From assembly GCF_022662195.1 (NCBI RefSeq), contig NZ_JAKMCS010000003.1:335755-399754 (forward strand): DNA of 64,000 nucleotides, read 5' to 3'. Under the pieces are notes generated by a model, which saw only the letters and a list, made by a program, of their open reading frames with translations, searched no databases and had not been told where the DNA came from. Each line of letters starts with the position of its first letter. The stretch's first letter is position 1. Shown in pieces: positions 1 through 64,000 of this stretch. A program made the position numbers and the translations under genes. This DNA comes from Aestuariivivens insulae (lineage in GTDB: Bacteria > Bacteroidota > Bacteroidia > Flavobacteriales > Flavobacteriaceae).

Positions 1-885
1 TTTTAAGCCAGCATTTTCCAAGCAATTCTTCATCACGGCTATAACCCCTATACCATCTGGATGAGGTGCTGTCATGTGATAAGCATCGGAGGACAATCCC
101 CCTCCCGCTATTTCAGCATAAATTTTAGCCCCTCTAGCCTTAGCATGTTCATACTCCTCTAACACCAAAGCTCCAGCACCCTCGCCTAATACAAAACCGT
201 CACGCGTTCCATCAAATGGACGTGAAGCCGATTCTGGACTTTCGTTTCGGGTTGAAAGCGCATGCATAGCATTAAAACCTCCCATACCTGCAATGGTAAC
301 TGCTGCTTCGCTTCCTCCAGTAACTACTACATCACAATGTCCTAAACGAATAGAGTTTAGCGCATCGAATATTGCATTAGCAGAAGAGGCGCATGCAGAA
401 ACCGTAGTATAGTTAGGTCCCATAAAGCCATGCTTGATAGAGATGTTTGCAGGCGCAATGTCTGCAATCATTTTAGGAATAAAAAACGGGTTAAATCTTG
501 GTGAACCATCACCTGCAGCATAGTTTAAAACTTCTTGCTGAAAGGTTTCCAATCCTCCAATTCCTGCACCCCATATAACACCAACACGCAATTTGTTGAC
601 TTCGTCCAGATTTAATTTGGAATCTGCAATGGCTTCATCGGCTGCAACCATAGCGTATTGTGCAAACTTATCCATTCTACGAGCCTCTCTCCGGTCTATA
701 AAATCGGTCGCGTTAAAGTTTTTGACTTCGCAAGCAAACTTGGTCTTAAACTTTTCGGTATCATAATATGTTATAGGCGCAGCACCACTTTTCCCACTAA
801 CTAGGCCTTCCCAATATTCGTCTTTGGTATTGCCAATTGGTGTTAAAGCCCCTAATCCTGTGACTACAACTCGCTTTAATTCCAT
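1..885 (-). CDS. fabF: 3-oxoacyl-ACP synthase II (partial)
   Basis: This enzyme elongates fatty acids by condensing malonyl-ACP with acyl-ACP in the cytoplasmic type II pathway. Reading the minus strand from an ATG at 885 gives 295 uninterrupted codons to the window edge. The N-terminus is MELKRVVVTGLGALTPIG, and the thiolase-fold active-site cysteine lies in TVSACASS. The family is usually about 415 residues, so the C-terminal third lies outside the window, including the second catalytic histidine. The gene starts 12 bases after the acpP stop, the classic acpP-fabF operon. I am confident of the assignment, which rests on the motifs and the acpP neighbour. Confidence 0.95.
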   Translation of the reverse strand, partial: MELKRVVVTGLGALTPIGNTKDEYWEGLVSGKSGAAPITYYDTEKFKTKFACEVKNFNATDFIDRREARRMDKFAQYAMVAADEAIADSKLNLDEVNKLRVGVIWGAGIGGLETFQQEVLNYAAGDGSPRFNPFFIPKMIADIAPANISIKHGFMGPNYTTVSACASSANAIFDALNSIRLGHCDVVVTGGSEAAVTIAGMGGFNAMHALSTRNESPESASRPFDGTRDGFVLGEGAGALVLEEYEHAKARGAKIYAEIAGGGLSSDAYHMTAPHPDGIGVIAVMKNCLENAGLK

Positions 886-897
886 AAAGTATTGTGC

Positions 898-1131
898 TTA
901 TTTTGCTTCTTCTATATAAGAAATAGCTTGACCTACTGTAGCGATATTTTCAGCTTGGTCGTCTGGTATTTGAATATCGAACTCTTTTTCGAATTCCATG
1001 ATTAATTCTACAGTATCCAATGAGTCTGCTCCTAAATCGTTTGTGAAGCTAGCTTCTGTTACTACTTCGTTTTCATCAACACCTAATTTGTCAACGATAA
1101 TCGCTTTTACTCTTGATGCAATGTCTGACAT
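898..1131 (-). CDS. acpP: acyl carrier protein
   Basis: This is the 77-residue carrier of growing acyl chains for fatty acid synthesis. The phosphopantetheine attachment serine is in [11 protein letters not shown], at about residue 37, and the protein is strongly acidic and of normal family length. It is the first gene of an operon with fabF on the minus strand. A TAnnTTTG-type -7 box lies at 1163-1170, about 30 bases upstream of the start. The gene is divergent from purN. Nothing is unusual about it. Confidence 0.97.
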
Positions 1132-1162
1132 AATCTTTTAATTTTAAGTTTTAATTAGTTGG

Positions 1163-1170
1163 CAAAAATA
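1163..1170 (-). promoter_or_regulatory. acpP-fabF promoter -7 box
   Basis: On the minus strand the bases read TATTTTTG, which fits the Bacteroidota primary sigma -7 consensus TAnnTTTG. It sits 31 bases upstream of the acpP ATG. I see no clear -33 TTG at the usual spacing, so the call rests on the -7 box and its position. Confidence 0.45.
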
Positions 1171-1314
1171 AAAAACTTTATTTTTAAAACACGTGTTTAC
1201 TTTAAAAATGTGTCTGTAATTTACTAAAATAACTTTTAAGTATTTAAATTTTCCCTTCTAATTGTTAATAATTATTCTTTTTTTTGTTCGAATAATTTAA
1301 CATCACAGGTATAT

Positions 1315-1881
1315 ATGAAACGTATCGTCATCTTTGCGTCAGGAAGTGGGTCTAATGCCGAAAACTTAATTACCTTTTTTCAAAACAGCAGTAACACCTC
1401 TGTAATACAAGTGCTTACAAATAATCCACAGGCTAAAGTTTTAGACCGAGCAAAAAAACTTAAGGTTAGCGCATTATCCTTTAACCGAATAGCTTTTTCT
1501 AAAACTAATGACGTTCTAAATATTTTAAAGAGCGCCAATCCTGATTTAATTGTCCTTGCTGGTTTTTTATGGAAAATGCCCGAATCCATTTTAAATGCGT
1601 TTCCCAATAAAGTCGTTAATATACACCCTGCTTTATTACCTAAATATGGAGGCAAAGGCATGTACGGCATGCACGTGCATGAAGCCGTTGTTGCCAATAA
1701 TGAAACCGAAACCGGCATCACCATACATTATGTAAACGAAAATTATGATGAAGGCGCCATTATATTTCAAGCTAAATGTGATGTGTCAGCAAACGATTCG
1801 GCCGAGACTGTTGCTGCTAAAATCCATGAACTGGAAATGGAACACTTCCCTAAGGTAGTGGAGAAACTTTTAAAGCAATAA
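1315..1881 (+). CDS. purN: phosphoribosylglycinamide formyltransferase
   Basis: This enzyme transfers a formyl group from 10-formyl-THF to GAR in purine synthesis. The 188-residue protein begins with the FASGSGSNAENLI loop that binds the phosphoribosyl group. It carries the HPALLPKYGG segment with the catalytic histidine and, near residue 140, the IHYVNENYDEGAIIFQ strand holding the conserved aspartate. The length matches the family. It is divergent from acpP and followed by rnhA on the same strand. Other purine genes are not adjacent, apart from the PurF-like gene two genes downstream. Confidence 0.95.
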   Translation: MKRIVIFASGSGSNAENLITFFQNSSNTSVIQVLTNNPQAKVLDRAKKLKVSALSFNRIAFSKTNDVLNILKSANPDLIVLAGFLWKMPESILNAFPNKVVNIHPALLPKYGGKGMYGMHVHEAVVANNETETGITIHYVNENYDEGAIIFQAKCDVSANDSAETVAAKIHELEMEHFPKVVEKLLKQ

Positions 1882-1988
1882 TACTATCATATTGAACGCA
1901 GTCGACATGTCTTATATTAATGCGTCAAAATGAAAATAGATTCCTGCCTTTATTTCGACAAACTCAATATAACACGCGGAATGACAAA

Positions 1989-2630
1989 ATGAGCAAAAAA
2001 AAGAAAAAATATTACACGGTTTGGAAAGGCCATAAAACTGGTGTTTTTGAAACGTGGAACGACTGTAAGGCCCAAATAAAAGACTACCAAGGTGCCATAT
2101 ACAAAGCTTTTGAATCGTTTGACGCTGCTAAAAAAGCCCTAAAAGGCAACCATAAAGACTATATAGGTAAAAAGGCTGCTTTTAAAAGTGAACTTTCTGA
2201 AACTGAATTAAAAAAGATTGGCCTACCAAACTATAATTCCATTGCGGTTGACGCAGCATCGAGTGGCAACCCAGGTAAAATGGAATACCGTGGCGTAGAT
2301 ACCAAAACAAAAAAACAATTATTCATTCAAGGGCCTTTTGAAGAAGGCACTAATAACATAGGAGAGTTTTTAGCTATAGTACATGGCCTAGCCCTATTGA
2401 AAAAAAATAATAGCGATCGTATTATTTATACCGACTCCAAAACAGCAATAAGTTGGGTTAAAAAGAAAACGTGCAATACAAAACTAGAACGCACAGAAAA
2501 GAACAAAACGCTTTTCGAGTTAGTTGATCGAGCTGTTAATTGGCTAAATACCAACACCTATACAACTGTTATTGTGAAATGGGAAACCAAAGCCTGGGGA
2601 GAAATTCCCGCGGATTTTGGCAGAAAATAA
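1989..2630 (+). CDS. rnhA: ribonuclease H with N-terminal hybrid-binding domain
   Basis: This enzyme degrades the RNA strand of RNA-DNA hybrids. Residues 1-50 form the viroplasmin/RNase H1 N-terminal hybrid-binding domain (YYTVWKGHKTGVFETW and YKAFESFDAAKKAL). Residues of about 75-210 form the RNase H fold, with the metal-binding acidic residues in IAVDAAS, NNIGEFLA and IYTDSKTA. I chose the ATG at 1989 (MSKKKKKYY). The frame stays open upstream to 1920, but those 23 codons lie in sequence resembling the repeat family seen at about 41640 and are not family-like. The gene lies 107 bases after purN. Confidence 0.85.
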   Translation: MSKKKKKYYTVWKGHKTGVFETWNDCKAQIKDYQGAIYKAFESFDAAKKALKGNHKDYIGKKAAFKSELSETELKKIGLPNYNSIAVDAASSGNPGKMEYRGVDTKTKKQLFIQGPFEEGTNNIGEFLAIVHGLALLKKNNSDRIIYTDSKTAISWVKKKTCNTKLERTEKNKTLFELVDRAVNWLNTNTYTTVIVKWETKAWGEIPADFGRK

Positions 2631-2659
2631 CCCATCCCTTTAACCCCATAAAAATATTC

Positions 2660-2688
2660 TTGTATTACTATTTAAAGGCTTATATTTG
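2660..2688 (+). promoter_or_regulatory. promoter of the PfkB-type kinase gene
   Basis: TTG at 2660-2662 and TATATTTG at 2681-2688 are separated by 18 bases. This is a good match to the Bacteroidota -33/-7 promoter (TTG, about 19 bases, TAnnTTTG). The start codon at 2712 follows 23 bases later. Confidence 0.6.
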
Positions 2689-2711
2689 CAAAAAATTAGC
2701 GCTTCTCATTT

Positions 2712-3653
2712 ATGAGTAAATTAGTAATAGTTGGCACCATAGCTTTTGATGCTATAGAAACGCCTTTCGGTAAAACCGATAAAATTCTTGGTGGTGCCGC
2801 AACTTTTATTGGGCTGGCCGCCTCACATTTTAATGTAGATACCGCCGCGGTATCGGTAGTTGGTGGCGATTTCCCTCAAGATTACTTAGATTTATTATCT
2901 GATAGAAACATCGACCTTTCCGGTGTTGAAATTATTAAGGAAGGAAAGACCTTCTTTTGGAGCGGTCGTTATCATAACGACATGAATTCTAGGGATACCT
3001 TAGTAACAGAGCTCAACACGCTAGCAGATTTTAACCCCAAAGTTCCAGCCAATTACCAAGATGCCGAAATTGTTATGTTAGGCAACTTACACCCACTAAC
3101 ACAATTAAGTGTATTGGACCAAATGGTAGAAAAACCTAAGTTGGCTATTTTAGATACCATGAACTTCTGGATGGACAGCGCTCTAAACGATTTATTAAAC
3201 GTTATTAAGCGTGTAGACGTTATCACCATAAACGATGAAGAAGCGAGACAGCTAACTGGCGAATATTCACTGGTGGTTGCTGCCAGAAAAATTCAAGCCA
3301 TGGGCCCAAAATATGTGGTAATTAAAAAAGGGGAGCACGGTGCTTTATTATTTCATGATGAGCATGTATTTTATGCCCCAGCACTTCCGCTAGAAGAAGT
3401 TTTCGACCCAACTGGAGCTGGTGACACCTTTGCTGGTGGTTTTGCAGGTTATTTAGCCAAAACAGGAGACCTTTCATTTGAAAACATGAAGAACGCTATT
3501 ATATATGGTTCTACTTTAGCCTCGTTTTGCGTTGAAAAATTTGGAACAGAACGCATGATTAATTTATCTAACAACGAAGTACATAAACGATTAATGCAGT
3601 TTAAGCAATTAACACAGTTTGATATAGAATTAACAGAATCTCAACGCGCTTAA
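2712..3653 (+). CDS. PfkB-family sugar/nucleoside kinase
   Basis: This is a 313-residue ATP-dependent kinase of the ribokinase (PfkB) family. The C-terminal signature DPTGAGDTFAGGFAGYL holds the anion hole and the catalytic aspartate. The N-terminal GGAATFIGLAASHF loop contacts the substrate. The substrate cannot be read from sequence. Members of this family adjoining purine genes may act on ribose or a nucleoside, which is inference. The gene has its own promoter at 2660-2688 and a strong terminator overlapping its stop, so it looks monocistronic. Confidence 0.85.
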   Translation: MSKLVIVGTIAFDAIETPFGKTDKILGGAATFIGLAASHFNVDTAAVSVVGGDFPQDYLDLLSDRNIDLSGVEIIKEGKTFFWSGRYHNDMNSRDTLVTELNTLADFNPKVPANYQDAEIVMLGNLHPLTQLSVLDQMVEKPKLAILDTMNFWMDSALNDLLNVIKRVDVITINDEEARQLTGEYSLVVAARKIQAMGPKYVVIKKGEHGALLFHDEHVFYAPALPLEEVFDPTGAGDTFAGGFAGYLAKTGDLSFENMKNAIIYGSTLASFCVEKFGTERMINLSNNEVHKRLMQFKQLTQFDIELTESQRA

Positions 3654-3669
3654 AAGAAGCGCGTTTTTT
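3643..3669 (+). terminator. intrinsic terminator after the PfkB gene
   Basis: The arms AACGCGCTT (3643-3651) and AAGCGCGTT (3657-3665) form a 9-bp perfect GC-rich stem with a 5-base loop, running into a T tract that ends at 3669. The left arm contains the last sense codons of the kinase gene. Confidence 0.8.
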
Positions 3670-3730
3670 AATTAACATAATATTTTCGCAACCAATAACC
3701 ATCTGGAAGCGAATAAATTGAAAACTAAAA

Positions 3731-5629
3731 ATGAGTGACGCTTTAAAACACGAATGCGGAATAGCCGTAATTAGACTTTTAAAACCTTTAGAATACTACA
3801 AGGAAAAGTATGGCACTGCTTTTTATGGGGTAAATAAAATGTACCTTATGATGGAAAAACAGCACAACAGAGGGCAAGACGGTGCTGGTTTCGCAAGTAT
3901 TAAATTAGACACTAAGCCTGGCGATAGATATATTAGTAGAATTCGCTCCATTCAGCAGCAGCCCATTCAAGATATATTTGCTCAAATTAACCAGCGCATT
4001 AACAACGAATTTAAAGCGCACCCCGAATACAGTAACGATGTTGCCTTACAAAAAAAGCATATTCCTTATATAGGCGAATTGCTACTGGGACATGTACGTT
4101 ATGGCACTTTTGGAAAAAACAGCGTAGAGAGTGTACATCCATTTTTAAGGCAAAATAACTGGATGCACAGAAACCTTATAATGGCCGGAAACTTTAACAT
4201 GACCAATGTTAAAGAACTTTTTAGCAACCTTATAGAACTGGGACAGCATCCTAAAGAATACACCGATACCATAACCATTATGGAAAAAATTGGTCATTTC
4301 CTAGATGATGCTGTTAGCAAAATTTATAAAAACCTAAAAAAAGAGGGTTATAACAAAAGGGAAGCCTCACCACTTATAGCAGAACGTTTAAAAGTATCCA
4401 AGATTTTAAAACGTGCTGCCAAAAACTGGGATGGCGGTTATGCTATGGCTGGACTTATTGGCCATGGAGATGCTTTTGTCTTAAGAGATCCAGCAGGTAT
4501 AAGACCCGCTTATTACTACAAAGACGACGAAGTTGTGGTAATCGCTTCAGAGCGTCCAGTAATTCAAACTGTATTCAATGTAAAGTTTGAAGACGTACAG
4601 GAGCTGGATCCAGGGCATGCCATCATTACTAAAAAATCGGGTAAGGTATCCATTAAAAAAATACTGGAACCATTAGAAAGAAAATCATGCTCTTTTGAAC
4701 GTATTTATTTTTCCCGCGGAAGTGATGCCGAAATCTACCAAGAACGCAAAAAACTTGGAGAATTGCTAATGCCACAGGTATTGGATGCCGTCAACAACGA
4801 TACAAAAAACACGGTATTCTCTTATATTCCCAATACTGCCGAAACATCATTTTTTGGTATGATTGAAAGGGCCGAAGCTTTACTTAACAAAAAGAAAACG
4901 GCAGCCATTTTAAGCGGACAACGTTCCATTTCGGCCGAAGAAGTAACCGACATTCTATCAGAACGCACAAGAGTAGAAAAAATAGCCATTAAAGATGTTA
5001 AGCTTAGAACCTTTATTACAGAAGATAGTAGCAGGGATGATTTAGTAGCACATGTTTACGACGTAACCTATGGTGTTATTAAACCAAATGATAACCTCGT
5101 TATCATAGACGACAGTATTGTTCGTGGTACAACCCTTAAGAAAAGTATCTTAAAAATGCTGGACAGGTTAAATCCTAAAAAAATTGTGGTGGTTTCTTCT
5201 GCTCCACAAATTCGCTATCCAGATTGTTATGGTATCGATATGGCTAACTTAGAAAGTTTGGTCGCATTTCAAGCAGCACTGGAACTTTTAAAGGATTCCG
5301 ATCAATACCATATTGTAGAGGATGTTTATAAAAAATGTATCGAGCAAACCGAACTGGACGATAAATATGTGCAAAATTTTGTAAAAGAAATTTATGCTCC
5401 ATTTACAGACGAGCAAATTTCAGATAAAATAGCACAGTTACTAAGCGATGAAAGCATAGAATCTGAAGTAAAAATTATTTTCCAAAGTGTGGACAATTTG
5501 CATAAAGCTTGCCCTAATGACTTAGGTGACTGGTACTTTACAGGCAACTATCCAACAGTTGGAGGAAACAGGGTTGTAAATAGAGCTTTTATTAACTTTT
5601 ACGAAGGCAACAAAGAGCGTGCTTATTGA
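3731..5629 (+). CDS. purF: PurF-like amidophosphoribosyltransferase
   Basis: The family makes phosphoribosylamine from PRPP and glutamine, the first step of purine synthesis. The protein has 632 residues. The N-terminus is a class II glutamine amidotransferase domain in HECGIAVIRL, with the candidate nucleophile Cys9. GHVRYGTFG and GNFNMTN form part of the glutamine pocket. The C-terminal half is a phosphoribosyltransferase with the PRPP loop VIIDDSIVRGTT. It is longer than ordinary PurF (about 470-510 residues), with an insert in the amidotransferase half and an extended C-terminus. It may therefore be a second paralogue. The symbol is tentative. Confidence 0.8.
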   Translation: MSDALKHECGIAVIRLLKPLEYYKEKYGTAFYGVNKMYLMMEKQHNRGQDGAGFASIKLDTKPGDRYISRIRSIQQQPIQDIFAQINQRINNEFKAHPEYSNDVALQKKHIPYIGELLLGHVRYGTFGKNSVESVHPFLRQNNWMHRNLIMAGNFNMTNVKELFSNLIELGQHPKEYTDTITIMEKIGHFLDDAVSKIYKNLKKEGYNKREASPLIAERLKVSKILKRAAKNWDGGYAMAGLIGHGDAFVLRDPAGIRPAYYYKDDEVVVIASERPVIQTVFNVKFEDVQELDPGHAIITKKSGKVSIKKILEPLERKSCSFERIYFSRGSDAEIYQERKKLGELLMPQVLDAVNNDTKNTVFSYIPNTAETSFFGMIERAEALLNKKKTAAILSGQRSISAEEVTDILSERTRVEKIAIKDVKLRTFITEDSSRDDLVAHVYDVTYGVIKPNDNLVIIDDSIVRGTTLKKSILKMLDRLNPKKIVVVSSAPQIRYPDCYGIDMANLESLVAFQAALELLKDSDQYHIVEDVYKKCIEQTELDDKYVQNFVKEIYAPFTDEQISDKIAQLLSDESIESEVKIIFQSVDNLHKACPNDLGDWYFTGNYPTVGGNRVVNRAFINFYEGNKERAY

Positions 5630-5747
5630 TTTTTTTGAGTTAACATAATTTTGACCTTTAATCTATTAAAATAAGCTTTTAATCTAAAAAAAGTGCCGTT
5701 CATCTAGAAAATAAGCGAATTATGTTTTTTAGATTTACCTTGGTATC

Positions 5748-5820
5748 ACCATAACATAAGTAGGTTAAGTTCATGGTAGATTTGGGGCAAAAAAAGGTGA
5801 ACTCTCGTTCGCCTTTTTTT
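5748..5820 (+). ncRNA. small-RNA-like repeat unit, copy 1
   Basis: This is the first of three tandem copies of a structured unit. It starts ACCATAACATAAGTAGG. The 5' hairpin pairs ACCAT with ATGGT, and a single-stranded AGATTTGGGGC follows. It ends in a terminator hairpin AGGTGAAC / GTTCGCCT and a T tract to 5820. A TACCTTGG octamer at 5736-5743 sits where the -7 box lies in the other copies. The region 5630-5747 upstream holds no gene. No protein reading is convincing. Confidence 0.5.
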
Positions 5821-5964
5821 ATGCTTTTTTTTAAGTTTTTTCTTCAACTCCCTATAAGACAGCTTTCTTTTACATCAAGTTTTTATAAAACTCTTTTAAG
5901 CCGATATATTTGTAGTTTACCTAAAATATTTTTCCGTTGTATTAAGCTCCCATATATTCGGATC

Positions 5965-6037
5965 ACCATAACATAAGTAGGTTAAGTTTATGGTAGATTT
6001 GGGGCTAAAAAGGTGAACTTTCGTTCGCCTTTTTTTT
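5965..6037 (+). ncRNA. small-RNA-like repeat unit, copy 2
   Basis: This is the second copy. It has a 7-bp 5' stem ACCATAA / TTATGGT, the same AGATTTGGGGC linker, and a terminator AGGTGAAC / GTTCGCCT with eight Ts. A TATATTCG octamer at 5953-5960 ends 5 bases before the unit, the same spacing as copy 3. The sequence about 70 bp upstream (near 5900) is also duplicated before copy 3, so the duplicated unit includes upstream DNA. Confidence 0.55.
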
Positions 6038-6146
6038 GTGCACTATTCTAACCCTCTACAGCAAATCCTAATCCCCCTTAAGCCAATATATTAGCCGTTT
6101 ACCTAAATTATTTTTTTTAATAGTACCACTAACATAAATTTGTGCC

Positions 6147-6216
6147 ACCATAACATAAGTAGGTTAAGTTTATGGTAGATTTGGGGCAAAAAGGTGAACG
6201 AAAGTTCACCTTTTTC
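6147..6216 (+). ncRNA. small-RNA-like repeat unit, copy 3
   Basis: This is the third copy. It has the 7-bp 5' stem ACCATAA / TTATGGT and the AGATTTGGGGC linker. Its terminator is a perfect 10-bp AGGTGAACGA-type hairpin whose right arm (AAGTTCACCT) differs from that of copies 1 and 2 while still pairing. A consensus -7 box, TAAATTTG, lies at 6135-6142, which would place transcription start at the unit's first bases. It is the best-supported of the three as a transcript of about 70 nt. Confidence 0.6.
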
Positions 6217-6238
6217 ATTTTCTGGAATTTCCCCAAAA

Positions 6239-6274
6239 AAGAAGTCGCCTAAAATAAATTTTAGGCGACTTCTT
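6239..6274. terminator. perfect 17-bp inverted repeat
   Basis: The arms 6239-6255 and 6258-6274 are perfectly complementary over 17 bp with a 2-base spacer. The core is GTCGCCTAAAAT / ATTTTAGGCGAC. Flanking A and T runs on both sides would let it terminate transcription from either direction, between the small-RNA-like copies and sodA. Confidence 0.55.
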
Positions 6275-6300
6275 AATTTATAATAAGCATCCCTTCATGT

Positions 6301-6328
6301 TCACATTACAAATAATCATTTAATGTGA
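6301..6328. other. 8-bp perfect hairpin
   Basis: TCACATTA at 6301-6308 pairs with TAATGTGA at 6321-6328 across a 12-base AT-rich loop. It lies directly before the 87-bp tandem array. Its role is unknown. Confidence 0.4.
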
Positions 6329-6333
6329 CACTT

Positions 6334-6642
6334 AGGATAAGCGACTCACTCAATTCTGATCAACTCAGAATTGGTTCGCTGGATTACTCTTTCTCTTAAA
6401 GAGATCCTTCGGCTAAGCTCAGGATAAGCGACTCACTCAATTCTGATCAACTCAGAATTGGTTCGCTGAATTACTCTTTCACTTAAAGAGATCCTTCGGC
6501 TAAGCTCAGGATAAGCGACTCACACAATTCTGATCAACTCAGAATTGGTTCGCTGAATTACTCTTTCACTTAAAGAGATCCTTCGGCTAAGCTCAGGATA
6601 AGCGACTCACACAATTCTGATCAACTCAGAATTGGTTCGCTG
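6334..6642. repeat. 87-bp tandem repeat, 3.5 copies
   Basis: Units begin with AGGATAAGCGACTCAC at 6334, 6421, 6508 and 6595, an exact 87-bp period, and the last unit is truncated at 6642. Units differ at only a few bases. Each full unit holds two hairpins: AATTCTGA / TCAGAATT with a 5-base loop, and CTCTTT / AAAGAG. Each also has a CCTTCGGCTAAGCTCAGG segment that resembles dispersed REP-like sequences elsewhere in the window. The array ends one base before the sodA stop codon, so it would lie in the sodA 3' untranslated region. Confidence 0.9.
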
Positions 6643-6643
6643 C

Positions 6644-7252
6644 TTACTTTGCTTCAGCGTAACGTCTTTCAACTTCGTTCCAGTTAATAACATTAAAAAA
6701 CGCCTTAATGTAATCTGGACGACGGTTTTGGTAATTTAAATAATAGGCATGCTCCCAAACATCTAACCCTAAAATAGGGGTACCACCACAGCCTACACCT
6801 GGCATTAATGGGTTATCTTGATTTGGAGAAGAACAAACTTCTACTTTTCCTCCTTTATGCACACATAACCAAGCCCAACCTGAACCAAAACGTGTAGCTG
6901 CTGCTTTTGAGAAAGCCTCCTCAAATCCTTCCTTAGAGCCATAAGCTGCTTCAATAGCATCTTTTAATTCTCCGGATAAATAACCTTTACCTTCTGGGTT
7001 CATTACACTCCAAAACAAAGAATGGTTATAAAATCCACCACCATTATTTCTTACGGCAGCATTATTAATATCTAAATTAGCAAGGATATCTTCAATAGAC
7101 TTACCATCTAAATCGGTTCCTTCAATAGCATTGTTTAAATTGTTTGTATACCCTGCATGATGTTTAGAATGGTGTATCTCCATTGTACGTGCATCTATAT
7201 GAGGTTCTAAAGCATCATAAGCATATCCCAATTCTGGTAATTCAAAAGCCAT
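6644..7252 (-). CDS. sodA: Fe/Mn superoxide dismutase
   Basis: This enzyme dismutes superoxide to peroxide and oxygen. The protein is 202 residues long and starts [20 protein letters not shown]. Metal ligands are visible at His27 (IHHSKHH), in the HSLFW region near residue 80, and in [18 protein letters not shown] near the end. I chose the ATG at 7252. The frame is open to 7291, but that extension runs into a TAAATTTG -7 box at 7289-7296, so it cannot all be translated from that promoter. Metal choice (Fe or Mn) is not decided here. The 3' side carries the 87-bp tandem array. Confidence 0.93.
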
Positions 7253-7288
7253 AATTTTTTGTTTTAAGATTTTAATATTAAACGATTT

Positions 7289-7296
7289 CAAATTTA
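7289..7296 (-). promoter_or_regulatory. sodA promoter -7 box
   Basis: The minus strand reads TAAATTTG, matching TAnnTTTG, 37 bases before the chosen start at 7252. It argues against the upstream in-frame ATG at 7291. Confidence 0.5.
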
Positions 7297-7511
7297 CGCA
7301 TAAAACAGATTAATTAAAAATAATAAATTGTTATCCAACCATTAATAGTTTTTATCTATTTTCTGTGAAAAATTAAATTTAGTTTCACATCAATAACCTA
7401 ACTTTCGACTATGCTCTGCAACCACTTTGTTAGCCCATAATTTTGTTTTCATTTGTTCGCCTTGGATTTTCAAATGAAAAAATTCACGTACTTTTAATCA
7501 AATTTTAATTG

Positions 7512-10500
7512 ATGCAAAACCATAGCCCTTTTACAGTATATAATGCCTCTGCAGGAAGTGGTAAGACCTATACACTAGTAAAGGAATTTTTAAAAATTTT
7601 ATTCCAATCCAATAATGTCTTCCGCTTTAAAAACATACTAGCGATAACCTTTACCAATAAGGCTGTGGCCGAAATGAAGGATCGCATTATTGGTACACTC
7701 AAGCAATTTTCAGAAGATACCATTATAGAACACCCTAATAGCATGTTTGAAGCTATATGCGAAGAATTGGCTATTGAACCTAAACAACTCCACAGCAAGG
7801 CAAAACGATTGCTACATATTATGGTTCATAATTATGCGGCATTTAACATATCTACCATTGACGGCTTTACCCATAAATTAATAAGAACTTTTGCGTACGA
7901 CTTAAAATTACCTTTGAATTTTGAAGTTGAACTAGACCAAGACACACTTTTAAATGAAGCTGTAAACCGCTTGATTGCTAAAGCAGGAAGTGATGATACC
8001 TTAACAAAAACACTGGTTGATTTTGCCATTGAAAAAGCCGATGATGATAAGAGCTGGGATATTACCTTAGACTTTAACAAAATAGGCAGGCTTCTTTTTA
8101 ACGAAAACGACGCTCCGTTTGTTAAAACATTAACCCCTAAAAGTTTGGGTGATTTTAAAGCCCTTAAGCAACTCTTAATTGACTCAATAAAAGCATTAGA
8201 GGAACAAATTACCCAAAAGGCAAATAGCATTTTAACTTTAATAGATGAAGCTGGTTTAGAGCATGCCGATTTTTCATCAGGTTATCTCCCGAAACATTTC
8301 ACCAAACTGAGCAACAAAAATTTCGATCTTAACTTTAATGCCAAGTGGCAAGAAGATTTAGCGACCAAAACCCTTTACCCAAAGCGAGTCACCACTGCCA
8401 TAGCCGCTACCATAGATGACATTCAGCCTCAATTAGCAAAAGCCTTCGATGCTACTAAACATAATGTTTTTCAACTAAAATTCTTAACCGCTTTTCACAA
8501 AAACATTATCCCTCTATCTGTTTTAAGCGCTATAAGCAACGAACTGGAAGCCTTAAAAACAGAACAAAACAAATTGCTGATTTCTGAATTTAACAGCATT
8601 ATAAGCAACGAAATTAAAAACCAGCCCACGCCCTTTATCTATGAGCGCTTAGGCGAAAAGTTTAGACATTATTTTATTGACGAATTTCAGGACACTTCTA
8701 AACTGCAATGGGAAAATATAATACCTCTTCTGGACAATGCCCTGTCTTCAGAAAACGGTAGCGCCATGATCGTGGGCGATGCCAAACAGGCCATTTACCG
8801 GTGGCGTGGCGGTGTAGCCGAACAGTTTATTAATTTATTCAATAAATCAACGTTACCTTTTCAAATTGAACAAGAGGTTAACAACCTTGAATTTAATTAC
8901 CGTAGTTTTAAGGAAATTGTCTCCTTTAATAATGGCTTTTTTACGTTTTTATCGGATAATACTTTTAGCAAAGAAGATTATAAAAGCCTATATAAAAGCT
9001 CGCACCAAAACCCTTCTACAGAAGAACAGGGTTATGTGGAATTATCTTTTTTAAACATTGAAAAAGATGACGACAAAGACGAACTGTATGCCAATAAGGT
9101 TTTACAAACCATTCGTGAATGCTTACAAAACGGATATACACTTAAAGATATTTGCATACTTACACGTTATAAAAAGGACGAAAAACATTTGGCTTCATTT
9201 TTATCGACTCACGACGATATAAATGTTATTTCAGAAGATGGCTTAATGCTTGCCCATGCTCCCGAAGTTACCTTTATAAATAATGTATTAACGCTATTAA
9301 CACAACCCAAAAACCTCACGGTTAAAGTTGCTGTTCTAAATTACTTAGCCAATGCATTCAACGAAGATGATAAACATTCTTTTTTTAGTAAGCATATAAA
9401 CCAACCGCTACCAAACCTATTTAAAAGTCTTGAAGCCTATGAGGTGCATTTAAGTTACGATAGCTTATTGCAACTACCTTTGTACGAGTTAGTAGAAACT
9501 ATTATTAGAAGCTTTAACTTGGTAAAACACGGTAATGCTTATGTGCAATTCTACCTTGATTTGGTTTTGGAATTCTCCCAAAAACTAGGTTCAGATTTAC
9601 TGGCCTTTTTGGATTATTTCGATAAAAAGAAAGAAACCTTTACCATAATATCCCCCAAAGAAGAGCAGGCCATACAAATAATGACCATTCATAAATCTAA
9701 AGGGCTTGAGTTTCCAGTAGTCATCTTTCCTTATGCCGATTTAGATATTTATTTGGAACGCGAGCCTAAAGAATGGTTTCCTATAAACCCGGAGACCTAC
9801 CATGGCTTTAGCCATACACTAATCAATTTTAATAAAGATTTTGAACATTATGGGGAAATTGGCAAGACCATATATAATAACCATAAGTCAGAACAAGAGT
9901 TAGACAACATAAATTTGTTGTATGTGGCTTTAACGCGCGCCGTTGAACAACTCTATGTTATCTCTAAAAACGATAGCATGTTAAAAGATGAGGCTAGGTC
10001 GAAAAAATATTCTGGTTTGCTAATTAATTATTTGCAACATCTTAACTTATGGGACGACTCCCAATTAACCTATCGTTTTGGAAAATTGGAAAGCACCTTA
10101 AAGAAGGAAGTATTAGATATACCAAGCAAAACATCGTTGGAATTCATTTCTACGAACAAAAGAGACCATAACATTAATATTGTTACTAAATCTGGGTTTT
10201 TATGGGATACTAATCAAGAAAAAGCTATCGAAAAAGGGAACTTATTACACGATATTATGTCCCAAATATCCACAAAAGACGATGTTGACCTTGTAATTGA
10301 ACAACATCTTAGCCAAGGCATGATGGACAAACAACAAGCTACATTATTAAAAACACAAGTTTTAAACATAGTACAACACCCAGAATTAAGCCCTTATTTT
10401 AACACCAATCTTAACATTTATAATGAACAAGATATTATAACCCATCAAAATATTGTTTTGAGACCAGATCGTGTTGTGGTAAATTCCAAAAATGAAGCCA

Positions 10501-10649
10501 TAATCATAGATTATAAAACGGGAGAAGCCAATAAATCACACAAGCAACAGTTACAGTTATATCAAGATGTTTTAGAAGAAATGCATTATAAAGTTAAACA
10601 CAAATTTTTGGTATATACAAATAAAAATATTGAAGTAGAAAAAGTATAA
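7512..10649 (+). CDS. UvrD/RecB-type helicase-nuclease, AddA-like
   Basis: This is a 1045-residue ATP-dependent DNA helicase with a C-terminal nuclease, likely acting in double-strand break processing. The Walker A motif is NASAGSGKTYTL near residue 12. Further helicase motifs are AITFTNKAVAEMK, YFIDEFQDTSKLQW (motif II), VGDAKQAIYRWRGG (motif III), IMTIHKSKGLEFPVVIFP (motif V) and LLYVALTRA (motif VI). The last 100 residues contain the PD-(D/E)XK nuclease core RPDRVVVN...AIIIDYKTG. I chose the ATG at 7512 over a TTG one codon earlier. The AddB-like partner lies at 12356, with ompA between them. Confidence 0.88.
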   Translation: MQNHSPFTVYNASAGSGKTYTLVKEFLKILFQSNNVFRFKNILAITFTNKAVAEMKDRIIGTLKQFSEDTIIEHPNSMFEAICEELAIEPKQLHSKAKRLLHIMVHNYAAFNISTIDGFTHKLIRTFAYDLKLPLNFEVELDQDTLLNEAVNRLIAKAGSDDTLTKTLVDFAIEKADDDKSWDITLDFNKIGRLLFNENDAPFVKTLTPKSLGDFKALKQLLIDSIKALEEQITQKANSILTLIDEAGLEHADFSSGYLPKHFTKLSNKNFDLNFNAKWQEDLATKTLYPKRVTTAIAATIDDIQPQLAKAFDATKHNVFQLKFLTAFHKNIIPLSVLSAISNELEALKTEQNKLLISEFNSIISNEIKNQPTPFIYERLGEKFRHYFIDEFQDTSKLQWENIIPLLDNALSSENGSAMIVGDAKQAIYRWRGGVAEQFINLFNKSTLPFQIEQEVNNLEFNYRSFKEIVSFNNGFFTFLSDNTFSKEDYKSLYKSSHQNPSTEEQGYVELSFLNIEKDDDKDELYANKVLQTIRECLQNGYTLKDICILTRYKKDEKHLASFLSTHDDINVISEDGLMLAHAPEVTFINNVLTLLTQPKNLTVKVAVLNYLANAFNEDDKHSFFSKHINQPLPNLFKSLEAYEVHLSYDSLLQLPLYELVETIIRSFNLVKHGNAYVQFYLDLVLEFSQKLGSDLLAFLDYFDKKKETFTIISPKEEQAIQIMTIHKSKGLEFPVVIFPYADLDIYLEREPKEWFPINPETYHGFSHTLINFNKDFEHYGEIGKTIYNNHKSEQELDNINLLYVALTRAVEQLYVISKNDSMLKDEARSKKYSGLLINYLQHLNLWDDSQLTYRFGKLESTLKKEVLDIPSKTSLEFISTNKRDHNINIVTKSGFLWDTNQEKAIEKGNLLHDIMSQISTKDDVDLVIEQHLSQGMMDKQQATLLKTQVLNIVQHPELSPYFNTNLNIYNEQDIITHQNIVLRPDRVVVNSKNEAIIIDYKTGEANKSHKQQLQLYQDVLEEMHYKVKHKFLVYTNKNIEVEKV

Positions 10650-10795
10650 ACCAACTAAAAAACAACAACATAACCACAGTCTATTTACAGCTTTTACATA
10701 CAGGTATTAAAGATTTTTCCACGGATATAAACACCTAAAACGTCCTTTTAATCGTATTTTCTTGTTAAGAAAGTTGAGTTTATAATACATAAGGA

Positions 10796-10827
10796 TTGAT
10801 ACTGTCTTCAATATTTTTATATATTTG
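10796..10827 (+). promoter_or_regulatory. ompA-like gene promoter
   Basis: TTG at 10796-10798 and TATATTTG at 10820-10827 are separated by 21 bases, slightly longer than the usual 19. The leader to the ATG at 10897 is about 60 bases. Confidence 0.45.
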
Positions 10828-10896
10828 TCTTTGTTAATAAATTTTTACAACTTACATTTGTTTGCAATTAACACTTAAAAATTAAACTTTTTGAAT

Positions 10897-12285
10897 ATGA
10901 AAAATCTTAGCAGATTATTGTTCGCTATGTTGCTTGTACTTGGGTATAGCAACGTAAATGCGCAAGACAAAAACAACCCATGGCAAATTACTATTGGTGT
11001 AAATGCAGTAGATGCATTCCCTTCAGGAGATGGTGCATTATTCACTGGAAATGGTGAAGCTAGTGAAACTATCTTTAGTAAGTTTGTTGACACAGACAAC
11101 TACAACATTTTACCATCATTAACCACTATTTCTGTTTCTAAATACTTAAGTGATGGATTTTCTTTTGGTGTAACAGGATCAATCAATAAAATTGAGAGCT
11201 GGGGAGAGGTTCCTGGTACTCCTGATGCAGCAGAAGCAGACGATTTATCTTACTATGGTGTAGACGGAACTATTAAGTACAACTTCTTAGAAGACACAAC
11301 CTTTGATCCATATATTGGTGTAGGTGGTGGTTACACTTGGGTTGACGAAGTTGGAGCTGGTACTTTAAATGGTACTTTAGGTTTCAATGTATGGTTTAGC
11401 GAAAACATTGGTCTTACTTTACAGACTTCATACAAGCATGCTTTCGAAGACTATTTAGATACACATTTCCAACATTCTGCTGGTATCTCTATTAAATTTG
11501 GAGGAACAGATACAGATGGTGATGGCATCTACGACAAAGACGATGCTTGTCCAGACGTTGCTGGTTTAGAAGCTTTTAATGGTTGTCCAGATTCTGACGG
11601 TGATGGTATTGAAGATAGCAAAGACGATTGTCCTAACGAAGCTGGTGCTGCTGAATTTAACGGTTGTCCAGATTCTGATGGTGACGGTGTTGCCGATAAA
11701 AACGATAACTGTCCTTCAGTTGCTGGTTTAAAATCTTTAGCTGGTTGTCCAGATGCTGATGGTGACGGTGTTACAGATGGTGATGATTCTTGTCCTAACA
11801 CTGCTGGTCCTGCTGCCAATAAAGGTTGTCCTTGGCCAGATACCGATGGTGATGGCGTTTTAGACAAAGACGATAAATGTCCAGACGTTAAAGGTACTGT
11901 TGCTAACAACGGATGTCCAGAAGTTACTGAAGAAGTTCAAAAGACATTAAACGAGTACGCTAAAACGATCTTATTCGATACTGGTAAATCTACTATCAAA
12001 TCTCAATCTGAAGAAGTATTGAAAGATATTATTGGTATCCTTAATGAGTACCCAACTGCTAAATTTACAGTTGAAGGACATACCGATAGCGTAGGTAGCG
12101 AAAAATTAAACCAATCTTTATCTGAAGCTAGAGCGCTTTCTGTAAAAGATTACTTAGTTAAGAATGGTGTTGACGAATTTAGACTTTCTGCACTTGGTTA
12201 CGGTGAGTCTAAGCCAATCGATACTAACAAAACTAGAGCTGGTAGAGCTAACAACAGACGTGTTGAAATTAACTTAGCAAAATAA
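10897..12285 (+). CDS. OmpA-family outer membrane protein with TSP3 repeats
   Basis: This protein links the outer membrane to peptidoglycan. It has 462 residues. A signal peptide ends near NVNAQ (residue 22), and an eight-stranded-type beta-barrel runs to about residue 200. Next come five calcium-binding thrombospondin type 3 repeats of the form [15 protein letters not shown]. The C-terminal OmpA domain starts near [11 protein letters not shown] and has the peptidoglycan-binding [21 protein letters not shown] chose the ATG at 10897 because the upstream TTG codon is not needed. The gene has its own promoter and terminator, so it is an independent unit between the two nuclease genes. The product is probably abundant. 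Confidence 0.92.
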
Positions 12286-12314
12286 TAAGCTAAAACAATT
12301 TTAAAATAAGTTTA

Positions 12315-12344
12315 AAAACGCTTCGGATATCCGAAGCGTTTTTT
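12315..12344 (+). terminator. terminator after the ompA-like gene
   Basis: AAAACGCTTCGGAT and ATCCGAAGCGTTTT form a perfect palindrome at 12315-12344 followed by a T-rich tail to 12350. The AddB-like gene starts 12 bases beyond the palindrome, so that gene probably relies on read-through or a promoter inside this segment. Confidence 0.8.
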
Positions 12345-12355
12345 ATTTTTATATA

Positions 12356-15121
12356 ATGACAACATTTATTTTTGATGTTCTAACCGACTTACAAGAAAAG
12401 CGAATAAACTTAACCGAAACAACTTTTATTTTACCAAGTAAAAGGGCTGGACTTTTTCTAAAACACCAACTTCATCATTTTATTGACCAACCTATATTTT
12501 CTCCTAAAATTCTTAGTATTGAAGAATTTGTAGAAGATTTATCGCAGCTAAAGAAAACAACCAACACCGAACTTCTTTTTCTGTTTTATAACAGTTACCT
12601 GCAATTAACCCCTAAAGAAGCTACAGAATCGTTTGAGTCTTTTTCTAAATGGGGACAGCTCCTACTTCAGGATTTTAATGAAATAGATCGCTATTTGGTG
12701 CCTCAAGAAAAGATTTTTAATTACCTGGGTGCCATAAAAGAAATTGAACATCAGCATTGGTCCTTAGAAGAGCAACAAACAGATTTCATTAAAAAATATC
12801 TGGCTTTCTGGAATAAACTCTTCAGCTATTATACCCATTTCACCAAATCCATGTTAAAAAAGCAGATAGGTTATCAAGGGTTGATATATCGCGAAGCCGC
12901 CAAAAACATATCTAATTACATTCAAAGCAACTCTAACAAAAACCACATCTTTTTAGGATTTAATGCCTTAAACACAGCCGAAGAAATAATCATTCAAGAA
13001 TTACTGGAAAACAACTTGGCTCAAATTTATTGGGATATAGACCAAGTATTTATAGAAAATAACATACACGATGCAGGTCTATTTGTAAGACAACATAAAG
13101 CCCAATGGAATTATTTTAACCACCACCCATTTAATTGGATAACCAATCATTACAGTACCAAGAAAAACATTTCGGTATATGGTATTCCCAAGCAAGTAGG
13201 ACAGGCCAAATACATTGGTAGCATTCTTAAAAAGTTAAAGCAACAACAAACATCACTACAAAATACAGCCGTTATTCTAGGGGATGAAAACCTGCTAATT
13301 CCTGTTTTAAACTCGCTACCTAAAGACCTTGACGCTTTAAATATTACCATGGGTCTTCCCTTAAAGTCCGTACCATTGGCCTCACTTTTTCAAAGCTTAT
13401 TCGAAATTCATAAAAGGGACTCCAAGACATTTTATTTTAAAGACATCATTAAAATATTATCCCATCAGTTTATAAGGCCTTTATTTATACATGAAAATGA
13501 AGATCATGCCATCACTATCATCAATACTATAAACACCAACAATTTAGTATATGTCTCCAACGCACAACTGAAAGGAATGACCTCAGGTTCTCATGATCTT
13601 CTGGACATTTTGTTTTCAGGCTGGGAAACATCTATAGATCGTGTTATTGAAAACTGTACTACCTTAATTTTATTATTAAAGGCCCATCTCGATGAAAACA
13701 AATCATCTAATTTATTGGCCTTAGAATATGTATTCCGCTTTAACGTCTTATTCAATGAATTGTCAAGATTAAATTCAGCATATAACCATATTAAGGGTGT
13801 ATCGACACTATATGGGATATATAAGGAATTATTGAATTCGGAAACCTTAGATTTTCAAGGCGAACCGCTGCAAGGGCTTCAAATTATGGGAATGCTGGAA
13901 TCCCGTGTTTTGGATTTTGAGACCATCATTATTTCATCTGTAAACGAAGGCTTGTTACCTGCCGGAAAAACCAATAATTCATTTATTCCCTTTGATGTTA
14001 AATTGGAAAACAATTTACCCACCTTCAAAGAAAAAGACGCTGTTTACACCTATCACTTTTACCGATTATTACAACGGGCCAAAAATGTTTATATATTATA
14101 CAATACTGAAGCAGATGTGCTGGTTGGCGGCGAAAAAAGCAGGTTCATAACGCAATTGGAAATAGAAAACATCCACCATATTAACCACAGCATTATAGCA
14201 CCAGATGTACCTATAATTAAACCATCGCTAAACATAATACAAAAATCAGAAGATGTTATTCATAAACTAAAATCTATCGCAGCAAAAGGCTTTTCGCCCT
14301 CTTCCTTAACCCACTATATGCGCAACCCAATAGATTTTTATTATGAAAAAATACTTGGCATAAAAGAATTAGAGGATGTTGAAGAAACTATTGCTGCTAA
14401 TACTTTAGGAACAGTGGTTCATAACACTTTGGAAGATTTTTATAAACCTTTGGAAGGACAATTTCTAACACCAGAAATTATAAAAACCTTCAGGTCAAAT
14501 ATTTCCAGAACAGTAACGCATCATTTTAAAAATGAATACAAAGAAGGTGATATTTCTAAGGGTAAAAATTTAATCATCTTTGAAATTGCCAAACGCTATG
14601 TTGCTAACTTTTTAGATTTGGAATTAAAAAATTTAGAAGCTGGAAATACTATAAAAATACTGGCTATTGAAGCCAATAATCTGGTTCCCATCCATATTCC
14701 AGAAATAGGATTTCCAATAAACCTTACTGGTAAAGTGGACCGAATTGATGAATGTAACGGCCTAACACGAATTATAGATTATAAAACGGGAAACGTACAG
14801 CAAAACCAAGTTGAAGTTATAGATTGGGAAGACATCACAACAGATTACACCAGGTATAGCAAAAGCTTTCAAGTGCTTACATACGCCTACATGATGTTAC
14901 AATCCAAACAAATACAATTACCTGTTGAAGCTGGTATTGTATCGTTTAAAAACTTAAGCTCAGGGTTTATTAAATTCACAAAAAAAGACAAAATAGGTTA
15001 TGGCGCTACAAAAGAAGCTTTAATTACTCCAGAAACCCTTTCCCTTTTTGAAACAGAACTCAAACATCTTATTATCGAAATTTGTAACCCATCTATTAAT
15101 TTTATTGAAAAGGAGGTTTAA
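12356..15121 (+). CDS. PD-(D/E)XK nuclease, AddB-like
   Basis: This 921-residue protein resembles the AddB partner of AddAB helicase-nucleases. The start FILPSKRAGLFLKHQL corresponds to the degenerate Walker A region of AddB proteins, with no intact GKT. The C-terminal 250 residues form a RecB-type nuclease: TLGTVVHNTLEDFY, then LTGKVDRID and TRIIDYKTG with the catalytic Asp and Lys. It is separated from the AddA-like gene only by the ompA-like gene and is followed 2 bases later by a hydrolase gene. The pairing as one complex is inferred from family knowledge and proximity. Confidence 0.8.
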   Translation: MTTFIFDVLTDLQEKRINLTETTFILPSKRAGLFLKHQLHHFIDQPIFSPKILSIEEFVEDLSQLKKTTNTELLFLFYNSYLQLTPKEATESFESFSKWGQLLLQDFNEIDRYLVPQEKIFNYLGAIKEIEHQHWSLEEQQTDFIKKYLAFWNKLFSYYTHFTKSMLKKQIGYQGLIYREAAKNISNYIQSNSNKNHIFLGFNALNTAEEIIIQELLENNLAQIYWDIDQVFIENNIHDAGLFVRQHKAQWNYFNHHPFNWITNHYSTKKNISVYGIPKQVGQAKYIGSILKKLKQQQTSLQNTAVILGDENLLIPVLNSLPKDLDALNITMGLPLKSVPLASLFQSLFEIHKRDSKTFYFKDIIKILSHQFIRPLFIHENEDHAITIINTINTNNLVYVSNAQLKGMTSGSHDLLDILFSGWETSIDRVIENCTTLILLLKAHLDENKSSNLLALEYVFRFNVLFNELSRLNSAYNHIKGVSTLYGIYKELLNSETLDFQGEPLQGLQIMGMLESRVLDFETIIISSVNEGLLPAGKTNNSFIPFDVKLENNLPTFKEKDAVYTYHFYRLLQRAKNVYILYNTEADVLVGGEKSRFITQLEIENIHHINHSIIAPDVPIIKPSLNIIQKSEDVIHKLKSIAAKGFSPSSLTHYMRNPIDFYYEKILGIKELEDVEETIAANTLGTVVHNTLEDFYKPLEGQFLTPEIIKTFRSNISRTVTHHFKNEYKEGDISKGKNLIIFEIAKRYVANFLDLELKNLEAGNTIKILAIEANNLVPIHIPEIGFPINLTGKVDRIDECNGLTRIIDYKTGNVQQNQVEVIDWEDITTDYTRYSKSFQVLTYAYMMLQSKQIQLPVEAGIVSFKNLSSGFIKFTKKDKIGYGATKEALITPETLSLFETELKHLIIEICNPSINFIEKEV

Positions 15122-15123
15122 TT

Positions 15124-15963
15124 ATGAATATACTGAAGCATATAATTATAGAAGGAAAACACAACAAGCCCATACTTGCTGATGTATTTTATGCTGAAAA
15201 CGACACTATTAAGCCCATCGTTATCTTTTGCCATGGTTATAAAGGATTTAAAGATTGGGGCGCCTGGAACTTAATGGCCAAGGCCTTTGCCGAAGCAGGC
15301 TTTTGCTTTATAAAATTCAATTTTTCACATAATGGTGGCACCATAGAACAACCTATTGATTTTCCAGATTTAGAGGCTTTTGGCAATAACAATTACACCA
15401 AGGAACTGGACGACTTAGAGTCTGTAATCAATTGGGTTTTTAATGACAATACCATAAAATCCGTAGGCGATTTAGACCATATCAATTTAATTGGCCATAG
15501 CCGGGGAGGCGGTATAGTTACCATAAAAGCCCAAGAAGACCAACGTATCACGAAAGTGGTTAGCCTTGCAGGGGTTTGTGATTTTGGAAAACGAACGGCG
15601 ACAATAGGCGATTTGGAACAATGGCAAAAAACAGGTGTAAAATATGTTTTAAACGGACGCACCAAACAACAAATGCCACATTACTATCAGTTTTACGAAG
15701 ACTTTATTGCTAATGAAGAGCGACTTACCATTAAACGCGCTGTCTCACAATTAAACATCCCGTATTTAATCATTCACGGTAACGCAGACACCAGTGTTTC
15801 TATAGATGAAGCCTATCAACTTCACGAATGGAACAACAACAGTGAACTATATGTTATTGAAGGCGCTAACCATGTTTTTGGAGCATCGCATCCTTGGGAT
15901 AAAGATTATTTGCCAGAGCCTTTATTAATGGCTATTAATCACACCATTGCTTTTATATTATAG
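15124..15963 (+). CDS. alpha/beta hydrolase
   Basis: This 279-residue cytoplasmic hydrolase has no signal peptide. The nucleophile elbow is GHSRGGG near residue 124, the acid is probably in IIHGNADTSVSIDEA near residue 220, and the catalytic His is in GANHVFGASH near residue 246. HGYKGFKDWGAWN forms the oxyanion region. Its substrate is unknown. It begins 2 bases after the AddB-like gene, so it is co-transcribed with it, and it ends 1 base from the convergent amylase gene. Confidence 0.85.
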   Translation: MNILKHIIIEGKHNKPILADVFYAENDTIKPIVIFCHGYKGFKDWGAWNLMAKAFAEAGFCFIKFNFSHNGGTIEQPIDFPDLEAFGNNNYTKELDDLESVINWVFNDNTIKSVGDLDHINLIGHSRGGGIVTIKAQEDQRITKVVSLAGVCDFGKRTATIGDLEQWQKTGVKYVLNGRTKQQMPHYYQFYEDFIANEERLTIKRAVSQLNIPYLIIHGNADTSVSIDEAYQLHEWNNNSELYVIEGANHVFGASHPWDKDYLPEPLLMAINHTIAFIL

Positions 15964-15964
15964 G

Positions 15965-17614
15965 CTATTGCTTCTCCAGCAATACAATATTAAAAGGAGT
16001 ATTAATGACTACTTTACCTTTTTTTACCTGTATTGTTTTTCCCGAATAAGCATCCTGTAATTGATCGCCATCTTCAAATACTTTTGAGACGTCCAATACT
16101 TTTTCGCCATTGGGCAAATCCAACCCTATAACAACAACATCTTTATAGTTATTGCTTTGGTAACTTCTATAGAACACATAAGGTTTCTGGGTAATCATTT
16201 GATGCTTGCCAGCACCTACAGCAGGATGGTTTTTTCTGAATTGCCCCAACTTTTGCCAATGCCTCAAAATATCTTGTGTTCTTGAATTATTCTTTATCGC
16301 CTCCCAATTCATAAACGAGCGCAACGTAGCATCGCCTTGTGTGCCTTCAACAATTAAGGCTCGTGCCGATTCATCACCATAATAAATCTGTGCTGTGCCT
16401 GGTGTTAATAATAGTTTGGTGGCTGTTTCAAAAGGCTTATTACGAGCAGCATCAAAAGGTTGACTGTCGTCGTGTGAACTTAAATAATTTAATACGCCAT
16501 ATCCATTTAGTTCTGAATTCAGAATATCTGAATAGCGTTTAAACATCGCTTCTGTAGTTAGCTGGGCCGCATTCCATTTCAGTTCAAAATTGATCAAACT
16601 ACTGAAGGCATCATCAAAATAATTTACTTTTTTATCTCCAAAATCGAAGGCCTTAGTACTTGAAATACCATAATTATACACTTCTCCTACTAGATAAAAC
16701 GCATTGTCATCTAATACCTTATCTGGATTATTCGTTTTATATTCTGAAAACGAATAATCGCATTCATCTTTAAATTCCTGCCATACATAAGGCTCGACAT
16801 GTTTTACGGTATCAACCCTATAACCATCAATACCAAACTTGGTAATATAATCGGTTAGCCACTTCATAATATAAAATCGTGGTGCCCTTGGGTATCCTGT
16901 ACGTTCAAAGAATGCATCTAATTCTGTCACTTCTTGCTCGTAGCGCCCTTCTGCTTTCCACTTTTCAATCAATTGGGGAGGCAGGTCTACATTGGCATTA
17001 CTTTCGGTTTTTATATCGGGTAGATTTTTTACTAAAGTGCAGGTTATGGTCGACTCAAAAGATTTATAAGTGCATTGTGGCTCTGTCCTTACCCAAGCCT
17101 CTGGCCATACAGGGTCTTGTTCTGTAACGGGGCCAGTGTGGTTTATTATGGCGTCCAACAAAATCCGTATACCGTATTGATGTGCTACGCTTACCAATTC
17201 ATGTAAATCTGCCGCTGTACCAAAATTGGGATCTATAGCCGTCCAATCGCTAGCCCAATACCCATGAAATGGATAGGTAAGCCCTGTATTTTCATCTGTA
17301 CCCCCATGTATTTGTTCCACAATGGGTGTCATCCATATCGCATTGACTCCTAAGTTGGTAAAATATCCTTCTTTTATTTTTTGGGTGATGCCTTTTATAT
17401 CGCCTCCTTCGAACCCTCTTAGTTTACCTGTTTCTAATGTTCTGTCAAAATTAATATCGTTGGTTGCATCCCCATTATTGAAACGATCGATCAATAAAAA
17501 GTACACATTGGTAGCTTCCCAAACAAAGGGCGGCTCTGGTTGCTCTTCAGGGTTTTTATGGACACACCCTGTTAGGGTTACCGTTATTAAAATGCCAAAA
17601 ATTAATGAACGCAT
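15965..17614 (-). CDS. GH13 alpha-amylase lipoprotein
   Basis: This starch-hydrolysing enzyme of family GH13 has 549 residues. The lipobox LTGC near residue 17 indicates export as a lipoprotein. Catalytic (beta/alpha)8 motifs are visible: LLDAIINHTGP (region I), DGYRVDTVKHV with the Asp nucleophile (region II), FYLVGEVYNYG with the acid/base Glu (region III), and YLSSHDDSQPF (region IV). It is the last gene of the minus-strand starch operon, 1 base after the preceding amylase gene. Placement at the outer surface or the periplasm cannot be decided. Confidence 0.9.
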   Translation of the reverse strand: MRSLIFGILITVTLTGCVHKNPEEQPEPPFVWEATNVYFLLIDRFNNGDATNDINFDRTLETGKLRGFEGGDIKGITQKIKEGYFTNLGVNAIWMTPIVEQIHGGTDENTGLTYPFHGYWASDWTAIDPNFGTAADLHELVSVAHQYGIRILLDAIINHTGPVTEQDPVWPEAWVRTEPQCTYKSFESTITCTLVKNLPDIKTESNANVDLPPQLIEKWKAEGRYEQEVTELDAFFERTGYPRAPRFYIMKWLTDYITKFGIDGYRVDTVKHVEPYVWQEFKDECDYSFSEYKTNNPDKVLDDNAFYLVGEVYNYGISSTKAFDFGDKKVNYFDDAFSSLINFELKWNAAQLTTEAMFKRYSDILNSELNGYGVLNYLSSHDDSQPFDAARNKPFETATKLLLTPGTAQIYYGDESARALIVEGTQGDATLRSFMNWEAIKNNSRTQDILRHWQKLGQFRKNHPAVGAGKHQMITQKPYVFYRSYQSNNYKDVVVIGLDLPNGEKVLDVSKVFEDGDQLQDAYSGKTIQVKKGKVVINTPFNIVLLEKQ

Positions 17615-17615
17615 A

Positions 17616-19496
17616 TTACTGTACTTTTAAAATAAAGGATTCCAAAGGATGTATTGTAATGGGTATGCTTGCTTGGTCTTTATGAATTGTTAAATTAGAA
17701 CTATATTGATTGTATAACATATCTTTTAATTGGTATTTACCATGTTTTAAGCCCCATTTATCAATAAGGCTTTCTGGTAATTTTAGGTTAAAGCTATATT
17801 CCTTGTTAGCATCAAAATTGGAGATGATAATGAGTTTTTCTTCATTGCTCCACCTCACAAAAGATAGCAATTTATCGTTATAGTTTTTGGTGTTTTTACG
17901 ATTATATGAATGAATATCCCGATATTCCCCAGTTAAAGCAGGGCTCTGTATGGTAAAGTTTAACAAGCGTTTGTAGAAATCCCTAAGTGCTTTTTCTTCT
18001 TCGGTTAATTGTCCGCCATCAAAAGCGCCGTTATTCATCCATCGCTGATGGGCTGGCACACCAGCATAATCGAAAATAGACGTTCGTGTAGGGTCTCCAT
18101 ATCCGGTTTCTTCAGAGCCATCCTCTCCAACTTCCTGTCCGAAGTAGACCATGGTAGGCGCTGTTGTAGCAGTCGCCGAAACCACCATTGCCGGCTTGCC
18201 TTTTTCTGCTTGTCCAGCAAAATCTGGGCTAGCCAAACGTTGCTCGTCATGGTTCTCCAGAAAATGCAACATATGGTGTTCAATATCCTTCAAACCTTCA
18301 AAAATTGGAGGAATATTATCCGTCTTGCCGTAACCTTGCACCACATGCTTTATGGTATCATACAATTGTACTTTATCGTAGAGGTAATCCATTTTCCCTT
18401 TTTTAATGTAATCTCTATAAAGCGCTGGATTATAAACTTCGGCCAACAAAAAGGTTTCAGGGTTTTTCATTTTAATAGCAGAATTCATATAGCTCCAAAA
18501 TTCAACAGGCACCATTTCTGCCATATCAAACCGGAAGCCATCAACGCCTTTTTCCAACCAATACAAGGCTATATCCTTGAATTTTATCCAGGAATTGGGC
18601 ACGGTTTTATCTTTCCAAAATTCAAAATGTGCTTTGTAGCCTTTGTTATCGAATCCGGCGGGCAGCTCGTCAAAATCCTTTTTGCCTTCGGGTGACACCC
18701 CATAGTTTACTTTTACCGTTTCGTACCAATCCCCCATATTGGGCTGTGATAACCGCGAACCATTGCCGGTCCATTTTGCGGGGTTTTCATCAAATTTACC
18801 ATCTATTAATGGATGCTGTTCTCCTCCAAGTGGCAGATAACCTTCTTCCCATACAGGGACTTTAAACGACGCTTTCGGGTTGTAATAAAAATTGTTGTTG
18901 ACATGATATGTGACTGAAGTATCGTCCTCTTCACCAAAATCTTTAACACCATTGGGTTTGGATATGCTTTTATAATTTCGGGCCACATGGTTAGGTACAA
19001 TATCTATGATTACTTTTAGTCCGGCATTATGGGTTCGGTCAATAAGTGCCTGGAATTCTTCCAATCGGTTCTCGACATGAACTGCCAAGTCTGGATTTAC
19101 ATTGTAATAATCTTTTACGGCGTAGGGCGAACCGGCACGTCCTTTAACCACATCGGGATCGTCGTTGGAAATACCGTATGCCGTATAGTCCCTAATAACA
19201 TCATGATGCAACACTCCTGTATACCAAATATGCGTTACCCCTAAATCTTTTATTTCTGTTAGGGCCTTATTGGTAAAATCGTTGAATTTTCCAACGCCAT
19301 TCTCTTCAATAGTGCCCCAAGGCTTATTTGTTGTATTGGTATTTCCAAACAAACGTGTAAACACCTGATAAACCACTTTCTTTTTCTGGTCGTTTACAGC
19401 TAATGTATTTTCAGATGATTGTTTTTGCGCTTTGTTAGCACAACTGGTTAAGATTAGAAAAACTGTACTAATTAAAACTATAAACTTATTTCTCAT
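17616..19496 (-). CDS. GH13 alpha-amylase lipoprotein
   Basis: This is a second GH13 enzyme of 626 residues. The lipobox LTSC near residue 19 marks it as a lipoprotein. Catalytic regions are VIIDIVPNHVAR, DGFRFDMAEMVP with the nucleophile, FLLAEVYNP with the acid/base Glu, and FLENHDEQRL. The sequence differs clearly from the adjacent amylases, so these are not recent duplicates and probably differ in substrate length or linkage. The 194-base gap to the upstream esterase gene holds an imperfect inverted repeat (ATTCCCGT near 19615, ACGGGAAT near 19676) and no gene. Confidence 0.9.
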   Translation of the reverse strand: MRNKFIVLISTVFLILTSCANKAQKQSSENTLAVNDQKKKVVYQVFTRLFGNTNTTNKPWGTIEENGVGKFNDFTNKALTEIKDLGVTHIWYTGVLHHDVIRDYTAYGISNDDPDVVKGRAGSPYAVKDYYNVNPDLAVHVENRLEEFQALIDRTHNAGLKVIIDIVPNHVARNYKSISKPNGVKDFGEEDDTSVTYHVNNNFYYNPKASFKVPVWEEGYLPLGGEQHPLIDGKFDENPAKWTGNGSRLSQPNMGDWYETVKVNYGVSPEGKKDFDELPAGFDNKGYKAHFEFWKDKTVPNSWIKFKDIALYWLEKGVDGFRFDMAEMVPVEFWSYMNSAIKMKNPETFLLAEVYNPALYRDYIKKGKMDYLYDKVQLYDTIKHVVQGYGKTDNIPPIFEGLKDIEHHMLHFLENHDEQRLASPDFAGQAEKGKPAMVVSATATTAPTMVYFGQEVGEDGSEETGYGDPTRTSIFDYAGVPAHQRWMNNGAFDGGQLTEEEKALRDFYKRLLNFTIQSPALTGEYRDIHSYNRKNTKNYNDKLLSFVRWSNEEKLIIISNFDANKEYSFNLKLPESLIDKWGLKHGKYQLKDMLYNQYSSNLTIHKDQASIPITIHPLESFILKVQ

Positions 19497-19690
19497 ATTT
19501 AATCAACAATAAAAAATTTCTTGAAACGAACTATCACAGAGGCAGAGTCATAGAGATATTTCGCTCGCTTCATTTTAACCTTTATAAGCCAAAAACCGAA
19601 ATTCTCTTATTTAGATTCCCGTTTTATTCATATATACATATTCTTAAATTTTTGTATTCATGAATCTTCGATTTCACGGGAATGACAATT

Positions 19691-20902
19691 TCAACGGACA
19701 CCCAGAGGCATAGCCTCGAGGAATTCTTTTCGATTAAACAGCCATTCTATGGCCTTTTTAAACTCAGCTTTCCAAAAGGACTCATTGTGCATTCCTGCTT
19801 CTATGATCTCGATATCCAAATGGTATTCTGGAAAATTGTTCATGCTTAACAAGAGTTCCATCTTACGCACGTTTTCAATCGTATCTTCCCCTTCCTTTCC
19901 TCCAACTAAATAGTACACTTTAGAATCACTTAAATTGGCATGTTGTTTTGTAAATTCAAAACAGTCTTCGGCATACCAAAATGAAGGCGAAAAAACTGCA
20001 GCTTTCCCAAAAAAATCTGGATATTTAAAAAACGCATAGTGTGATATTAAGCCTCCCATAGACGAGCCCATAATGGCTGTGTCTTCTCTGTCCGGTTTCG
20101 TTCTATATGCTTTATCGATTGCTGGTTTTAGTGTACTTACTAAGAAATCGACATAGGCTTCGCCTTCCCCTTTTCCATATTTTACATTATCCCATGGTGA
20201 ATACTCGCTTAACCGTGTATCTCCGCCATGGTCTATAGCCACAACTATTAAACTAAAATGGTTTTCGTTATAGAGTTTGTTTAAGGTTTCATCGACTTCC
20301 CATTCACCACTAAACGATGTTTTTAAATCGAAAACATTTTGCCCGTCTTGCATGTATAACACAGGATAGCTTAGATTTGACGTTTCGTAATTTGGCGGTA
20401 AATAAACACTAACTTTTCTTGTTCTTTTTAATTGTGGCATAGCAAATGCCTCATCAAATACATGCACATTATTTAAAGCTGTCGACGGCCTTTCGTCTTG
20501 TGCTTTGCTGTTCCAATTTGATATATTTATAGCAACCGTTTCATTTTTATTAGTAAACGTGTAGCTTCTATTTTCAATGGGGTTACCATCTAATTGACAT
20601 TCTACGGTTTCCCAACTTCCATTAGTAAATTTAAAGTTTATAAACTCCCGATATTTGGGAATGGTAATACGGTATTGTTTGCTCTCTTTCTTTAATTTGA
20701 ATTGTTCACGGCCGCCAGACCAACCTTCAAAATCGCCCGACAGATAAATATCTGAACTAAAATCGTGGTCTTCAGGCAAGTCTTTTATGATAAAGGTGAC
20801 CTCCTCATTGCCCAAGATTGGATTCTCTGAATCGGTATTTTTTTCTTTTTTACAGGAAAAAAATACCGTTATTATGAATGCAACAATGCCAAGTGGTTTC
20901 AT
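19691..20902 (-). CDS. esterase with starch-binding-like N-terminus
   Basis: This 403-residue lipoprotein has a lipobox VFFSC near residue 16. Residues of about 35-135 look like a CBM20/CBM48-type beta-sandwich (DIYLSGDFEGWSGG, FKFTNGSWETVE). Residues of about 150-395 are an esterase-D/CE1-like alpha/beta hydrolase with nucleophile Ser in MGSSMGGLISHY, ASP-type turns in VVAIDHGGDTR, and the catalytic His in EAGMHNESFW. It sits inside the starch operon, suggesting it de-esterifies a modified glucan or anchors near starch. That role is inference. Confidence 0.75.
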   Translation of the reverse strand: MKPLGIVAFIITVFFSCKKEKNTDSENPILGNEEVTFIIKDLPEDHDFSSDIYLSGDFEGWSGGREQFKLKKESKQYRITIPKYREFINFKFTNGSWETVECQLDGNPIENRSYTFTNKNETVAINISNWNSKAQDERPSTALNNVHVFDEAFAMPQLKRTRKVSVYLPPNYETSNLSYPVLYMQDGQNVFDLKTSFSGEWEVDETLNKLYNENHFSLIVVAIDHGGDTRLSEYSPWDNVKYGKGEGEAYVDFLVSTLKPAIDKAYRTKPDREDTAIMGSSMGGLISHYAFFKYPDFFGKAAVFSPSFWYAEDCFEFTKQHANLSDSKVYYLVGGKEGEDTIENVRKMELLLSMNNFPEYHLDIEIIEAGMHNESFWKAEFKKAIEWLFNRKEFLEAMPLGVR

Positions 20903-20984
20903 ATATGGAGCTCTCTAGATCGTTGGGTATTAGATTTAATTTACTTATTGGTATACTTTTTTAAAACCTGTGAGGTCTTTGTTT

Positions 20985-22940
20985 CTATAATTTTGTTGTT
21001 AGAATAAGGCTGCCTTGCTCTTCAAGTCTCAAGCTATCTTTCCAACCCACACGTTCACCATTAATAATATTGATTAACTTTTTACCATATAACCCTACTT
21101 CATTAAACCTATCCAAATTCAAAGTCACTGGTTCAATATTTTTATTAATGATGTGTACCACGGTTTCATCACCATATACCCTAAACAGTACATATACCCC
21201 ATTTTTAGGCGCAAAATGAATGGTTTCTCCTTTATGGATAGCTTCACTATCCTTCCTGTAATGCAACACTCTTTTTAGAAACGACTGCATGTCTTTTTGG
21301 GCTTCGGTTAATCCCTCTCCCGTAAAAGCATTAATAGCATCGCCAGTCCAGCCACCAGGGAAATCGGTACGAATTAAACCATGGTCTCCCGGTTTTTTAA
21401 AATCGTTCATTAAAATTTCAGTGCCATAGTATATTTGTGGAATCCTGGGAAGTGTTAACATGTAACTTAAAGCCATTTTAGTATTTACAATATCACCATG
21501 TAATTGGGTAAAAATACGACTCATATCGTGGTTATCGGGAAATATCAATATATCCTTGGGCGAGGCATAGGAAAAATCGTTTGCCAGACCTTCATACATT
21601 TTAATCAATCCTCTATCAAAGGCCTCATCTTCATTTAATGCCTGAACAATATTGGATTGCATCGCAAAATCCATGGTTGATTTAAGATTAGAATCATAAC
21701 CATCCTTATTTGCATGGCCTTCTTGCCAATACGCTATAAGCAACGGATTATAACTCCATTCTTCGCCAACAATGCTAAAGTTAGGATACTCTTCCATAAT
21801 TGCACCTGCCCAGTTACTCAAAAAGGTTTTATCTGAATAGGGGTAAGTGTCTTGACGAATACCATTGAGCTGTAAGGTTTCTATCCACCATATACTGTTT
21901 TGTATAAGGTAGTTGGCCATAAATGGATTTTGTTGGTTTAAATCGGGCATTTCAGAAACAAACCAGCCTCCAGTTTCTAATTTTTTATCGACTTTTGAAG
22001 CATAAGGGTCTTGGTTGGTAGTTCTTCGGTGATTAGTGATTATTGGGCGCCCTTCTTTTTCAAACGCTTCTTGATAGCTTATCCAATCTTTAAACGGTAA
22101 ATCTTTCATCCACCAATGTTCCAATCCACAATGGTTAACCACTTGGTCCATAACGTGCTTCATCCCTCTCTCATGCAATTGATGGGATAGTTCTTTATAT
22201 TCTGCCAAAGTCCCAATCCGTGGATCCACTTCATAAAAATTGGTCATAGCATAGCCATGGTAAGACCCTTTAGGCATATCGTTAGTCAATAAAGGGCAGG
22301 GCCAAACAGCTGTAAAACCTAAGTCTTCTATATAATCTAAATGATTGGTTATACCCTCTATATCTCCACCGTGGCGGGCATAATCATGCGCTCTATCGAT
22401 ACTTTTTTCTTTTAACGTTTCTACTATATCATTACTTGGGTTGGCATTGGCAAATCGGTCTGGGGTAATTAAATAAATCACATCGCTACTATCAAAGCCC
22501 TTGTAATCCTCGGCTGGTTTTTCCCTGGATTTTAATTCATAAGTATAAACTAAATCGGTTTTATTGTTTTGTTTGAATGTGATATTAAATTTTCCCGCTT
22601 TGGCAGCACTATCAATGTCGAGATCGATAAACAAATAATTAGGACTATCGGCTTTATGGACTTTTTTGATAGTTACTCCCGGATATGACATGCTCGGAAG
22701 GGCTTCTGAAATATTAGTGTGTTTTACCAGTAGCTGTAATTGCGACTTCTTAAACCCTACCCACCAATTGGGAGGCTCGACACGTTGAATGTCTTGCCTT
22801 TCTGTAATGGTTATTTCTGCTTTTTCACTTGGAGCTTCCTTATCTTCACCTTCTTTACAGGACACGTTGAGCAAGATAAACCCCAATATTAGGCTAATAA
22901 CAAAAGGATATGGTAATCTTTGGTTTCTGAAATACTTCAT
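20985..22940 (-). CDS. GH13 cyclomaltodextrinase/neopullulanase-like (SusA-like)
   Basis: This 651-residue lipoprotein has the lipobox NVSC near residue 28. An N-terminal cyclomaltodextrinase-type domain (VEPPNWWVGFKKSQLQLLV) precedes the GH13 barrel, which has regions HVMDQVVNHCG, NGIRQDTYPYSD with the nucleophile, FSIVGEEWSY with the acid/base Glu, and FPDNHDMSRI. By family it would cut maltodextrins or cyclodextrins after import, like SusA. It lies 10 bases downstream of the GH97 gene. Confidence 0.88.
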   Translation of the reverse strand: MKYFRNQRLPYPFVISLILGFILLNVSCKEGEDKEAPSEKAEITITERQDIQRVEPPNWWVGFKKSQLQLLVKHTNISEALPSMSYPGVTIKKVHKADSPNYLFIDLDIDSAAKAGKFNITFKQNNKTDLVYTYELKSREKPAEDYKGFDSSDVIYLITPDRFANANPSNDIVETLKEKSIDRAHDYARHGGDIEGITNHLDYIEDLGFTAVWPCPLLTNDMPKGSYHGYAMTNFYEVDPRIGTLAEYKELSHQLHERGMKHVMDQVVNHCGLEHWWMKDLPFKDWISYQEAFEKEGRPIITNHRRTTNQDPYASKVDKKLETGGWFVSEMPDLNQQNPFMANYLIQNSIWWIETLQLNGIRQDTYPYSDKTFLSNWAGAIMEEYPNFSIVGEEWSYNPLLIAYWQEGHANKDGYDSNLKSTMDFAMQSNIVQALNEDEAFDRGLIKMYEGLANDFSYASPKDILIFPDNHDMSRIFTQLHGDIVNTKMALSYMLTLPRIPQIYYGTEILMNDFKKPGDHGLIRTDFPGGWTGDAINAFTGEGLTEAQKDMQSFLKRVLHYRKDSEAIHKGETIHFAPKNGVYVLFRVYGDETVVHIINKNIEPVTLNLDRFNEVGLYGKKLINIINGERVGWKDSLRLEEQGSLILTTKL

Positions 22941-22950
22941 TGTATTTATT

Positions 22951-25128
<2,178 letters not shown>

Positions 25129-25146
25129 TTAATAATACCCTTCCGA

Positions 25147-25273
25147 CTTTAAACTCTTGATTGAGTTTAAAGCCACCTTCCCTTAAAAAGGGAAGGAGCT
25201 ATGTTTGTTGATGTATTCTACCTCTCCTCCTTATAAAGGAGGAGTGGCTTCGGTTTCATTTAAGAAACCGAAG
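25147..25273. repeat. four consecutive perfect hairpins
   Basis: Between the GH65 and GH97 genes lie four back-to-back inverted repeats. They are CTTTAAACTC/GAGTTTAAAG (25147-25172), CCTTCCCTT/AAGGGAAGG (25176-25196), CTCCTCCTT/AAGGAGGAG (25224-25244) and CTTCGGTTTC/GAAACCGAAG (25264-25273 for the right arm). They are unrelated to each other in sequence. The position within the operon suggests mRNA stabilisation or partial termination. They could also be a composite of REP-like elements. Confidence 0.85.
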
Positions 25274-25323
25274 ACGAGGAGGTTTTAATGATGCTCAAAA
25301 ATGTTTTCTCATGCGCTAAAAAA

Positions 25324-27630
25324 TTATACGGTAACCAAACTGTTAGGTTCAATGGTGACCAATTTATCGTTAACTAATAATTGTAATGATGCACCGCTCT
25401 CCAACTCAAAATTGATTTTATCTTGACAAACGTTTACCTTAAGGATATATCCCCTATAGTTCACCTTAAAGGAATAGGCCTCCCATTGTGTTGGGATTTT
25501 AGGCGTAAACGACAACGTATTATTTTTAATTCGCATGCCACCAAAACCTTCTACAATGCTCATCCATGTTCCTGCCATTGAGGTAATATGAAGACCTTCG
25601 TGAACTTCGTGGTTATAATCGTCTAAATCCAACCTCGAGGTACGCAAATAGAAGGTATAGGCCTGGTCCATTCTATCTAATTTCGCCGCTTGGATACTAT
25701 GCACACAAGGCGACAAAGAACTTTCGTGAACGGTGAAAGGCTCATAAAAATCAAAATGACGCTCTATTTCTTCCACAGTGAACTGGTCTTCAAAAAAGTA
25801 AAGTCCTTGAAGCGTATCGGCCTGCTTTATGTATGGTGAGCGCAGAATACGGTCCCAGCTCCATTTTTGGTTTATGGGCCTTTCGGTTTTTGGTAAATCG
25901 GCTACCGTAATGAGTTCTTTATCTAAAAATCCATCCTGCTGTAAATAAACTTGGTGTTTTTCAGAATAGGGGAAATACATATTATCTGCAACGGCTTTCC
26001 AAAGCGCTACTTCCTTTGGGGTAAGTTTTACCTTTTTGGTTATCCTAGAGAAATCTGAAGGATATTCAGTTTCAATCTTATCTAAATTCTCAATGGTATA
26101 GTTAATACACCATTGTGCCAAATAGTTGGTGTACCAATTATTGTTTACATTGTTTTCGTATTCGTTTGGCCCGGTTACTCCTAAGATAACATACTGCTTT
26201 TTATCATTTGAATAAGTGGCTCGTTGTTGCCAAAAACGGGCTATGCCTATAAGCACTTCCAGTCCTTTTTCTGGAACATAACTATAATCGCCTGTATAAC
26301 GATGGTAATTAAAAATAGCAAAGGCAATGGCTCCATTTCTATGAATTTCTTCAAATGTAATTTCCCATTCGTTATGGCACTCTTCACCATTCATCGTTAC
26401 CATAGGGTATAGTGCCGCTCCATTAGTAAATCCTAATTTCTCAGCATTTTCTATGGCTTTATCTAAATGGTTGTAGCGGTACTCCAAAAGCGTTCTTGCC
26501 ACTTTTTGGTCTTTGGTCGCCATATAAAAGGGTATACAATAGGCTTCGGTATCCCAATAGGTACTCCCTCCATATTTTTCACCTGTAAACCCTTTAGGGC
26601 CTATGTTTAATCTGGAATCTTTTCCTAGATAGGTTTGATTTAACTGAAAGATATTAAAGCGAATGCCCTGCTGTGCCTTTTCGTCGCCCGAGATGGTAAT
26701 GTCGGACATGCTCCAAATGCTTGCCCATGCTTGTTTTTGGCTTTCTAACAATTGGTCGAACCCTTTTTCCGTGGCATTTTTCAAAACCTGCTTAGCGGCT
26801 TCTACCAATTTGGTCTTATCATGGTTTCTATCAACCGTATAGCCTCCAAACTTTTGTATGGTAAAACACTCGCCTTGCTTTGCTGGATAATGATAAGCAA
26901 ATGCCACTGTTTTTTCTGTTGTTTTAATTTCGGGCTGTATCTCTAATTGTTTGTTATTGGCAAATACCATGGCCTCCATAAAGGTACAGGTATGAAATTC
27001 TGTTTTCATGGTTTTGGCCTCGATAAATCCTTGATTAGTCCCATGACTAACCTTTAGGGTATTCCAGAATTTATCGTCCCAATTGGTATCTTCATTGGTA
27101 ATACCAGAATCTAAATAGGGTTCAAAAACAATATCTGCATCCGAGTTTATTGGAGTAACTTCATAGTTAATAGCCCCAAGTTCATCTAAATCCAAACTTA
27201 AAAAACGCTTTGTGCTTACCTGAACTTGTATGTTATTCTGAAGTGTGGCCGTAAAGCTTCTAGATAACCAACCTTCTTTCATGTTAAGTTCTCTCCTAAA
27301 GTTTTTTACGGTTTTACATGCATATAAATCTAAAGTTTCGCCATTTACCGTCACATTAACCCCAATCCAATTAGGCGCGTTAAGCACTTTGGCAAAATAT
27401 TCTGGATAGCCGTTTTTCCACCAGCCTACACGTGTTTTATCTGGATAGTAAACCCCTGCTATATAGCTTCCTTGAAAGCTTGGTCCAGAATAGTGCTCTT
27501 CAAAATTGGCACGTTGCCCCATAGCACCATTACCGATACTGAATAGGCTCTCGGAAGACTTGACGCGATTAGTGTCAAAGCCTTCTTCGATAATAGACCA
27601 ATTATCTGGTTTTATATAATCTTGATTCAT
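25324..27630 (-). CDS. GH65 maltose phosphorylase
   Basis: This enzyme splits maltose with phosphate to glucose and beta-glucose-1-phosphate. The 768-residue cytoplasmic protein has no signal peptide. The general acid Glu is in TGPNEYENNVNNNWYTN near residue 488. Other family blocks are YGGSTYWDTEAYCIPFY, MNGEECHNEWEI and the phosphate-binding HEGLHITSMAGTW near residue 670. It overlaps the upstream beta-phosphoglucomutase gene by 29 bases, so the two are translationally coupled and form one pathway. GH65 also contains trehalose and kojibiose phosphorylases; the starch context favours maltose. Confidence 0.9.
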   Translation of the reverse strand: MNQDYIKPDNWSIIEEGFDTNRVKSSESLFSIGNGAMGQRANFEEHYSGPSFQGSYIAGVYYPDKTRVGWWKNGYPEYFAKVLNAPNWIGVNVTVNGETLDLYACKTVKNFRRELNMKEGWLSRSFTATLQNNIQVQVSTKRFLSLDLDELGAINYEVTPINSDADIVFEPYLDSGITNEDTNWDDKFWNTLKVSHGTNQGFIEAKTMKTEFHTCTFMEAMVFANNKQLEIQPEIKTTEKTVAFAYHYPAKQGECFTIQKFGGYTVDRNHDKTKLVEAAKQVLKNATEKGFDQLLESQKQAWASIWSMSDITISGDEKAQQGIRFNIFQLNQTYLGKDSRLNIGPKGFTGEKYGGSTYWDTEAYCIPFYMATKDQKVARTLLEYRYNHLDKAIENAEKLGFTNGAALYPMVTMNGEECHNEWEITFEEIHRNGAIAFAIFNYHRYTGDYSYVPEKGLEVLIGIARFWQQRATYSNDKKQYVILGVTGPNEYENNVNNNWYTNYLAQWCINYTIENLDKIETEYPSDFSRITKKVKLTPKEVALWKAVADNMYFPYSEKHQVYLQQDGFLDKELITVADLPKTERPINQKWSWDRILRSPYIKQADTLQGLYFFEDQFTVEEIERHFDFYEPFTVHESSLSPCVHSIQAAKLDRMDQAYTFYLRTSRLDLDDYNHEVHEGLHITSMAGTWMSIVEGFGGMRIKNNTLSFTPKIPTQWEAYSFKVNYRGYILKVNVCQDKINFELESGASLQLLVNDKLVTIEPNSLVTV

Positions 27631-28300
27631 TATTATTTTTTCTTTTGTCTGAAATAAACTGAGAGAAGAAATTTTCTGGTATTTCAGTTAAATTGTTAAA
27701 ATTATAATCTGCTTCATTAAGCGTTTCTTTGTCGCCAACTCCTATGGAAATCATGTTGGCTTGGTTTGCCGCTTCAATCCCTGCAATGGCGTCTTCAAAA
27801 ACAATACATTGTTCTGGCTGTAGGTTTAATTGTTTTGCCCCTATGAGAAAAACTTCGGGATCTGGCTTGGCTTTAGACACACTGTTACCGTCTACAATTC
27901 CAGAAAAGCGATGCAATAAATTAACTTGCTTAAGTATTAACGTTGCATTCTTACTGGCAGAACCCAGCACATATTTAATTCCTAAATCGTCTAAAGTATC
28001 CAAAAGCCCATTAACGCCTGGCAGAATTTCCTCTGGTCCCATTTTAGTGATATAGCCTAAGTAATCTTCATTTTTACTCACTAAAATCTCTTGCTTTTTT
28101 GCTTCTGGCAGCTCTAAGTTGCCAATCTCCAGGAGAATCTCTAAAGACCTTACCCTACTAACCCCTTTTAACAGTTCGTTATGGGTTTCGGTAAAGGCTA
28201 TCCCTAAATCGTCAGCAAGGTTTTTCCATGCTAAAAAGTGATATTTTGCGGTATCTACAATCACCCCATCTAAATCGAATATGACTCCTATCTTGTTCAT
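27602..28300 (-). CDS. pgmB: beta-phosphoglucomutase
   Basis: This enzyme converts beta-glucose-1-phosphate to glucose-6-phosphate, linking maltose phosphorolysis to glycolysis. It is a 232-residue HAD-superfamily protein. The nucleophile and acid aspartates are in FDLDGVIVDTAKYHF, and motif II is GSASKNA. KAKPDPEVFL holds the conserved lysine and VFEDAIAGIEAA is motif III. Its stop codon region overlaps the maltose phosphorylase start by 29 bases. The MFS gene lies 6 bases upstream. Confidence 0.93.
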   Translation of the reverse strand: MNKIGVIFDLDGVIVDTAKYHFLAWKNLADDLGIAFTETHNELLKGVSRVRSLEILLEIGNLELPEAKKQEILVSKNEDYLGYITKMGPEEILPGVNGLLDTLDDLGIKYVLGSASKNATLILKQVNLLHRFSGIVDGNSVSKAKPDPEVFLIGAKQLNLQPEQCIVFEDAIAGIEAANQANMISIGVGDKETLNEADYNFNNLTEIPENFFSQFISDKRKNNNESRLYKTR

Positions 28301-28306
28301 TTTTTT

Positions 28307-29662
28307 TTATTGAATTATATCGTCTACATCCTTAACCTTAAACACTAAGGATGCAGCAATTAAAAAACTAACGCCACTCATTACTAAAGCGAATATGGCA
28401 TGGTTTCCATAGGCATATTTAACTAGCGGCCCACCTATTAAGGCGTTAATGATTTGAGGGATTACAATGAAGAAATTAAATATTCCCATATATACTCCCA
28501 TTTTCTTTGGCGAAATTGATCCTGCCAAAATAGCATAAGGCATAGCCAAAATACTTGCCCATGCAACACCAACTCCAATCATGGATAGAATCAACCAATT
28601 TTTATCTGGCATGATGTAGATAGACAGTAATCCTAAACCACCTATTATAAGAGAAATTGAATGTGTTTTTTTACGTCCTACTTTCTTCGCTATATATGGC
28701 AATGCAAAAGCGTAAAATGCAGAAACGAAATTGTAAACCCCAAATAAGATACCCACCCAGTCGCCAGCATTTTGATAGCTTCCACTGCTACTATCGGTAT
28801 GTGGCAAACCATAAATATGTTGAGCAATTGCAGGGGTTGCAAAAACCCACATACCAAAAAGACCAAACCAGGAAAAAAATTGAACCCAAGCCAATTGGCG
28901 CATGGTGGCTGGCATTTTTTTGAAGTCGTCAAAAATATCCAACAAGTTCGATGTTTCTTTTTCCTCTTTTAATTCGGCGTTTGAATCTGATTGGTTTTCC
29001 TCGAAACCAGCAAGCTCTTCAGGAGAATACTCCTTAGTGGTAGTAAGTGTAACAAGGATTGATCCCACTAAGACAATAGCACCAATTATAAAAGATAAAA
29101 TTAAATTAAAAGGAACTGTGCCTTCGGTAGTTTCATTTGATACTCCAAACCAATTGGTAAGCACATATGGCAACCATGAACCTAATACAGCGCCAAACCC
29201 TATAAGCGCAGTTTGTACACTAAAACCTAAAGTTCGTTGGTCTGTCCTCAAATTATCCCCTACCAAAGCACGAAATGGTTCCATGGCAATATTGAACGAG
29301 GCATCCATAATCATGAGCATGCCTGCTCCCACCCAAAGGGCTGGTAAAAAAGCTATAAAAATATCTGCTTGAGGTAAAAATACTAAACCAATAGATGCTA
29401 GAATAGCTCCTACTAAGAAGTATGGTTTGCGTCTCCCAAATCTGCTCCAAGTTTTATCACTGTAATGCCCAATAACTGGTTGAACAATTAGTCCCATTAG
29501 CGGGGCTATTATCCAAAACCATGACAGTTCATGAACATCGGCTCCGAAAATTTGAAGTATTCTACTTGCGTTGGCATTTTGAAGGGCGAAACCCATCTGA
29601 ATTCCCAGAAACCCAAAACTCATGTTCCAGATTTCCCAGAAACTTAATCTACGCTTTTCCAT
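28307..29662 (-). CDS. MFS maltose/oligosaccharide transporter
   Basis: This inner-membrane transporter has 451 residues and about 12 hydrophobic segments. The MFS signature GHYSDKTWSRFGRRKPYF lies in the loop between helices 2 and 3. An acidic cytoplasmic loop lies near residue 230. It resembles the SLC45-like sugar/cation symporters common in Bacteroidota starch loci. It is the first gene of the minus-strand operon, so it would import maltose for the phosphorylase pathway. The substrate is inferred from the neighbours. Confidence 0.85.
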   Translation of the reverse strand: MEKRRLSFWEIWNMSFGFLGIQMGFALQNANASRILQIFGADVHELSWFWIIAPLMGLIVQPVIGHYSDKTWSRFGRRKPYFLVGAILASIGLVFLPQADIFIAFLPALWVGAGMLMIMDASFNIAMEPFRALVGDNLRTDQRTLGFSVQTALIGFGAVLGSWLPYVLTNWFGVSNETTEGTVPFNLILSFIIGAIVLVGSILVTLTTTKEYSPEELAGFEENQSDSNAELKEEKETSNLLDIFDDFKKMPATMRQLAWVQFFSWFGLFGMWVFATPAIAQHIYGLPHTDSSSGSYQNAGDWVGILFGVYNFVSAFYAFALPYIAKKVGRKKTHSISLIIGGLGLLSIYIMPDKNWLILSMIGVGVAWASILAMPYAILAGSISPKKMGVYMGIFNFFIVIPQIINALIGGPLVKYAYGNHAIFALVMSGVSFLIAASLVFKVKDVDDIIQ

Positions 29663-29796
29663 TAAATAGTATATTTTAATTAATACTATTTGATAAGCGG
29701 TATGTACTTATCAAAACTTATGGTGAGAAGTGAAAATATAAGTCTTGATTATGGGTCAAAGATATAAAAGATTTTTTGTTATTTCCAAATAAAATT

Positions 29797-30870
29797 TTAT
29801 TTAGTGGATTCTCTTTCAATAATTTCGGTCTCTATAACCACCTTAATAAAGTCCGATTTCGACGTTGTATTTCCAAGGTACTGACTGGATTCAGCATCTA
29901 AAGCTTCCAACCTGTCTATTAACAAATTAGCGGCCTGCTCTCCTATTTTTTGACCATGTTGGCTCACCGTAGTAAGGCTTGGTGTAGCGTGTTTGGATAA
30001 TACCCCATCTGTAAATCCTATAACCTGCACATCATCTGGAATAGTGCGTCCCAATTTTCGGGCGACCTTCATCGCTGTAACTGCATACAGTTCGTTTACG
30101 GCAAAGACTCCATCTATAGCCGGATTGTGTTTAAAAAAGTACTCTATTTCCATTTCTAAATCCTCTAAATGGCTATCTACGTTCAAGCTATCATCTACCT
30201 TTAATATTAAATTGGGATCGGCCTCTATCTTGTTGTTTTGTAAGGCTTCTAAATAACCTTGAGTACGCAGCCTACCCACACTTACATAATCCATTGTTGT
30301 GATTAACGCAATGTGTTTACACTGGTTTTCAATAAGTTTGTTCACTGCTTTTACGGCGCCATTAAAATCATCAACAATAACCTTATCGCAGTCCACTTCA
30401 TTAACCACACGATCGAACATCACAATAGGAATACCTTGATTCATGGTTGCATGAAAATGATGATAATCCTGCTTAAGTAAGGTTTCTTTGGAAATGGACA
30501 ATATAAACCCATCTATGCTACCATTAGCAAGCATTTCCATATTGATAATTTCCTTGGTAAAGGACTCGTTAGACAGGCCTACAATAACATTATAGCCACG
30601 TCTATTGGCTATGAGTTCGATACCTCGAATAACCGTAGAAAAAAAATGGTGGACAATCTCCGGTATTAAAATCCCAATCGTTTTTGTTTTCCTGTTCTTT
30701 AAACTTAAGGCTATATTATTAGGCCTATAGTTATAGAGCTTAGCAAAGGCCTGAATTTTTTGTGTGGTATCCTCACTTATTTCCTTACTGCCACTAAGCG
30801 CTTTTGAAACCGTTGAAATAGAGACGTCTAATTCCCTAGCAATTTGCTTTAATGTAATTTTTCTTTTCAT
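29797..30870 (-). CDS. LacI-family transcriptional regulator
   Basis: This 357-residue regulator has an N-terminal LacI helix-turn-helix (ITLKQIARELDVSISTVSKA, residues 4-23) with the hinge YRPNNIALSLK. A periplasmic-binding-protein-like sensor domain follows, with TIGILIPEIVHHFF and GFTDGVLSKHATPSLTTVSQ. It sits between the two divergent halves of the starch locus. The only perfect LacI-type palindrome found is at 31098-31111, before susC. It probably senses a maltodextrin. Whether it activates or represses cannot be read from sequence. Confidence 0.9.
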   Translation of the reverse strand: MKRKITLKQIARELDVSISTVSKALSGSKEISEDTTQKIQAFAKLYNYRPNNIALSLKNRKTKTIGILIPEIVHHFFSTVIRGIELIANRRGYNVIVGLSNESFTKEIINMEMLANGSIDGFILSISKETLLKQDYHHFHATMNQGIPIVMFDRVVNEVDCDKVIVDDFNGAVKAVNKLIENQCKHIALITTMDYVSVGRLRTQGYLEALQNNKIEADPNLILKVDDSLNVDSHLEDLEMEIEYFFKHNPAIDGVFAVNELYAVTAMKVARKLGRTIPDDVQVIGFTDGVLSKHATPSLTTVSQHGQKIGEQAANLLIDRLEALDAESSQYLGNTTSKSDFIKVVIETEIIERESTK

Positions 30871-31097
30871 CCGTATTATTATTGTTCTTCAACGGTAACA
30901 TGTAGCCTTTGATGTTTAAAATAATCATTCCGCTTTGTGTTTAATGATGATTTTAAACATGTTGGTTTCATCCTTTTTAATCCATTCCAAGGTAATAATT
31001 ATTTGGTAAGTATTCATAGGCAATTTAAACAAATTAAAAAAGCTATAAACATGAATTATCATCAATTTTACAGCCTATAAATAGAAAGTTGTCAACA

Positions 31098-31111
31098 CGA
31101 AAACGTTTTCG
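31098..31111. promoter_or_regulatory. LacI-type operator
   Basis: CGAAAACGTTTTCG is a perfect 14-bp palindrome with the central CG step typical of LacI/GalR operators. It lies 46 bases upstream of the susC -7 box and next to the lacI-type gene. It is the likely binding site of that regulator. Its position upstream of the promoter would suit activation, or repression by looping. Confidence 0.7.
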
Positions 31112-31157
31112 CTAAATTTTTCGTAATTTATAATTATTTTTTAACATTTTCTTTACA

Positions 31158-31165
31158 TAAGTTTG
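31158..31165 (+). promoter_or_regulatory. susC promoter -7 box
   Basis: TAAGTTTG matches TAnnTTTG and lies 56 bases before the susC ATG. No clean -33 TTG is seen at 19 bases, which would suit a promoter that needs an activator. Confidence 0.5.
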
Positions 31166-31221
31166 ATTCGAGAAGTGAAAATATAACAAACTATTTAAAA
31201 GACATTTATAAACTAACTCGT

Positions 31222-34131
31222 ATGAAAACAACTACTAATAGTTTACTGTTTTTTCTGCTTTTGGCTCCCATGTTTGTATTGGGCCAAACCTTAGTAACAG
31301 GAACAGTAACCGAACAGTCGACTTCCATCCCTTTACCTGGTGTTAATGTGGTCGTTAAAGGCACTTCTACAGGTACAGCGACCGACTTTGATGGTCAATA
31401 TCAAATAGAAGCCAATGCGGGAGATATTATTGTATTCTCCTATGTGGGTTACCAAGCCCAAGAAATTACCTTTTCTGGTCAAGCGCTACTCAACATTCAA
31501 TTGGTTGAAGATGCAGCCCAACTGGATGAAATCGTAATTATTGGTTATGGTACCACAACCAAAAAGGATGCTACAGGTTCTGTGGAAGCCATTACTGCAG
31601 AAGACTTTACCAGAGGCAACATAGTAACCCCAGAAAACCTTTTAAGCGGGCGTATTTCTGGTGTAAGCATTAATACAAGCGGTGCACCGGGATCTGGATC
31701 TCAAATCAGGATTCGTGGCGGTTCTTCCATTAATGCATCAAACGACCCTTTAATCATTATTGATGGATTACCTATCACTAACGATACCAACAAAGGCTCC
31801 AGAGGTGTTTTGGCCAGCATCAACCCTAACGATATAGATTCATTCTCAGTTTTAAAAGACGCCTCTGCAACTGCCATATATGGTTCCAGAGCGGCTAATG
31901 GAGTGATTATTATTGTGACCAAAAAAGGAAAGTCAACGTTTAGTGCTACTCTAGATTCACAATATAGTTTTGGTGAATTAACCGATAGAATAAACGTGTT
32001 CTCTGCGAATGAATACCGAAACCTGGTAAGTTCGCAACCTGTAAATGGTACGACATTAGACGAAAGCCTTTTAGGTAATGCCAACACCAACTGGCAAGAC
32101 GAAATTTTTAGAAATACTGTATCCTCACAGCACAACTTATCTTTACAAGGCTCATTATTTAAAGCCATTCCAACACGCTTCTCTTTTGGCATCACGAACC
32201 AAGAAGGTGCTCTTTTAACCTCAGAATTTGAGCGTAGAAATTTAGGTTTGGCATTAAACCCCAGCTTTTTTGATGACCATTTAAAAATTAACATTAACGC
32301 CAACTTATCGTTCGAGGATAACCGCTTTGGTGATTCAGGACTAATAGGTGCTGCTTTAAGGTATGATCCAACTCAACCTGTTTACGACCCATCCTCGCCT
32401 TTTGGAGGGTTTTATCAACATAGAAGTGGTTCTATTGTTTCTAACGGGACAACAAACCCGGTAGCTTCACTATTACAAACCGATAACAGAGGGGATTCCA
32501 ACAGAAGTTATGGAAATATAAACCTAGATTATAAGTTTCATTTTCTTCCAGAATTAAGAGCAGTTCTAAACATTGGTTTTGATGAAACAAAATCCAAAGA
32601 AATAAATTGGACCTCTCCCTTGGTAGCTACAAACGATGAAGTAAAGGGTAATATTTTTAGACGTTTTGAACAAAGGACCAACAAATTATTGGATGGTTAT
32701 TTAACCTATACTAAAGCGTTTAATGACCTGCGCACTGAATTTACAGCAGGGTACTCTTATCAAAAATTCACCTTTAACGGGAACCATACAGGAAACATAC
32801 TAGATCCTAACAATTTTCCCGACACTTATGCAGATCCAGACGTCGTGTTAATAGGTTATTTTGGTCGCGCCAATTTAACTTTTGCAGACAAATATTTATT
32901 AACCCTAACTTATAGACGTGATGGCACTTCCCGTTTTATTAAAAAAAACAGATGGGGAGATTTTCCAGCTGCGGCCTTGGCCTGGAATATTAGTGACGAA
33001 GATTTCTTAAAAAATTCAAGCGTTGTTTCTAATTTAAAATTAAGAGCAGGCTATGGAATAACTGGACAACAAAGTATACCTGACAAGTCTATCTTCTTAA
33101 ACCGTTATAGAGCAGGTAATGAAAACTCCCAATATCAATTCGACAATCAAGTCATACAATCGTTGATTGCTTCAGAAATTAATCCTGACTTAAAATGGGA
33201 AGAAACAACTACCCTAGAGTTTGGTATAGATTACGGATTATTTAACAACCGTTTATCAGGTGCTTTGAACCTTTTCCAAAAAAACTCTAAAGATCTTCTC
33301 TTTGTTGCCGCCGTTGCCGATGGCGCCAACTTTTCAAACAGTGTGATACAAAATATTGGTGAATTACAAATTCAAGGTATCGAATTTTCTGTTAATGCCG
33401 ATGTGGTTAAAAAAGATGATCTTAACATAGACTTTAATTTCAATGCTACCTTCTTGGATAGGGAAATTAAAACCTTAGCGCTTGGTGAAGATGTTAGGAC
33501 CGGAGGTATCTCTGGTGGTACAGGGAACAACATTCAATTACATAGAATTGGTGAGGCTCCTAATTCGTTTAGTGTCTTTAAACAGTTATACGACACCTCT
33601 GGAAACCCAATAGAAGGGGCTTACCTAGATACTAATGGCGATAACATTATTAATGACGACGACCGTTATTTAAAGGAGAATCCTGGTGCCGATGTTATTT
33701 TAGGCTTCCAGTCCAATATATTTTATAAAAATTTCGACTTAACATTTAACATGAGGGCTAATCTTGGTAACTATGTGTATAACAATGTTAATTCCTCTAG
33801 AGCACAATTGGAACAACTTCAGGATAATGCTGTATTAGGAAACCTTCCTAGTGCTGTGTTAAACACCAATTTCCAAAGAACATCAGATGTTATCATCTCC
33901 GATATTTATTTAGAAGATGCTTCATTCTTAAAAATGGATAATATCACTTTAGGATACACTTTCAACAACCTATCAAAAGGATTAAAGAGCCTAAGACTGT
34001 GGGGCGGTATTCAAAATGTGTTCACCATTACAAACTACTCGGGTCTAGACCCTGAAGTATTTGACGGGATAGACAACTTAATCTACCCAAGACCAAGAAC
34101 CATTTTAGCTGGAGCTAATTTTAAATTTTAA
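31222..34131 (+). CDS. susC: SusC-like TonB-dependent transporter
   Basis: This outer-membrane importer of maltooligosaccharides has 969 residues. A signal peptide ends near FVLGQ. It is followed by a carboxypeptidase-D-like domain (GTVTEQSTSIPLPGVNVVVKG), a TonB box region and plug (QLDEIVIIGYGTTTKKD, IRIRGGSSINASNDPLIIID) and a 22-strand barrel ending in GANFKF. It lacks the N-terminal STN domain found in the second SusC of this window, consistent with LacI rather than sigma/anti-sigma control. It is first in susC-D-E-F-amylase. Confidence 0.95.
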   Translation: MKTTTNSLLFFLLLAPMFVLGQTLVTGTVTEQSTSIPLPGVNVVVKGTSTGTATDFDGQYQIEANAGDIIVFSYVGYQAQEITFSGQALLNIQLVEDAAQLDEIVIIGYGTTTKKDATGSVEAITAEDFTRGNIVTPENLLSGRISGVSINTSGAPGSGSQIRIRGGSSINASNDPLIIIDGLPITNDTNKGSRGVLASINPNDIDSFSVLKDASATAIYGSRAANGVIIIVTKKGKSTFSATLDSQYSFGELTDRINVFSANEYRNLVSSQPVNGTTLDESLLGNANTNWQDEIFRNTVSSQHNLSLQGSLFKAIPTRFSFGITNQEGALLTSEFERRNLGLALNPSFFDDHLKININANLSFEDNRFGDSGLIGAALRYDPTQPVYDPSSPFGGFYQHRSGSIVSNGTTNPVASLLQTDNRGDSNRSYGNINLDYKFHFLPELRAVLNIGFDETKSKEINWTSPLVATNDEVKGNIFRRFEQRTNKLLDGYLTYTKAFNDLRTEFTAGYSYQKFTFNGNHTGNILDPNNFPDTYADPDVVLIGYFGRANLTFADKYLLTLTYRRDGTSRFIKKNRWGDFPAAALAWNISDEDFLKNSSVVSNLKLRAGYGITGQQSIPDKSIFLNRYRAGNENSQYQFDNQVIQSLIASEINPDLKWEETTTLEFGIDYGLFNNRLSGALNLFQKNSKDLLFVAAVADGANFSNSVIQNIGELQIQGIEFSVNADVVKKDDLNIDFNFNATFLDREIKTLALGEDVRTGGISGGTGNNIQLHRIGEAPNSFSVFKQLYDTSGNPIEGAYLDTNGDNIINDDDRYLKENPGADVILGFQSNIFYKNFDLTFNMRANLGNYVYNNVNSSRAQLEQLQDNAVLGNLPSAVLNTNFQRTSDVIISDIYLEDASFLKMDNITLGYTFNNLSKGLKSLRLWGGIQNVFTITNYSGLDPEVFDGIDNLIYPRPRTILAGANFKF

Positions 34132-34142
34132 AAAAAACAACT

Positions 34143-35744
34143 ATGAAAACAAGATTTAAAATACAAAACGCATTTGGTTTTATCTTTCTATTCGTTATAG
34201 CATTAACCTCATGTACAGGTGATTTAGATATCGTTCCAAATGACGACCAAACCACCTTAAGCGAAGATTTATACACCGATGAAGGTGCCTACAAACAAGT
34301 ATTGGCAGGTATCTATGCCAATTTAGCCTTAACGGGAACAGACGGAGCGGGAAGCTCTAACCTAAAAAACATTGATGCAGGAACCAGTCAGTTTGGGCGT
34401 GTTTTATTATACGTACAAACATTATCTGCAGATCAAATGATTTGGTCTTATGAAAACGACCCTGGCACAAGAGAAATCCAAAGAAATCTTTGGACCGCTC
34501 AAAACCCATTATTACTGGGTATGTTTAGTAGGGCCCATCTATCCATTGCTTTGGCCAATGACTTTTTAAGGGAAACAACCGAAGAGAAATTAGATGCCAG
34601 AAATGTTTCTGCAGCCGTTAGAAATGAAATCCCAACTTACAGGGCCGAAGCCAGATTAATGAGAGCCATGGCATATTATTACATGATGGACATCTTTGGA
34701 AAAGCTAATTTTGTTACAGAAGATGACGCCCTTAACTCACAACCTCCTGCCTATGGCAGGGCAGAACTATTCAGCTTTGTAGAGTCTGAATTATTGGCCA
34801 TTGAACCAGACTTGGTAGACGCCAGACAAAATGAATACGGCCGTGCCGACAAAGGGGTAGCCCATATGATACTAGCAAAAATATACTTAAATGCCGATGT
34901 TTATATTAACGAAAATAAGTATAGCGATTGTATTAGCTATTGTGAAAAGATCATTAATAGCGGTTATGCTTTGGCCGATAATTACTTGCACAATTTTATG
35001 GCAGATAACAATACCAATTCTGCTACCAAGGAAATTATATTCCCTATTGTTTCAGATGGTATTACAACCCAAAACTATGGGCCGACTACAGTCATGATCA
35101 ATGGCTCTGTAGGAAGTATTGAGCAAAATGGCACTGAAGTTGGTGTTGGAGCAGGCGGATGGGGTGGTGCCCTAAGGGTTCGCAAACAGTTTGCCGAATT
35201 ATTTAACGGTGCCTTTGGCGATGACGATAGAAATACGCTTATTACCGAAGATAGACCTATTGATATAGACGATATCTCAGACAAGGACACAGGGTATATC
35301 ATCCAAAAATATTCTAACGCTACATCTACAGGAAGTTTTGGTGTAGACCAAACCTTTGTTGATACCGACTTTCCTTTATTTAGATTGGCCGATGTATACT
35401 TAATGTATGCCGAAGCACATCTAAGAGGTGGTGGTGGAAGCGAATCTACTGCGCTTCAATACCTCAATGCCCTTAGATCTAGAGCCAACAACCCAGCTAC
35501 ATTGACTGCTGGAGAAATGACCTTAGATTATATTTTAGACGAGCGGTCTCGCGAATTGCATTGGGAAGCCCATAGGAGACAAGACCTTATTAGGTTTGGA
35601 AGGTTTACTGGAGGCAATTACAACTGGGCCTGGAAAGGCAATGGAAGTAATGGTATTGCCTTACCGCAGCATATGGCTATTTATCCCATCCCATCTGGAA
35701 GCTTAGCATCCAATCCAAACCTAACACAAAATCCAGGGTATTAA
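34143..35744 (+). CDS. susD: SusD-like starch-binding lipoprotein
   Basis: This surface lipoprotein forms the lid of SusC and captures oligosaccharide. It has 533 residues, a lipobox ALTSC near residue 24, and TPR-rich helices (EIPTYRAEARLMRAMAYYYMM). The conserved C-terminal block is ILDERSRELHWEAHRRQDLIRFG followed by YPIPSGSLASNPNLTQNPGY. It begins 11 bases after susC. Family, length and order all agree. Confidence 0.95.
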   Translation: MKTRFKIQNAFGFIFLFVIALTSCTGDLDIVPNDDQTTLSEDLYTDEGAYKQVLAGIYANLALTGTDGAGSSNLKNIDAGTSQFGRVLLYVQTLSADQMIWSYENDPGTREIQRNLWTAQNPLLLGMFSRAHLSIALANDFLRETTEEKLDARNVSAAVRNEIPTYRAEARLMRAMAYYYMMDIFGKANFVTEDDALNSQPPAYGRAELFSFVESELLAIEPDLVDARQNEYGRADKGVAHMILAKIYLNADVYINENKYSDCISYCEKIINSGYALADNYLHNFMADNNTNSATKEIIFPIVSDGITTQNYGPTTVMINGSVGSIEQNGTEVGVGAGGWGGALRVRKQFAELFNGAFGDDDRNTLITEDRPIDIDDISDKDTGYIIQKYSNATSTGSFGVDQTFVDTDFPLFRLADVYLMYAEAHLRGGGGSESTALQYLNALRSRANNPATLTAGEMTLDYILDERSRELHWEAHRRQDLIRFGRFTGGNYNWAWKGNGSNGIALPQHMAIYPIPSGSLASNPNLTQNPGY

Positions 35745-35760
35745 CATTAAAAATTTAAAG

Positions 35761-36864
35761 ATGATGAAACATTTAAAACAATTTTCAGCTGTTAGTATCA
35801 TAGGTCTGGTTATGCTATTTTTTACCACATCCTGCGATGATACAACAGACACATTCCATATATCGACTCCAACAGCTCCAGTTTTAGCCGAGTTAAACTT
35901 TACTCAAATAGAACTAGATCCTGTTAACACCTCAAACCCAGCTTTAACATTAAACTGGGCCGAGTCTGATTACGGACAACAAACAGCCGTTAACTATAGC
36001 ATTCAATTTGCTAATGACGATGCTTTTACCAATCCTGTCGTGGCTGCAACCATAACTGGGCAAAGTGCTTTAACATTATCGGTTAGTGAAATTAATGCCG
36101 CTGCTGGTAATGCAGGTTTAAATCCATTTGAATGGGCCACGTTATTCACCAGAGTCGTGGCTTCAATAGGAACACAACAAAGTGAACCTGTTGCTTCAAA
36201 CGTAATAAACTTTCAAGTATATCCTTTCTTCAACTACGTATTTAATGATTATTATATGGTAGGAGATGCTACAGCTCCAGGGTGGAACAACAACAACAAC
36301 AACCCACCATTATTTAGGGATGAAAACAATAGTAGTGTTTATTATTATACTGGAAGGTTTTCAGACAACGGACACTTTAAAGTTCTCCAAACAAAAGGGC
36401 TTTGGCAACCACAATGGGGCACAGACGATGGCTCGACTGTAGGCGTTAACCCAGGAGGTGGAACCGACCCAGAAAGATTCCCATATGGCGGTGGAGACGG
36501 CATTCCTGAAGGCTTTTATACCTTCACCATTAACTTTGCTAGTAACACTTTTACTTTCGAACCTTTTGATGCTACAGGAATTACCAGTCCAGCATCCTTA
36601 TCGGTACAAGGCTCCAGTGTTGAAACTACTACAATGACCGCTTTGGCATTCGATGGACACATATGGTTTGCCAACTCAGTACACTTAACCCCAGGCGATG
36701 TTTCGTTTGTTACAGGATCTGGAGATTCTTGGGGAAGCACAACATCGTTTTCGGGCGTAGCAACAAATGGCGGTGGCGCTATACCAGTTGTTGTAGAAGA
36801 CGATTATGATATTTGGTTTAATGATTTAACAGGACGTTACATTCTTATTCCATTAAACCTATAG
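35761..36864 (+). CDS. susE: SusE-like starch-binding lipoprotein
   Basis: This 367-residue surface lipoprotein has the lipobox FTTSC near residue 25. An N-terminal Ig-like SusE domain (LNWAESDYGQQTAVNYSIQF) is followed by SusE/F-type carbohydrate-binding modules (YYMVGDATAPGWNNN, GHFKVLQTKGLWQPQWGTDDG). A run of six asparagines lies within the first module. It is 16 bases after susD. Such proteins bind starch at the cell surface but have no catalytic activity. Confidence 0.85.
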   Translation: MMKHLKQFSAVSIIGLVMLFFTTSCDDTTDTFHISTPTAPVLAELNFTQIELDPVNTSNPALTLNWAESDYGQQTAVNYSIQFANDDAFTNPVVAATITGQSALTLSVSEINAAAGNAGLNPFEWATLFTRVVASIGTQQSEPVASNVINFQVYPFFNYVFNDYYMVGDATAPGWNNNNNNPPLFRDENNSSVYYYTGRFSDNGHFKVLQTKGLWQPQWGTDDGSTVGVNPGGGTDPERFPYGGGDGIPEGFYTFTINFASNTFTFEPFDATGITSPASLSVQGSSVETTTMTALAFDGHIWFANSVHLTPGDVSFVTGSGDSWGSTTSFSGVATNGGGAIPVVVEDDYDIWFNDLTGRYILIPLNL

Positions 36865-36889
36865 TGTTAATTAACCTAAACGAAAAGAC

Positions 36890-38563
36890 ATGAAATTCTA
36901 TATTAACAAAATAAGCTTTCTACTATTATTTTCGGTATTGCTTTTTAATTCTTGCGAAACCGAAGAAAGCCTAAATATAATCGAACCAGAACCTGCCTTT
37001 GTTTTAAACACTCCAGGTATTAGCAGCGTATTTTTGAATTTTGCCTTACCAGACAATCCTGCTTTTACCATTACATGGAGCGATGAGCTTTATGGCGGTT
37101 CATACACTGTAGAAATGGCTACAGACGAAGCTTTTACAAGTCCAGCAACACTTGGCACTACCGATAAGAATAATTTCTCAATGTCGGTTACAGAGTTTAA
37201 TAATGCCATTGTAAATACTGGAGTTAACAGTTTTAAGGACATCGCTATTTATATGAGGGTTTCTGCAGGAAGCCAAACGAGCAACACCATTCTATTATTG
37301 GTAACCACTTATCCGGTTAACCCTCCCGTAATAAATAATGTGAACAATGGCGATTCGTTTGTTCTATCATTGGACAATAACGACATGACAGCAATGAACG
37401 TAGCATGGGACGACCCTGTTCTAGAATCGTCGTTAGGTGTAACCGTAGACTATATTTTGGAGGCTGCTTCAGCAGGAACAGACTTTGCTACCATTATTGA
37501 AGCTGGAAATGTTAGCAACACCAACAGTTTAGCTTTAACACACGCTCAATTAAATGCCGTAGCCATTCAAAGTGGTATTCCGGTAGATACTGCCGGCAAT
37601 TTAGACATAAGGGTTAAAGCGACCATTACAGATAGTGCTTCTGGAGCATCTATTGAAAGAATTTCAGAAACCAAAACTATCTCTGTAACGACTTATCTAA
37701 CCGTTCTCGATTTATCCACCACATGGGGTATTGTTGGTTCTGCTGCCAATAACTGGGGCGCTACGCCAGATTTACCATTCTGGTCTACCGATACGCCAGG
37801 CATACTTGTTGCTTATGTTCATTTAATAGATGGCGAAATTAAGTTTAGGGAAAACAACGATTGGACCAATAATTATGGTGATAATGGTGGCGATGGAACA
37901 TTAGAAGATGGCGGTGCAAATATTGCCGTAACCGAAGGGGATTATAAAATAACCATGAACCTTAACGACCTAACTTATACCATTGAAGCCTTTTCATTGG
38001 GCATAGTTGGTGGCGCTTATAATGATTGGGGAGCCACACCAGACTTTATGTTACAATACGACCAATATTCTGATGTGTTTAGAGGTATTGTTACCCTTAT
38101 GGATGGTGAAATGAAATTTAGAATGAATAATGATTGGGGAACCAATTGGGGTGATGACGGCGCCGATGGTACTTTAGATGCAGGGGGAGCTAATATTGTT
38201 GTCTCTGCCGGTATATACATTGCCACTGTAGATATGAACGACAACACCTATACTCTAGAGCAAATTGACTATGTATGGGGCCTTGTTGGTGGTGCTTATA
38301 ACGATTGGGGAGCGACACCAGATGCACAGTTTACAAGAGATTGGTCGCGTCCGTTTGACGATATCTGGATTCTTAACGACGTTACCTTAATAGATGGGGA
38401 GTTTAAGTTTAGGGCCAATAACGATTGGGCTGTAAACTATGGTGACAATGGTGGTGATGGCACTTTAGAGGCTGGAGGGGCCAATATTGTAACTACAGCA
38501 GGAACATACTCCTTTGTGTTAGATTTCTCAGACCCTAATAACCCCACATACACCAAAAATTAA
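36890..38563 (+). CDS. susF: SusF-like starch-binding lipoprotein with three modules
   Basis: This 557-residue surface lipoprotein has the lipobox LFNSC near residue 22. It has two Ig-like SusE-type domains (residues of about 35-270) and then three tandem near-identical binding modules at roughly 280-370, 371-462 and 463-557. Each module has the pattern GxVGGAYNDWGATPD, GExKFRxNNDW and DGTLxxGGANI. The tandem repetition points to internal duplication and should raise avidity for starch. It is the last of the susCDEF set and is followed by a long hairpin. Confidence 0.85.
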   Translation: MKFYINKISFLLLFSVLLFNSCETEESLNIIEPEPAFVLNTPGISSVFLNFALPDNPAFTITWSDELYGGSYTVEMATDEAFTSPATLGTTDKNNFSMSVTEFNNAIVNTGVNSFKDIAIYMRVSAGSQTSNTILLLVTTYPVNPPVINNVNNGDSFVLSLDNNDMTAMNVAWDDPVLESSLGVTVDYILEAASAGTDFATIIEAGNVSNTNSLALTHAQLNAVAIQSGIPVDTAGNLDIRVKATITDSASGASIERISETKTISVTTYLTVLDLSTTWGIVGSAANNWGATPDLPFWSTDTPGILVAYVHLIDGEIKFRENNDWTNNYGDNGGDGTLEDGGANIAVTEGDYKITMNLNDLTYTIEAFSLGIVGGAYNDWGATPDFMLQYDQYSDVFRGIVTLMDGEMKFRMNNDWGTNWGDDGADGTLDAGGANIVVSAGIYIATVDMNDNTYTLEQIDYVWGLVGGAYNDWGATPDAQFTRDWSRPFDDIWILNDVTLIDGEFKFRANNDWAVNYGDNGGDGTLEAGGANIVTTAGTYSFVLDFSDPNNPTYTKN

Positions 38564-38632
38564 ATTAGGACTATAAAAGTCTTAACGTTTATGATTAAGT
38601 GTTGTTAATACTGCGAAATTAAAATGCAGTAG

Positions 38633-38692
38633 AAATGAAGAATCTCAATCCTCATAAAATCAACCATTTGATTTATTTGAGATTCTTCATTT
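38633..38692. other. long nested hairpin between susF and amylase genes
   Basis: The arms 38633-38648 and 38677-38692 pair over 16 bp (core GAAGAATCTCAA / TTGAGATTCTTC). An inner hairpin AAATCAA / TTGATTT lies within the loop. There is no strong T tract directly after it on the plus strand. It could be an RNA-processing or stability element, or a leaky terminator that sets amylase expression below the susCDEF level. Confidence 0.7.
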
Positions 38693-38737
38693 TCATTCCT
38701 TTTATGACTTAAACTGTCACACTTCAAAAAAATTAAA

Positions 38738-41503
38738 ATGAAAAATCTAATCTATATAACATGTTTACTTTTTTCTTCTATAATCTATTCACAGGTTACA
38801 ACTTCCCCTGTTATACCAACGGCATCCGATGAGATTACAATTACATTTAATGCTGTTGGAACTGGCCTAGAAGATTATACAGGAGATGTCTATGCCCATA
38901 CCGGTGTTATAACCACGGCGTCCTCAGGACCGACTGACTGGAAATATGTTATAGGTAGTTGGGGCAATAATACAACACAACCCAAATTGACGAGATTGGG
39001 AACCAACACCTACGAACTTGTAATCACTCCAGACATTCCAACCTTTTACGGTTCGGGAAGTGATACCGTTACAGATATTGCCCTGGTCTTTAGAAACAGT
39101 GCCGGAACTGCACAAACCAGCCCAGATATCTTTATTAAAATTTATGAAGCAGGTTTAAATATTACTATTACCAATCCTTCAGACGAAGCTGTTTTCAATT
39201 TAAACGACAACATCACTATAAGTGCAGAAGCCAGTATCAATGCCGATTTAGAATTAAAAGTGAATACTGTTTCCGAACAAACAGCATTAAACACGACTAC
39301 AATTTCAAAAGCATATACATTTACCTCTGCTGGAAGTTATACTATTGAAGCGATCGCTACCGAAAACAGTGAAGTAAAAACACACGAAGTTTCAGTTTAT
39401 GTAAAAACAACTACTCAAAATGAAACCTTGCCCTCTGGGCTAGAAAATGGCTTTAACGATAATGGAGATGGTACAGTAACATTTGTATTAGAAGCTCCTT
39501 CAAAAACTGATGTATTTTTAATAGGAAGCTTTAACAATTGGATGTTGGATCAAAGCTATCAAATGAAAAAAGATAATGATACCTTTTGGTTAACTGTTAG
39601 TGGATTAGATCCAGATACCGAATATGCTTATCAGTACTTTATTGATTATAGTATAAAAGTAGCCGATCCCTATTCGCATAAAGTTTTAGACCCAGATAAC
39701 GACCAGTATATTCCCAATAGTACCTATCCCGACTTAATGGCCTATCCAACAGGTGAAACAATGGGTATTGTCTCTACTTTTAAAATCAACGAAACAGATT
39801 ATTCTTGGCAAAACACATCGTTTACAAGACCTAATAAGGAAAACCTTGTTATTTATGAAATGCTGCTTCGCGATTTTACAGAAAGTGACACCTATCAAGA
39901 CGCAATGACACATTTAGACTATCTTGAAAACTTAGGTGTAAATGCTGTAGAACTTATGCCAATTAACGAATTTGAAGGCAACGACAGCTGGGGTTACAAC
40001 CCTTCATTTTACATGGCTTTAGATAAAGCTTATGGCACAGCCAACGATCTAAAGGCCTTTGTTGATGCATGTCACCAACGCGGTATGGCAGTAATTGTGG
40101 ATGTCGTTTTTAATCATTCGTATAGCCAATCACCGCTTTTACAAATGTATTGGGACAGTACCAATAACCGTCCGGCCTCCGACAGCCCTTATTATAATCA
40201 AAACCACAATTTGGTCGACAATACGAATGCACATTGGGGCTACGATTTTAACCACGAATCCAACTATACCGTAAACTTCTTTAATGATGTGTTAAGTTTT
40301 TGGATGAATGAATATAATATTGATGGGTTCCGGTTTGATTTTACAAAAGGGTTTTCGAATACCATTTATACTGGAGCGGATAATTGGGCCAGTGCCTACG
40401 ATGCCGCAAGAATTGAAAACCTAAAAGCCTATGCCGATCATGTTTGGGCAAACAACCCTGGAAATGAAGCCTATGTTATTTTCGAACATTTATCCGATAA
40501 CAGTGAAGAAACCGAACTGGCCAACTATGGCATTATGCTTTGGGGTAATTTAAACCATAGCTTTAACCAAAATACGATGGGGTATGCCGATGGTGCCGAT
40601 GTTTCATGGTTATCCTATAAAAACAGGGGATGGAACAACCCTCATGTAGTAGGCTATATGGAAAGTCATGATGAAGAACGCCTTATGGTTAAAAATTTAG
40701 CTTATGGCAATTCCAGCGGAGGCTATAATGTAAAAGACTTAGGCACTGCACTGGACAGGCAAGAAGCTGCCGCGGCCATTTTTTATGGTATTCCCGGCCC
40801 TAAAATGCTTTGGCAATTTGGTGAACTGGGGTATGATAAAAGTATTAACTGTGATAGCGATATTACCGATGGCTCTTGCCGATTGGATAGAAAACCCGTG
40901 GCTTGGACATTAGGTTACGACACCAATAGCGACAGGCTTGATGTTTATAACGTTATGGCGAAAATGATTTCGTTAAAAAAACAATACCCTTCAACCTTTA
41001 ACACCAATGATTTTAATTTAAATGTTAGCGGTCTTGTTAAACGCATCAATTTAAATGATAATGTTGGGAATTTGGATGTTGTTATCATTGCTAATTTCGA
41101 TGTGACCGCACAATCGGTCAATCCTAATTTTCCATCTACAGGAACATGGTACGATACCTTTTCCAGCACCTCCATTAACGTTACCAACCCTACGGCCAGT
41201 ATTAGTTTACAACCAGGAGAATATCGATTATATTCCCAAACCCAAAGCTTAAGCGCAGAAAAGTCTAAACCATTGCTTTCGGCCAGGGTCTATCCTAACC
41301 CTGCTCAAGAGACCTTTGCAGTTAATGACCATATAAGCACCTTAAACATTTACGATTTAACAGGAAAACTGGTAAAATCCTTTAAAGGGAATTACCCAAA
41401 AGGTAAAGCTTTTGATATTTCGGAACTACCCAAAAGCATATATATGATTAAATTAATTAATAGTGATGGATTGCAAGGCCATTTTAAAATGGCTAAAATG
41501 TAA
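38738..41503 (+). CDS. secreted GH13 alpha-amylase with T9SS sorting domain
   Basis: This 921-residue extracellular amylase has a signal peptide (MKNLIYITCLLFSSIIYSQ) and N-terminal beta-sandwich domains. A CBM48-like module (VFLIGSFNNWMLDQSY) lies near residue 265. The GH13 barrel spans about 370-740 with VIVDVVFNHSYSQ, DGFRFDFTKGF (nucleophile), a Glu in YVIFEHLSDNSEE, and YMESHDEERL. The C-terminal 80 residues (ARVYPNPAQETFAVND, YMIKLINSDGLQGHFKMAK) are a type A T9SS sorting domain. It should make the first cuts in starch outside the cell or at its surface. Confidence 0.92.
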   Translation: MKNLIYITCLLFSSIIYSQVTTSPVIPTASDEITITFNAVGTGLEDYTGDVYAHTGVITTASSGPTDWKYVIGSWGNNTTQPKLTRLGTNTYELVITPDIPTFYGSGSDTVTDIALVFRNSAGTAQTSPDIFIKIYEAGLNITITNPSDEAVFNLNDNITISAEASINADLELKVNTVSEQTALNTTTISKAYTFTSAGSYTIEAIATENSEVKTHEVSVYVKTTTQNETLPSGLENGFNDNGDGTVTFVLEAPSKTDVFLIGSFNNWMLDQSYQMKKDNDTFWLTVSGLDPDTEYAYQYFIDYSIKVADPYSHKVLDPDNDQYIPNSTYPDLMAYPTGETMGIVSTFKINETDYSWQNTSFTRPNKENLVIYEMLLRDFTESDTYQDAMTHLDYLENLGVNAVELMPINEFEGNDSWGYNPSFYMALDKAYGTANDLKAFVDACHQRGMAVIVDVVFNHSYSQSPLLQMYWDSTNNRPASDSPYYNQNHNLVDNTNAHWGYDFNHESNYTVNFFNDVLSFWMNEYNIDGFRFDFTKGFSNTIYTGADNWASAYDAARIENLKAYADHVWANNPGNEAYVIFEHLSDNSEETELANYGIMLWGNLNHSFNQNTMGYADGADVSWLSYKNRGWNNPHVVGYMESHDEERLMVKNLAYGNSSGGYNVKDLGTALDRQEAAAAIFYGIPGPKMLWQFGELGYDKSINCDSDITDGSCRLDRKPVAWTLGYDTNSDRLDVYNVMAKMISLKKQYPSTFNTNDFNLNVSGLVKRINLNDNVGNLDVVIIANFDVTAQSVNPNFPSTGTWYDTFSSTSINVTNPTASISLQPGEYRLYSQTQSLSAEKSKPLLSARVYPNPAQETFAVNDHISTLNIYDLTGKLVKSFKGNYPKGKAFDISELPKSIYMIKLINSDGLQGHFKMAKM

Positions 41504-41522
41504 GTTAAGTTTGTTTATTTGT

Positions 41523-41686
41523 AAAAGAGGGTGTCTAAAAAGGCATTATAATTTGGTTTGTCAAGTTGAGTACTTCGACTCCGCTCAGCACAGGCTCTGT
41601 CGAAACTGATATTGATTATCAGTAAGTTAAAAATATTTCGACAAGCTCAATATGACATAGAACCTACTTTTTAGACACCCTCTTTT
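41523..41686. repeat. 164-bp element with 20-bp perfect terminal inverted repeats
   Basis: AAAAGAGGGTGTCTAAAAAG at 41523-41542 is perfectly inverted at 41667-41686. The interior holds REP-like segments (ACTTCGACTCCGCTCAGC, ATTTCGACAAGCTCAATATG) and no ORF. It lies between convergent genes. It may be a MITE-like relic or a bidirectional terminator that captured REP sequence. I see no clear target-site duplication. Confidence 0.75.
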
Positions 41687-41759
41687 CATTAGAATCTATA
41701 AGGGTCCTTTCTTTAGGTTTCTGTATTTCCTTTGATCAAAAAAACTATAAACTACTGAC

Positions 41760-44348
41760 TTAAAACACAAAATCAGCAGCCTCACTATCAACCGTAAAGC
41801 CCTTTTGTTCTTGCCACAGATTTTTATCTGGCTCTCCCACCTTCACTGTATAACTTGATGTCCCATCAAAGACCTTTGCCTCAAATGTTTGCCCGTTAAT
41901 GCGAATGGCATATTCCAACGCCTTGGTCCTTTCATTGATAATATGGACCACTGGACTTTCAAGGCCCTGAACTTTAATTTCCGGCAAATACCCTTTGGCC
42001 TTACGCCCATAATTTGCCTCCTGGGAAACCGTTTGCGGCCAACCCGGATACTGTGAGCCCTCTTCCAACGGATTGTCAAAACGCCTATAGCATTCCGTCT
42101 TTATCGTCCTTTCTGCCTTATTGAACGTCACAATACCATAACCTACCGCCCTGTTGTGCAATATGGCGGGCTCCTTGTGCATGTTATGGGGGTTGGCAAT
42201 CGCCCTGACCGTCATTTTATTGCCAAAGCCATCTATATGGTCACCCGTATAGGCGGGATTCTCATAGGTATGGGCCGAGCTGTCCACCGATGGCCAAAAC
42301 CGTCGGGGCCAGACATTGTTTAAAGCGGGACCTGCAAAGGCATAACCGCTGTCACCAAAGTCATCTACACCATATTGTATGAACGACCCTAAGTGCTGAT
42401 CCCCTGCTATATGGAAGGCATAGCCCTTTCTAATAATTTCTACAGCACTGTCCCTTTTATTGGCCGGCCAGCCATTGGAGTCCATATCCACGGTAGGCTT
42501 GTCACCCTTAATATATTCCCCCACTTCGGGAATGTACAGTTGGGGCACTACATTATCGGACTTGGCCTCTGCTGGCAATGTCGCCACTGTGGCAAAATTG
42601 GTCTGCGACAACACGGCCTTCATCTGTGCGCCATGGGACCAGTCCCCAACCCAGGACTCCAGGAACGCCTCCTGCCGTTCCCCCAATAGTTCGGCATCCA
42701 GGTCGCGGTACTCCTTTATATCAAAATTCTCGCCCTGTATCCATCCATTGACCACTTTGGCCTCTTCTGGAAGCACATGGGACGGTGCCGATTTAAACTT
42801 CCTGTCCTCTAAAATGGCAAAGCTAACGCCGCCGTAGTTCCAATGGGCATAATACACCCCTATGTTGTTCTTGACCGGTGTGGCATCGTAAGGATCCGGT
42901 AAATGGCTGGTTTGCGTAAACTGCACCATATTCACCCAGTCTGGAGCCATCTTATAGCCCCCACTATCTTGTGAAGACGCCCCAAATCCTTTACTGTTAT
43001 CTGCCAGCTTACCGCCTTCGCCCCATACGTTGCCATGGTATACATCGTGGTCGTCCGGAATGATGGCACAGGGCCTGTGCCTGTACAGTTCCCGGTAGGA
43101 CCAGCCAAACATCATCCATTTCCTTAAATAGTCCAGACATGTCTTGTCGTAGTCGCCCGTATATTGGGCCCCAAAACCACCGGTACCCTCATAAAACTGG
43201 TCGCCAAGGAACAAACATACATCTGGATTGAGCTTGGACACGCTTTCATGGATATCGGCATCGGGAAAGCCAAAATCGAAGTTACAGCTAAAAACGGCCG
43301 CTTTTAAATCGGTTTTGTTTATGGGCTCTGCCTGGATGGTCCCTTCATAATCGTATTGGTGCATGCCTTCCCTTAACGGGATCTGCAAGCGCACCCTGTA
43401 CGGTACGTTTGATATGGCATCCCAATCGCTTATCGAAAAGTTTACAGCCCGTCCGGATTGTTTTATGGTCTGTTCTTCCTGAGTGGCCCATTGACCGTCC
43501 CTTTTAAATTGCAACAACACTTTATGGCCCTCTATCTCTTCTACGGGGGACAACTGTGCCGTTAATTTTAATTTGCCGCGGTGCAATGTGTACTGCGCAA
43601 AGCATATGGGCCCAAATATATTATTATCATTGACATATAGTGCCTTGGAATCTATGGACCAATCCTTAAAGCCCACTAATGGTTTATGATTATCCCCTCC
43701 CTTTACACCAACATCAGATAATAGGGCAAAGTTACCTGCAAGCTGTTCTTGTGCCACCTCTATATCCTTGGCCGTATATATAACAGCTCCAGATGCTGTA
43801 TTTATTACATTGATGTTAAGGGCTTGGCTATTTTCGTTCTTGCTATCCACAATGACCTGTAACGTAAATTGCCCTGGCAATGTGCCCAAGCCTGTTTTCA
43901 AGACCTGGTCCCCTACTACCAAATTACCTTCAAGGTTCAACCCTACATCCAAACCTTTACCAAATACTGCGGCCGAACGGTAATCGTCCACGCGTCCCTT
44001 GGCTCCCAATCGCAGTCCAAAACAGCCTTTTGTCCCATCCAATTGTTGGTCCAAAACTGCTATTGTAACCTTGGTCCCATACGCCGCATCCCCTTTGGGG
44101 TTCTGGAGGGTAAGCAAATGTAGGTTTCTGTTCTTGCCCTTGTACGTACAGACCGCTTGGCCGTCCTTTAAGATCCAGTCCTGCAACCTATTGCCCCAAT
44201 ACTGTGGGCCCACCCATTTCATGTCGTGCCACAGGTGCCATTCGCTCTTAAATGTGACGGGCTTTTTTTTGGAGAATGGGCTATAGCACGAGGCCATGGG
44301 CAATACCGATCCCAGTAAAATTGTTTTGATGTAGTCTCTGCGATGCAT
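41760..44348 (-). CDS. PhoD-like metallophosphatase
   Basis: This is an 862-residue secreted alkaline phosphatase D-type phosphodiesterase/phosphatase. The N-terminus MHRRDYIKTILL has an RR pair, and ASC near residue 21 suggests a Tat-exported lipoprotein. Residues of about 340-720 carry metal-binding motifs: FLGDQFYEGTGG, IPDDHDVYHGNVWGEGG, and AGDQHLGSFIQYGVDDFG. The N-terminal 250 residues look like a jelly-roll domain. Codon use is visibly richer in G and C than in neighbours, suggesting transfer. It is isolated on the minus strand between the two SusCD loci. Confidence 0.85.
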   Translation of the reverse strand: MHRRDYIKTILLGSVLPMASCYSPFSKKKPVTFKSEWHLWHDMKWVGPQYWGNRLQDWILKDGQAVCTYKGKNRNLHLLTLQNPKGDAAYGTKVTIAVLDQQLDGTKGCFGLRLGAKGRVDDYRSAAVFGKGLDVGLNLEGNLVVGDQVLKTGLGTLPGQFTLQVIVDSKNENSQALNINVINTASGAVIYTAKDIEVAQEQLAGNFALLSDVGVKGGDNHKPLVGFKDWSIDSKALYVNDNNIFGPICFAQYTLHRGKLKLTAQLSPVEEIEGHKVLLQFKRDGQWATQEEQTIKQSGRAVNFSISDWDAISNVPYRVRLQIPLREGMHQYDYEGTIQAEPINKTDLKAAVFSCNFDFGFPDADIHESVSKLNPDVCLFLGDQFYEGTGGFGAQYTGDYDKTCLDYLRKWMMFGWSYRELYRHRPCAIIPDDHDVYHGNVWGEGGKLADNSKGFGASSQDSGGYKMAPDWVNMVQFTQTSHLPDPYDATPVKNNIGVYYAHWNYGGVSFAILEDRKFKSAPSHVLPEEAKVVNGWIQGENFDIKEYRDLDAELLGERQEAFLESWVGDWSHGAQMKAVLSQTNFATVATLPAEAKSDNVVPQLYIPEVGEYIKGDKPTVDMDSNGWPANKRDSAVEIIRKGYAFHIAGDQHLGSFIQYGVDDFGDSGYAFAGPALNNVWPRRFWPSVDSSAHTYENPAYTGDHIDGFGNKMTVRAIANPHNMHKEPAILHNRAVGYGIVTFNKAERTIKTECYRRFDNPLEEGSQYPGWPQTVSQEANYGRKAKGYLPEIKVQGLESPVVHIINERTKALEYAIRINGQTFEAKVFDGTSSYTVKVGEPDKNLWQEQKGFTVDSEAADFVF

Positions 44349-44396
44349 TAAATTATTATTTTATATAAATTTCACATTTTATTAAAAACCAAAAAT

Positions 44397-44425
44397 ACCA
44401 GTATTAAACACATGCTAATACTGGT
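44397..44425 (-). terminator. terminator after the DUF5077/DUF3472 gene
   Basis: ACCAGTATT (44397-44405) pairs with AATACTGGT (44417-44425), a perfect 9-bp stem. On the minus strand it is followed by ATTTTTGG and further Ts. It lies 60 bases beyond the stop at 44486. Confidence 0.6.
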
Positions 44426-44485
44426 CTTTGGAAATTTAGTTTGCTATTAATCTAAATTTTATTACTACTATCAATAAATTTAACT

Positions 44486-46306
44486 TTATTGATATATATA
44501 GGGAGCCAGTTCTGCTAATGAAGCATTATGGTTACCATCATGGGATGTTTTAGCGATAAACTTCAAGTATCTAAACGTTTGTGTTTGACTAAAATCTATG
44601 TTTTGTTCTGAAGTTATATTTTGCAATATATAATCGCCCAGGCTTTGCCAGTTCACATTGTCATCACTTATCTGGAGTTCCATATCCTTGACCGCTCTTC
44701 CCAAATTCTGTCTTTGTATAAACTGCACACCATCTACCGTATTGGATTGCCCCATATCGACAACGATATGATGTGGCGCTACCGATGTACATCCAGACCA
44801 GCATGAATGCCAATAGGTATTTATATCTCCATCAAGAATATCTGCTGCTCTTCCTGTTGTTCCCTCTCCTCCATTATCTTCTTGAGAGCTATAGTCTGCT
44901 ATGGTCCAGCTCGTTCTATCTAACAAATTAAGAGATAAGGTAGGTACTTCTAGCTGTGAAAAGTCTATATAGGGAGCTATTCCACCAGCTGTTCTTGTAA
45001 AATATGTATTTGGAATTTCATTATCATCAAAGAAACCACAGTTTCTAAGATAAAAACCACCTGCGCCGTCAAGTCCACCATCATAATCTAATCGTACTCC
45101 ATTATTTCCTGTATTATCTGTTGTGAATTTTGCGGTTGTCATTTCATTCCACACGCCTTGGGTATCGTAAGCCCATTGATTAGTATAATATGCCTCGCGC
45201 TCTTGATCTCCCATTTCTGTTTTGAAATTCTCCAAAAACGAATGCATGTTATTAATATGAACATAATTTGGAAAAGGCTTTCTAAAACTAGCGATTAATT
45301 TCCAATCCCCAATTTCTGGCGCATAAAAATAGGCCGTGTAATCGGTACTGTTGCTTTGTGTGGATTCACCCTTTAACAAAAATTTATAGGTGTTCCCTGC
45401 TACCCAGTCATAGTTGAAATAACTTTGGGCTCCAGAGCCTTCACCCCCAAACTCCCCAACGGTCACTCCATCACCGTAACCCAAAGGAATTACTGTATAT
45501 TCTGCAGGAATTTGACTTGGATCTTGGGTTTGGTAAGCGCTCCATACCGAGAATAATATTCTTCTTTGACTTTCTGAATTTACTTGCATGCCAAAATAAC
45601 CATCACCAAAACCATTCACCATAAAATAAGATCCTACAACATCCTTATTAACAGGAACAGTTACTTCGTTATAAAACCATGTTATATCTTTACCAGCTGG
45701 TTTGGTGTACCTTAAATGAACAGAAGGTCCTCTTCTACCAAAATAAAACGAGCTAGAACCTATAAAACTAATACTTGTGTCCCAAGTTGAGTCTCCCAGC
45801 AAGATATCTGAAATATCCCCAAAATCCCCTGAATTGGAAGAAACACCTTCTAATTCAACATAATGGTATCCTGTTTGGTTAATGGTAAAAGTGCCAATGG
45901 AATATGTATTAAATGATCCATTACTTGATGTAAACGTGGTTTGTTGGGTCACCCCATCCAGTGTAACATTTAATTTTGTATTGGAACTAAACATTGCTTG
46001 TAACCCTAATTGTATATCACCCGTTTGTGTGGCATAAAAATAGGTGCGAATAATATCTGCTGAATTGGTCCAATTACTTATTCCCCCAGTTCCAATAATA
46101 TTAGTCGTTGCCGTTGGATTGCCAACCACCCAGCTATTACCTTCGGTTGGCACCGATATTGTAAAATTGTATTTTACTGGTTTTCCTTTTGCTAAACTCC
46201 CTTGTGTTTCAACGCTTTGCTCTACTACAACGTTTTCGTCATCACAAGAATAAAAAACCATTAAAGTGGTCAAAACTAAAAATGCTATTAATTTAATTGT
46301 TTTCAT
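44486..46306 (-). CDS. DUF5077-DUF3472-F5/8C lipoprotein
   Basis: This 606-residue exported lipoprotein has the lipobox VFYSC near residue 20. Residues of about 48-170 fit DUF5077 (jelly-roll, with NSADIIRTYFYATQTGDIQL). Residues of about 175-430 fit DUF3472 (FYFGRRGPSVHLRYT, FGGEGSGAQSYFNYDW). The last 140 residues are an F5/8 type C (discoidin) domain with DILDGDINTYWHSCW. The discoidin domain probably binds sugar. No catalytic activity is recognisable. It is the last gene of the second SusCD locus. Confidence 0.75.
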   Translation of the reverse strand: MKTIKLIAFLVLTTLMVFYSCDDENVVVEQSVETQGSLAKGKPVKYNFTISVPTEGNSWVVGNPTATTNIIGTGGISNWTNSADIIRTYFYATQTGDIQLGLQAMFSSNTKLNVTLDGVTQQTTFTSSNGSFNTYSIGTFTINQTGYHYVELEGVSSNSGDFGDISDILLGDSTWDTSISFIGSSSFYFGRRGPSVHLRYTKPAGKDITWFYNEVTVPVNKDVVGSYFMVNGFGDGYFGMQVNSESQRRILFSVWSAYQTQDPSQIPAEYTVIPLGYGDGVTVGEFGGEGSGAQSYFNYDWVAGNTYKFLLKGESTQSNSTDYTAYFYAPEIGDWKLIASFRKPFPNYVHINNMHSFLENFKTEMGDQEREAYYTNQWAYDTQGVWNEMTTAKFTTDNTGNNGVRLDYDGGLDGAGGFYLRNCGFFDDNEIPNTYFTRTAGGIAPYIDFSQLEVPTLSLNLLDRTSWTIADYSSQEDNGGEGTTGRAADILDGDINTYWHSCWSGCTSVAPHHIVVDMGQSNTVDGVQFIQRQNLGRAVKDMELQISDDNVNWQSLGDYILQNITSEQNIDFSQTQTFRYLKFIAKTSHDGNHNASLAELAPYIYQ

Positions 46307-46428
46307 AATTTAAAGATTATGTTAGTTAATAATTATTATTGATAAAAGGTTGGTTATACCCCTTACTTAAAACAGATGTTTATGAAGTACACCTGAACTC
46401 TATACTGATCTTTTATTTAAATTACAGT

Positions 46429-46482
46429 ATGCTCACTTTATGCTTGTAGCCTATGTATGAAACTACTCTAGGAAGTGAGCAT
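46429..46482 (-). terminator. terminator after the LamG gene
   Basis: ATGCTCACTT (46429-46438) and AAGTGAGCAT (46473-46482) form a perfect 10-bp stem 5 bases beyond the stop of the minus-strand LamG gene. The loop is 34 bases and the T tract is weak, so termination strength is uncertain. Confidence 0.5.
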
Positions 46483-46487
46483 CCTCA

Positions 46488-47501
46488 TTAATTTTTAATA
46501 AACTTAATGGTTCCTGATTTCCCTTCAGACTCAAGCTTAGCGATGTATAAACCAGCTGAATACCCATCAAAATCTATTTGAATATTACCGGCATGGTCTT
46601 TATACTGTGTTGAAAGGATTTGTTTTCCCACAACACTATAAATACTAATGGTTATGGGCGCTACCAAATCCATTTTAAAATTTAGGACCTCTTCAACTCT
46701 GGTCGGGAAGGCTTCGATCTTATGGCTGGAAAAGATACTGTTCTTTAAAGACAGGGTATTGCCGTTCTTTACCTGTGTAAGCTCAGCTGGCGTTAACACC
46801 CTTGAATACACGCGTACATCATCTAATGACCCATTAAAGCCTCTTGACGTACTTGTACCATCGGTTCCAACAGCAAGGGGTGCTACGGCTGTATTTACAT
46901 TATTTCCCCAAGCGGCATCGTTTACTACTTGTGCTACTTCTACAACATTACCCGAGCCATCAAAATCAAAATACAAGCGTGCCGTTCCGGTCCCATCGCC
47001 ATTATTAACATAGGTACAGGCCGCAAAGTGCCAATTATTGTCCTGGTTGCTAGCGGCATCTCCATAACGGATATCCTTGTTTCCTAAATCCAAGAGCAGG
47101 ACATCGCCGTAAAAGGCTCCAGAAATACCCAACGTAAATTTCGTATCTGCACCACTCCCCTGGCCAACAATGCCTTTAAAACCGTTGGTGTCTGTTGATT
47201 TAAACCAAGCAGTATAGGTTCTAGCCATAGTACCAGATATTGGACTATTAGCACTAGAGGTTAAATAACTAGTGGTGTTGCCTACATTAATGGCACTATT
47301 GGCAGTGGCATCCTTGTCGTCTACATAAGTTATTGTCCCTGTAGCCGTTAAATTTAAACCAGAGGCGCTTGAATCGTTATAATTATTAGTAAAATTGTAA
47401 CGTGCCACTAAATTAGCATCCTGAGCTTGTATGTTATAGCCAAGTATGATACTCATGCCTAAACATAAAGCGGTCCTCCAAAAAGTAATATTCCGTTTCA
47501 T
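46488..47501 (-). CDS. LamG-domain protein with T9SS sorting domain
   Basis: This 337-residue secreted protein has a signal peptide ending near NIQAQ (residue 26). Residues of about 28-240 form a concanavalin/laminin-G-like fold (LVARYNFTNNYNDSSASGLNL, YTAWFKSTDTNGFKGIVGQG, FNGSLDDVRVYSRVLTPAE). The C-terminus (VGKQILSTQYKDHAGNIQID, GLYIAKLESEGKSGTIKFIK) is a type A T9SS sorting domain. It probably binds an extracellular glycan. It has no hydrolase motif. It lies between the metalloprotease-like gene and the DUF5077 gene on the same strand. Confidence 0.8.
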   Translation of the reverse strand: MKRNITFWRTALCLGMSIILGYNIQAQDANLVARYNFTNNYNDSSASGLNLTATGTITYVDDKDATANSAINVGNTTSYLTSSANSPISGTMARTYTAWFKSTDTNGFKGIVGQGSGADTKFTLGISGAFYGDVLLLDLGNKDIRYGDAASNQDNNWHFAACTYVNNGDGTGTARLYFDFDGSGNVVEVAQVVNDAAWGNNVNTAVAPLAVGTDGTSTSRGFNGSLDDVRVYSRVLTPAELTQVKNGNTLSLKNSIFSSHKIEAFPTRVEEVLNFKMDLVAPITISIYSVVGKQILSTQYKDHAGNIQIDFDGYSAGLYIAKLESEGKSGTIKFIKN

Positions 47502-47632
47502 CTTTTAAGTTTTTAATATATTTCAATGGCTGACCGCATCGTCTACAAACATGGGACTCCTATCCCTCCAATAAAAGAGTGACAAAATTTTAAGCCATTG
47601 CTGCTGTAATAGCACTAAGGGTTTTAAGAATT

Positions 47633-47678
47633 AAAAGCATCCTTATTAAGTTTTTGTAATTTAATGAAGGATGCTTTT
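47633..47678 (-). terminator. terminator after the metzincin-like gene
   Basis: AAAAGCATCCTT (47633-47644) pairs with AAGGATGCTTTT (47667-47678), a perfect 12-bp stem 26 bases past the stop at 47705. T runs on either side allow termination in both directions. The rest of 47502-47704 holds nothing recognisable. Confidence 0.65.
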
Positions 47679-47704
47679 TATAGATTAATAATTAAGTTTT
47701 ATTA

Positions 47705-49339
47705 TTATTTTACATCGACTTCGCAAACAAACAAGTTGTCTACACCGTTAAATGTATATACTTCACTTACTAGAAGTTTAAAGTACTGCACATTAACAGG
47801 GCTATTAAGTTTAATAACGAAGTGTTTTGCAGATGGTTTGTCTGGAACGCTATAATCTGCGGCATCGGTATAAGTTACACCATCTGTACTGGTTTGCACT
47901 TTTATTTGCTTTGGCAAGAAGTACCCCCCAGAACGGTCGCTATACATATAAATTTGATCGAAATTCTTCATTTCACCCATATCAAACGTTAATTCATGTG
48001 GTGGTTTTTCACTAAAACGATATGGATACCCTGAGTGCCAATACGTAGCAATATCACTATCAATAATATTTCCTATGGGTTGGCTGGAGGTATTAGCTGT
48101 CGCCGCCCAGGAGGAACGATCGGACAGTTCCCATGCCAAATAATCCAAGACAACATCATTATTTGGAACTTGTGAAATTAAGTCCATCGTAAATTCATAA
48201 CTATAGGCCTCAATACGTTCTCCGTTTTCAAAAATGATATTTAAGGTATTCTCCATGGCATCTTTAGCATCATCTTTATAGCCATTAAATAAATCGGAAT
48301 AAGGTATCTCTACACTAAATTCATAGAGGTTGTCCGCATTGGGAACCCCTATTTTTTTCACGAAGGTGACCATATCATAACTTTCGTTTACATTAGAATA
48401 TGGAAATCCGTCTTCTCCTATGTACAACGCTGTAGGCATAACATCTGCACTAAATGTACCCGACGCCATTAATTTACCGTTAGCATCATCTTTAATCACC
48501 TTATATGTGCTTAAGGTTACTCCAGGGCTTTGTGCATAATAGGCAATACCATCATTGGTTTTGTTAAAAACTTGACAAGTATTTAAAATAGCCGCACTAG
48601 AAGGAATTAAAAATACATTTTCTTCATTTCCATTTTGATAGGCCTGGTTACCAAAACTCATTAAGGATATTTTACTATCACTGCCTTTATGAGCCGCATG
48701 CGGTAAGTTAAGGGCATGCCCCAACTCATGAATTATACCTCCCAAATTTGCAGCTTTTAAAAGTTCCAATCCGTCAATGGTCTTTCCTGTTTCGGACAAA
48801 ACAAAATCTGGAGACGTCGCAAATCCAATTTTTCCATTTGCATAAAACCCTACACCACTATCCTTAAAGCCTAAAACTAAATAATGGTCACTGCTTTTTT
48901 TATCGGGTGCATCGGCAAAATAAGCATTTAACTCTGCTTTAATTTTGGAAGAATCTTGAGAATCATAAGACGTACTGGCTTCTGCTCCATCTATTACATT
49001 AATACGTACCTCTCCGTCTTGATTGGTCATTAAACCAAAGGTTTTGTTATAACCATTGGCTTTCATTTGCACACCATACCAGCTTTGTATAAACAACATC
49101 ATGTTGCTTACATTTTTGAAATTTTCATTGGTAAATTCCATATCGGTAGGCTTAAAGAATACCACATTAAGGGCATATTGTCCTTCTTGGTTCACTGACC
49201 ATATATCTAAAGGATTTTCTATATATGATGCTCCCGGAGATTCATCAATTTTTATAGCTTCAGGTTTATATATCACTGCATCTGGCTGACAGGAAACAGC
49301 AAGTAGAAATACAGTAAGTAATTTTAATATATTTTTCAT
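47705..49339 (-). CDS. metzincin-like metalloprotease with F5/8C domain
   Basis: This 544-residue lipoprotein has the lipobox LAVSC near residue 16. The zinc site is GGIIHELGHALNLPHAAH, matching HExxHxxxxxH, near residue 210, and a following SLMSFGN gives the Met-turn. The C-terminal 150 residues are an F5/8 type C domain (GNIIDSDIATYWHSGY, HELTFDMGEMKNFDQIYMY). It would cleave a glycosylated protein bound by the discoidin domain, which is inference. I chose the ATG at 49339 over the TTG two codons earlier. The next gene upstream is susD-like, 6 bases away. Confidence 0.8.
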   Translation of the reverse strand: MKNILKLLTVFLLAVSCQPDAVIYKPEAIKIDESPGASYIENPLDIWSVNQEGQYALNVVFFKPTDMEFTNENFKNVSNMMLFIQSWYGVQMKANGYNKTFGLMTNQDGEVRINVIDGAEASTSYDSQDSSKIKAELNAYFADAPDKKSSDHYLVLGFKDSGVGFYANGKIGFATSPDFVLSETGKTIDGLELLKAANLGGIIHELGHALNLPHAAHKGSDSKISLMSFGNQAYQNGNEENVFLIPSSAAILNTCQVFNKTNDGIAYYAQSPGVTLSTYKVIKDDANGKLMASGTFSADVMPTALYIGEDGFPYSNVNESYDMVTFVKKIGVPNADNLYEFSVEIPYSDLFNGYKDDAKDAMENTLNIIFENGERIEAYSYEFTMDLISQVPNNDVVLDYLAWELSDRSSWAATANTSSQPIGNIIDSDIATYWHSGYPYRFSEKPPHELTFDMGEMKNFDQIYMYSDRSGGYFLPKQIKVQTSTDGVTYTDAADYSVPDKPSAKHFVIKLNSPVNVQYFKLLVSEVYTFNGVDNLFVCEVDVK

Positions 49340-49345
49340 ATTCAA

Positions 49346-50998
49346 TTAATTTAAAGGTGGATTTTGTATTAATGATGGCTGCGCATTAATTTGTGCCTGA
49401 GGCACATACTCAACTACACGATCATCAGTTGGCAATACCATTTCATAAGGATTGGCGCCACTTAAATGGGTACCGGGATACCTTCTATCCAACGTTTTAT
49501 TATTTCTAAATATGTCGTATTTGCGATGACCTTCCCAAGCTAACTCCATTCGTCTTTCATCTAAAACAACATCTATCAATGTTTTCCCTGCTGGGAAATC
49601 GGAAGGACTGTTATAGGTTGGAATACCAGCACGAGCTCTTATGGTATTTACATCGGCCAATGCTAAGTTTACATTACCTAATTTGGCGTAGGCCTCCGCT
49701 CTATTTAAAATCACCTCTCCCAAACGAGATATTACTGGTGACCATAAGTGGCCGATCCCTTCTTGTAAAGAAGCTTTGGTAATATAAAATCTAGGATACC
49801 CATTTCTTTTTTCCATATCAAAATCTTTGGTGACATAGATTTTCGTACCATTAGAAGTGAAATAGTATTTTGTTTGGTTACCTTGGGTTTCAGACAGCAC
49901 TTCGTATTGTGTATTACCATCATCGAAATAGGTTTTACCATTTTCTACATAGGTATCCCTAAACTGGTATTTATACGAATTATCTACCCAATACACGGCA
50001 GGAATCAAGTTTCCATTATCATCTTCTAGATATTGTGGCCATATGAATGATCGTCTTACATCTCCTGGATTTTGATCATATAAATCGATAATGGGCTTAG
50101 AAGCATACATTTCTCCCCAACCTACACCATCAATTCTAGCATATAATGACCCAACAGCACGCCATGGGTTACTCTCGTTATATTCTGTTTCGGTGTATTT
50201 GAAACAAAATATGGTTTCAGGATTTTCTTCTGGTACCATTTCGAAATACTTTGGAAAATCGCTTGTAGATACCAAACTGAATTTACCAATAACTTTATTC
50301 GCATACTCAATGGCCTTATCATTTTGTTCCATATATAAATATACACGCGATAACAAAGCTTGTGCAGCTTCTTTTGTAGCAAAGATATTATCCTTTGGTA
50401 AGCTCATTAAGGATTCGGCCTTTAATAAATCTGAAACGATTTGATCGTAAACCTCTCCCACCGTAGCACGGTCTGGATTGTCATCTTCTCGTGTCGTTAA
50501 TTTAATGGGAACCCCCAAATTTGAAGTCCCTTGCGAATAAGGGCGTCCAAATACATTATTCATATAGAACAAGGCATAAGCCCTTAGAAAGTAATTTTCT
50601 CCTATTTGATGGTCTAAGCCTTGAGAAACACCTTCTTCGGCCATTTCAATAATTCTGTTACACCCCACAATAGCTTTGTAACCTACAGACCAAACGGTAT
50701 TGGTAAGGTAAGTGGTTGTAGAATTAAAGTAATTGTAAGTATAGAACAACGGGTTGGTAGTCGTTCCACTTAAAGACACATTATCGCCCGCATATTCTGG
50801 TATTCTATGGGTTTGGTGAATAAATCCAAAACCATTGTCATCTCCTTTCAAAATGGCATAGTTACCGGCAGTTGCAGATGCCAAAGCACCCTCACTTTCA
50901 AACAACTCTTCAGTTGCTATGGCATTATAAGGAAATCTATCTATATCACAAGCAAACAATGCCGTGGCTAATACTAATACTGCTATAAATTTTTTCAT
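49346..50998 (-). CDS. SusD-like lipoprotein, second locus
   Basis: This 550-residue RagB/SusD-family surface lipoprotein has the lipobox LFAC near residue 16. It has the N-terminal DRFPYNAIATEELF block, helical TPR region (YFLRAYALFYMNNVFGRPYS), and the C-terminal block VVLDERRMELAWEGHRKYDI ending in PQAQINAQPSLIQNPPLN. I chose the ATG at 50998 because the earlier in-frame TTG has no support. It lies 17 bases after the SusC stop. The substrate is unknown and differs from the starch SusD. Confidence 0.93.
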   Translation of the reverse strand: MKKFIAVLVLATALFACDIDRFPYNAIATEELFESEGALASATAGNYAILKGDDNGFGFIHQTHRIPEYAGDNVSLSGTTTNPLFYTYNYFNSTTTYLTNTVWSVGYKAIVGCNRIIEMAEEGVSQGLDHQIGENYFLRAYALFYMNNVFGRPYSQGTSNLGVPIKLTTREDDNPDRATVGEVYDQIVSDLLKAESLMSLPKDNIFATKEAAQALLSRVYLYMEQNDKAIEYANKVIGKFSLVSTSDFPKYFEMVPEENPETIFCFKYTETEYNESNPWRAVGSLYARIDGVGWGEMYASKPIIDLYDQNPGDVRRSFIWPQYLEDDNGNLIPAVYWVDNSYKYQFRDTYVENGKTYFDDGNTQYEVLSETQGNQTKYYFTSNGTKIYVTKDFDMEKRNGYPRFYITKASLQEGIGHLWSPVISRLGEVILNRAEAYAKLGNVNLALADVNTIRARAGIPTYNSPSDFPAGKTLIDVVLDERRMELAWEGHRKYDIFRNNKTLDRRYPGTHLSGANPYEMVLPTDDRVVEYVPQAQINAQPSLIQNPPLN

Positions 50999-51015
50999 TC
51001 TTCTCAATTTTTTAA

Positions 51016-54000
51016 TTAAAATGATAAGTTCACACCTAAGCTAACACGCTTTGAAACAGGGTATATCGTACCACTAACACCACCAATACCAACTTCTGGA
51101 TCTACACCGGTAAACCCTGTAAAAGTTAGAAGGTTATCTCCAGAAATATAGAGACTAGCGCTGCTTAGCCCTATAGCTTTCACCAAGTCGGGATCTAAAC
51201 TATAGTTAAGTGTTATGTTACGCATTCTTAAGAAACTACCATCTTCCAAATATCTTGAAGACGTTTTGTTGGAAGACCCATCGCCTCCATAATAGGGCAG
51301 CGGGTGTGTTGCATAATCTCCCGGTTGTTGCCAAATACTCCATTCATCTGGTAAAACCATTTGGTTATATGTAGGATAGGCTCCCGACGAGTCGAACAAC
51401 TCCCGAGTGGAATTATATATTTTACCGCCTTTAACAAAAGTGAAATTGGCGTTTAATGACAAGCCTTTATAGCTAAACTTGGTAGTAAACCCTCCAAAAA
51501 AATCAGGGGTAGATGTTCCTACTACTTGTCGTGTCGCTTTTTCAACATCGGAGGTTGTACTTTTTTCACCAGTATTTTCATCAATCACTTCCCAAAGTGG
51601 TTTACCTGTACTAGGATTTACCCCTAACCATTTTCTTAAATACCATGAGTTAGAATCCAATCCTTCGCGTCTTATCTTACTACCAGAAAACTGGTCTTCG
51701 CCTTGATACAATTCTGTGATTTTATTTTTATTGGCACCAATATTGAAACTAACATTCCAATTAAAACCATCAGCATTTTCAAATAGATCTAAATTAGCAA
51801 TGGCCTCTACACCTTCGTTAACTACTGCTCCAACGTTTTGGTATTGATAGCTGTATCCGGCAGTGGCTGGTAAGGATACACGCTGTATAAGATCGGATGT
51901 ATCGCGTTTATAATATTCTAGGGTTAATCCTAACTTGTTAAAGATTCGGGCGTCTATAGCCACATCGGTTTGATAGGACACTTCCCATAATAAGTCGTCA
52001 TTACCAAGCTGTCCAGGCGTAGTGGTTGGTGCAGCATTATACGTTGACAACAAACTGTAATAGGAATATTGTGGATAGTTAAAGGTAGGACGATTTCCCA
52101 CAGAACCATAACTAGCTCTTAATTTTAAGGCATTTACCCATGGCACGTTAAAAAAGTTTTCCTTGTGGATATTCCAACCTCCACTTACGGAGAAAAAGTT
52201 ACCATATTTATTGTTATCCCCAAAGTTTGAAGCGCCATCCCTCCTAATGGAAAACTGAGCCATATAACGATCGTCATATATAAGTTCTGCATTAAACAGG
52301 TACGATTGTAAGGCATAGTCATTTTTGGTCCCTCCTACATTTCCTGGCTCACTGGCATTATCTAAAATTTCTGTTCCTGACACTAAGTTGTACTTTTCGG
52401 CAAAGAAACTCTCATAAACATAATCGTTGTATTCATAAGCTGCCAGTGCATTAACCCTTAAGTTTCCAAAAGTGTTATTATAGCGTATCATTTGATTGGT
52501 AAAACGGGTAATACGCTTGGCATTAGAATTAGACAGTTCCCCATTTTTGGCTTTTCCAGCGTTGGAAAGCGGATCTGTATAAGACATCCCATTGGTCATG
52601 AATAGAGTATAACCATTTGTGGAAATGAATTTTACATTTTTAAACAAGTCTAACTCAAAATCAAAATCGGCAAATAAGTTGAACTCAGAGCCTTTGCTAT
52701 AATTGGTCTGAAGCCCCTCGTAATAGTTAGACTGATCTCTACCATACCATGTAACACCTGGCTCTTGTGGATTCCTTACATTTCCATTTTCATCAAATGG
52801 TTTGTCCCAAGGTAAATTATTATACATTTGATATAATGAATGCTGCTTATTATCTCGATTTGTATAATTTACGGCCAACTTGGGCTTTATGGTTAATTTA
52901 TCCATCACCTTAACCTCATGGTTAACCCTTAAGCTTAGCCTATCGTACTGATAGCCTTTTACGGTTCCGGTCTCATCGTAATAGCCAAGTAGCACAAAAG
53001 TTTTTGAGACATCATTTCCTGTCGATAATGTTAATGAATGATCTTTTATAACACCGGTTTGAGTCCCATTTTTCAACCAGTTATAATCGGTATTTAACAA
53101 CTCTGGTGTGTACCAACTCGGAATGGCATTTTGATTGGCAAACAATCCATAATAATCGTAAAGTTGTTGGGAGTTCATGACCTCAAAGTTGCCTTGATTA
53201 AATATTGAAAACCCTGTTTTACTGGATATGGTCAGTTGTGTTTTTCCTGTTTTCCCTCGTTTGGTGGTCACCACAATTACGCCATTAGAACCTCTAGATC
53301 CATATAACGACGTTGCAGAAGCATCTTTTAACACGCTAATGTTCTCTATTTCGTTAGGATCTAAATTAGGTACCGAATGTACAATAACGCCATCTACAAC
53401 CCATAAAGGATCATTGCTGCTGCTTATTGAAGACACCCCTCTTATACGAATTGTAGGTGAAGCCCCTGGTTGCCCAGACCCTTGAACCACTTGTACCCCC
53501 GAGGCTTTCCCCTGTAGCATGGTTGAAACATTAGGAGCTGTAATATCCTTTAGCTCTTCGGATGTCACTTTGGCTACGGAAGAGGTCACGTCTGATTTCT
53601 TTTTGGCCGTATACCCTACAACAATTATTTCCTGAAGTTCGGTGGTATCTTCTTTTAAAGTTATGGAAATACTTTCACTGTCATCGACCAAAACTTCCTG
53701 AGAAAAATAACCAACGTACGATACTACCAAGATAGCATACTTATTGCTTACTTTAATCGTGAAATTACCATCAAAATCTGTTTGTGTTCCATTAGTGGTC
53801 CCCTTTTCCAGTATGGTTGCTCCTGGCATGGGCTGACCGGATGGTCCTGTAACAACTCCAGAAACTTCTATTTGTTGCGCCTGGTCCAGCAGTGAAGTCT
53901 CTTTTTCCTTTATGAGTATTGCATCATTATCGGTTAACGTTACATCAAGGTTCTTTTGCGACAAACTTTGTTTTAGCAGTTTGTTCACACTTATTGTTCC

Positions 54001-54267
54001 TTTGTTGATTTTAACTTTTGGGAAGTCATTAAAAATTCCTTTTTCATAAAAGAACTTATAATCTGTTTGCTCCATAATCAATTGGAAGACTTCATCAACA
54101 GTTAATACTTTATCCTCCTCAACTTTAACTTTAGAGTTTTGAGAAACTAAATCATTTGGTGCCAGTGAAAAGACAAATGTGCAACATAAGAATATAAATG
54201 TCCTCATAATGATCATTAAAGTCCGTTTTCGTATTTGAAAACAGAGGTTAGTTAACTTAATTTCCAT
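51016..54267 (-). CDS. SusC-like TonB-dependent transducer with STN domain
   Basis: This 1083-residue outer-membrane transporter has an N-terminal signal sequence near residues 17-43. A secretin/TonB STN domain follows (LTVDEVFQLIMEQTDYKFF, KNLDVTLTDNDAILIKE), then a carboxypeptidase-D-like domain (VSGVVTGPSGQPMPGATILE). The plug has IRIRGVSSISSSNDPLWVVD, and the barrel ends LGVNLSF. The STN domain fits contact with the FecR-like protein encoded upstream, so substrate arrival can signal to the ECF sigma factor. The 199-base upstream gap holds no gene. Confidence 0.94.
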   Translation of the reverse strand: MEIKLTNLCFQIRKRTLMIIMRTFIFLCCTFVFSLAPNDLVSQNSKVKVEEDKVLTVDEVFQLIMEQTDYKFFYEKGIFNDFPKVKINKGTISVNKLLKQSLSQKNLDVTLTDNDAILIKEKETSLLDQAQQIEVSGVVTGPSGQPMPGATILEKGTTNGTQTDFDGNFTIKVSNKYAILVVSYVGYFSQEVLVDDSESISITLKEDTTELQEIIVVGYTAKKKSDVTSSVAKVTSEELKDITAPNVSTMLQGKASGVQVVQGSGQPGASPTIRIRGVSSISSSNDPLWVVDGVIVHSVPNLDPNEIENISVLKDASATSLYGSRGSNGVIVVTTKRGKTGKTQLTISSKTGFSIFNQGNFEVMNSQQLYDYYGLFANQNAIPSWYTPELLNTDYNWLKNGTQTGVIKDHSLTLSTGNDVSKTFVLLGYYDETGTVKGYQYDRLSLRVNHEVKVMDKLTIKPKLAVNYTNRDNKQHSLYQMYNNLPWDKPFDENGNVRNPQEPGVTWYGRDQSNYYEGLQTNYSKGSEFNLFADFDFELDLFKNVKFISTNGYTLFMTNGMSYTDPLSNAGKAKNGELSNSNAKRITRFTNQMIRYNNTFGNLRVNALAAYEYNDYVYESFFAEKYNLVSGTEILDNASEPGNVGGTKNDYALQSYLFNAELIYDDRYMAQFSIRRDGASNFGDNNKYGNFFSVSGGWNIHKENFFNVPWVNALKLRASYGSVGNRPTFNYPQYSYYSLLSTYNAAPTTTPGQLGNDDLLWEVSYQTDVAIDARIFNKLGLTLEYYKRDTSDLIQRVSLPATAGYSYQYQNVGAVVNEGVEAIANLDLFENADGFNWNVSFNIGANKNKITELYQGEDQFSGSKIRREGLDSNSWYLRKWLGVNPSTGKPLWEVIDENTGEKSTTSDVEKATRQVVGTSTPDFFGGFTTKFSYKGLSLNANFTFVKGGKIYNSTRELFDSSGAYPTYNQMVLPDEWSIWQQPGDYATHPLPYYGGDGSSNKTSSRYLEDGSFLRMRNITLNYSLDPDLVKAIGLSSASLYISGDNLLTFTGFTGVDPEVGIGGVSGTIYPVSKRVSLGVNLSF

Positions 54268-54466
54268 AAATTTGTTTGTTATTAGTTAGTTAAACATTTT
54301 AATTAATTGATAAAATTTTAGGGGATAGGGTCTTTACTTTGGCGGGTGAAACCTTATCCTTTTTTTTTAGTTCTTCTGTATCATTTATGTCATTAGCATA
54401 TATTTTTTTAATTATTTATTTAAGATTAAGGCTTTTATATTTATATCAAGCGCACAACAGGCGGCA

Positions 54467-55651
54467 TTATTTTAATATTAAGGTTTTATTGTCTATAACA
54501 TAGTCATTTATAGAGGTCGATTTTATTATAGACAAAATATCTTCTATACTTTGTTTTTTATCTAAAACTCCAACAAATTCAACGGATTCTAAATTTTTAT
54601 TTTCAAAAACCACATCAACATCATACCATCTGGATATCACTTTCATGATATCTTTTAAAGGCATGTCTATAAAACTAAATATGCCTTCTTTCCATGACAC
54701 TTCTTTTTTAACGTTAACTTTCGCAACTGTAAAGCTATTGGTCTCTATATTTAAATTGTATTGTTCGCTGGGCGTTAAGCTTTGTTTTGAAGTACCGTTA
54801 TCCACAACAACTTTTCCCTCTACCAGCGTTGTATAAATGTTAGTCTCATCTTTATAAGCCTTAACATTAAATTCTGTTCCCAAAACCTCTATTTCTTGCG
54901 AACGGTTTACCACTCTAAACTTAGCGCCGTTATGTTTTGTGCTTGGCGAAACATCGAAATAGGCTTCCCCATAAACTAATTCCACTTCACGTGTTTCTCC
55001 TTCAACAAACGCTTTAGGGTATTTTAATTCCGATTCTGAATTTAACCAAACCTGAGTGCCATCGGAAAGTTCTATGAAAAACTGACCTCCCCTAGGTACC
55101 GTTAGATAATTATAGACCGGCGCTTTCTTTTTTTGCTTACTCGCTTCATAAACGATCTTCTCTCCATTACTATTAACATTATTGGCCTTAAAGGTGTTTC
55201 CCTTTTCTAAAGCCACTTTCGATCCGTCTTCGAGTGTCAAGGTTGCCTTATCTGTGCCTGGCTCAATAGGTTTTGTATCAACAATTACCGGAATAACATC
55301 CTGATCAATAGATGCATTGAACAATCTATCCTTAAAAACAAATCCCAAGCCTAATACTATGATTGCCGCAGCAGCATATTTCCAAACATTGGACCATAAT
55401 GGTATTAATTTGTTCTTCGTTTTAACCTTAGACCTTACCCTATCCCAACCTTCTTCAATTTCAAATTTCTCATACTCGGCCAGATTGGATTGATACCAGC
55501 CTTCCGAAATAATTCTGGAATAAATTTGCCGGTTTTCTTCAGACTCCTCTAACCAATCATTAAGTTGCTTTTCAGCATGACTTTCCAAATCGCCATTGAG
55601 CTTTAGGGCGATTAGTTTAGATATTTCTATATATATATTTTCTTGATCCAT
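54467..55651 (-). CDS. FecR-family anti-sigma factor
   Basis: This 394-residue inner-membrane regulator has a cytoplasmic N-terminus and a single transmembrane helix near residues 90-107 (YAAAAIIVLGLGFVF). Its periplasmic FecR domain includes TVPRGGQFFIELSDGTQVWL and VELVYGEAYFDVSPS, and the C-terminal DUF4974-type domain includes FIDMPLKDIMKVISRWYDVD. By family it holds the partner sigma factor and relays a signal from the STN domain of SusC. It is divergent from the sigma gene, with 138 bases between them. Confidence 0.92.
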   Translation of the reverse strand: MDQENIYIEISKLIALKLNGDLESHAEKQLNDWLEESEENRQIYSRIISEGWYQSNLAEYEKFEIEEGWDRVRSKVKTKNKLIPLWSNVWKYAAAAIIVLGLGFVFKDRLFNASIDQDVIPVIVDTKPIEPGTDKATLTLEDGSKVALEKGNTFKANNVNSNGEKIVYEASKQKKKAPVYNYLTVPRGGQFFIELSDGTQVWLNSESELKYPKAFVEGETREVELVYGEAYFDVSPSTKHNGAKFRVVNRSQEIEVLGTEFNVKAYKDETNIYTTLVEGKVVVDNGTSKQSLTPSEQYNLNIETNSFTVAKVNVKKEVSWKEGIFSFIDMPLKDIMKVISRWYDVDVVFENKNLESVEFVGVLDKKQSIEDILSIIKSTSINDYVIDNKTLILK

Positions 55652-55789
55652 TTATTTTATAGATTACCATCTACCCTTTAATACAATTCAAAACAGAAAC
55701 ATGGGTATTCCGATTCAAAAAAAAATTAAAAAACTTTAAATTTTAGGCAATCTAGTTTCATATATTTACACCAATATGAACTTCCTTTA

Positions 55790-56335
55790 ATGGATTCAAC
55801 TCAAAACATACTTTCTGATATACAAAGCGGTGACAAGAAATCCTTCAAGGTATTTTTTGATGATTATTACCCTATCTTATGTTCCTTTGCCAATAAATAC
55901 CTTAAAAGTGAGGACCAAAGTAAGGATGTAGCCCAGGAAGCACTGATAAAGTTTTGGGAAAAACGTACAGAGTTTAACGATATTCGTGGTGCCAAAGGCT
56001 TTTTATATGTTATTATTAAAAATAACTGTATCAACATACTTAAGAAGTCAAAGCGTAATATTGATTTATCTGCTTTAAAGGAACTACAATCTGAATCGTT
56101 TTTTAAAACTAATTTAATTGACAAAGAAACCTTCAGGATTGTTAGAAATGCCGTTGACAATTTACCTCAAAGGCAAAAGGAAATTCTAGAGCTCTCATTG
56201 AAAGGGCTAAAAAACCCAGAAATTGCTACACAATTAAAGATTTCACCACATACGGTACATACGGCAAAGAAAAATGCCTATAGAAAGCTTAGGGAACTCT
56301 TAAAGGATAATTATTATTTGATACTTTTTATCTAA
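55790..56335 (+). CDS. ECF RNA polymerase sigma factor
   Basis: This 181-residue sigma-70 ECF protein has region 2 in residues of about 15-85 (YYPILCSFANKYL, DQSKDVAQEALIKFWEKR). Region 4 lies in about 120-175 (LPQRQKEILELSLKGLKNPE, with HTH ISPHTVHTAKKNAYRKL). There is no extra domain. It pairs with the divergent FecR gene and should drive the second SusCD locus. Its target promoter cannot be deduced from one window. Confidence 0.93.
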   Translation: MDSTQNILSDIQSGDKKSFKVFFDDYYPILCSFANKYLKSEDQSKDVAQEALIKFWEKRTEFNDIRGAKGFLYVIIKNNCINILKKSKRNIDLSALKELQSESFFKTNLIDKETFRIVRNAVDNLPQRQKEILELSLKGLKNPEIATQLKISPHTVHTAKKNAYRKLRELLKDNYYLILFI

Positions 56336-56439
56336 TACATTTTAAAAAATCATGGTTTCTCAATAAGGCAAGCTTACTCAAACTAATGCATTACTCTTTT
56401 TTGTGATTTTTGATTTATATGTCAATGGCATTTAAAGAC

Positions 56440-56503
56440 AAAAACAAGAAAGGTCCCCAATGTCTTGAAAGCCTTATTATCACTGGTGGAGAAGATCGGG
56501 CTC
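56440..56503. repeat. direct repeat copy 1 containing a tRNA-Ala 3' fragment
   Basis: This 64-base segment matches 56581-56644 at about 55 of 64 positions, with a period of 141 bases. Its right 19 bases (56485-56503), read on the minus strand, are the end of the tRNA-Ala T arm and acceptor strand, ending CTCC A, then CCA. So this partial copy carries an encoded CCA that the intact tRNA gene lacks. Between the copies lies a REP-like CCTTCGATAAACTCAGG. It is probably a remnant of site-specific integration at the tRNA or a local duplication. Confidence 0.8.
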
Positions 56504-56580
56504 CCTTCGATAAACTCAGGATAAACATTTCGGCAGGCTCAATGCATCGCTTCTCGCCCGATCCTAATCGCTTGCTTAAC

Positions 56581-56644
56581 AAAAACAGGAAAGGCTCCCA
56601 ATCTCTTGAAAGCCTTGCTATTGCTAGTGGAGAAGATCGGGCTC
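56581..56644. repeat. direct repeat copy 2 at the tRNA-Ala 3' end
   Basis: This is the second copy of the 64-base repeat. It overlaps the last 17 bases of the intact tRNA-Ala gene (56628-56644) and extends 47 bases beyond its 3' end. Identity between the two copies is perfect over GGAGAAGATCGGGCTC, the tRNA part. Confidence 0.8.
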
Positions 56645-56701
56645 GAACCGACGACCTCTTGACTGCCAGTCAAGCGCTCTAGCCAACTGAGCTACATCCC
56701 C
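56628..56701 (-). tRNA. tRNA-Ala (GGC anticodon)
   Basis: Read on the minus strand, the gene starts GGGGATGTAGCTCAG. The anticodon stem CTTGA / TCAAG encloses the loop CTGGCAG, giving anticodon GGC. The T loop is TTCGAGC. The acceptor stem has G3:U70, the alanine identity pair, with one U:U mismatch at pair 6:67. The discriminator is A at 56628. CCA is not encoded. An ORF-like reading over this gene ending in TASQAL is an artefact of the tRNA sequence. Confidence 0.93.
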
Positions 56702-56944
56702 TTTGCCTTTATTTACAGTGTTTACAAGCCTTTACAAACAGTTATAGCTTTTAAGCTATGGTACCATTAACCTGCAAAACTGCGCAAATATATACATTTT
56801 AATGCAAAAACCCACCACCAAAACCCACCACCAGTTAAAATAATTCTTAATCTGCCCAAGCATAAGAGATGTTTGGTTTTCATTCTTTATATTTGTAAGA
56901 CTTAACTTTTACTGTTGTGAATATTTTACCATAATTTATTTTCT

Positions 56945-58078
56945 ATGAAAACCGTTAAGCTAAGCCCTTTATTCCATAAAAACGAACAGCAAATTGCCAT
57001 ATCCTTTGGCTATGATGAAAACATTAAACAACATTTAAAGCAATTGCTTGAGGTTAAATGGAGCAAATCACACAAGACCTTTTACATTAAACATTCGCCA
57101 GAAAACAAAAGGATTGTTTACGCCCATTTGCGCCGTATTAATTGTAAGGTGGACTACAGTGCGCTAAAAGCCAAAAAGCCAACGACCCAAAAAACCTTGA
57201 GCATCACCCTACCGCGTTTGGACTATGCCCAAAAAGAAGATTTAAAAAAATTCAAAAAATGGCTACAGCAGCAACGGTTAAGCAACAATACGGTTAATAC
57301 CTATGTTGAAGTGACCACATTTTTTAAACGCTACTCACACCTAAAAAACACTAATAACTATACCAAACGGCTTATCGAATCTTTTAACTACGACTTTATC
57401 GTAAGGGCCGACAAGTCCATATCCTATCAAAACCAATGTATTAACGGTATTAAAAAATATCTGGACTATAAAGGCATAGAAGTAGAGGCCTTAGCTTTAA
57501 AACGTCCAAAAAAAGAAAAGAAACTCCCTGTTGTTTTAAGCATAGATGAGGTTACATCCCTTTTTGATGCCGTCAATAACCTAAAGCACAAAACATTATT
57601 GTGCCTTCTTTACTCTGGTGGCCTAAGGATTGGCGAGGCCTTAAATTTAAAAGCAAGTGATATAGACAGCAAACGCATGCTTATCCATATTAAAGGAGCA
57701 AAAGGCAAGAAAGACAGATATACCTTATTGTCTGAAACCTTCTTAACCTTACTTAGAAACTATTACAAGCTGTACAGGCCCAAGACCTATTTATTTGAAG
57801 GCCAAAAAGGGAAACCATACAGTTGTACCAGTGCGCAAAAGGTTTTAAGGCAGGCCGTAAAAAAGGCAGGGCTAAAAAAGCATATTACCCTGCATACCCT
57901 TAGGCATAGTTTTGCAACCCACTTACTGGAAAACGGGACGGACATAAGATATATCCAAGAACTCTTGGGACATAGCAGCCCAAAAACTACAATGATTTAC
58001 ACCCATGTAAGCGAACTGAGCATAAAAAAAATAAAAAATCCATTTGATAATCTGCAAATGATTACTAAATTGCTTTAA
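56945..58078 (+). CDS. tyrosine recombinase of the cassette array
   Basis: This 377-residue tyrosine site-specific recombinase probably inserts and excises the downstream cassettes. Residues 1-90 form an extra N-terminal domain (PLFHKNEQQIAISFGYDEN). Residues of about 95-180 are the SAM-like core-binding domain. Residues 190-377 are catalytic: Arg228 in LLYSGGLRIGEAL, a Lys in KGKKDR (253-258), His317 and Arg320 in HTLRHSFATH, His343 in LLGHSS, and the nucleophile Tyr352 in MIYTHV. It lacks the segment that integron IntI proteins carry between the Lys and HxxR motifs. A TATATTTG -7 box lies at 56888-56895. It points towards the cassettes, unlike most integrons. Confidence 0.9.
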   Translation: MKTVKLSPLFHKNEQQIAISFGYDENIKQHLKQLLEVKWSKSHKTFYIKHSPENKRIVYAHLRRINCKVDYSALKAKKPTTQKTLSITLPRLDYAQKEDLKKFKKWLQQQRLSNNTVNTYVEVTTFFKRYSHLKNTNNYTKRLIESFNYDFIVRADKSISYQNQCINGIKKYLDYKGIEVEALALKRPKKEKKLPVVLSIDEVTSLFDAVNNLKHKTLLCLLYSGGLRIGEALNLKASDIDSKRMLIHIKGAKGKKDRYTLLSETFLTLLRNYYKLYRPKTYLFEGQKGKPYSCTSAQKVLRQAVKKAGLKKHITLHTLRHSFATHLLENGTDIRYIQELLGHSSPKTTMIYTHVSELSIKKIKNPFDNLQMITKLL

Positions 58079-58203
58079 ATAAGAATTTTCATCTTTACCA
58101 TGTTGGAAACTAAAACATATATACACCACCAAAACTTCCGCATAGCCAACCTAATTGGGCGGATATAAAGGTGAAAATTCCGCATATAAACAAGTTACCA
58201 AAC
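58079..58203 (+). other. attI-like insertion site
   Basis: This non-coding stretch lies between the recombinase stop and the first cassette. The cassette boundary is GTTACCAAAC at 58194-58203, preceded by CCGCATATAAACAA. That resembles the right arms of the attC-like repeats (CATACACAAACAC, CATATACATAAAC). An imperfect direct repeat, AAAACTTCCGCATA (58131) and AAAATTCCGCATA (58174), could be extra recombinase-binding sites, like the direct repeats of integron attI. It lacks the central hairpin of the other repeats. Confidence 0.65.
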
Positions 58204-58218
58204 AGTTGAAGAAACTCA

Positions 58219-58665
58219 ATGAGAACCATTATTTGCATCATATTATTTGCATTTTTATTGCCATTTGAGCAAAATAAAACAACTGACTTAATTGGAGTTT
58301 ATTACTCGGTTGACAATGAATTCGAAAGATGGTCGATAATGGAATTACGAGAAAACGGAATTTTTAATTATAAATACGGGTTGAGTGCTTGTCAATCGGA
58401 AATCACTGGAACTTATTCGGTAGATAAAAATCGTATTCGATTTAGAAATGACAGAGAATTTACCAAAGAATATTTAGAAAAGGAAAGGGATTCCTTAGAT
58501 TCAAATATTCCTGGAATCGGAATTCCAATAATCCCTGATTTAAGTCTAACGGAATGGAAAATAAAAAGGAACGCAATTAAACCGATTTCGGAAATTGATT
58601 GTGGTTGTATAACTGAAAAAGGAAAACACAAAAAAAAGATAAAACCGTTTGGTAACAATGTATAA
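58219..58665 (+). CDS. cassette 1: exported protein of unknown function
   Basis: This 148-residue protein has a signal peptide (MRTIICIILFAFLLPFEQN). The body is a short beta-rich domain (LIGVYYSVDNEFERWSIMEL, GTYSVDKNRIRFRND), somewhat like lipocalin-type or copper-resistance small domains, though I do not recognise the family. The last codons and the stop lie inside the attC-like repeat (KPFGNNV), so the recombination site contributes the C-terminus. The leader from the cassette boundary is 25 bases. Confidence 0.7.
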   Translation: MRTIICIILFAFLLPFEQNKTTDLIGVYYSVDNEFERWSIMELRENGIFNYKYGLSACQSEITGTYSVDKNRIRFRNDREFTKEYLEKERDSLDSNIPGIGIPIIPDLSLTEWKIKRNAIKPISEIDCGCITEKGKHKKKIKPFGNNV

Positions 58666-58782
58666 CCGCAATTACGGCGGATTCGACTACGTCCGAATCC
58701 ACTCGGAATTGCTAAAGCTTGTGCCAAACCGAATATTAACGCATATTAACCCGTAACTGACGGTTATACGAACCGTTGTGCG
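58647..58782 (+). repeat. attC-like site A (end of cassette 1)
   Basis: The left end GTTTGGTAAC (58647-58656) is the exact reverse complement of the first bases of cassette 1 (GTTACCAAAC, 58194). Arms TATAACCG (58661-58668) and CGGTTATA (58761-58768) pair. A central hairpin GGATTCG / CGAATCC lies at 58679-58700. The right end GTTGTGCG (58775) belongs to cassette 2. Confidence 0.85.
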
Positions 58783-58798
58783 TCATTAGAGAAAACCA

Positions 58799-59320
58799 AT
58801 GAATACGATAAAAGTTGAAATAGATAAAAGCGAATATGGAGCTGATGATTTTGCAAATTATCGGATTGATAGCTTTTGGCTTGACGAAAAACTTGAGGAA
58901 TTATATCCTGACAAATTTTATGGAGGAACAATTCCTACTCTACTTTTTGGAATGGAAATACCAAAAGAGAAAGAAGTTGTCCAAAAAAGAATCCTGCCGA
59001 ATGAAAATGAAACCACAATTTGTCCAATATTGATGTGTCCTGATGACTGTGATTTTTCTTGCACATTAATTGTAGCCGAAATACAAAATTGCGGAGATAT
59101 TATTAAATGGAATAAAATCGGACTTGATAAAACAACTGATTTTGAGCCTGAAAAAGTAGGTTTTAAAGTTGAGTGGTTTAAGAAAATGACTAAACTCGAA
59201 TTCACAAAAGCCGACTACTTGAAAATGCTGTCGGACTTTGAAAAGTATTATAAATTAGATAAAGTAGAATGGGAAAAGCGAAATGCTGAATTTCAAAAGA
59301 ACTTAACAAATAAAAAATAA
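58799..59320 (+). CDS. cassette 2: hypothetical cytoplasmic protein
   Basis: This is a 173-residue soluble protein with no signal peptide. Four cysteines cluster in CPILMCPDDCDFSC near residue 85, which could bind metal. The C-terminus is a lysine-rich helix. I do not recognise the family. The start is 24 bases from the cassette boundary and the stop is 4 bases before the attC-like site, so the gene fills its cassette. Confidence 0.65.
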   Translation: MNTIKVEIDKSEYGADDFANYRIDSFWLDEKLEELYPDKFYGGTIPTLLFGMEIPKEKEVVQKRILPNENETTICPILMCPDDCDFSCTLIVAEIQNCGDIIKWNKIGLDKTTDFEPEKVGFKVEWFKKMTKLEFTKADYLKMLSDFEKYYKLDKVEWEKRNAEFQKNLTNKK

Positions 59321-59324
59321 CGAA

Positions 59325-59459
59325 CGCACAACAATGGCTATAAGTAATTGCTTGTTTTCGCTTACTTCTGAAAATCCTTGCGGATTTTCAGTTTGGTGTG
59401 TACTTGCAAAGTTTAGTGCTAAACCACGCAACTACTCATAGCCGAGACGTTGTAACACA
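59325..59459 (+). repeat. attC-like site B (end of cassette 2)
   Basis: The left end CGCACAAC (59325-59332) is the reverse complement of the first bases of cassette 2 (GTTGTGCG, 58775). Arms GGCTAT (59336-59341) and ATAGCC (59438-59443) pair. The central hairpin is GAAAATCC / GGATTTTC (59370-59389) with loop TTGC. The right end GTTGTAACACA (59449) starts cassette 3. The interior is nearly identical to site E. Confidence 0.88.
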
Positions 59460-59474
59460 TTTGACCCAAACTAA

Positions 59475-59843
59475 ATGGAAAAAATCAGATTTAAAGAAAA
59501 AGCCTTTGAATATGCATTAATCGGATATATTATTCTAAAATTGTTATGGAATATTTACGGACTGACTACTGGAATAACCAAAGCATTAATTCCAATAACA
59601 CTACAAGGAATTTTATTGTATTTGATTTTCTCCAAGCATAAATATGCCAAAATCGGAATTAAAATTTGGGCTATTATTCTGATTTTAAGCTACGGACTTT
59701 CATTCTTAGCAAAAATTGTAAAAATCATTCTGGGTGATGAGATAGAAACAACCGTATTATTGAACAAAGCTTTACTTCTGACCATTGGAATTTTGATTTA
59801 TGTTTTTAATGAAAAATATGTAGAGATAATAAAAACTGAATAA
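59475..59843 (+). CDS. cassette 3: small membrane protein
   Basis: This 122-residue protein has about four hydrophobic helices (ALIGYIILKLLWNIYGL, ALIPITLQGILLYLIF, IGIKIWAIILILSYGLSFL, KALLLTIGILIYVF) joined by short loops. No functional motif is recognised. It starts 26 bases into the cassette and ends 8 bases before the attC-like site. Confidence 0.7.
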   Translation: MEKIRFKEKAFEYALIGYIILKLLWNIYGLTTGITKALIPITLQGILLYLIFSKHKYAKIGIKIWAIILILSYGLSFLAKIVKIILGDEIETTVLLNKALLLTIGILIYVFNEKYVEIIKTE

Positions 59844-59851
59844 AAAAAAAC

Positions 59852-59985
59852 GTGTTACAACAATGGCTAAAGTTTATTGCTTCTGATTTTCCTTCGGAAA
59901 ATTTTCGCGCTAAACTTTGTAAGGCTCTTTTTACTATCTTAGTCTCCAACTAACGCAACAAACCTTAGCCTAAACGTTGTAAACA
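59852..59985 (+). repeat. attC-like site C (end of cassette 3)
   Basis: The left end TGTTACAAC (59853-59861) is the reverse complement of the start of cassette 3 (GTTGTAACA, 59449). Arms GGCTAA (59865-59870) and TTAGCC (59965-59970) pair. The central hairpin is ATTTTCC / GGAAAAT (59886-59902) with loop TTC. The right end GTTGTAAACA (59976) starts cassette 4. Confidence 0.85.
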
Positions 59986-59999
59986 ATTTGAGAAACAGT

Positions 60000-60410
60000 A
60001 TGAAACCAATATATTTCTTCCTTTTTATTCTGACATTTTGTTGTAATAAAGGAAAAACAATCCCTGAAGATTATAGGAATAATTGGGCTTTGTATTACAT
60101 CAAAATAGATGAGAGTAATATTTTAGATAACATTTCTAACAAAGGATTTATTACGAACTTAATGGTTGTAAATAAATTCAACAAATTGTACATTGATAAC
60201 CATAATAAAAATATTAAGATTTCTGCTGACATAACTATCTTAGAAAAAAATAACGATACAGTAGCCACAATCACCAATTCTTCTGACAAAAGATTAAATG
60301 GTGTATATGAAGTGAATTTAAAAAAAGTAACAAATGGTAAGTTTCATACCCTGCATCTGAATTTAAAATCTGACCGATTAGAGTTATATGCTGAGAAAAG
60401 AACCAATTAA
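60000..60410 (+). CDS. cassette 4: lipoprotein of unknown function
   Basis: This 136-residue protein has a lipoprotein signal (MKPIYFFLFILTFCCNKGK) with the acylated Cys near residue 14 or 15. The body is a beta-rich domain (LYIDNHNKNIKISADITILE) of unknown family. I chose the ATG at 60000, since the in-frame TTG at 59988 is too close to the cassette boundary. It is followed by 54 non-coding bases before the attC-like site. Confidence 0.65.
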   Translation: MKPIYFFLFILTFCCNKGKTIPEDYRNNWALYYIKIDESNILDNISNKGFITNLMVVNKFNKLYIDNHNKNIKISADITILEKNNDTVATITNSSDKRLNGVYEVNLKKVTNGKFHTLHLNLKSDRLELYAEKRTN

Positions 60411-60464
60411 ATTTATGATAAATAGAAAACATTAATCGGACAAAACTGAATTGAATAAAAAAAC

Positions 60465-60603
60465 TGTTTACAACATTGTATATAAAAAATTGCTAGTTTT
60501 AGCTAAACCAATGTTAGTTGCTCTTTTGCTAGCTTCTGATTTTCCTTCGGAAAATCCTCGCTCGCAAGCACGCAACTTTTCATATACATAAACGTTGTAG
60601 TGC
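60465..60603 (+). repeat. attC-like site D (end of cassette 4)
   Basis: The left end TGTTTACAAC (60465-60474) is the reverse complement of the start of cassette 4 (GTTGTAAACA, 59976). Arms TGTATAT (60477-60483) and ATATACA (60582-60588) pair. The central hairpin is GATTTTCC / GGAAAATC (60538-60556) with loop TTC. The right end GTTGTAGTGC (60594) starts cassette 5. Confidence 0.88.
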
Positions 60604-60622
60604 ATTTAAGAAAACCGAAATT

Positions 60623-61036
60623 ATGACAAGAGACGAAGCCCAAGATGCGTGGGAAAAAATAGTTGAAATTGGATTTACTAATTATGAAAAATTGACTCGT
60701 GAACAACGTGTTTGGTTTAACATTGAGCCTTTAACAACTGGCGGATTATGGGACCATTATATGAATTATGGTGCGGACAAAAACGCAGATACAATTGCGG
60801 ATTTAGAATATCTGAATTTCAATTCGGTAGCCAATCAATTACGTGAATTCAATAAAACCTTTTTACCAAACGGAGTTCCTGAAGGACCAGACGCTCGACA
60901 AGAGGAATTTGACAAGTATGATGAAGACGAATTTGAAGATTACATTGAGGAAATGGACAATAAATTTTGGGAAGTATCAGATAAATTGGAAAACGCTCTA
61001 CTGGAACATATAAATAACAGCGGAATTGGAAAATAA
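60623..61036 (+). CDS. cassette 5a: DMP19/DUF4375-like protein
   Basis: This is a 137-residue, very acidic protein. Its layout resembles the DMP19/DUF4375 family (NYEKLTREQRVWFNIEPLTT, GLWDHYMNYGADKNADTIA, TFLPNGVPEGPDARQEEF, LENALLEHI), whose named member is a DNA-mimic protein. The family match is from memory of motif order, not a search. It shares cassette 5 with the next gene, 10 bases downstream. Confidence 0.6.
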   Translation: MTRDEAQDAWEKIVEIGFTNYEKLTREQRVWFNIEPLTTGGLWDHYMNYGADKNADTIADLEYLNFNSVANQLREFNKTFLPNGVPEGPDARQEEFDKYDEDEFEDYIEEMDNKFWEVSDKLENALLEHINNSGIGK

Positions 61037-61046
61037 AAACCTTTAA

Positions 61047-61460
61047 ATGGATTTAAAACCTGGAAAATTGATTCTCTATTTTGGGCTGTTTTGCTTCGCA
61101 ATTTCCCTCATATTAATCTACGTTCTATTTTTTGTACTTAAGGAATATGAAAATGGCGGACTTTTGAGTGTTCTTGCAATGTTTATCGGATTTTCATCAA
61201 TCGGATTTTACCTAACATTACATTATTTAAAGTATAGAATTGTAATCGGTGATAAATCAATGACTATTAAGAACGAGATTGGACAGAAAAAAGAAATTTA
61301 TTGGAATGACATTGAAAAAGTTGATTACAATAAAACCTTTAACATGATTGTAATTCGGAGTAACCAAAAGAAAAAATGGATTAGTCCGATTTATGGACAT
61401 TTCATTGATTTTATAGAACCAGAAAAATACACCGAAAATCTAAAAAAAATAATTAATTAA
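61047..61460 (+). CDS. cassette 5b: two-helix membrane protein with PH-like domain
   Basis: This 137-residue protein has two transmembrane helices (residues of about 8-32 and 38-58). A C-terminal beta-rich domain (YRIVIGDKSMTIKNEIGQKK, IYWNDIEKVDYNKTFNMIVI) resembles bacterial PH-like domains. It is the second gene of the only two-gene cassette seen. Its stop is 3 bases before the attC-like site. The function is unknown. Confidence 0.65.
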   Translation: MDLKPGKLILYFGLFCFAISLILIYVLFFVLKEYENGGLLSVLAMFIGFSSIGFYLTLHYLKYRIVIGDKSMTIKNEIGQKKEIYWNDIEKVDYNKTFNMIVIRSNQKKKWISPIYGHFIDFIEPEKYTENLKKIIN

Positions 61461-61463
61461 AAA

Positions 61464-61600
61464 CGCACTACAACATTGGCTATAAGTAATTGCTTGTTCT
61501 CGCCTACTTCTGAAAATCCTCGCGGATTTTCAGTTTGGTGTGTACTTGCAAGGTTAAGTGCTAACCCACGCAACTACTCATAGCCGAGACGTTGGTAACA
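61464..61600 (+). repeat. attC-like site E (end of cassette 5)
   Basis: The left end GCACTACAAC (61465-61474) is the reverse complement of the start of cassette 5 (GTTGTAGTGC, 60594). Arms GGCTAT (61478-61483) and ATAGCC (61580-61585) pair. The central hairpin is GAAAATCC / GGATTTTC (61512-61531) with loop TCGC. The right end GTTGGTAACA (61591) starts cassette 6. The interior is nearly identical to site B although the outer ends differ. Confidence 0.88.
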
Positions 61601-61626
61601 ATTTGAGCTGACATCTTAACTAATCA

Positions 61627-62250
61627 ATGAAATACTATTTATCTTCTTACAAATTTGGCGAAAAAGTTGAAAAACTGAAAGACTTACTTCCTCAAGGTGC
61701 AAAAATTGGTCATATAAATAATTCTAAAGATTGGACAACTGCTAATCCAGAAATTAGGGATGACCATTTAAAAGAAGAAATGGAATTTATGGACAGTTTA
61801 GGTTTTATTAGTGAACATTTGGACTTAAAAAATTATTTTGGGAAAGAGAATAAATTAAGAAATAAAATTGCTTCACTAAATGGAATTTGGATTAGTGGCG
61901 GAAACACTTTCGTTTTAAGACAGGCAATGAAATTAAGTGGATTTGACAATATTTTTAAAGAATTACAGAAACGAAGCGACTTTTTTTATGGAGGCTATAG
62001 TGCTGGAGTATGTATTCTTTCGGACTCTTTAAAATATATTCAATTTGTGGATAATCCTAATGATTTTCCTTATCAAGAAATTAGCGAAACTATTTGGGAC
62101 GGACTAAATCTATTCAACTATGGCATATTACCTCATTATGATTCTAACCATCCTGAATCGGAGGAAATTGGAAGAGAAGTTAAAAGATGTATAGATAATA
62201 AATGGCTTTTTAAAGCATTGAGAGATGGAGAGGTCTTAATAATTGAATAA
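61627..62250 (+). CDS. cassette 6: peptidase E-like (S51) protein
   Basis: This 207-residue protein resembles peptidase E/cyanophycinase-type serine peptidases of the class I amidotransferase fold. The nucleophile serine lies in FYGGYSAGVCILSDSL near residue 125. The preceding block WISGGNTFVLRQAMKLSG is the typical GGN loop. LPHYDSNHPES near residue 178 would hold the His. The typical substrate of the family is Asp-X dipeptides. Start and stop fill the cassette, and the stop is 5 bases before the attC-like site. Confidence 0.75.
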   Translation: MKYYLSSYKFGEKVEKLKDLLPQGAKIGHINNSKDWTTANPEIRDDHLKEEMEFMDSLGFISEHLDLKNYFGKENKLRNKIASLNGIWISGGNTFVLRQAMKLSGFDNIFKELQKRSDFFYGGYSAGVCILSDSLKYIQFVDNPNDFPYQEISETIWDGLNLFNYGILPHYDSNHPESEEIGREVKRCIDNKWLFKALRDGEVLIIE

Positions 62251-62255
62251 AAAAC

Positions 62256-62393
62256 TGTTACCAACAAAGTATAAAAATAATGCGTAATTTAGTACAATAT
62301 CAAAGGTTAGTGCGTTTTTGGTCACTCTGATTTTCCTGCGGAAAACCCTCTGACTCAACACCGCACTATTCTTATACGAAACGTTGGCAAACA
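62256..62393 (+). repeat. attC-like site F (end of cassette 6)
   Basis: The left end TGTTACCAAC (62256-62265) is the reverse complement of the start of cassette 6 (GTTGGTAACA, 61591). Arms GTATA (62269-62273) and TATAC (62373-62377) pair. The central hairpin is TTTTCC / GGAAAA (62331-62345) with loop TGC. The right end GTTGGCAAACA (62383) starts cassette 7. Confidence 0.85.
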
Positions 62394-62396
62394 TTT

Positions 62397-63260
62397 ATGA
62401 ACGAACAACAAAGAACAAGCATAGAAGCCTTAATATTAGTTAATGACTTGTCTTTGTCAAATCAAAAAGCAATTCTTACTGAATTAAATTCTCTTCTGAT
62501 AGAATGTACTCAAGATTTATATGATAATGGAAAAAAATTTGAGGATGCTGGACTTTTTGAAAAATTGCTATTTCAAATAATATTTCATAATGAAACACTT
62601 TTAACCCTTACAAGTGGGAAATTAATTGAAATTCGGGATAAGCAACTAAAAATAAATGACCTAACAGCTGTTTACTCTATTGCAAGGCTTCAAATAGAAA
62701 CATTCATAAATTTATCTTACATATTTTTTGTCGACTCTGAATATTCCAAAGAAATAAGAGCATATGTTTATAAAATACAGGGATTGAGGAAACAAATTGA
62801 GCTGACTAAAAAGCATCCAAAGGATTTTGAACCGATTAAAAAAATGAGGAATGAACTGGCTGAAGAATTAAGGAAAATCAGAAAGTTGGATGAATTCAAA
62901 AGATTACCTTTTTCTCAGAGAAAAAGATTTATAAATCCATCATATGCAAGATTAATTAAATTGGACGAAATATATCCATTAATAAAAATTGGTAACATAT
63001 CAAGAACTCATTCTTTGTATTCAAATCATATTCACTCGGAATATATAAGCATTCGTCAATTAAAATCTGCGGTAAATGATAGTTCTGAATACGAAAGTTC
63101 ATTTTCTACTGTGACTTTATTGTGCTCAAGAATTACATCTTTGGTTATCACCAATGTGGTTGAACAATATGAATTAAAAAATTATTCTTACTCTAAAGCA
63201 CCTTTAAAGCTGAAAAAAGTAATTGAATCAATAAATAAATTGTCAAGTGAATTAAAATAA
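62397..63260 (+). CDS. cassette 7: helical protein, DUF5677-like
   Basis: This 287-residue protein appears to be nearly all helical. The segment YSIARLQIETFINLSYIFFV near residue 100 and SRTHSLYSNHIHSEYISIRQ near residue 205 recall DUF5677-type proteins. That match is tentative. There is no signal peptide. The start codon lies only 14 bases from the cassette boundary, the shortest leader in the array. The stop is 4 bases before the attC-like site. Confidence 0.6.
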   Translation: MNEQQRTSIEALILVNDLSLSNQKAILTELNSLLIECTQDLYDNGKKFEDAGLFEKLLFQIIFHNETLLTLTSGKLIEIRDKQLKINDLTAVYSIARLQIETFINLSYIFFVDSEYSKEIRAYVYKIQGLRKQIELTKKHPKDFEPIKKMRNELAEELRKIRKLDEFKRLPFSQRKRFINPSYARLIKLDEIYPLIKIGNISRTHSLYSNHIHSEYISIRQLKSAVNDSSEYESSFSTVTLLCSRITSLVITNVVEQYELKNYSYSKAPLKLKKVIESINKLSSELK

Positions 63261-63264
63261 ACGA

Positions 63265-63401
63265 TTTGCCAACACCGTGTATAATTCATTGCTAGTACAG
63301 GCTTACTTACGAAAATCCTCGCGGATTTTCTATTCGGTTTGTATTTGCTAAATTAGTTGCTGAAATACGCAACGAAATCATACACAAACACGTTGGCAAT
63401 A
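63265..63401 (+). repeat. attC-like site G (end of cassette 7)
   Basis: The left end TTTGCCAAC (63265-63273) is the reverse complement of the start of cassette 7 (GTTGGCAAA, 62383). Arms GTGTAT (63277-63282) and ATACAC (63380-63385) pair. The central hairpin is GAAAATCC / GGATTTTC (63311-63330) with loop TCGC. The right end GTTGGCAATA (63392) starts cassette 8. Confidence 0.85.
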
Positions 63402-63412
63402 ATTATGTCTAA

Positions 63413-63907
63413 ATGAAAAACTTTCTGATTTTATTAATGTTTTTTACTTTCAACAAACTGATTTCGCAAGAAATAGTTGGAATGAAAGAAGTTTACATTG
63501 ACAATAATTTAGTTTATAAAAGTTCAAATGACGAACTCTTAACTGGTATTGCTCAAAGCAAACGGAAAAATGGACATTTAGTTTATGAAGAGGAATACAA
63601 AAATGGAGTTATTCTGTCAAGTAATTTATATTACAATGGAAAAGAAATAAGAGTTTCAAATAAAACAATATACAATCCGAATAAACCATTAGTTCTTTCA
63701 AAAGAAATTAAATACCATCTGAATGGTGAAGTTTTTGAAACTATAACTTATAATGACAACGGAATAAAAATCCTTGTTGAACAATTTAAAAATGGAAAGC
63801 TAACGTATAGTTGTCAATATTTAGGAAAAAAGAAAAACGGACTCGAATTGGGATATGGAGAAAGCGGAGAAAATGGACTTGCAACAAAAAAATGGACTTT
63901 AAGTTGA
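63413..63907 (+). CDS. cassette 8: exported MORN-like repeat protein, probably truncated
   Basis: This 164-residue protein has a signal peptide (MKNFLILLMFFTFNKLISQ). The body has MORN/toxin-antitoxin-wing-like repeats (KNGHLVYEEEYKNGVILSSN, LNGEVFETITYNDNGIKI, FKNGKLTYSCQYLGKKKNGL). The stop lies 4 bases before the end of the IS3-type transposase gene on the other strand, and no attC-like site follows. The natural C-terminus was therefore probably cut off by the insertion. Confidence 0.6.
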   Translation: MKNFLILLMFFTFNKLISQEIVGMKEVYIDNNLVYKSSNDELLTGIAQSKRKNGHLVYEEEYKNGVILSSNLYYNGKEIRVSNKTIYNPNKPLVLSKEIKYHLNGEVFETITYNDNGIKILVEQFKNGKLTYSCQYLGKKKNGLELGYGESGENGLATKKWTLS

Positions 63908-63911
63908 ATGA

Positions 63912-64000
63912 CTAAGCTGCCTGTTTCTGGTTATACATATCTAATTCAAATTCTCTTATAGTTTTATTTCCTAAAAAGGAATGCCTTCTTTTATTATTGT
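63912..64000 (-). CDS. IS3-family transposase C-terminus (partial)
   Basis: The minus strand reads NNKRRHSFLGNKTIREFEL and then DMYNQKQAA before a TAG at 63912-63914. The NxxRxHSxLG block is the end of the DDE catalytic domain of IS3-family OrfB proteins. The rest lies outside the window. The IS end should be near 63905, within or right after the cassette 8 gene. The exact terminal inverted repeat cannot be fixed from one end. Confidence 0.8.
   Translation of the reverse strand, partial: NNKRRHSFLGNKTIREFELDMYNQKQAA

Follow-up and report, generated by a model that had tools for sequence, protein, structure and literature searches.

A tyrosine recombinase without the insert of the integron integrases (IntI) is followed by a row of gene cassettes, and this arrangement very probably works like an integron. 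The array lies at the end of the window, i.e. the whole stretch of 64,000 nucleotides that was analysed. Each cassette carries one site at its end. In the proposed mechanism, the recombinase would cut these sites as folded single-stranded DNA, cassettes would be released as circles and new ones would be inserted beside the recombinase gene. Judged from sequence comparison, the array would thus recombine as integrons do, yet it does not belong with the IntI systems. The features are the following.

56945-58078, plus strand: tyrosine recombinase, 377 aa with about 95 extra N-terminal residues (PF00589, 9.3e-43)
58134-58196, plus strand: candidate attI, predicted crossover after G58194; the stretch preceding cassette 1 resembles that of other loci
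58195-58775, plus strand: cassette 1, ORF 58219-58665; ends match at 10/10
58652-58779, minus strand: folded site 1, attC-like, folding on the bottom strand; 90.4 bits with model R1, which was itself built from site 1
58776-59449, plus strand: cassette 2, ORF 58799-59320; ends match at 9/10
59328-59453, minus strand: folded site 2, fold z -4.99
59450-59976, plus strand: cassette 3, ORF 59475-59843, hydrophobic by eye; ends match at 10/10
59857-59980, minus strand: folded site 3, fold z -2.76
59977-60594, plus strand: cassette 4, ORF 59988-60410, lipoprotein-like start by eye; ends match at 10/10
60470-60598, minus strand: folded site 4, fold z -4.32
60595-61591, plus strand: cassette 5, ORFs 60623-61036 (DMP19-like, PF14300) and 61047-61460; ends match at 10/10
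61470-61595, minus strand: folded site 5, fold z -4.62
61592-62383, plus strand: cassette 6, ORF 61627-62250, peptidase S51 (PF03575); ends match at 10/10
62261-62387, minus strand: folded site 6, fold z -2.52, the weakest among the seven
62384-63392, plus strand: cassette 7, ORF 62397-63260; ends match at 9/10
63269-63396, minus strand: folded site 7, fold z -4.75
63393-63875, plus strand: cassette 8, interrupted by an insertion sequence end, no own site inside the window
63876-64000, no strand assigned: terminal part of an element resembling an insertion sequence (IS3-like by eye), which recurs at an end of contig C17 of the same genome

The tyrosine recombinase and the at least eight compact, co-directional small genes described in the earlier note were both recovered: 3' of the recombinase we counted nine co-directional ORFs in eight cassettes, together with seven complete folded sites. 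Cassette 5 holds two ORFs, and cassette 8 has no repeat in the window; the gene of the latter runs into the end of the apparent insertion sequence and the contig stops at base 64000. Among the functions named there, the DMP19-like protein and the peptidase were recognised by Pfam, and the other seven of the nine cassette ORFs gave no match to a Pfam family (E 0.001). An Rfam search of the window returned only a tRNA.

Evidence for cassettes as units comes from their ends. In cassette 1, the first bases (GTTACCAAAC at 58194) are the reverse complement of those at its end (58647), and the same was found in 88 cassettes, in which the start is complementary to the own end and not to the adjoining site, with agreement at 6.5 of 7 variable positions. 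The comparison within a site gave only 2.7 of 7, and 1000 shuffles had a mean of 2.54 and a highest value of 3.03; 11 of 123 majority-strand sites were dropped from this test as out of register, and only cassettes of 150-2500 bases were counted. Other loci repeat the rule, with 5.89 of 7 in 81 cassettes and 3.15 as the highest shuffle. Four of 139 matches were omitted here (L093 cut at its end, L102 a far-side twin, and weak opposite-strand twins) and 134 entered; 2 out-of-register sites were dropped and L089, the sole named locus duplicating one used earlier, was excluded as a repeat of L075. In 15 of the 81 cassettes the match was 5/7 or lower, possibly because an intervening site was overlooked. 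In the array, the two outer arms of one site come from two different cassettes. Since the start of each cassette complements its own last bases before the site, a cassette released as a circle would restore complete pairing of that site.

Furthermore, alike cassettes in different places mark the crossover point. In six of eight such pairs, the likeness begins and ends at CG^TT, which places the junction at G^TT; the remaining two pairs showed partial likeness with no visible boundary. Two of the six are whole cassettes of about 94-95% identity in different genera, one of them shared between the genome studied here and a genome whose recombinase is 42% identical. These observations also bear on the idea that the repeats are mobile hairpins of the MITE or REP type, which settled behind genes with the recombinase as a bystander. 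Such hairpins would account for the similar size of the repeats, for near copies such as the sites at 59328 and 61470 (91% alike) and for the lone sites elsewhere in the same genome. However, they give no cause for the far end of a gene complementing its near end at 6.5 of 7 positions, moved copies are alike over gene and site as a single unit, and the sites track the recombinase on one side and in one direction. We regard this explanation as hardly credible and dropped it because of the complementarity of the cassette ends and the CG^TT boundaries of likeness.

The sites themselves are predicted to fold, as had been stated before on the basis of the sequence alone. The folding exceeds chance: across the seven window sites the bottom-strand fold had z values from -2.5 to -5.0, and the bottom strand was lower in energy than the top strand in all seven; the strand count across multiple loci rests on sites located with bottom-strand models. 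In the covariation analysis 97.4% of the cells were paired and 12 of 22 pairs had changed on both sides, values that none of 500 shuffles reached in any of five measures. The bottom strand is the one that obeys the pairing rule, with G.T pairs that become A/C mismatches on the top strand. By computation, the sites fold with the bottom strand preferred, and the bottom strand as single-stranded DNA would be the substrate. The spacers within the sites are unequal, most often 5 and 2 bases long; canonical attC stems contain extrahelical bases.

The candidate attI adjoins the recombinase gene not only in the window. In 32 of 41 loci it lies 14-138 bases past the recombinase. Of the 41 loci, 38 had a recognisable start of the first cassette (9 or 10 of 10 bases), compared to 41 of 1632 in a chance control with the ends of other loci at 9 of 10 bases. 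When related loci were compared, the likeness continued beyond the recombinase and stopped near attI in all 15 informative pairs. Insertion of new cassettes, presumably passing via circles, would take place at this attI.

Related recombinases and sites were found in numerous species within the class Bacteroidia. Arrays adjoin the recombinase in 13 of 14 relatives, which were picked for long contigs among 31 with a recombinase match, and in 34 of the 46 loci with at least 1500 bases downstream (among 80 named loci); the other 12 of these 46 had no site by the model used. Sites are kept and cassettes differ beside the recombinases of related genomes, as an integron-like layout predicts, and the fixed gene order and content that the earlier note set against its own reading was not seen. 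As it had also proposed, the gene direction is unlike the classical one: 131 of 136 sites near the recombinase are downstream and co-directional with it (L151 and L162 are opposite). The cassettes are variable, mostly single-gene and read one way; in 180 of them the longest ORF lies on the cassette strand in 149, and 24 have no ORF of at least 50 aa.

At least four sites were found in 30 of the 32 genomes that have the recombinase versus 7 of 28 sampled relatives without a strong recombinase match (p 2.7e-8). The second outcome named against the integron reading, sites without a recombinase, is thus partly realised, in these seven relatives and on contigs of the same genome away from the recombinase, but sites are far commoner where the recombinase is present. 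In the class-wide sample the recombinase was present in 111 of 247 Bacteroidia genomes (E 1e-60). With only 14 candidates scored per genome, at least one site occurred in 72 of these 111 versus 43 of the 136 without a strong recombinase match, a weaker association than among relatives. A canonical IntI gene (L199) also has one strong site beside it: model R2 returned this site and a weak one from ten canonical IntI neighbourhoods, and three matches with E up to 1 from 30 shorter canonical loci, of which the one strong match was the same L199 site. The cassettes may be real but moved by another enzyme, i.e. the host XerC/XerD or a sister recombinase, in agreement with the sites lacking a strong recombinase match and with seven further tyrosine recombinase matches in the same genome. 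Nevertheless, the attI-like site beside the array recombinase in most loci and the likeness between loci, which spans recombinase and attI as one unit, make this very improbable, and the adjoining recombinase is the presumed acting enzyme of the integron-like array.

In the recombinase, R228, K255, H317, R320, H343 and Y352, which we take to be the catalytic residues, are invariant among 30 aligned homologues. Its top NCBIfam match is NF040815 with 214.9 bits (cut-off 220), and the integron integrase model TIGR02249 reached 192.5 bits, below its cut-off of 265. The solved structures nearest in sequence are 4a8e and 5hxy (archaeal XerA and Xer), and Foldseek on the predicted structure placed archaeal Xer/XerA first and IntI4 (2a3v) thereafter; the prediction is of middling quality (pLDDT 77, pTM 0.48, residues 344-360 below 50) and served the fold ranking only. 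These scores, together with the shared layout, CG^TT junction and bottom-strand fold, could suggest an ordinary integron with no more than drift in its IntI and attC sites. But the IntI-specific insert of about 42 residues is absent, as segment 260-296 counts 37 aa compared to 79 aa in canonical IntI. The segment is 36-38 aa long in 85 of 85 rows of the recombinase family and 79 aa in 26 of 26 canonical rows, after 6 of 119 proteins (2 of the recombinase family, 4 IntI) were dropped for missing the sought motifs. In a quickly built tree of 92 rows (21 of 113 had been thinned out), the 20 IntI rows group as a single, fully supported clade (100, SH-aLRT only), and the recombinase family stands outside.

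The R boxes point in the same direction. Canonical attC sites carry the boxes RYYYAAC and GTTRRRY. In 252 sites, GTTRRRY was found in 11, RYYYAAC in 15 and both in just 1, with GTT and AAC being obligatory; of 276 sites, 9 minor-strand and 15 out-of-register sites had been removed, the latter being the 15 of 267 majority-strand matches in which GTT or AAC was missing in register. A home-made scan for canonical attC gave zero matches anywhere, canonical IntI loci included, and is hence uninformative. Because of the missing insert, the tree position and the R-box counts, we dropped the ordinary IntI integron as very improbable, and the recombinase is of another type than the classical one, as the earlier note had supposed.

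Folded-site recombination by integrons is held to need the extra IntI domain, according to the accessible text of PMC9024848 and the title of Messier and Roy (2001), and the apparent folded-site recombination without it makes that requirement testable. In the same accessible text, IntegronFinder 2.0 is credited with a single complete integron for Bacteroidetes proper, that of Salinibacter ruber (PMC9024848), and the accessible part of a Tenacibaculum genome paper using this tool gives no integron (PMC10013915). The arrays described here would reveal a large mobile gene pool in this phylum. PDC-M57A/B, a candidate defence pair, and a gene resembling T6SS immunity genes are among the cassettes, hence the arrays may carry genes for phage defence and for competition from one genus to another. 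Probably, Bacteroidota own a second integron system with a separate recombinase lineage, folded single-stranded sites used without the IntI insert and a strand choice via conserved G.T pairs, and this system would be the phylum's main platform for capturing cassettes. It would have been overlooked since a match in integron search tools depends on an IntI domain and on canonical boxes in attC; in the open literature we found no earlier report of such a system.

Compared to canonical integrons, the array shares one folded site per cassette, the G^TT junction, the mutually complementary cassette ends, the row of small cassettes and the integration site adjoining the recombinase gene. Integron cassettes are also promoter-poor and attC folds on the bottom strand, to which the array is likened. 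In contrast, canonical integrons have the IntI insert, a clade of their own and the R boxes, none of which is kept here. The outer stem is longer than the canonical one; in the circle it would pair over roughly 14 positions, with position 11 being a G.T. In the usual layout intI points away from the cassettes, whereas the recombinase gene here points the same way as they do. Chromosomal integrons of Treponema reportedly also have intI in cassette direction, but with a canonical IntI. Archaeal XerA and Xer, the closest solved structures by sequence and fold, differ in acting at a double-stranded dif site and have no cassette array. The additional domain that separates IntI from other recombinases is described in the accessible parts of PMC9024848 and PMC9668308. 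Finally, the SE elements, which are strand-biased, circularising integrative elements, differ, as far as the accessible text of PMC9345347 goes, as 7 kb elements with their own recombinase genes and no cassette array, but they have in common with the array the use of tyrosine recombinases and, as proposed here, one-strand circles.

Eight cassettes with nine ORFs follow the tyrosine recombinase gene (window 56945-58078), all co-directional, at the end of a contig of 399,754 bases in a draft genome of 4.23 Mb and 33 contigs. With R1, a model of the attC-like folded site closing each cassette that was built from the window sites, 36 sites were detected in this genome. The last cassette of the window is interrupted by an insertion-sequence end. 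This end also terminates contig C17 (20.8 kb) on one side, and a second end is common to the opposite side of C17 and the start of contig C28. The order window, C17, C28 is likely, and would form one array of about 27 sites.

Folded sites per contig of the A. insulae genome (model R1)
Window: 7 sites
C17: 18 sites, all in the same direction
C28: 3 sites
C4: 3 sites
C27, outside the window sites: 2 sites
C16, C14 and C32: one site each

Within the C17 array, the stretch L069:5377-10483 carries type I restriction genes (for methylase and specificity subunit) together with genes for a PtuA-like ATPase and an HNH protein; the site-model search detected no site between L069:5278 and L070:1384 of this contig. 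Just ahead of the recombinase, a tRNA-Ala (GGC) is located on the minus strand (window 56627-56701), falling in an imperfect direct repeat (56438-56503 and 56579-56644, 86%). Further upstream (51016-56335), genes for a SusC/TonB-type receptor, a FecR-like anti-sigma factor and a sigma factor were recognized by eye and judged, likewise by eye, to be unrelated to the array.

The sites are associated with the recombinase. A match at E 1e-60 or better was found in 32 of 60 relatives, own genome counted, and at least four sites detected by the second site model, R2, occurred in 30 of these 32, compared with 7 of 28 among the rest (p 2.7e-8). R1 found sites in 13 of 14 fetched regions; in the exception, L086, one weak site was added by R2. 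Of the 136 sites in 80 named loci, 131 are located downstream in recombinase direction, four upstream in opposite direction (L151, L162) and one upstream. Where the contig continues downstream for 1500 bases or more (46 loci), 34 have co-directional sites there; the contigs of the other 34 loci are shorter, perhaps because the arrays themselves break assemblies. The recombinase is present in 111 of 247 Bacteroidia genomes. At least one site was found in 72 of them, compared with 43 of the 136 others. In the Crocinitomicaceae contig L151 (363-2084), the sites are upstream on the other strand, as in the classical integron layout, next to a recombinase without insert. One such site (L199:14147-14274, genome G124) has a canonical IntI gene at a distance of about 1 kb and may have been taken up by that canonical system.

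The cassette ends follow a rule. Counted from GTT, the ten bases that open a cassette are the reverse complement of its own end, i.e. its last bases before its site, at 10/10 in five and 9/10 in two window cassettes. Across 88 cassettes of the own genome and 14 relatives, start and own end agree on average at 6.5 of seven variable positions (56 cassettes at 7, 24 at 6), whereas the two arms of one site within the array agree at only 2.7; 1000 shuffles among cassettes gave a mean of 2.54 and a maximum of 3.03. For 81 cassettes of other named loci, a set without L089, the sole repeat of a first-set locus, the mean was 5.89, with 66 cassettes agreeing at 6 or 7 positions and 15 at fewer; shuffles did not exceed 3.15. 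Position 11 carries A at the start versus C at the own end in 71 of these 81, which pair as G.T on the bottom strand; agreement returns at positions 12-14 in the 88-cassette set (0.74-0.91). Such complementarity is predicted for a circle closed at CG^TT and not for a hairpin inserted behind a gene.

Moved cassettes mark the same point. Among 180 cassettes, pairs were sought whose likeness covers half or more of the shorter cassette. In six of eight pairs inspected at their ends the likeness begins at TT and ends at CG; in the other two (L082/L125, L114/L136) the cassettes are only partly alike. The 500-base flanks had nothing in common on either side in six of the eight pairs, while the left flank matched over 158 bases in one of the remaining two and over 34 and 107 bases in the other. 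Two of the six pairs showing the boundary span different genera. A C17 cassette of 1137 bases, which encodes the candidate defence pair PDC-M57A/B, is 94.3% identical to one in genome G027, whose recombinase is 42% identical to that of A. insulae; cassettes of L085 and L110, from different genera, reach 94.6%. At L084 of genome G017, one cassette occurs three times in the array (starts 5467, 6027 and 8138 in cassette direction, 96.8-99.8% alike); in this closed genome the sites form two blocks, one at about 2.215-2.261 Mb and one, adjoining the recombinase, at about 2.729-2.792 Mb.

All seven window sites are lower in energy on the bottom than on the top strand (fold z -2.5 to -5.0 versus -1.1 to -3.1). 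In their common structure, 6 pairs form an outer stem and 16 an inner stem, separated by an unequal spacer; 97.4% of the cells are paired, and changes on both sides occur in 12 pairs. This covariation was matched by none of 500 shuffles, and when the partners were shifted by one to three columns, 32-53% remained paired. In the inner stems of 252 sites, G.T pairs number 639 on the bottom and 98 on the top strand, and A/C mismatches 27 and 408, respectively. This count is not independent since these sites were detected with bottom-strand models, whereas the seven window sites are. The putative substrate is single-strand DNA.

A candidate attI was sought in 41 loci with a site at most 2500 bases past the recombinase ORF. 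By the own-end rule, a cassette start at 9 or 10 of 10 bases was found in 38 of them, versus 41 of 1632 with the ends of other loci as control. It lies 14-138 bases past the recombinase in 32 loci, many of which share ..TATAAACAAGTT ahead of the cut, and 442-1640 bases away in six, with a closer site probably overlooked there. In 17 of 19 pairs of related loci the likeness continues from the recombinase to 112-156 bases beyond; in two (L135 with L139 or L133) it ends with the recombinase. Setting aside two of the 17 in which one contig ends within 140 bases, the 15 informative pairs share beyond that point, among the matches listed, only short stretches, mostly sites. Up to base +112, the likeness between Maribellus sp. 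CM-23 and M. luteus is 97.3%; beyond it they share nothing over the 1.1 kb covered for M. luteus.

In searches of the openly accessible journal literature, we found no report of the present system. Excerpts of PMC8618304 and PMC2426708 name Bacteroidota and the Bacteroidetes/Chlorobi group, respectively, as integron-bearing, one of PMC9024848 states that a complete integron in Bacteroidetes was detected in Salinibacter ruber, and one of PMC10013915 describes IntegronFinder 2.0 on a Tenacibaculum genome with no integrons reported. One Zobellia homologue carries the UniRef name Integron-related Integrase, hence an annotator saw a link to integrons; a paper on it was not found in the same openly accessible literature.

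According to a further excerpt of PMC9024848, an extra domain separates IntI from other recombinases. The window recombinase fits PF00589, falls slightly below the cut-off of its best NCBIfam model, NF040815 (site-specific tyrosine recombinase/integron integrase), and far below that of the integron integrase model TIGR02249; for its residues 1 to about 95 (window 56945-57230), which precede the SAM-like domain, there is no Pfam match at cut-off. The nearest solved structures by sequence are archaeal Xer (4a8e), XerA (5hxy) and then IntI4 (2a3v), whose alignment splits in two around the IntI4 insert. Of 148 genomes sampled from the phylum, 46 have a TIGR02249 match above cut-off, and no genome marked as same family is among them; one same-family genome, G146, gave a partial match (141 bits). 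We infer the chemistry of recombination and the role of the recombinase as its enzyme. The array likely works like an integron and, judged by the IntI test, is outside the family of canonical integrons: these have an IntI with the extra domain, whereas the insert-bearing segment has 36-38 residues in all 85 rows of the present family (43 and 45 residues for two further recombinases encoded in the own genome) versus 79 in all 26 canonical IntI rows, and in a quick tree omitting the insert, 20 IntI rows form one clade at 100 with this family outside.
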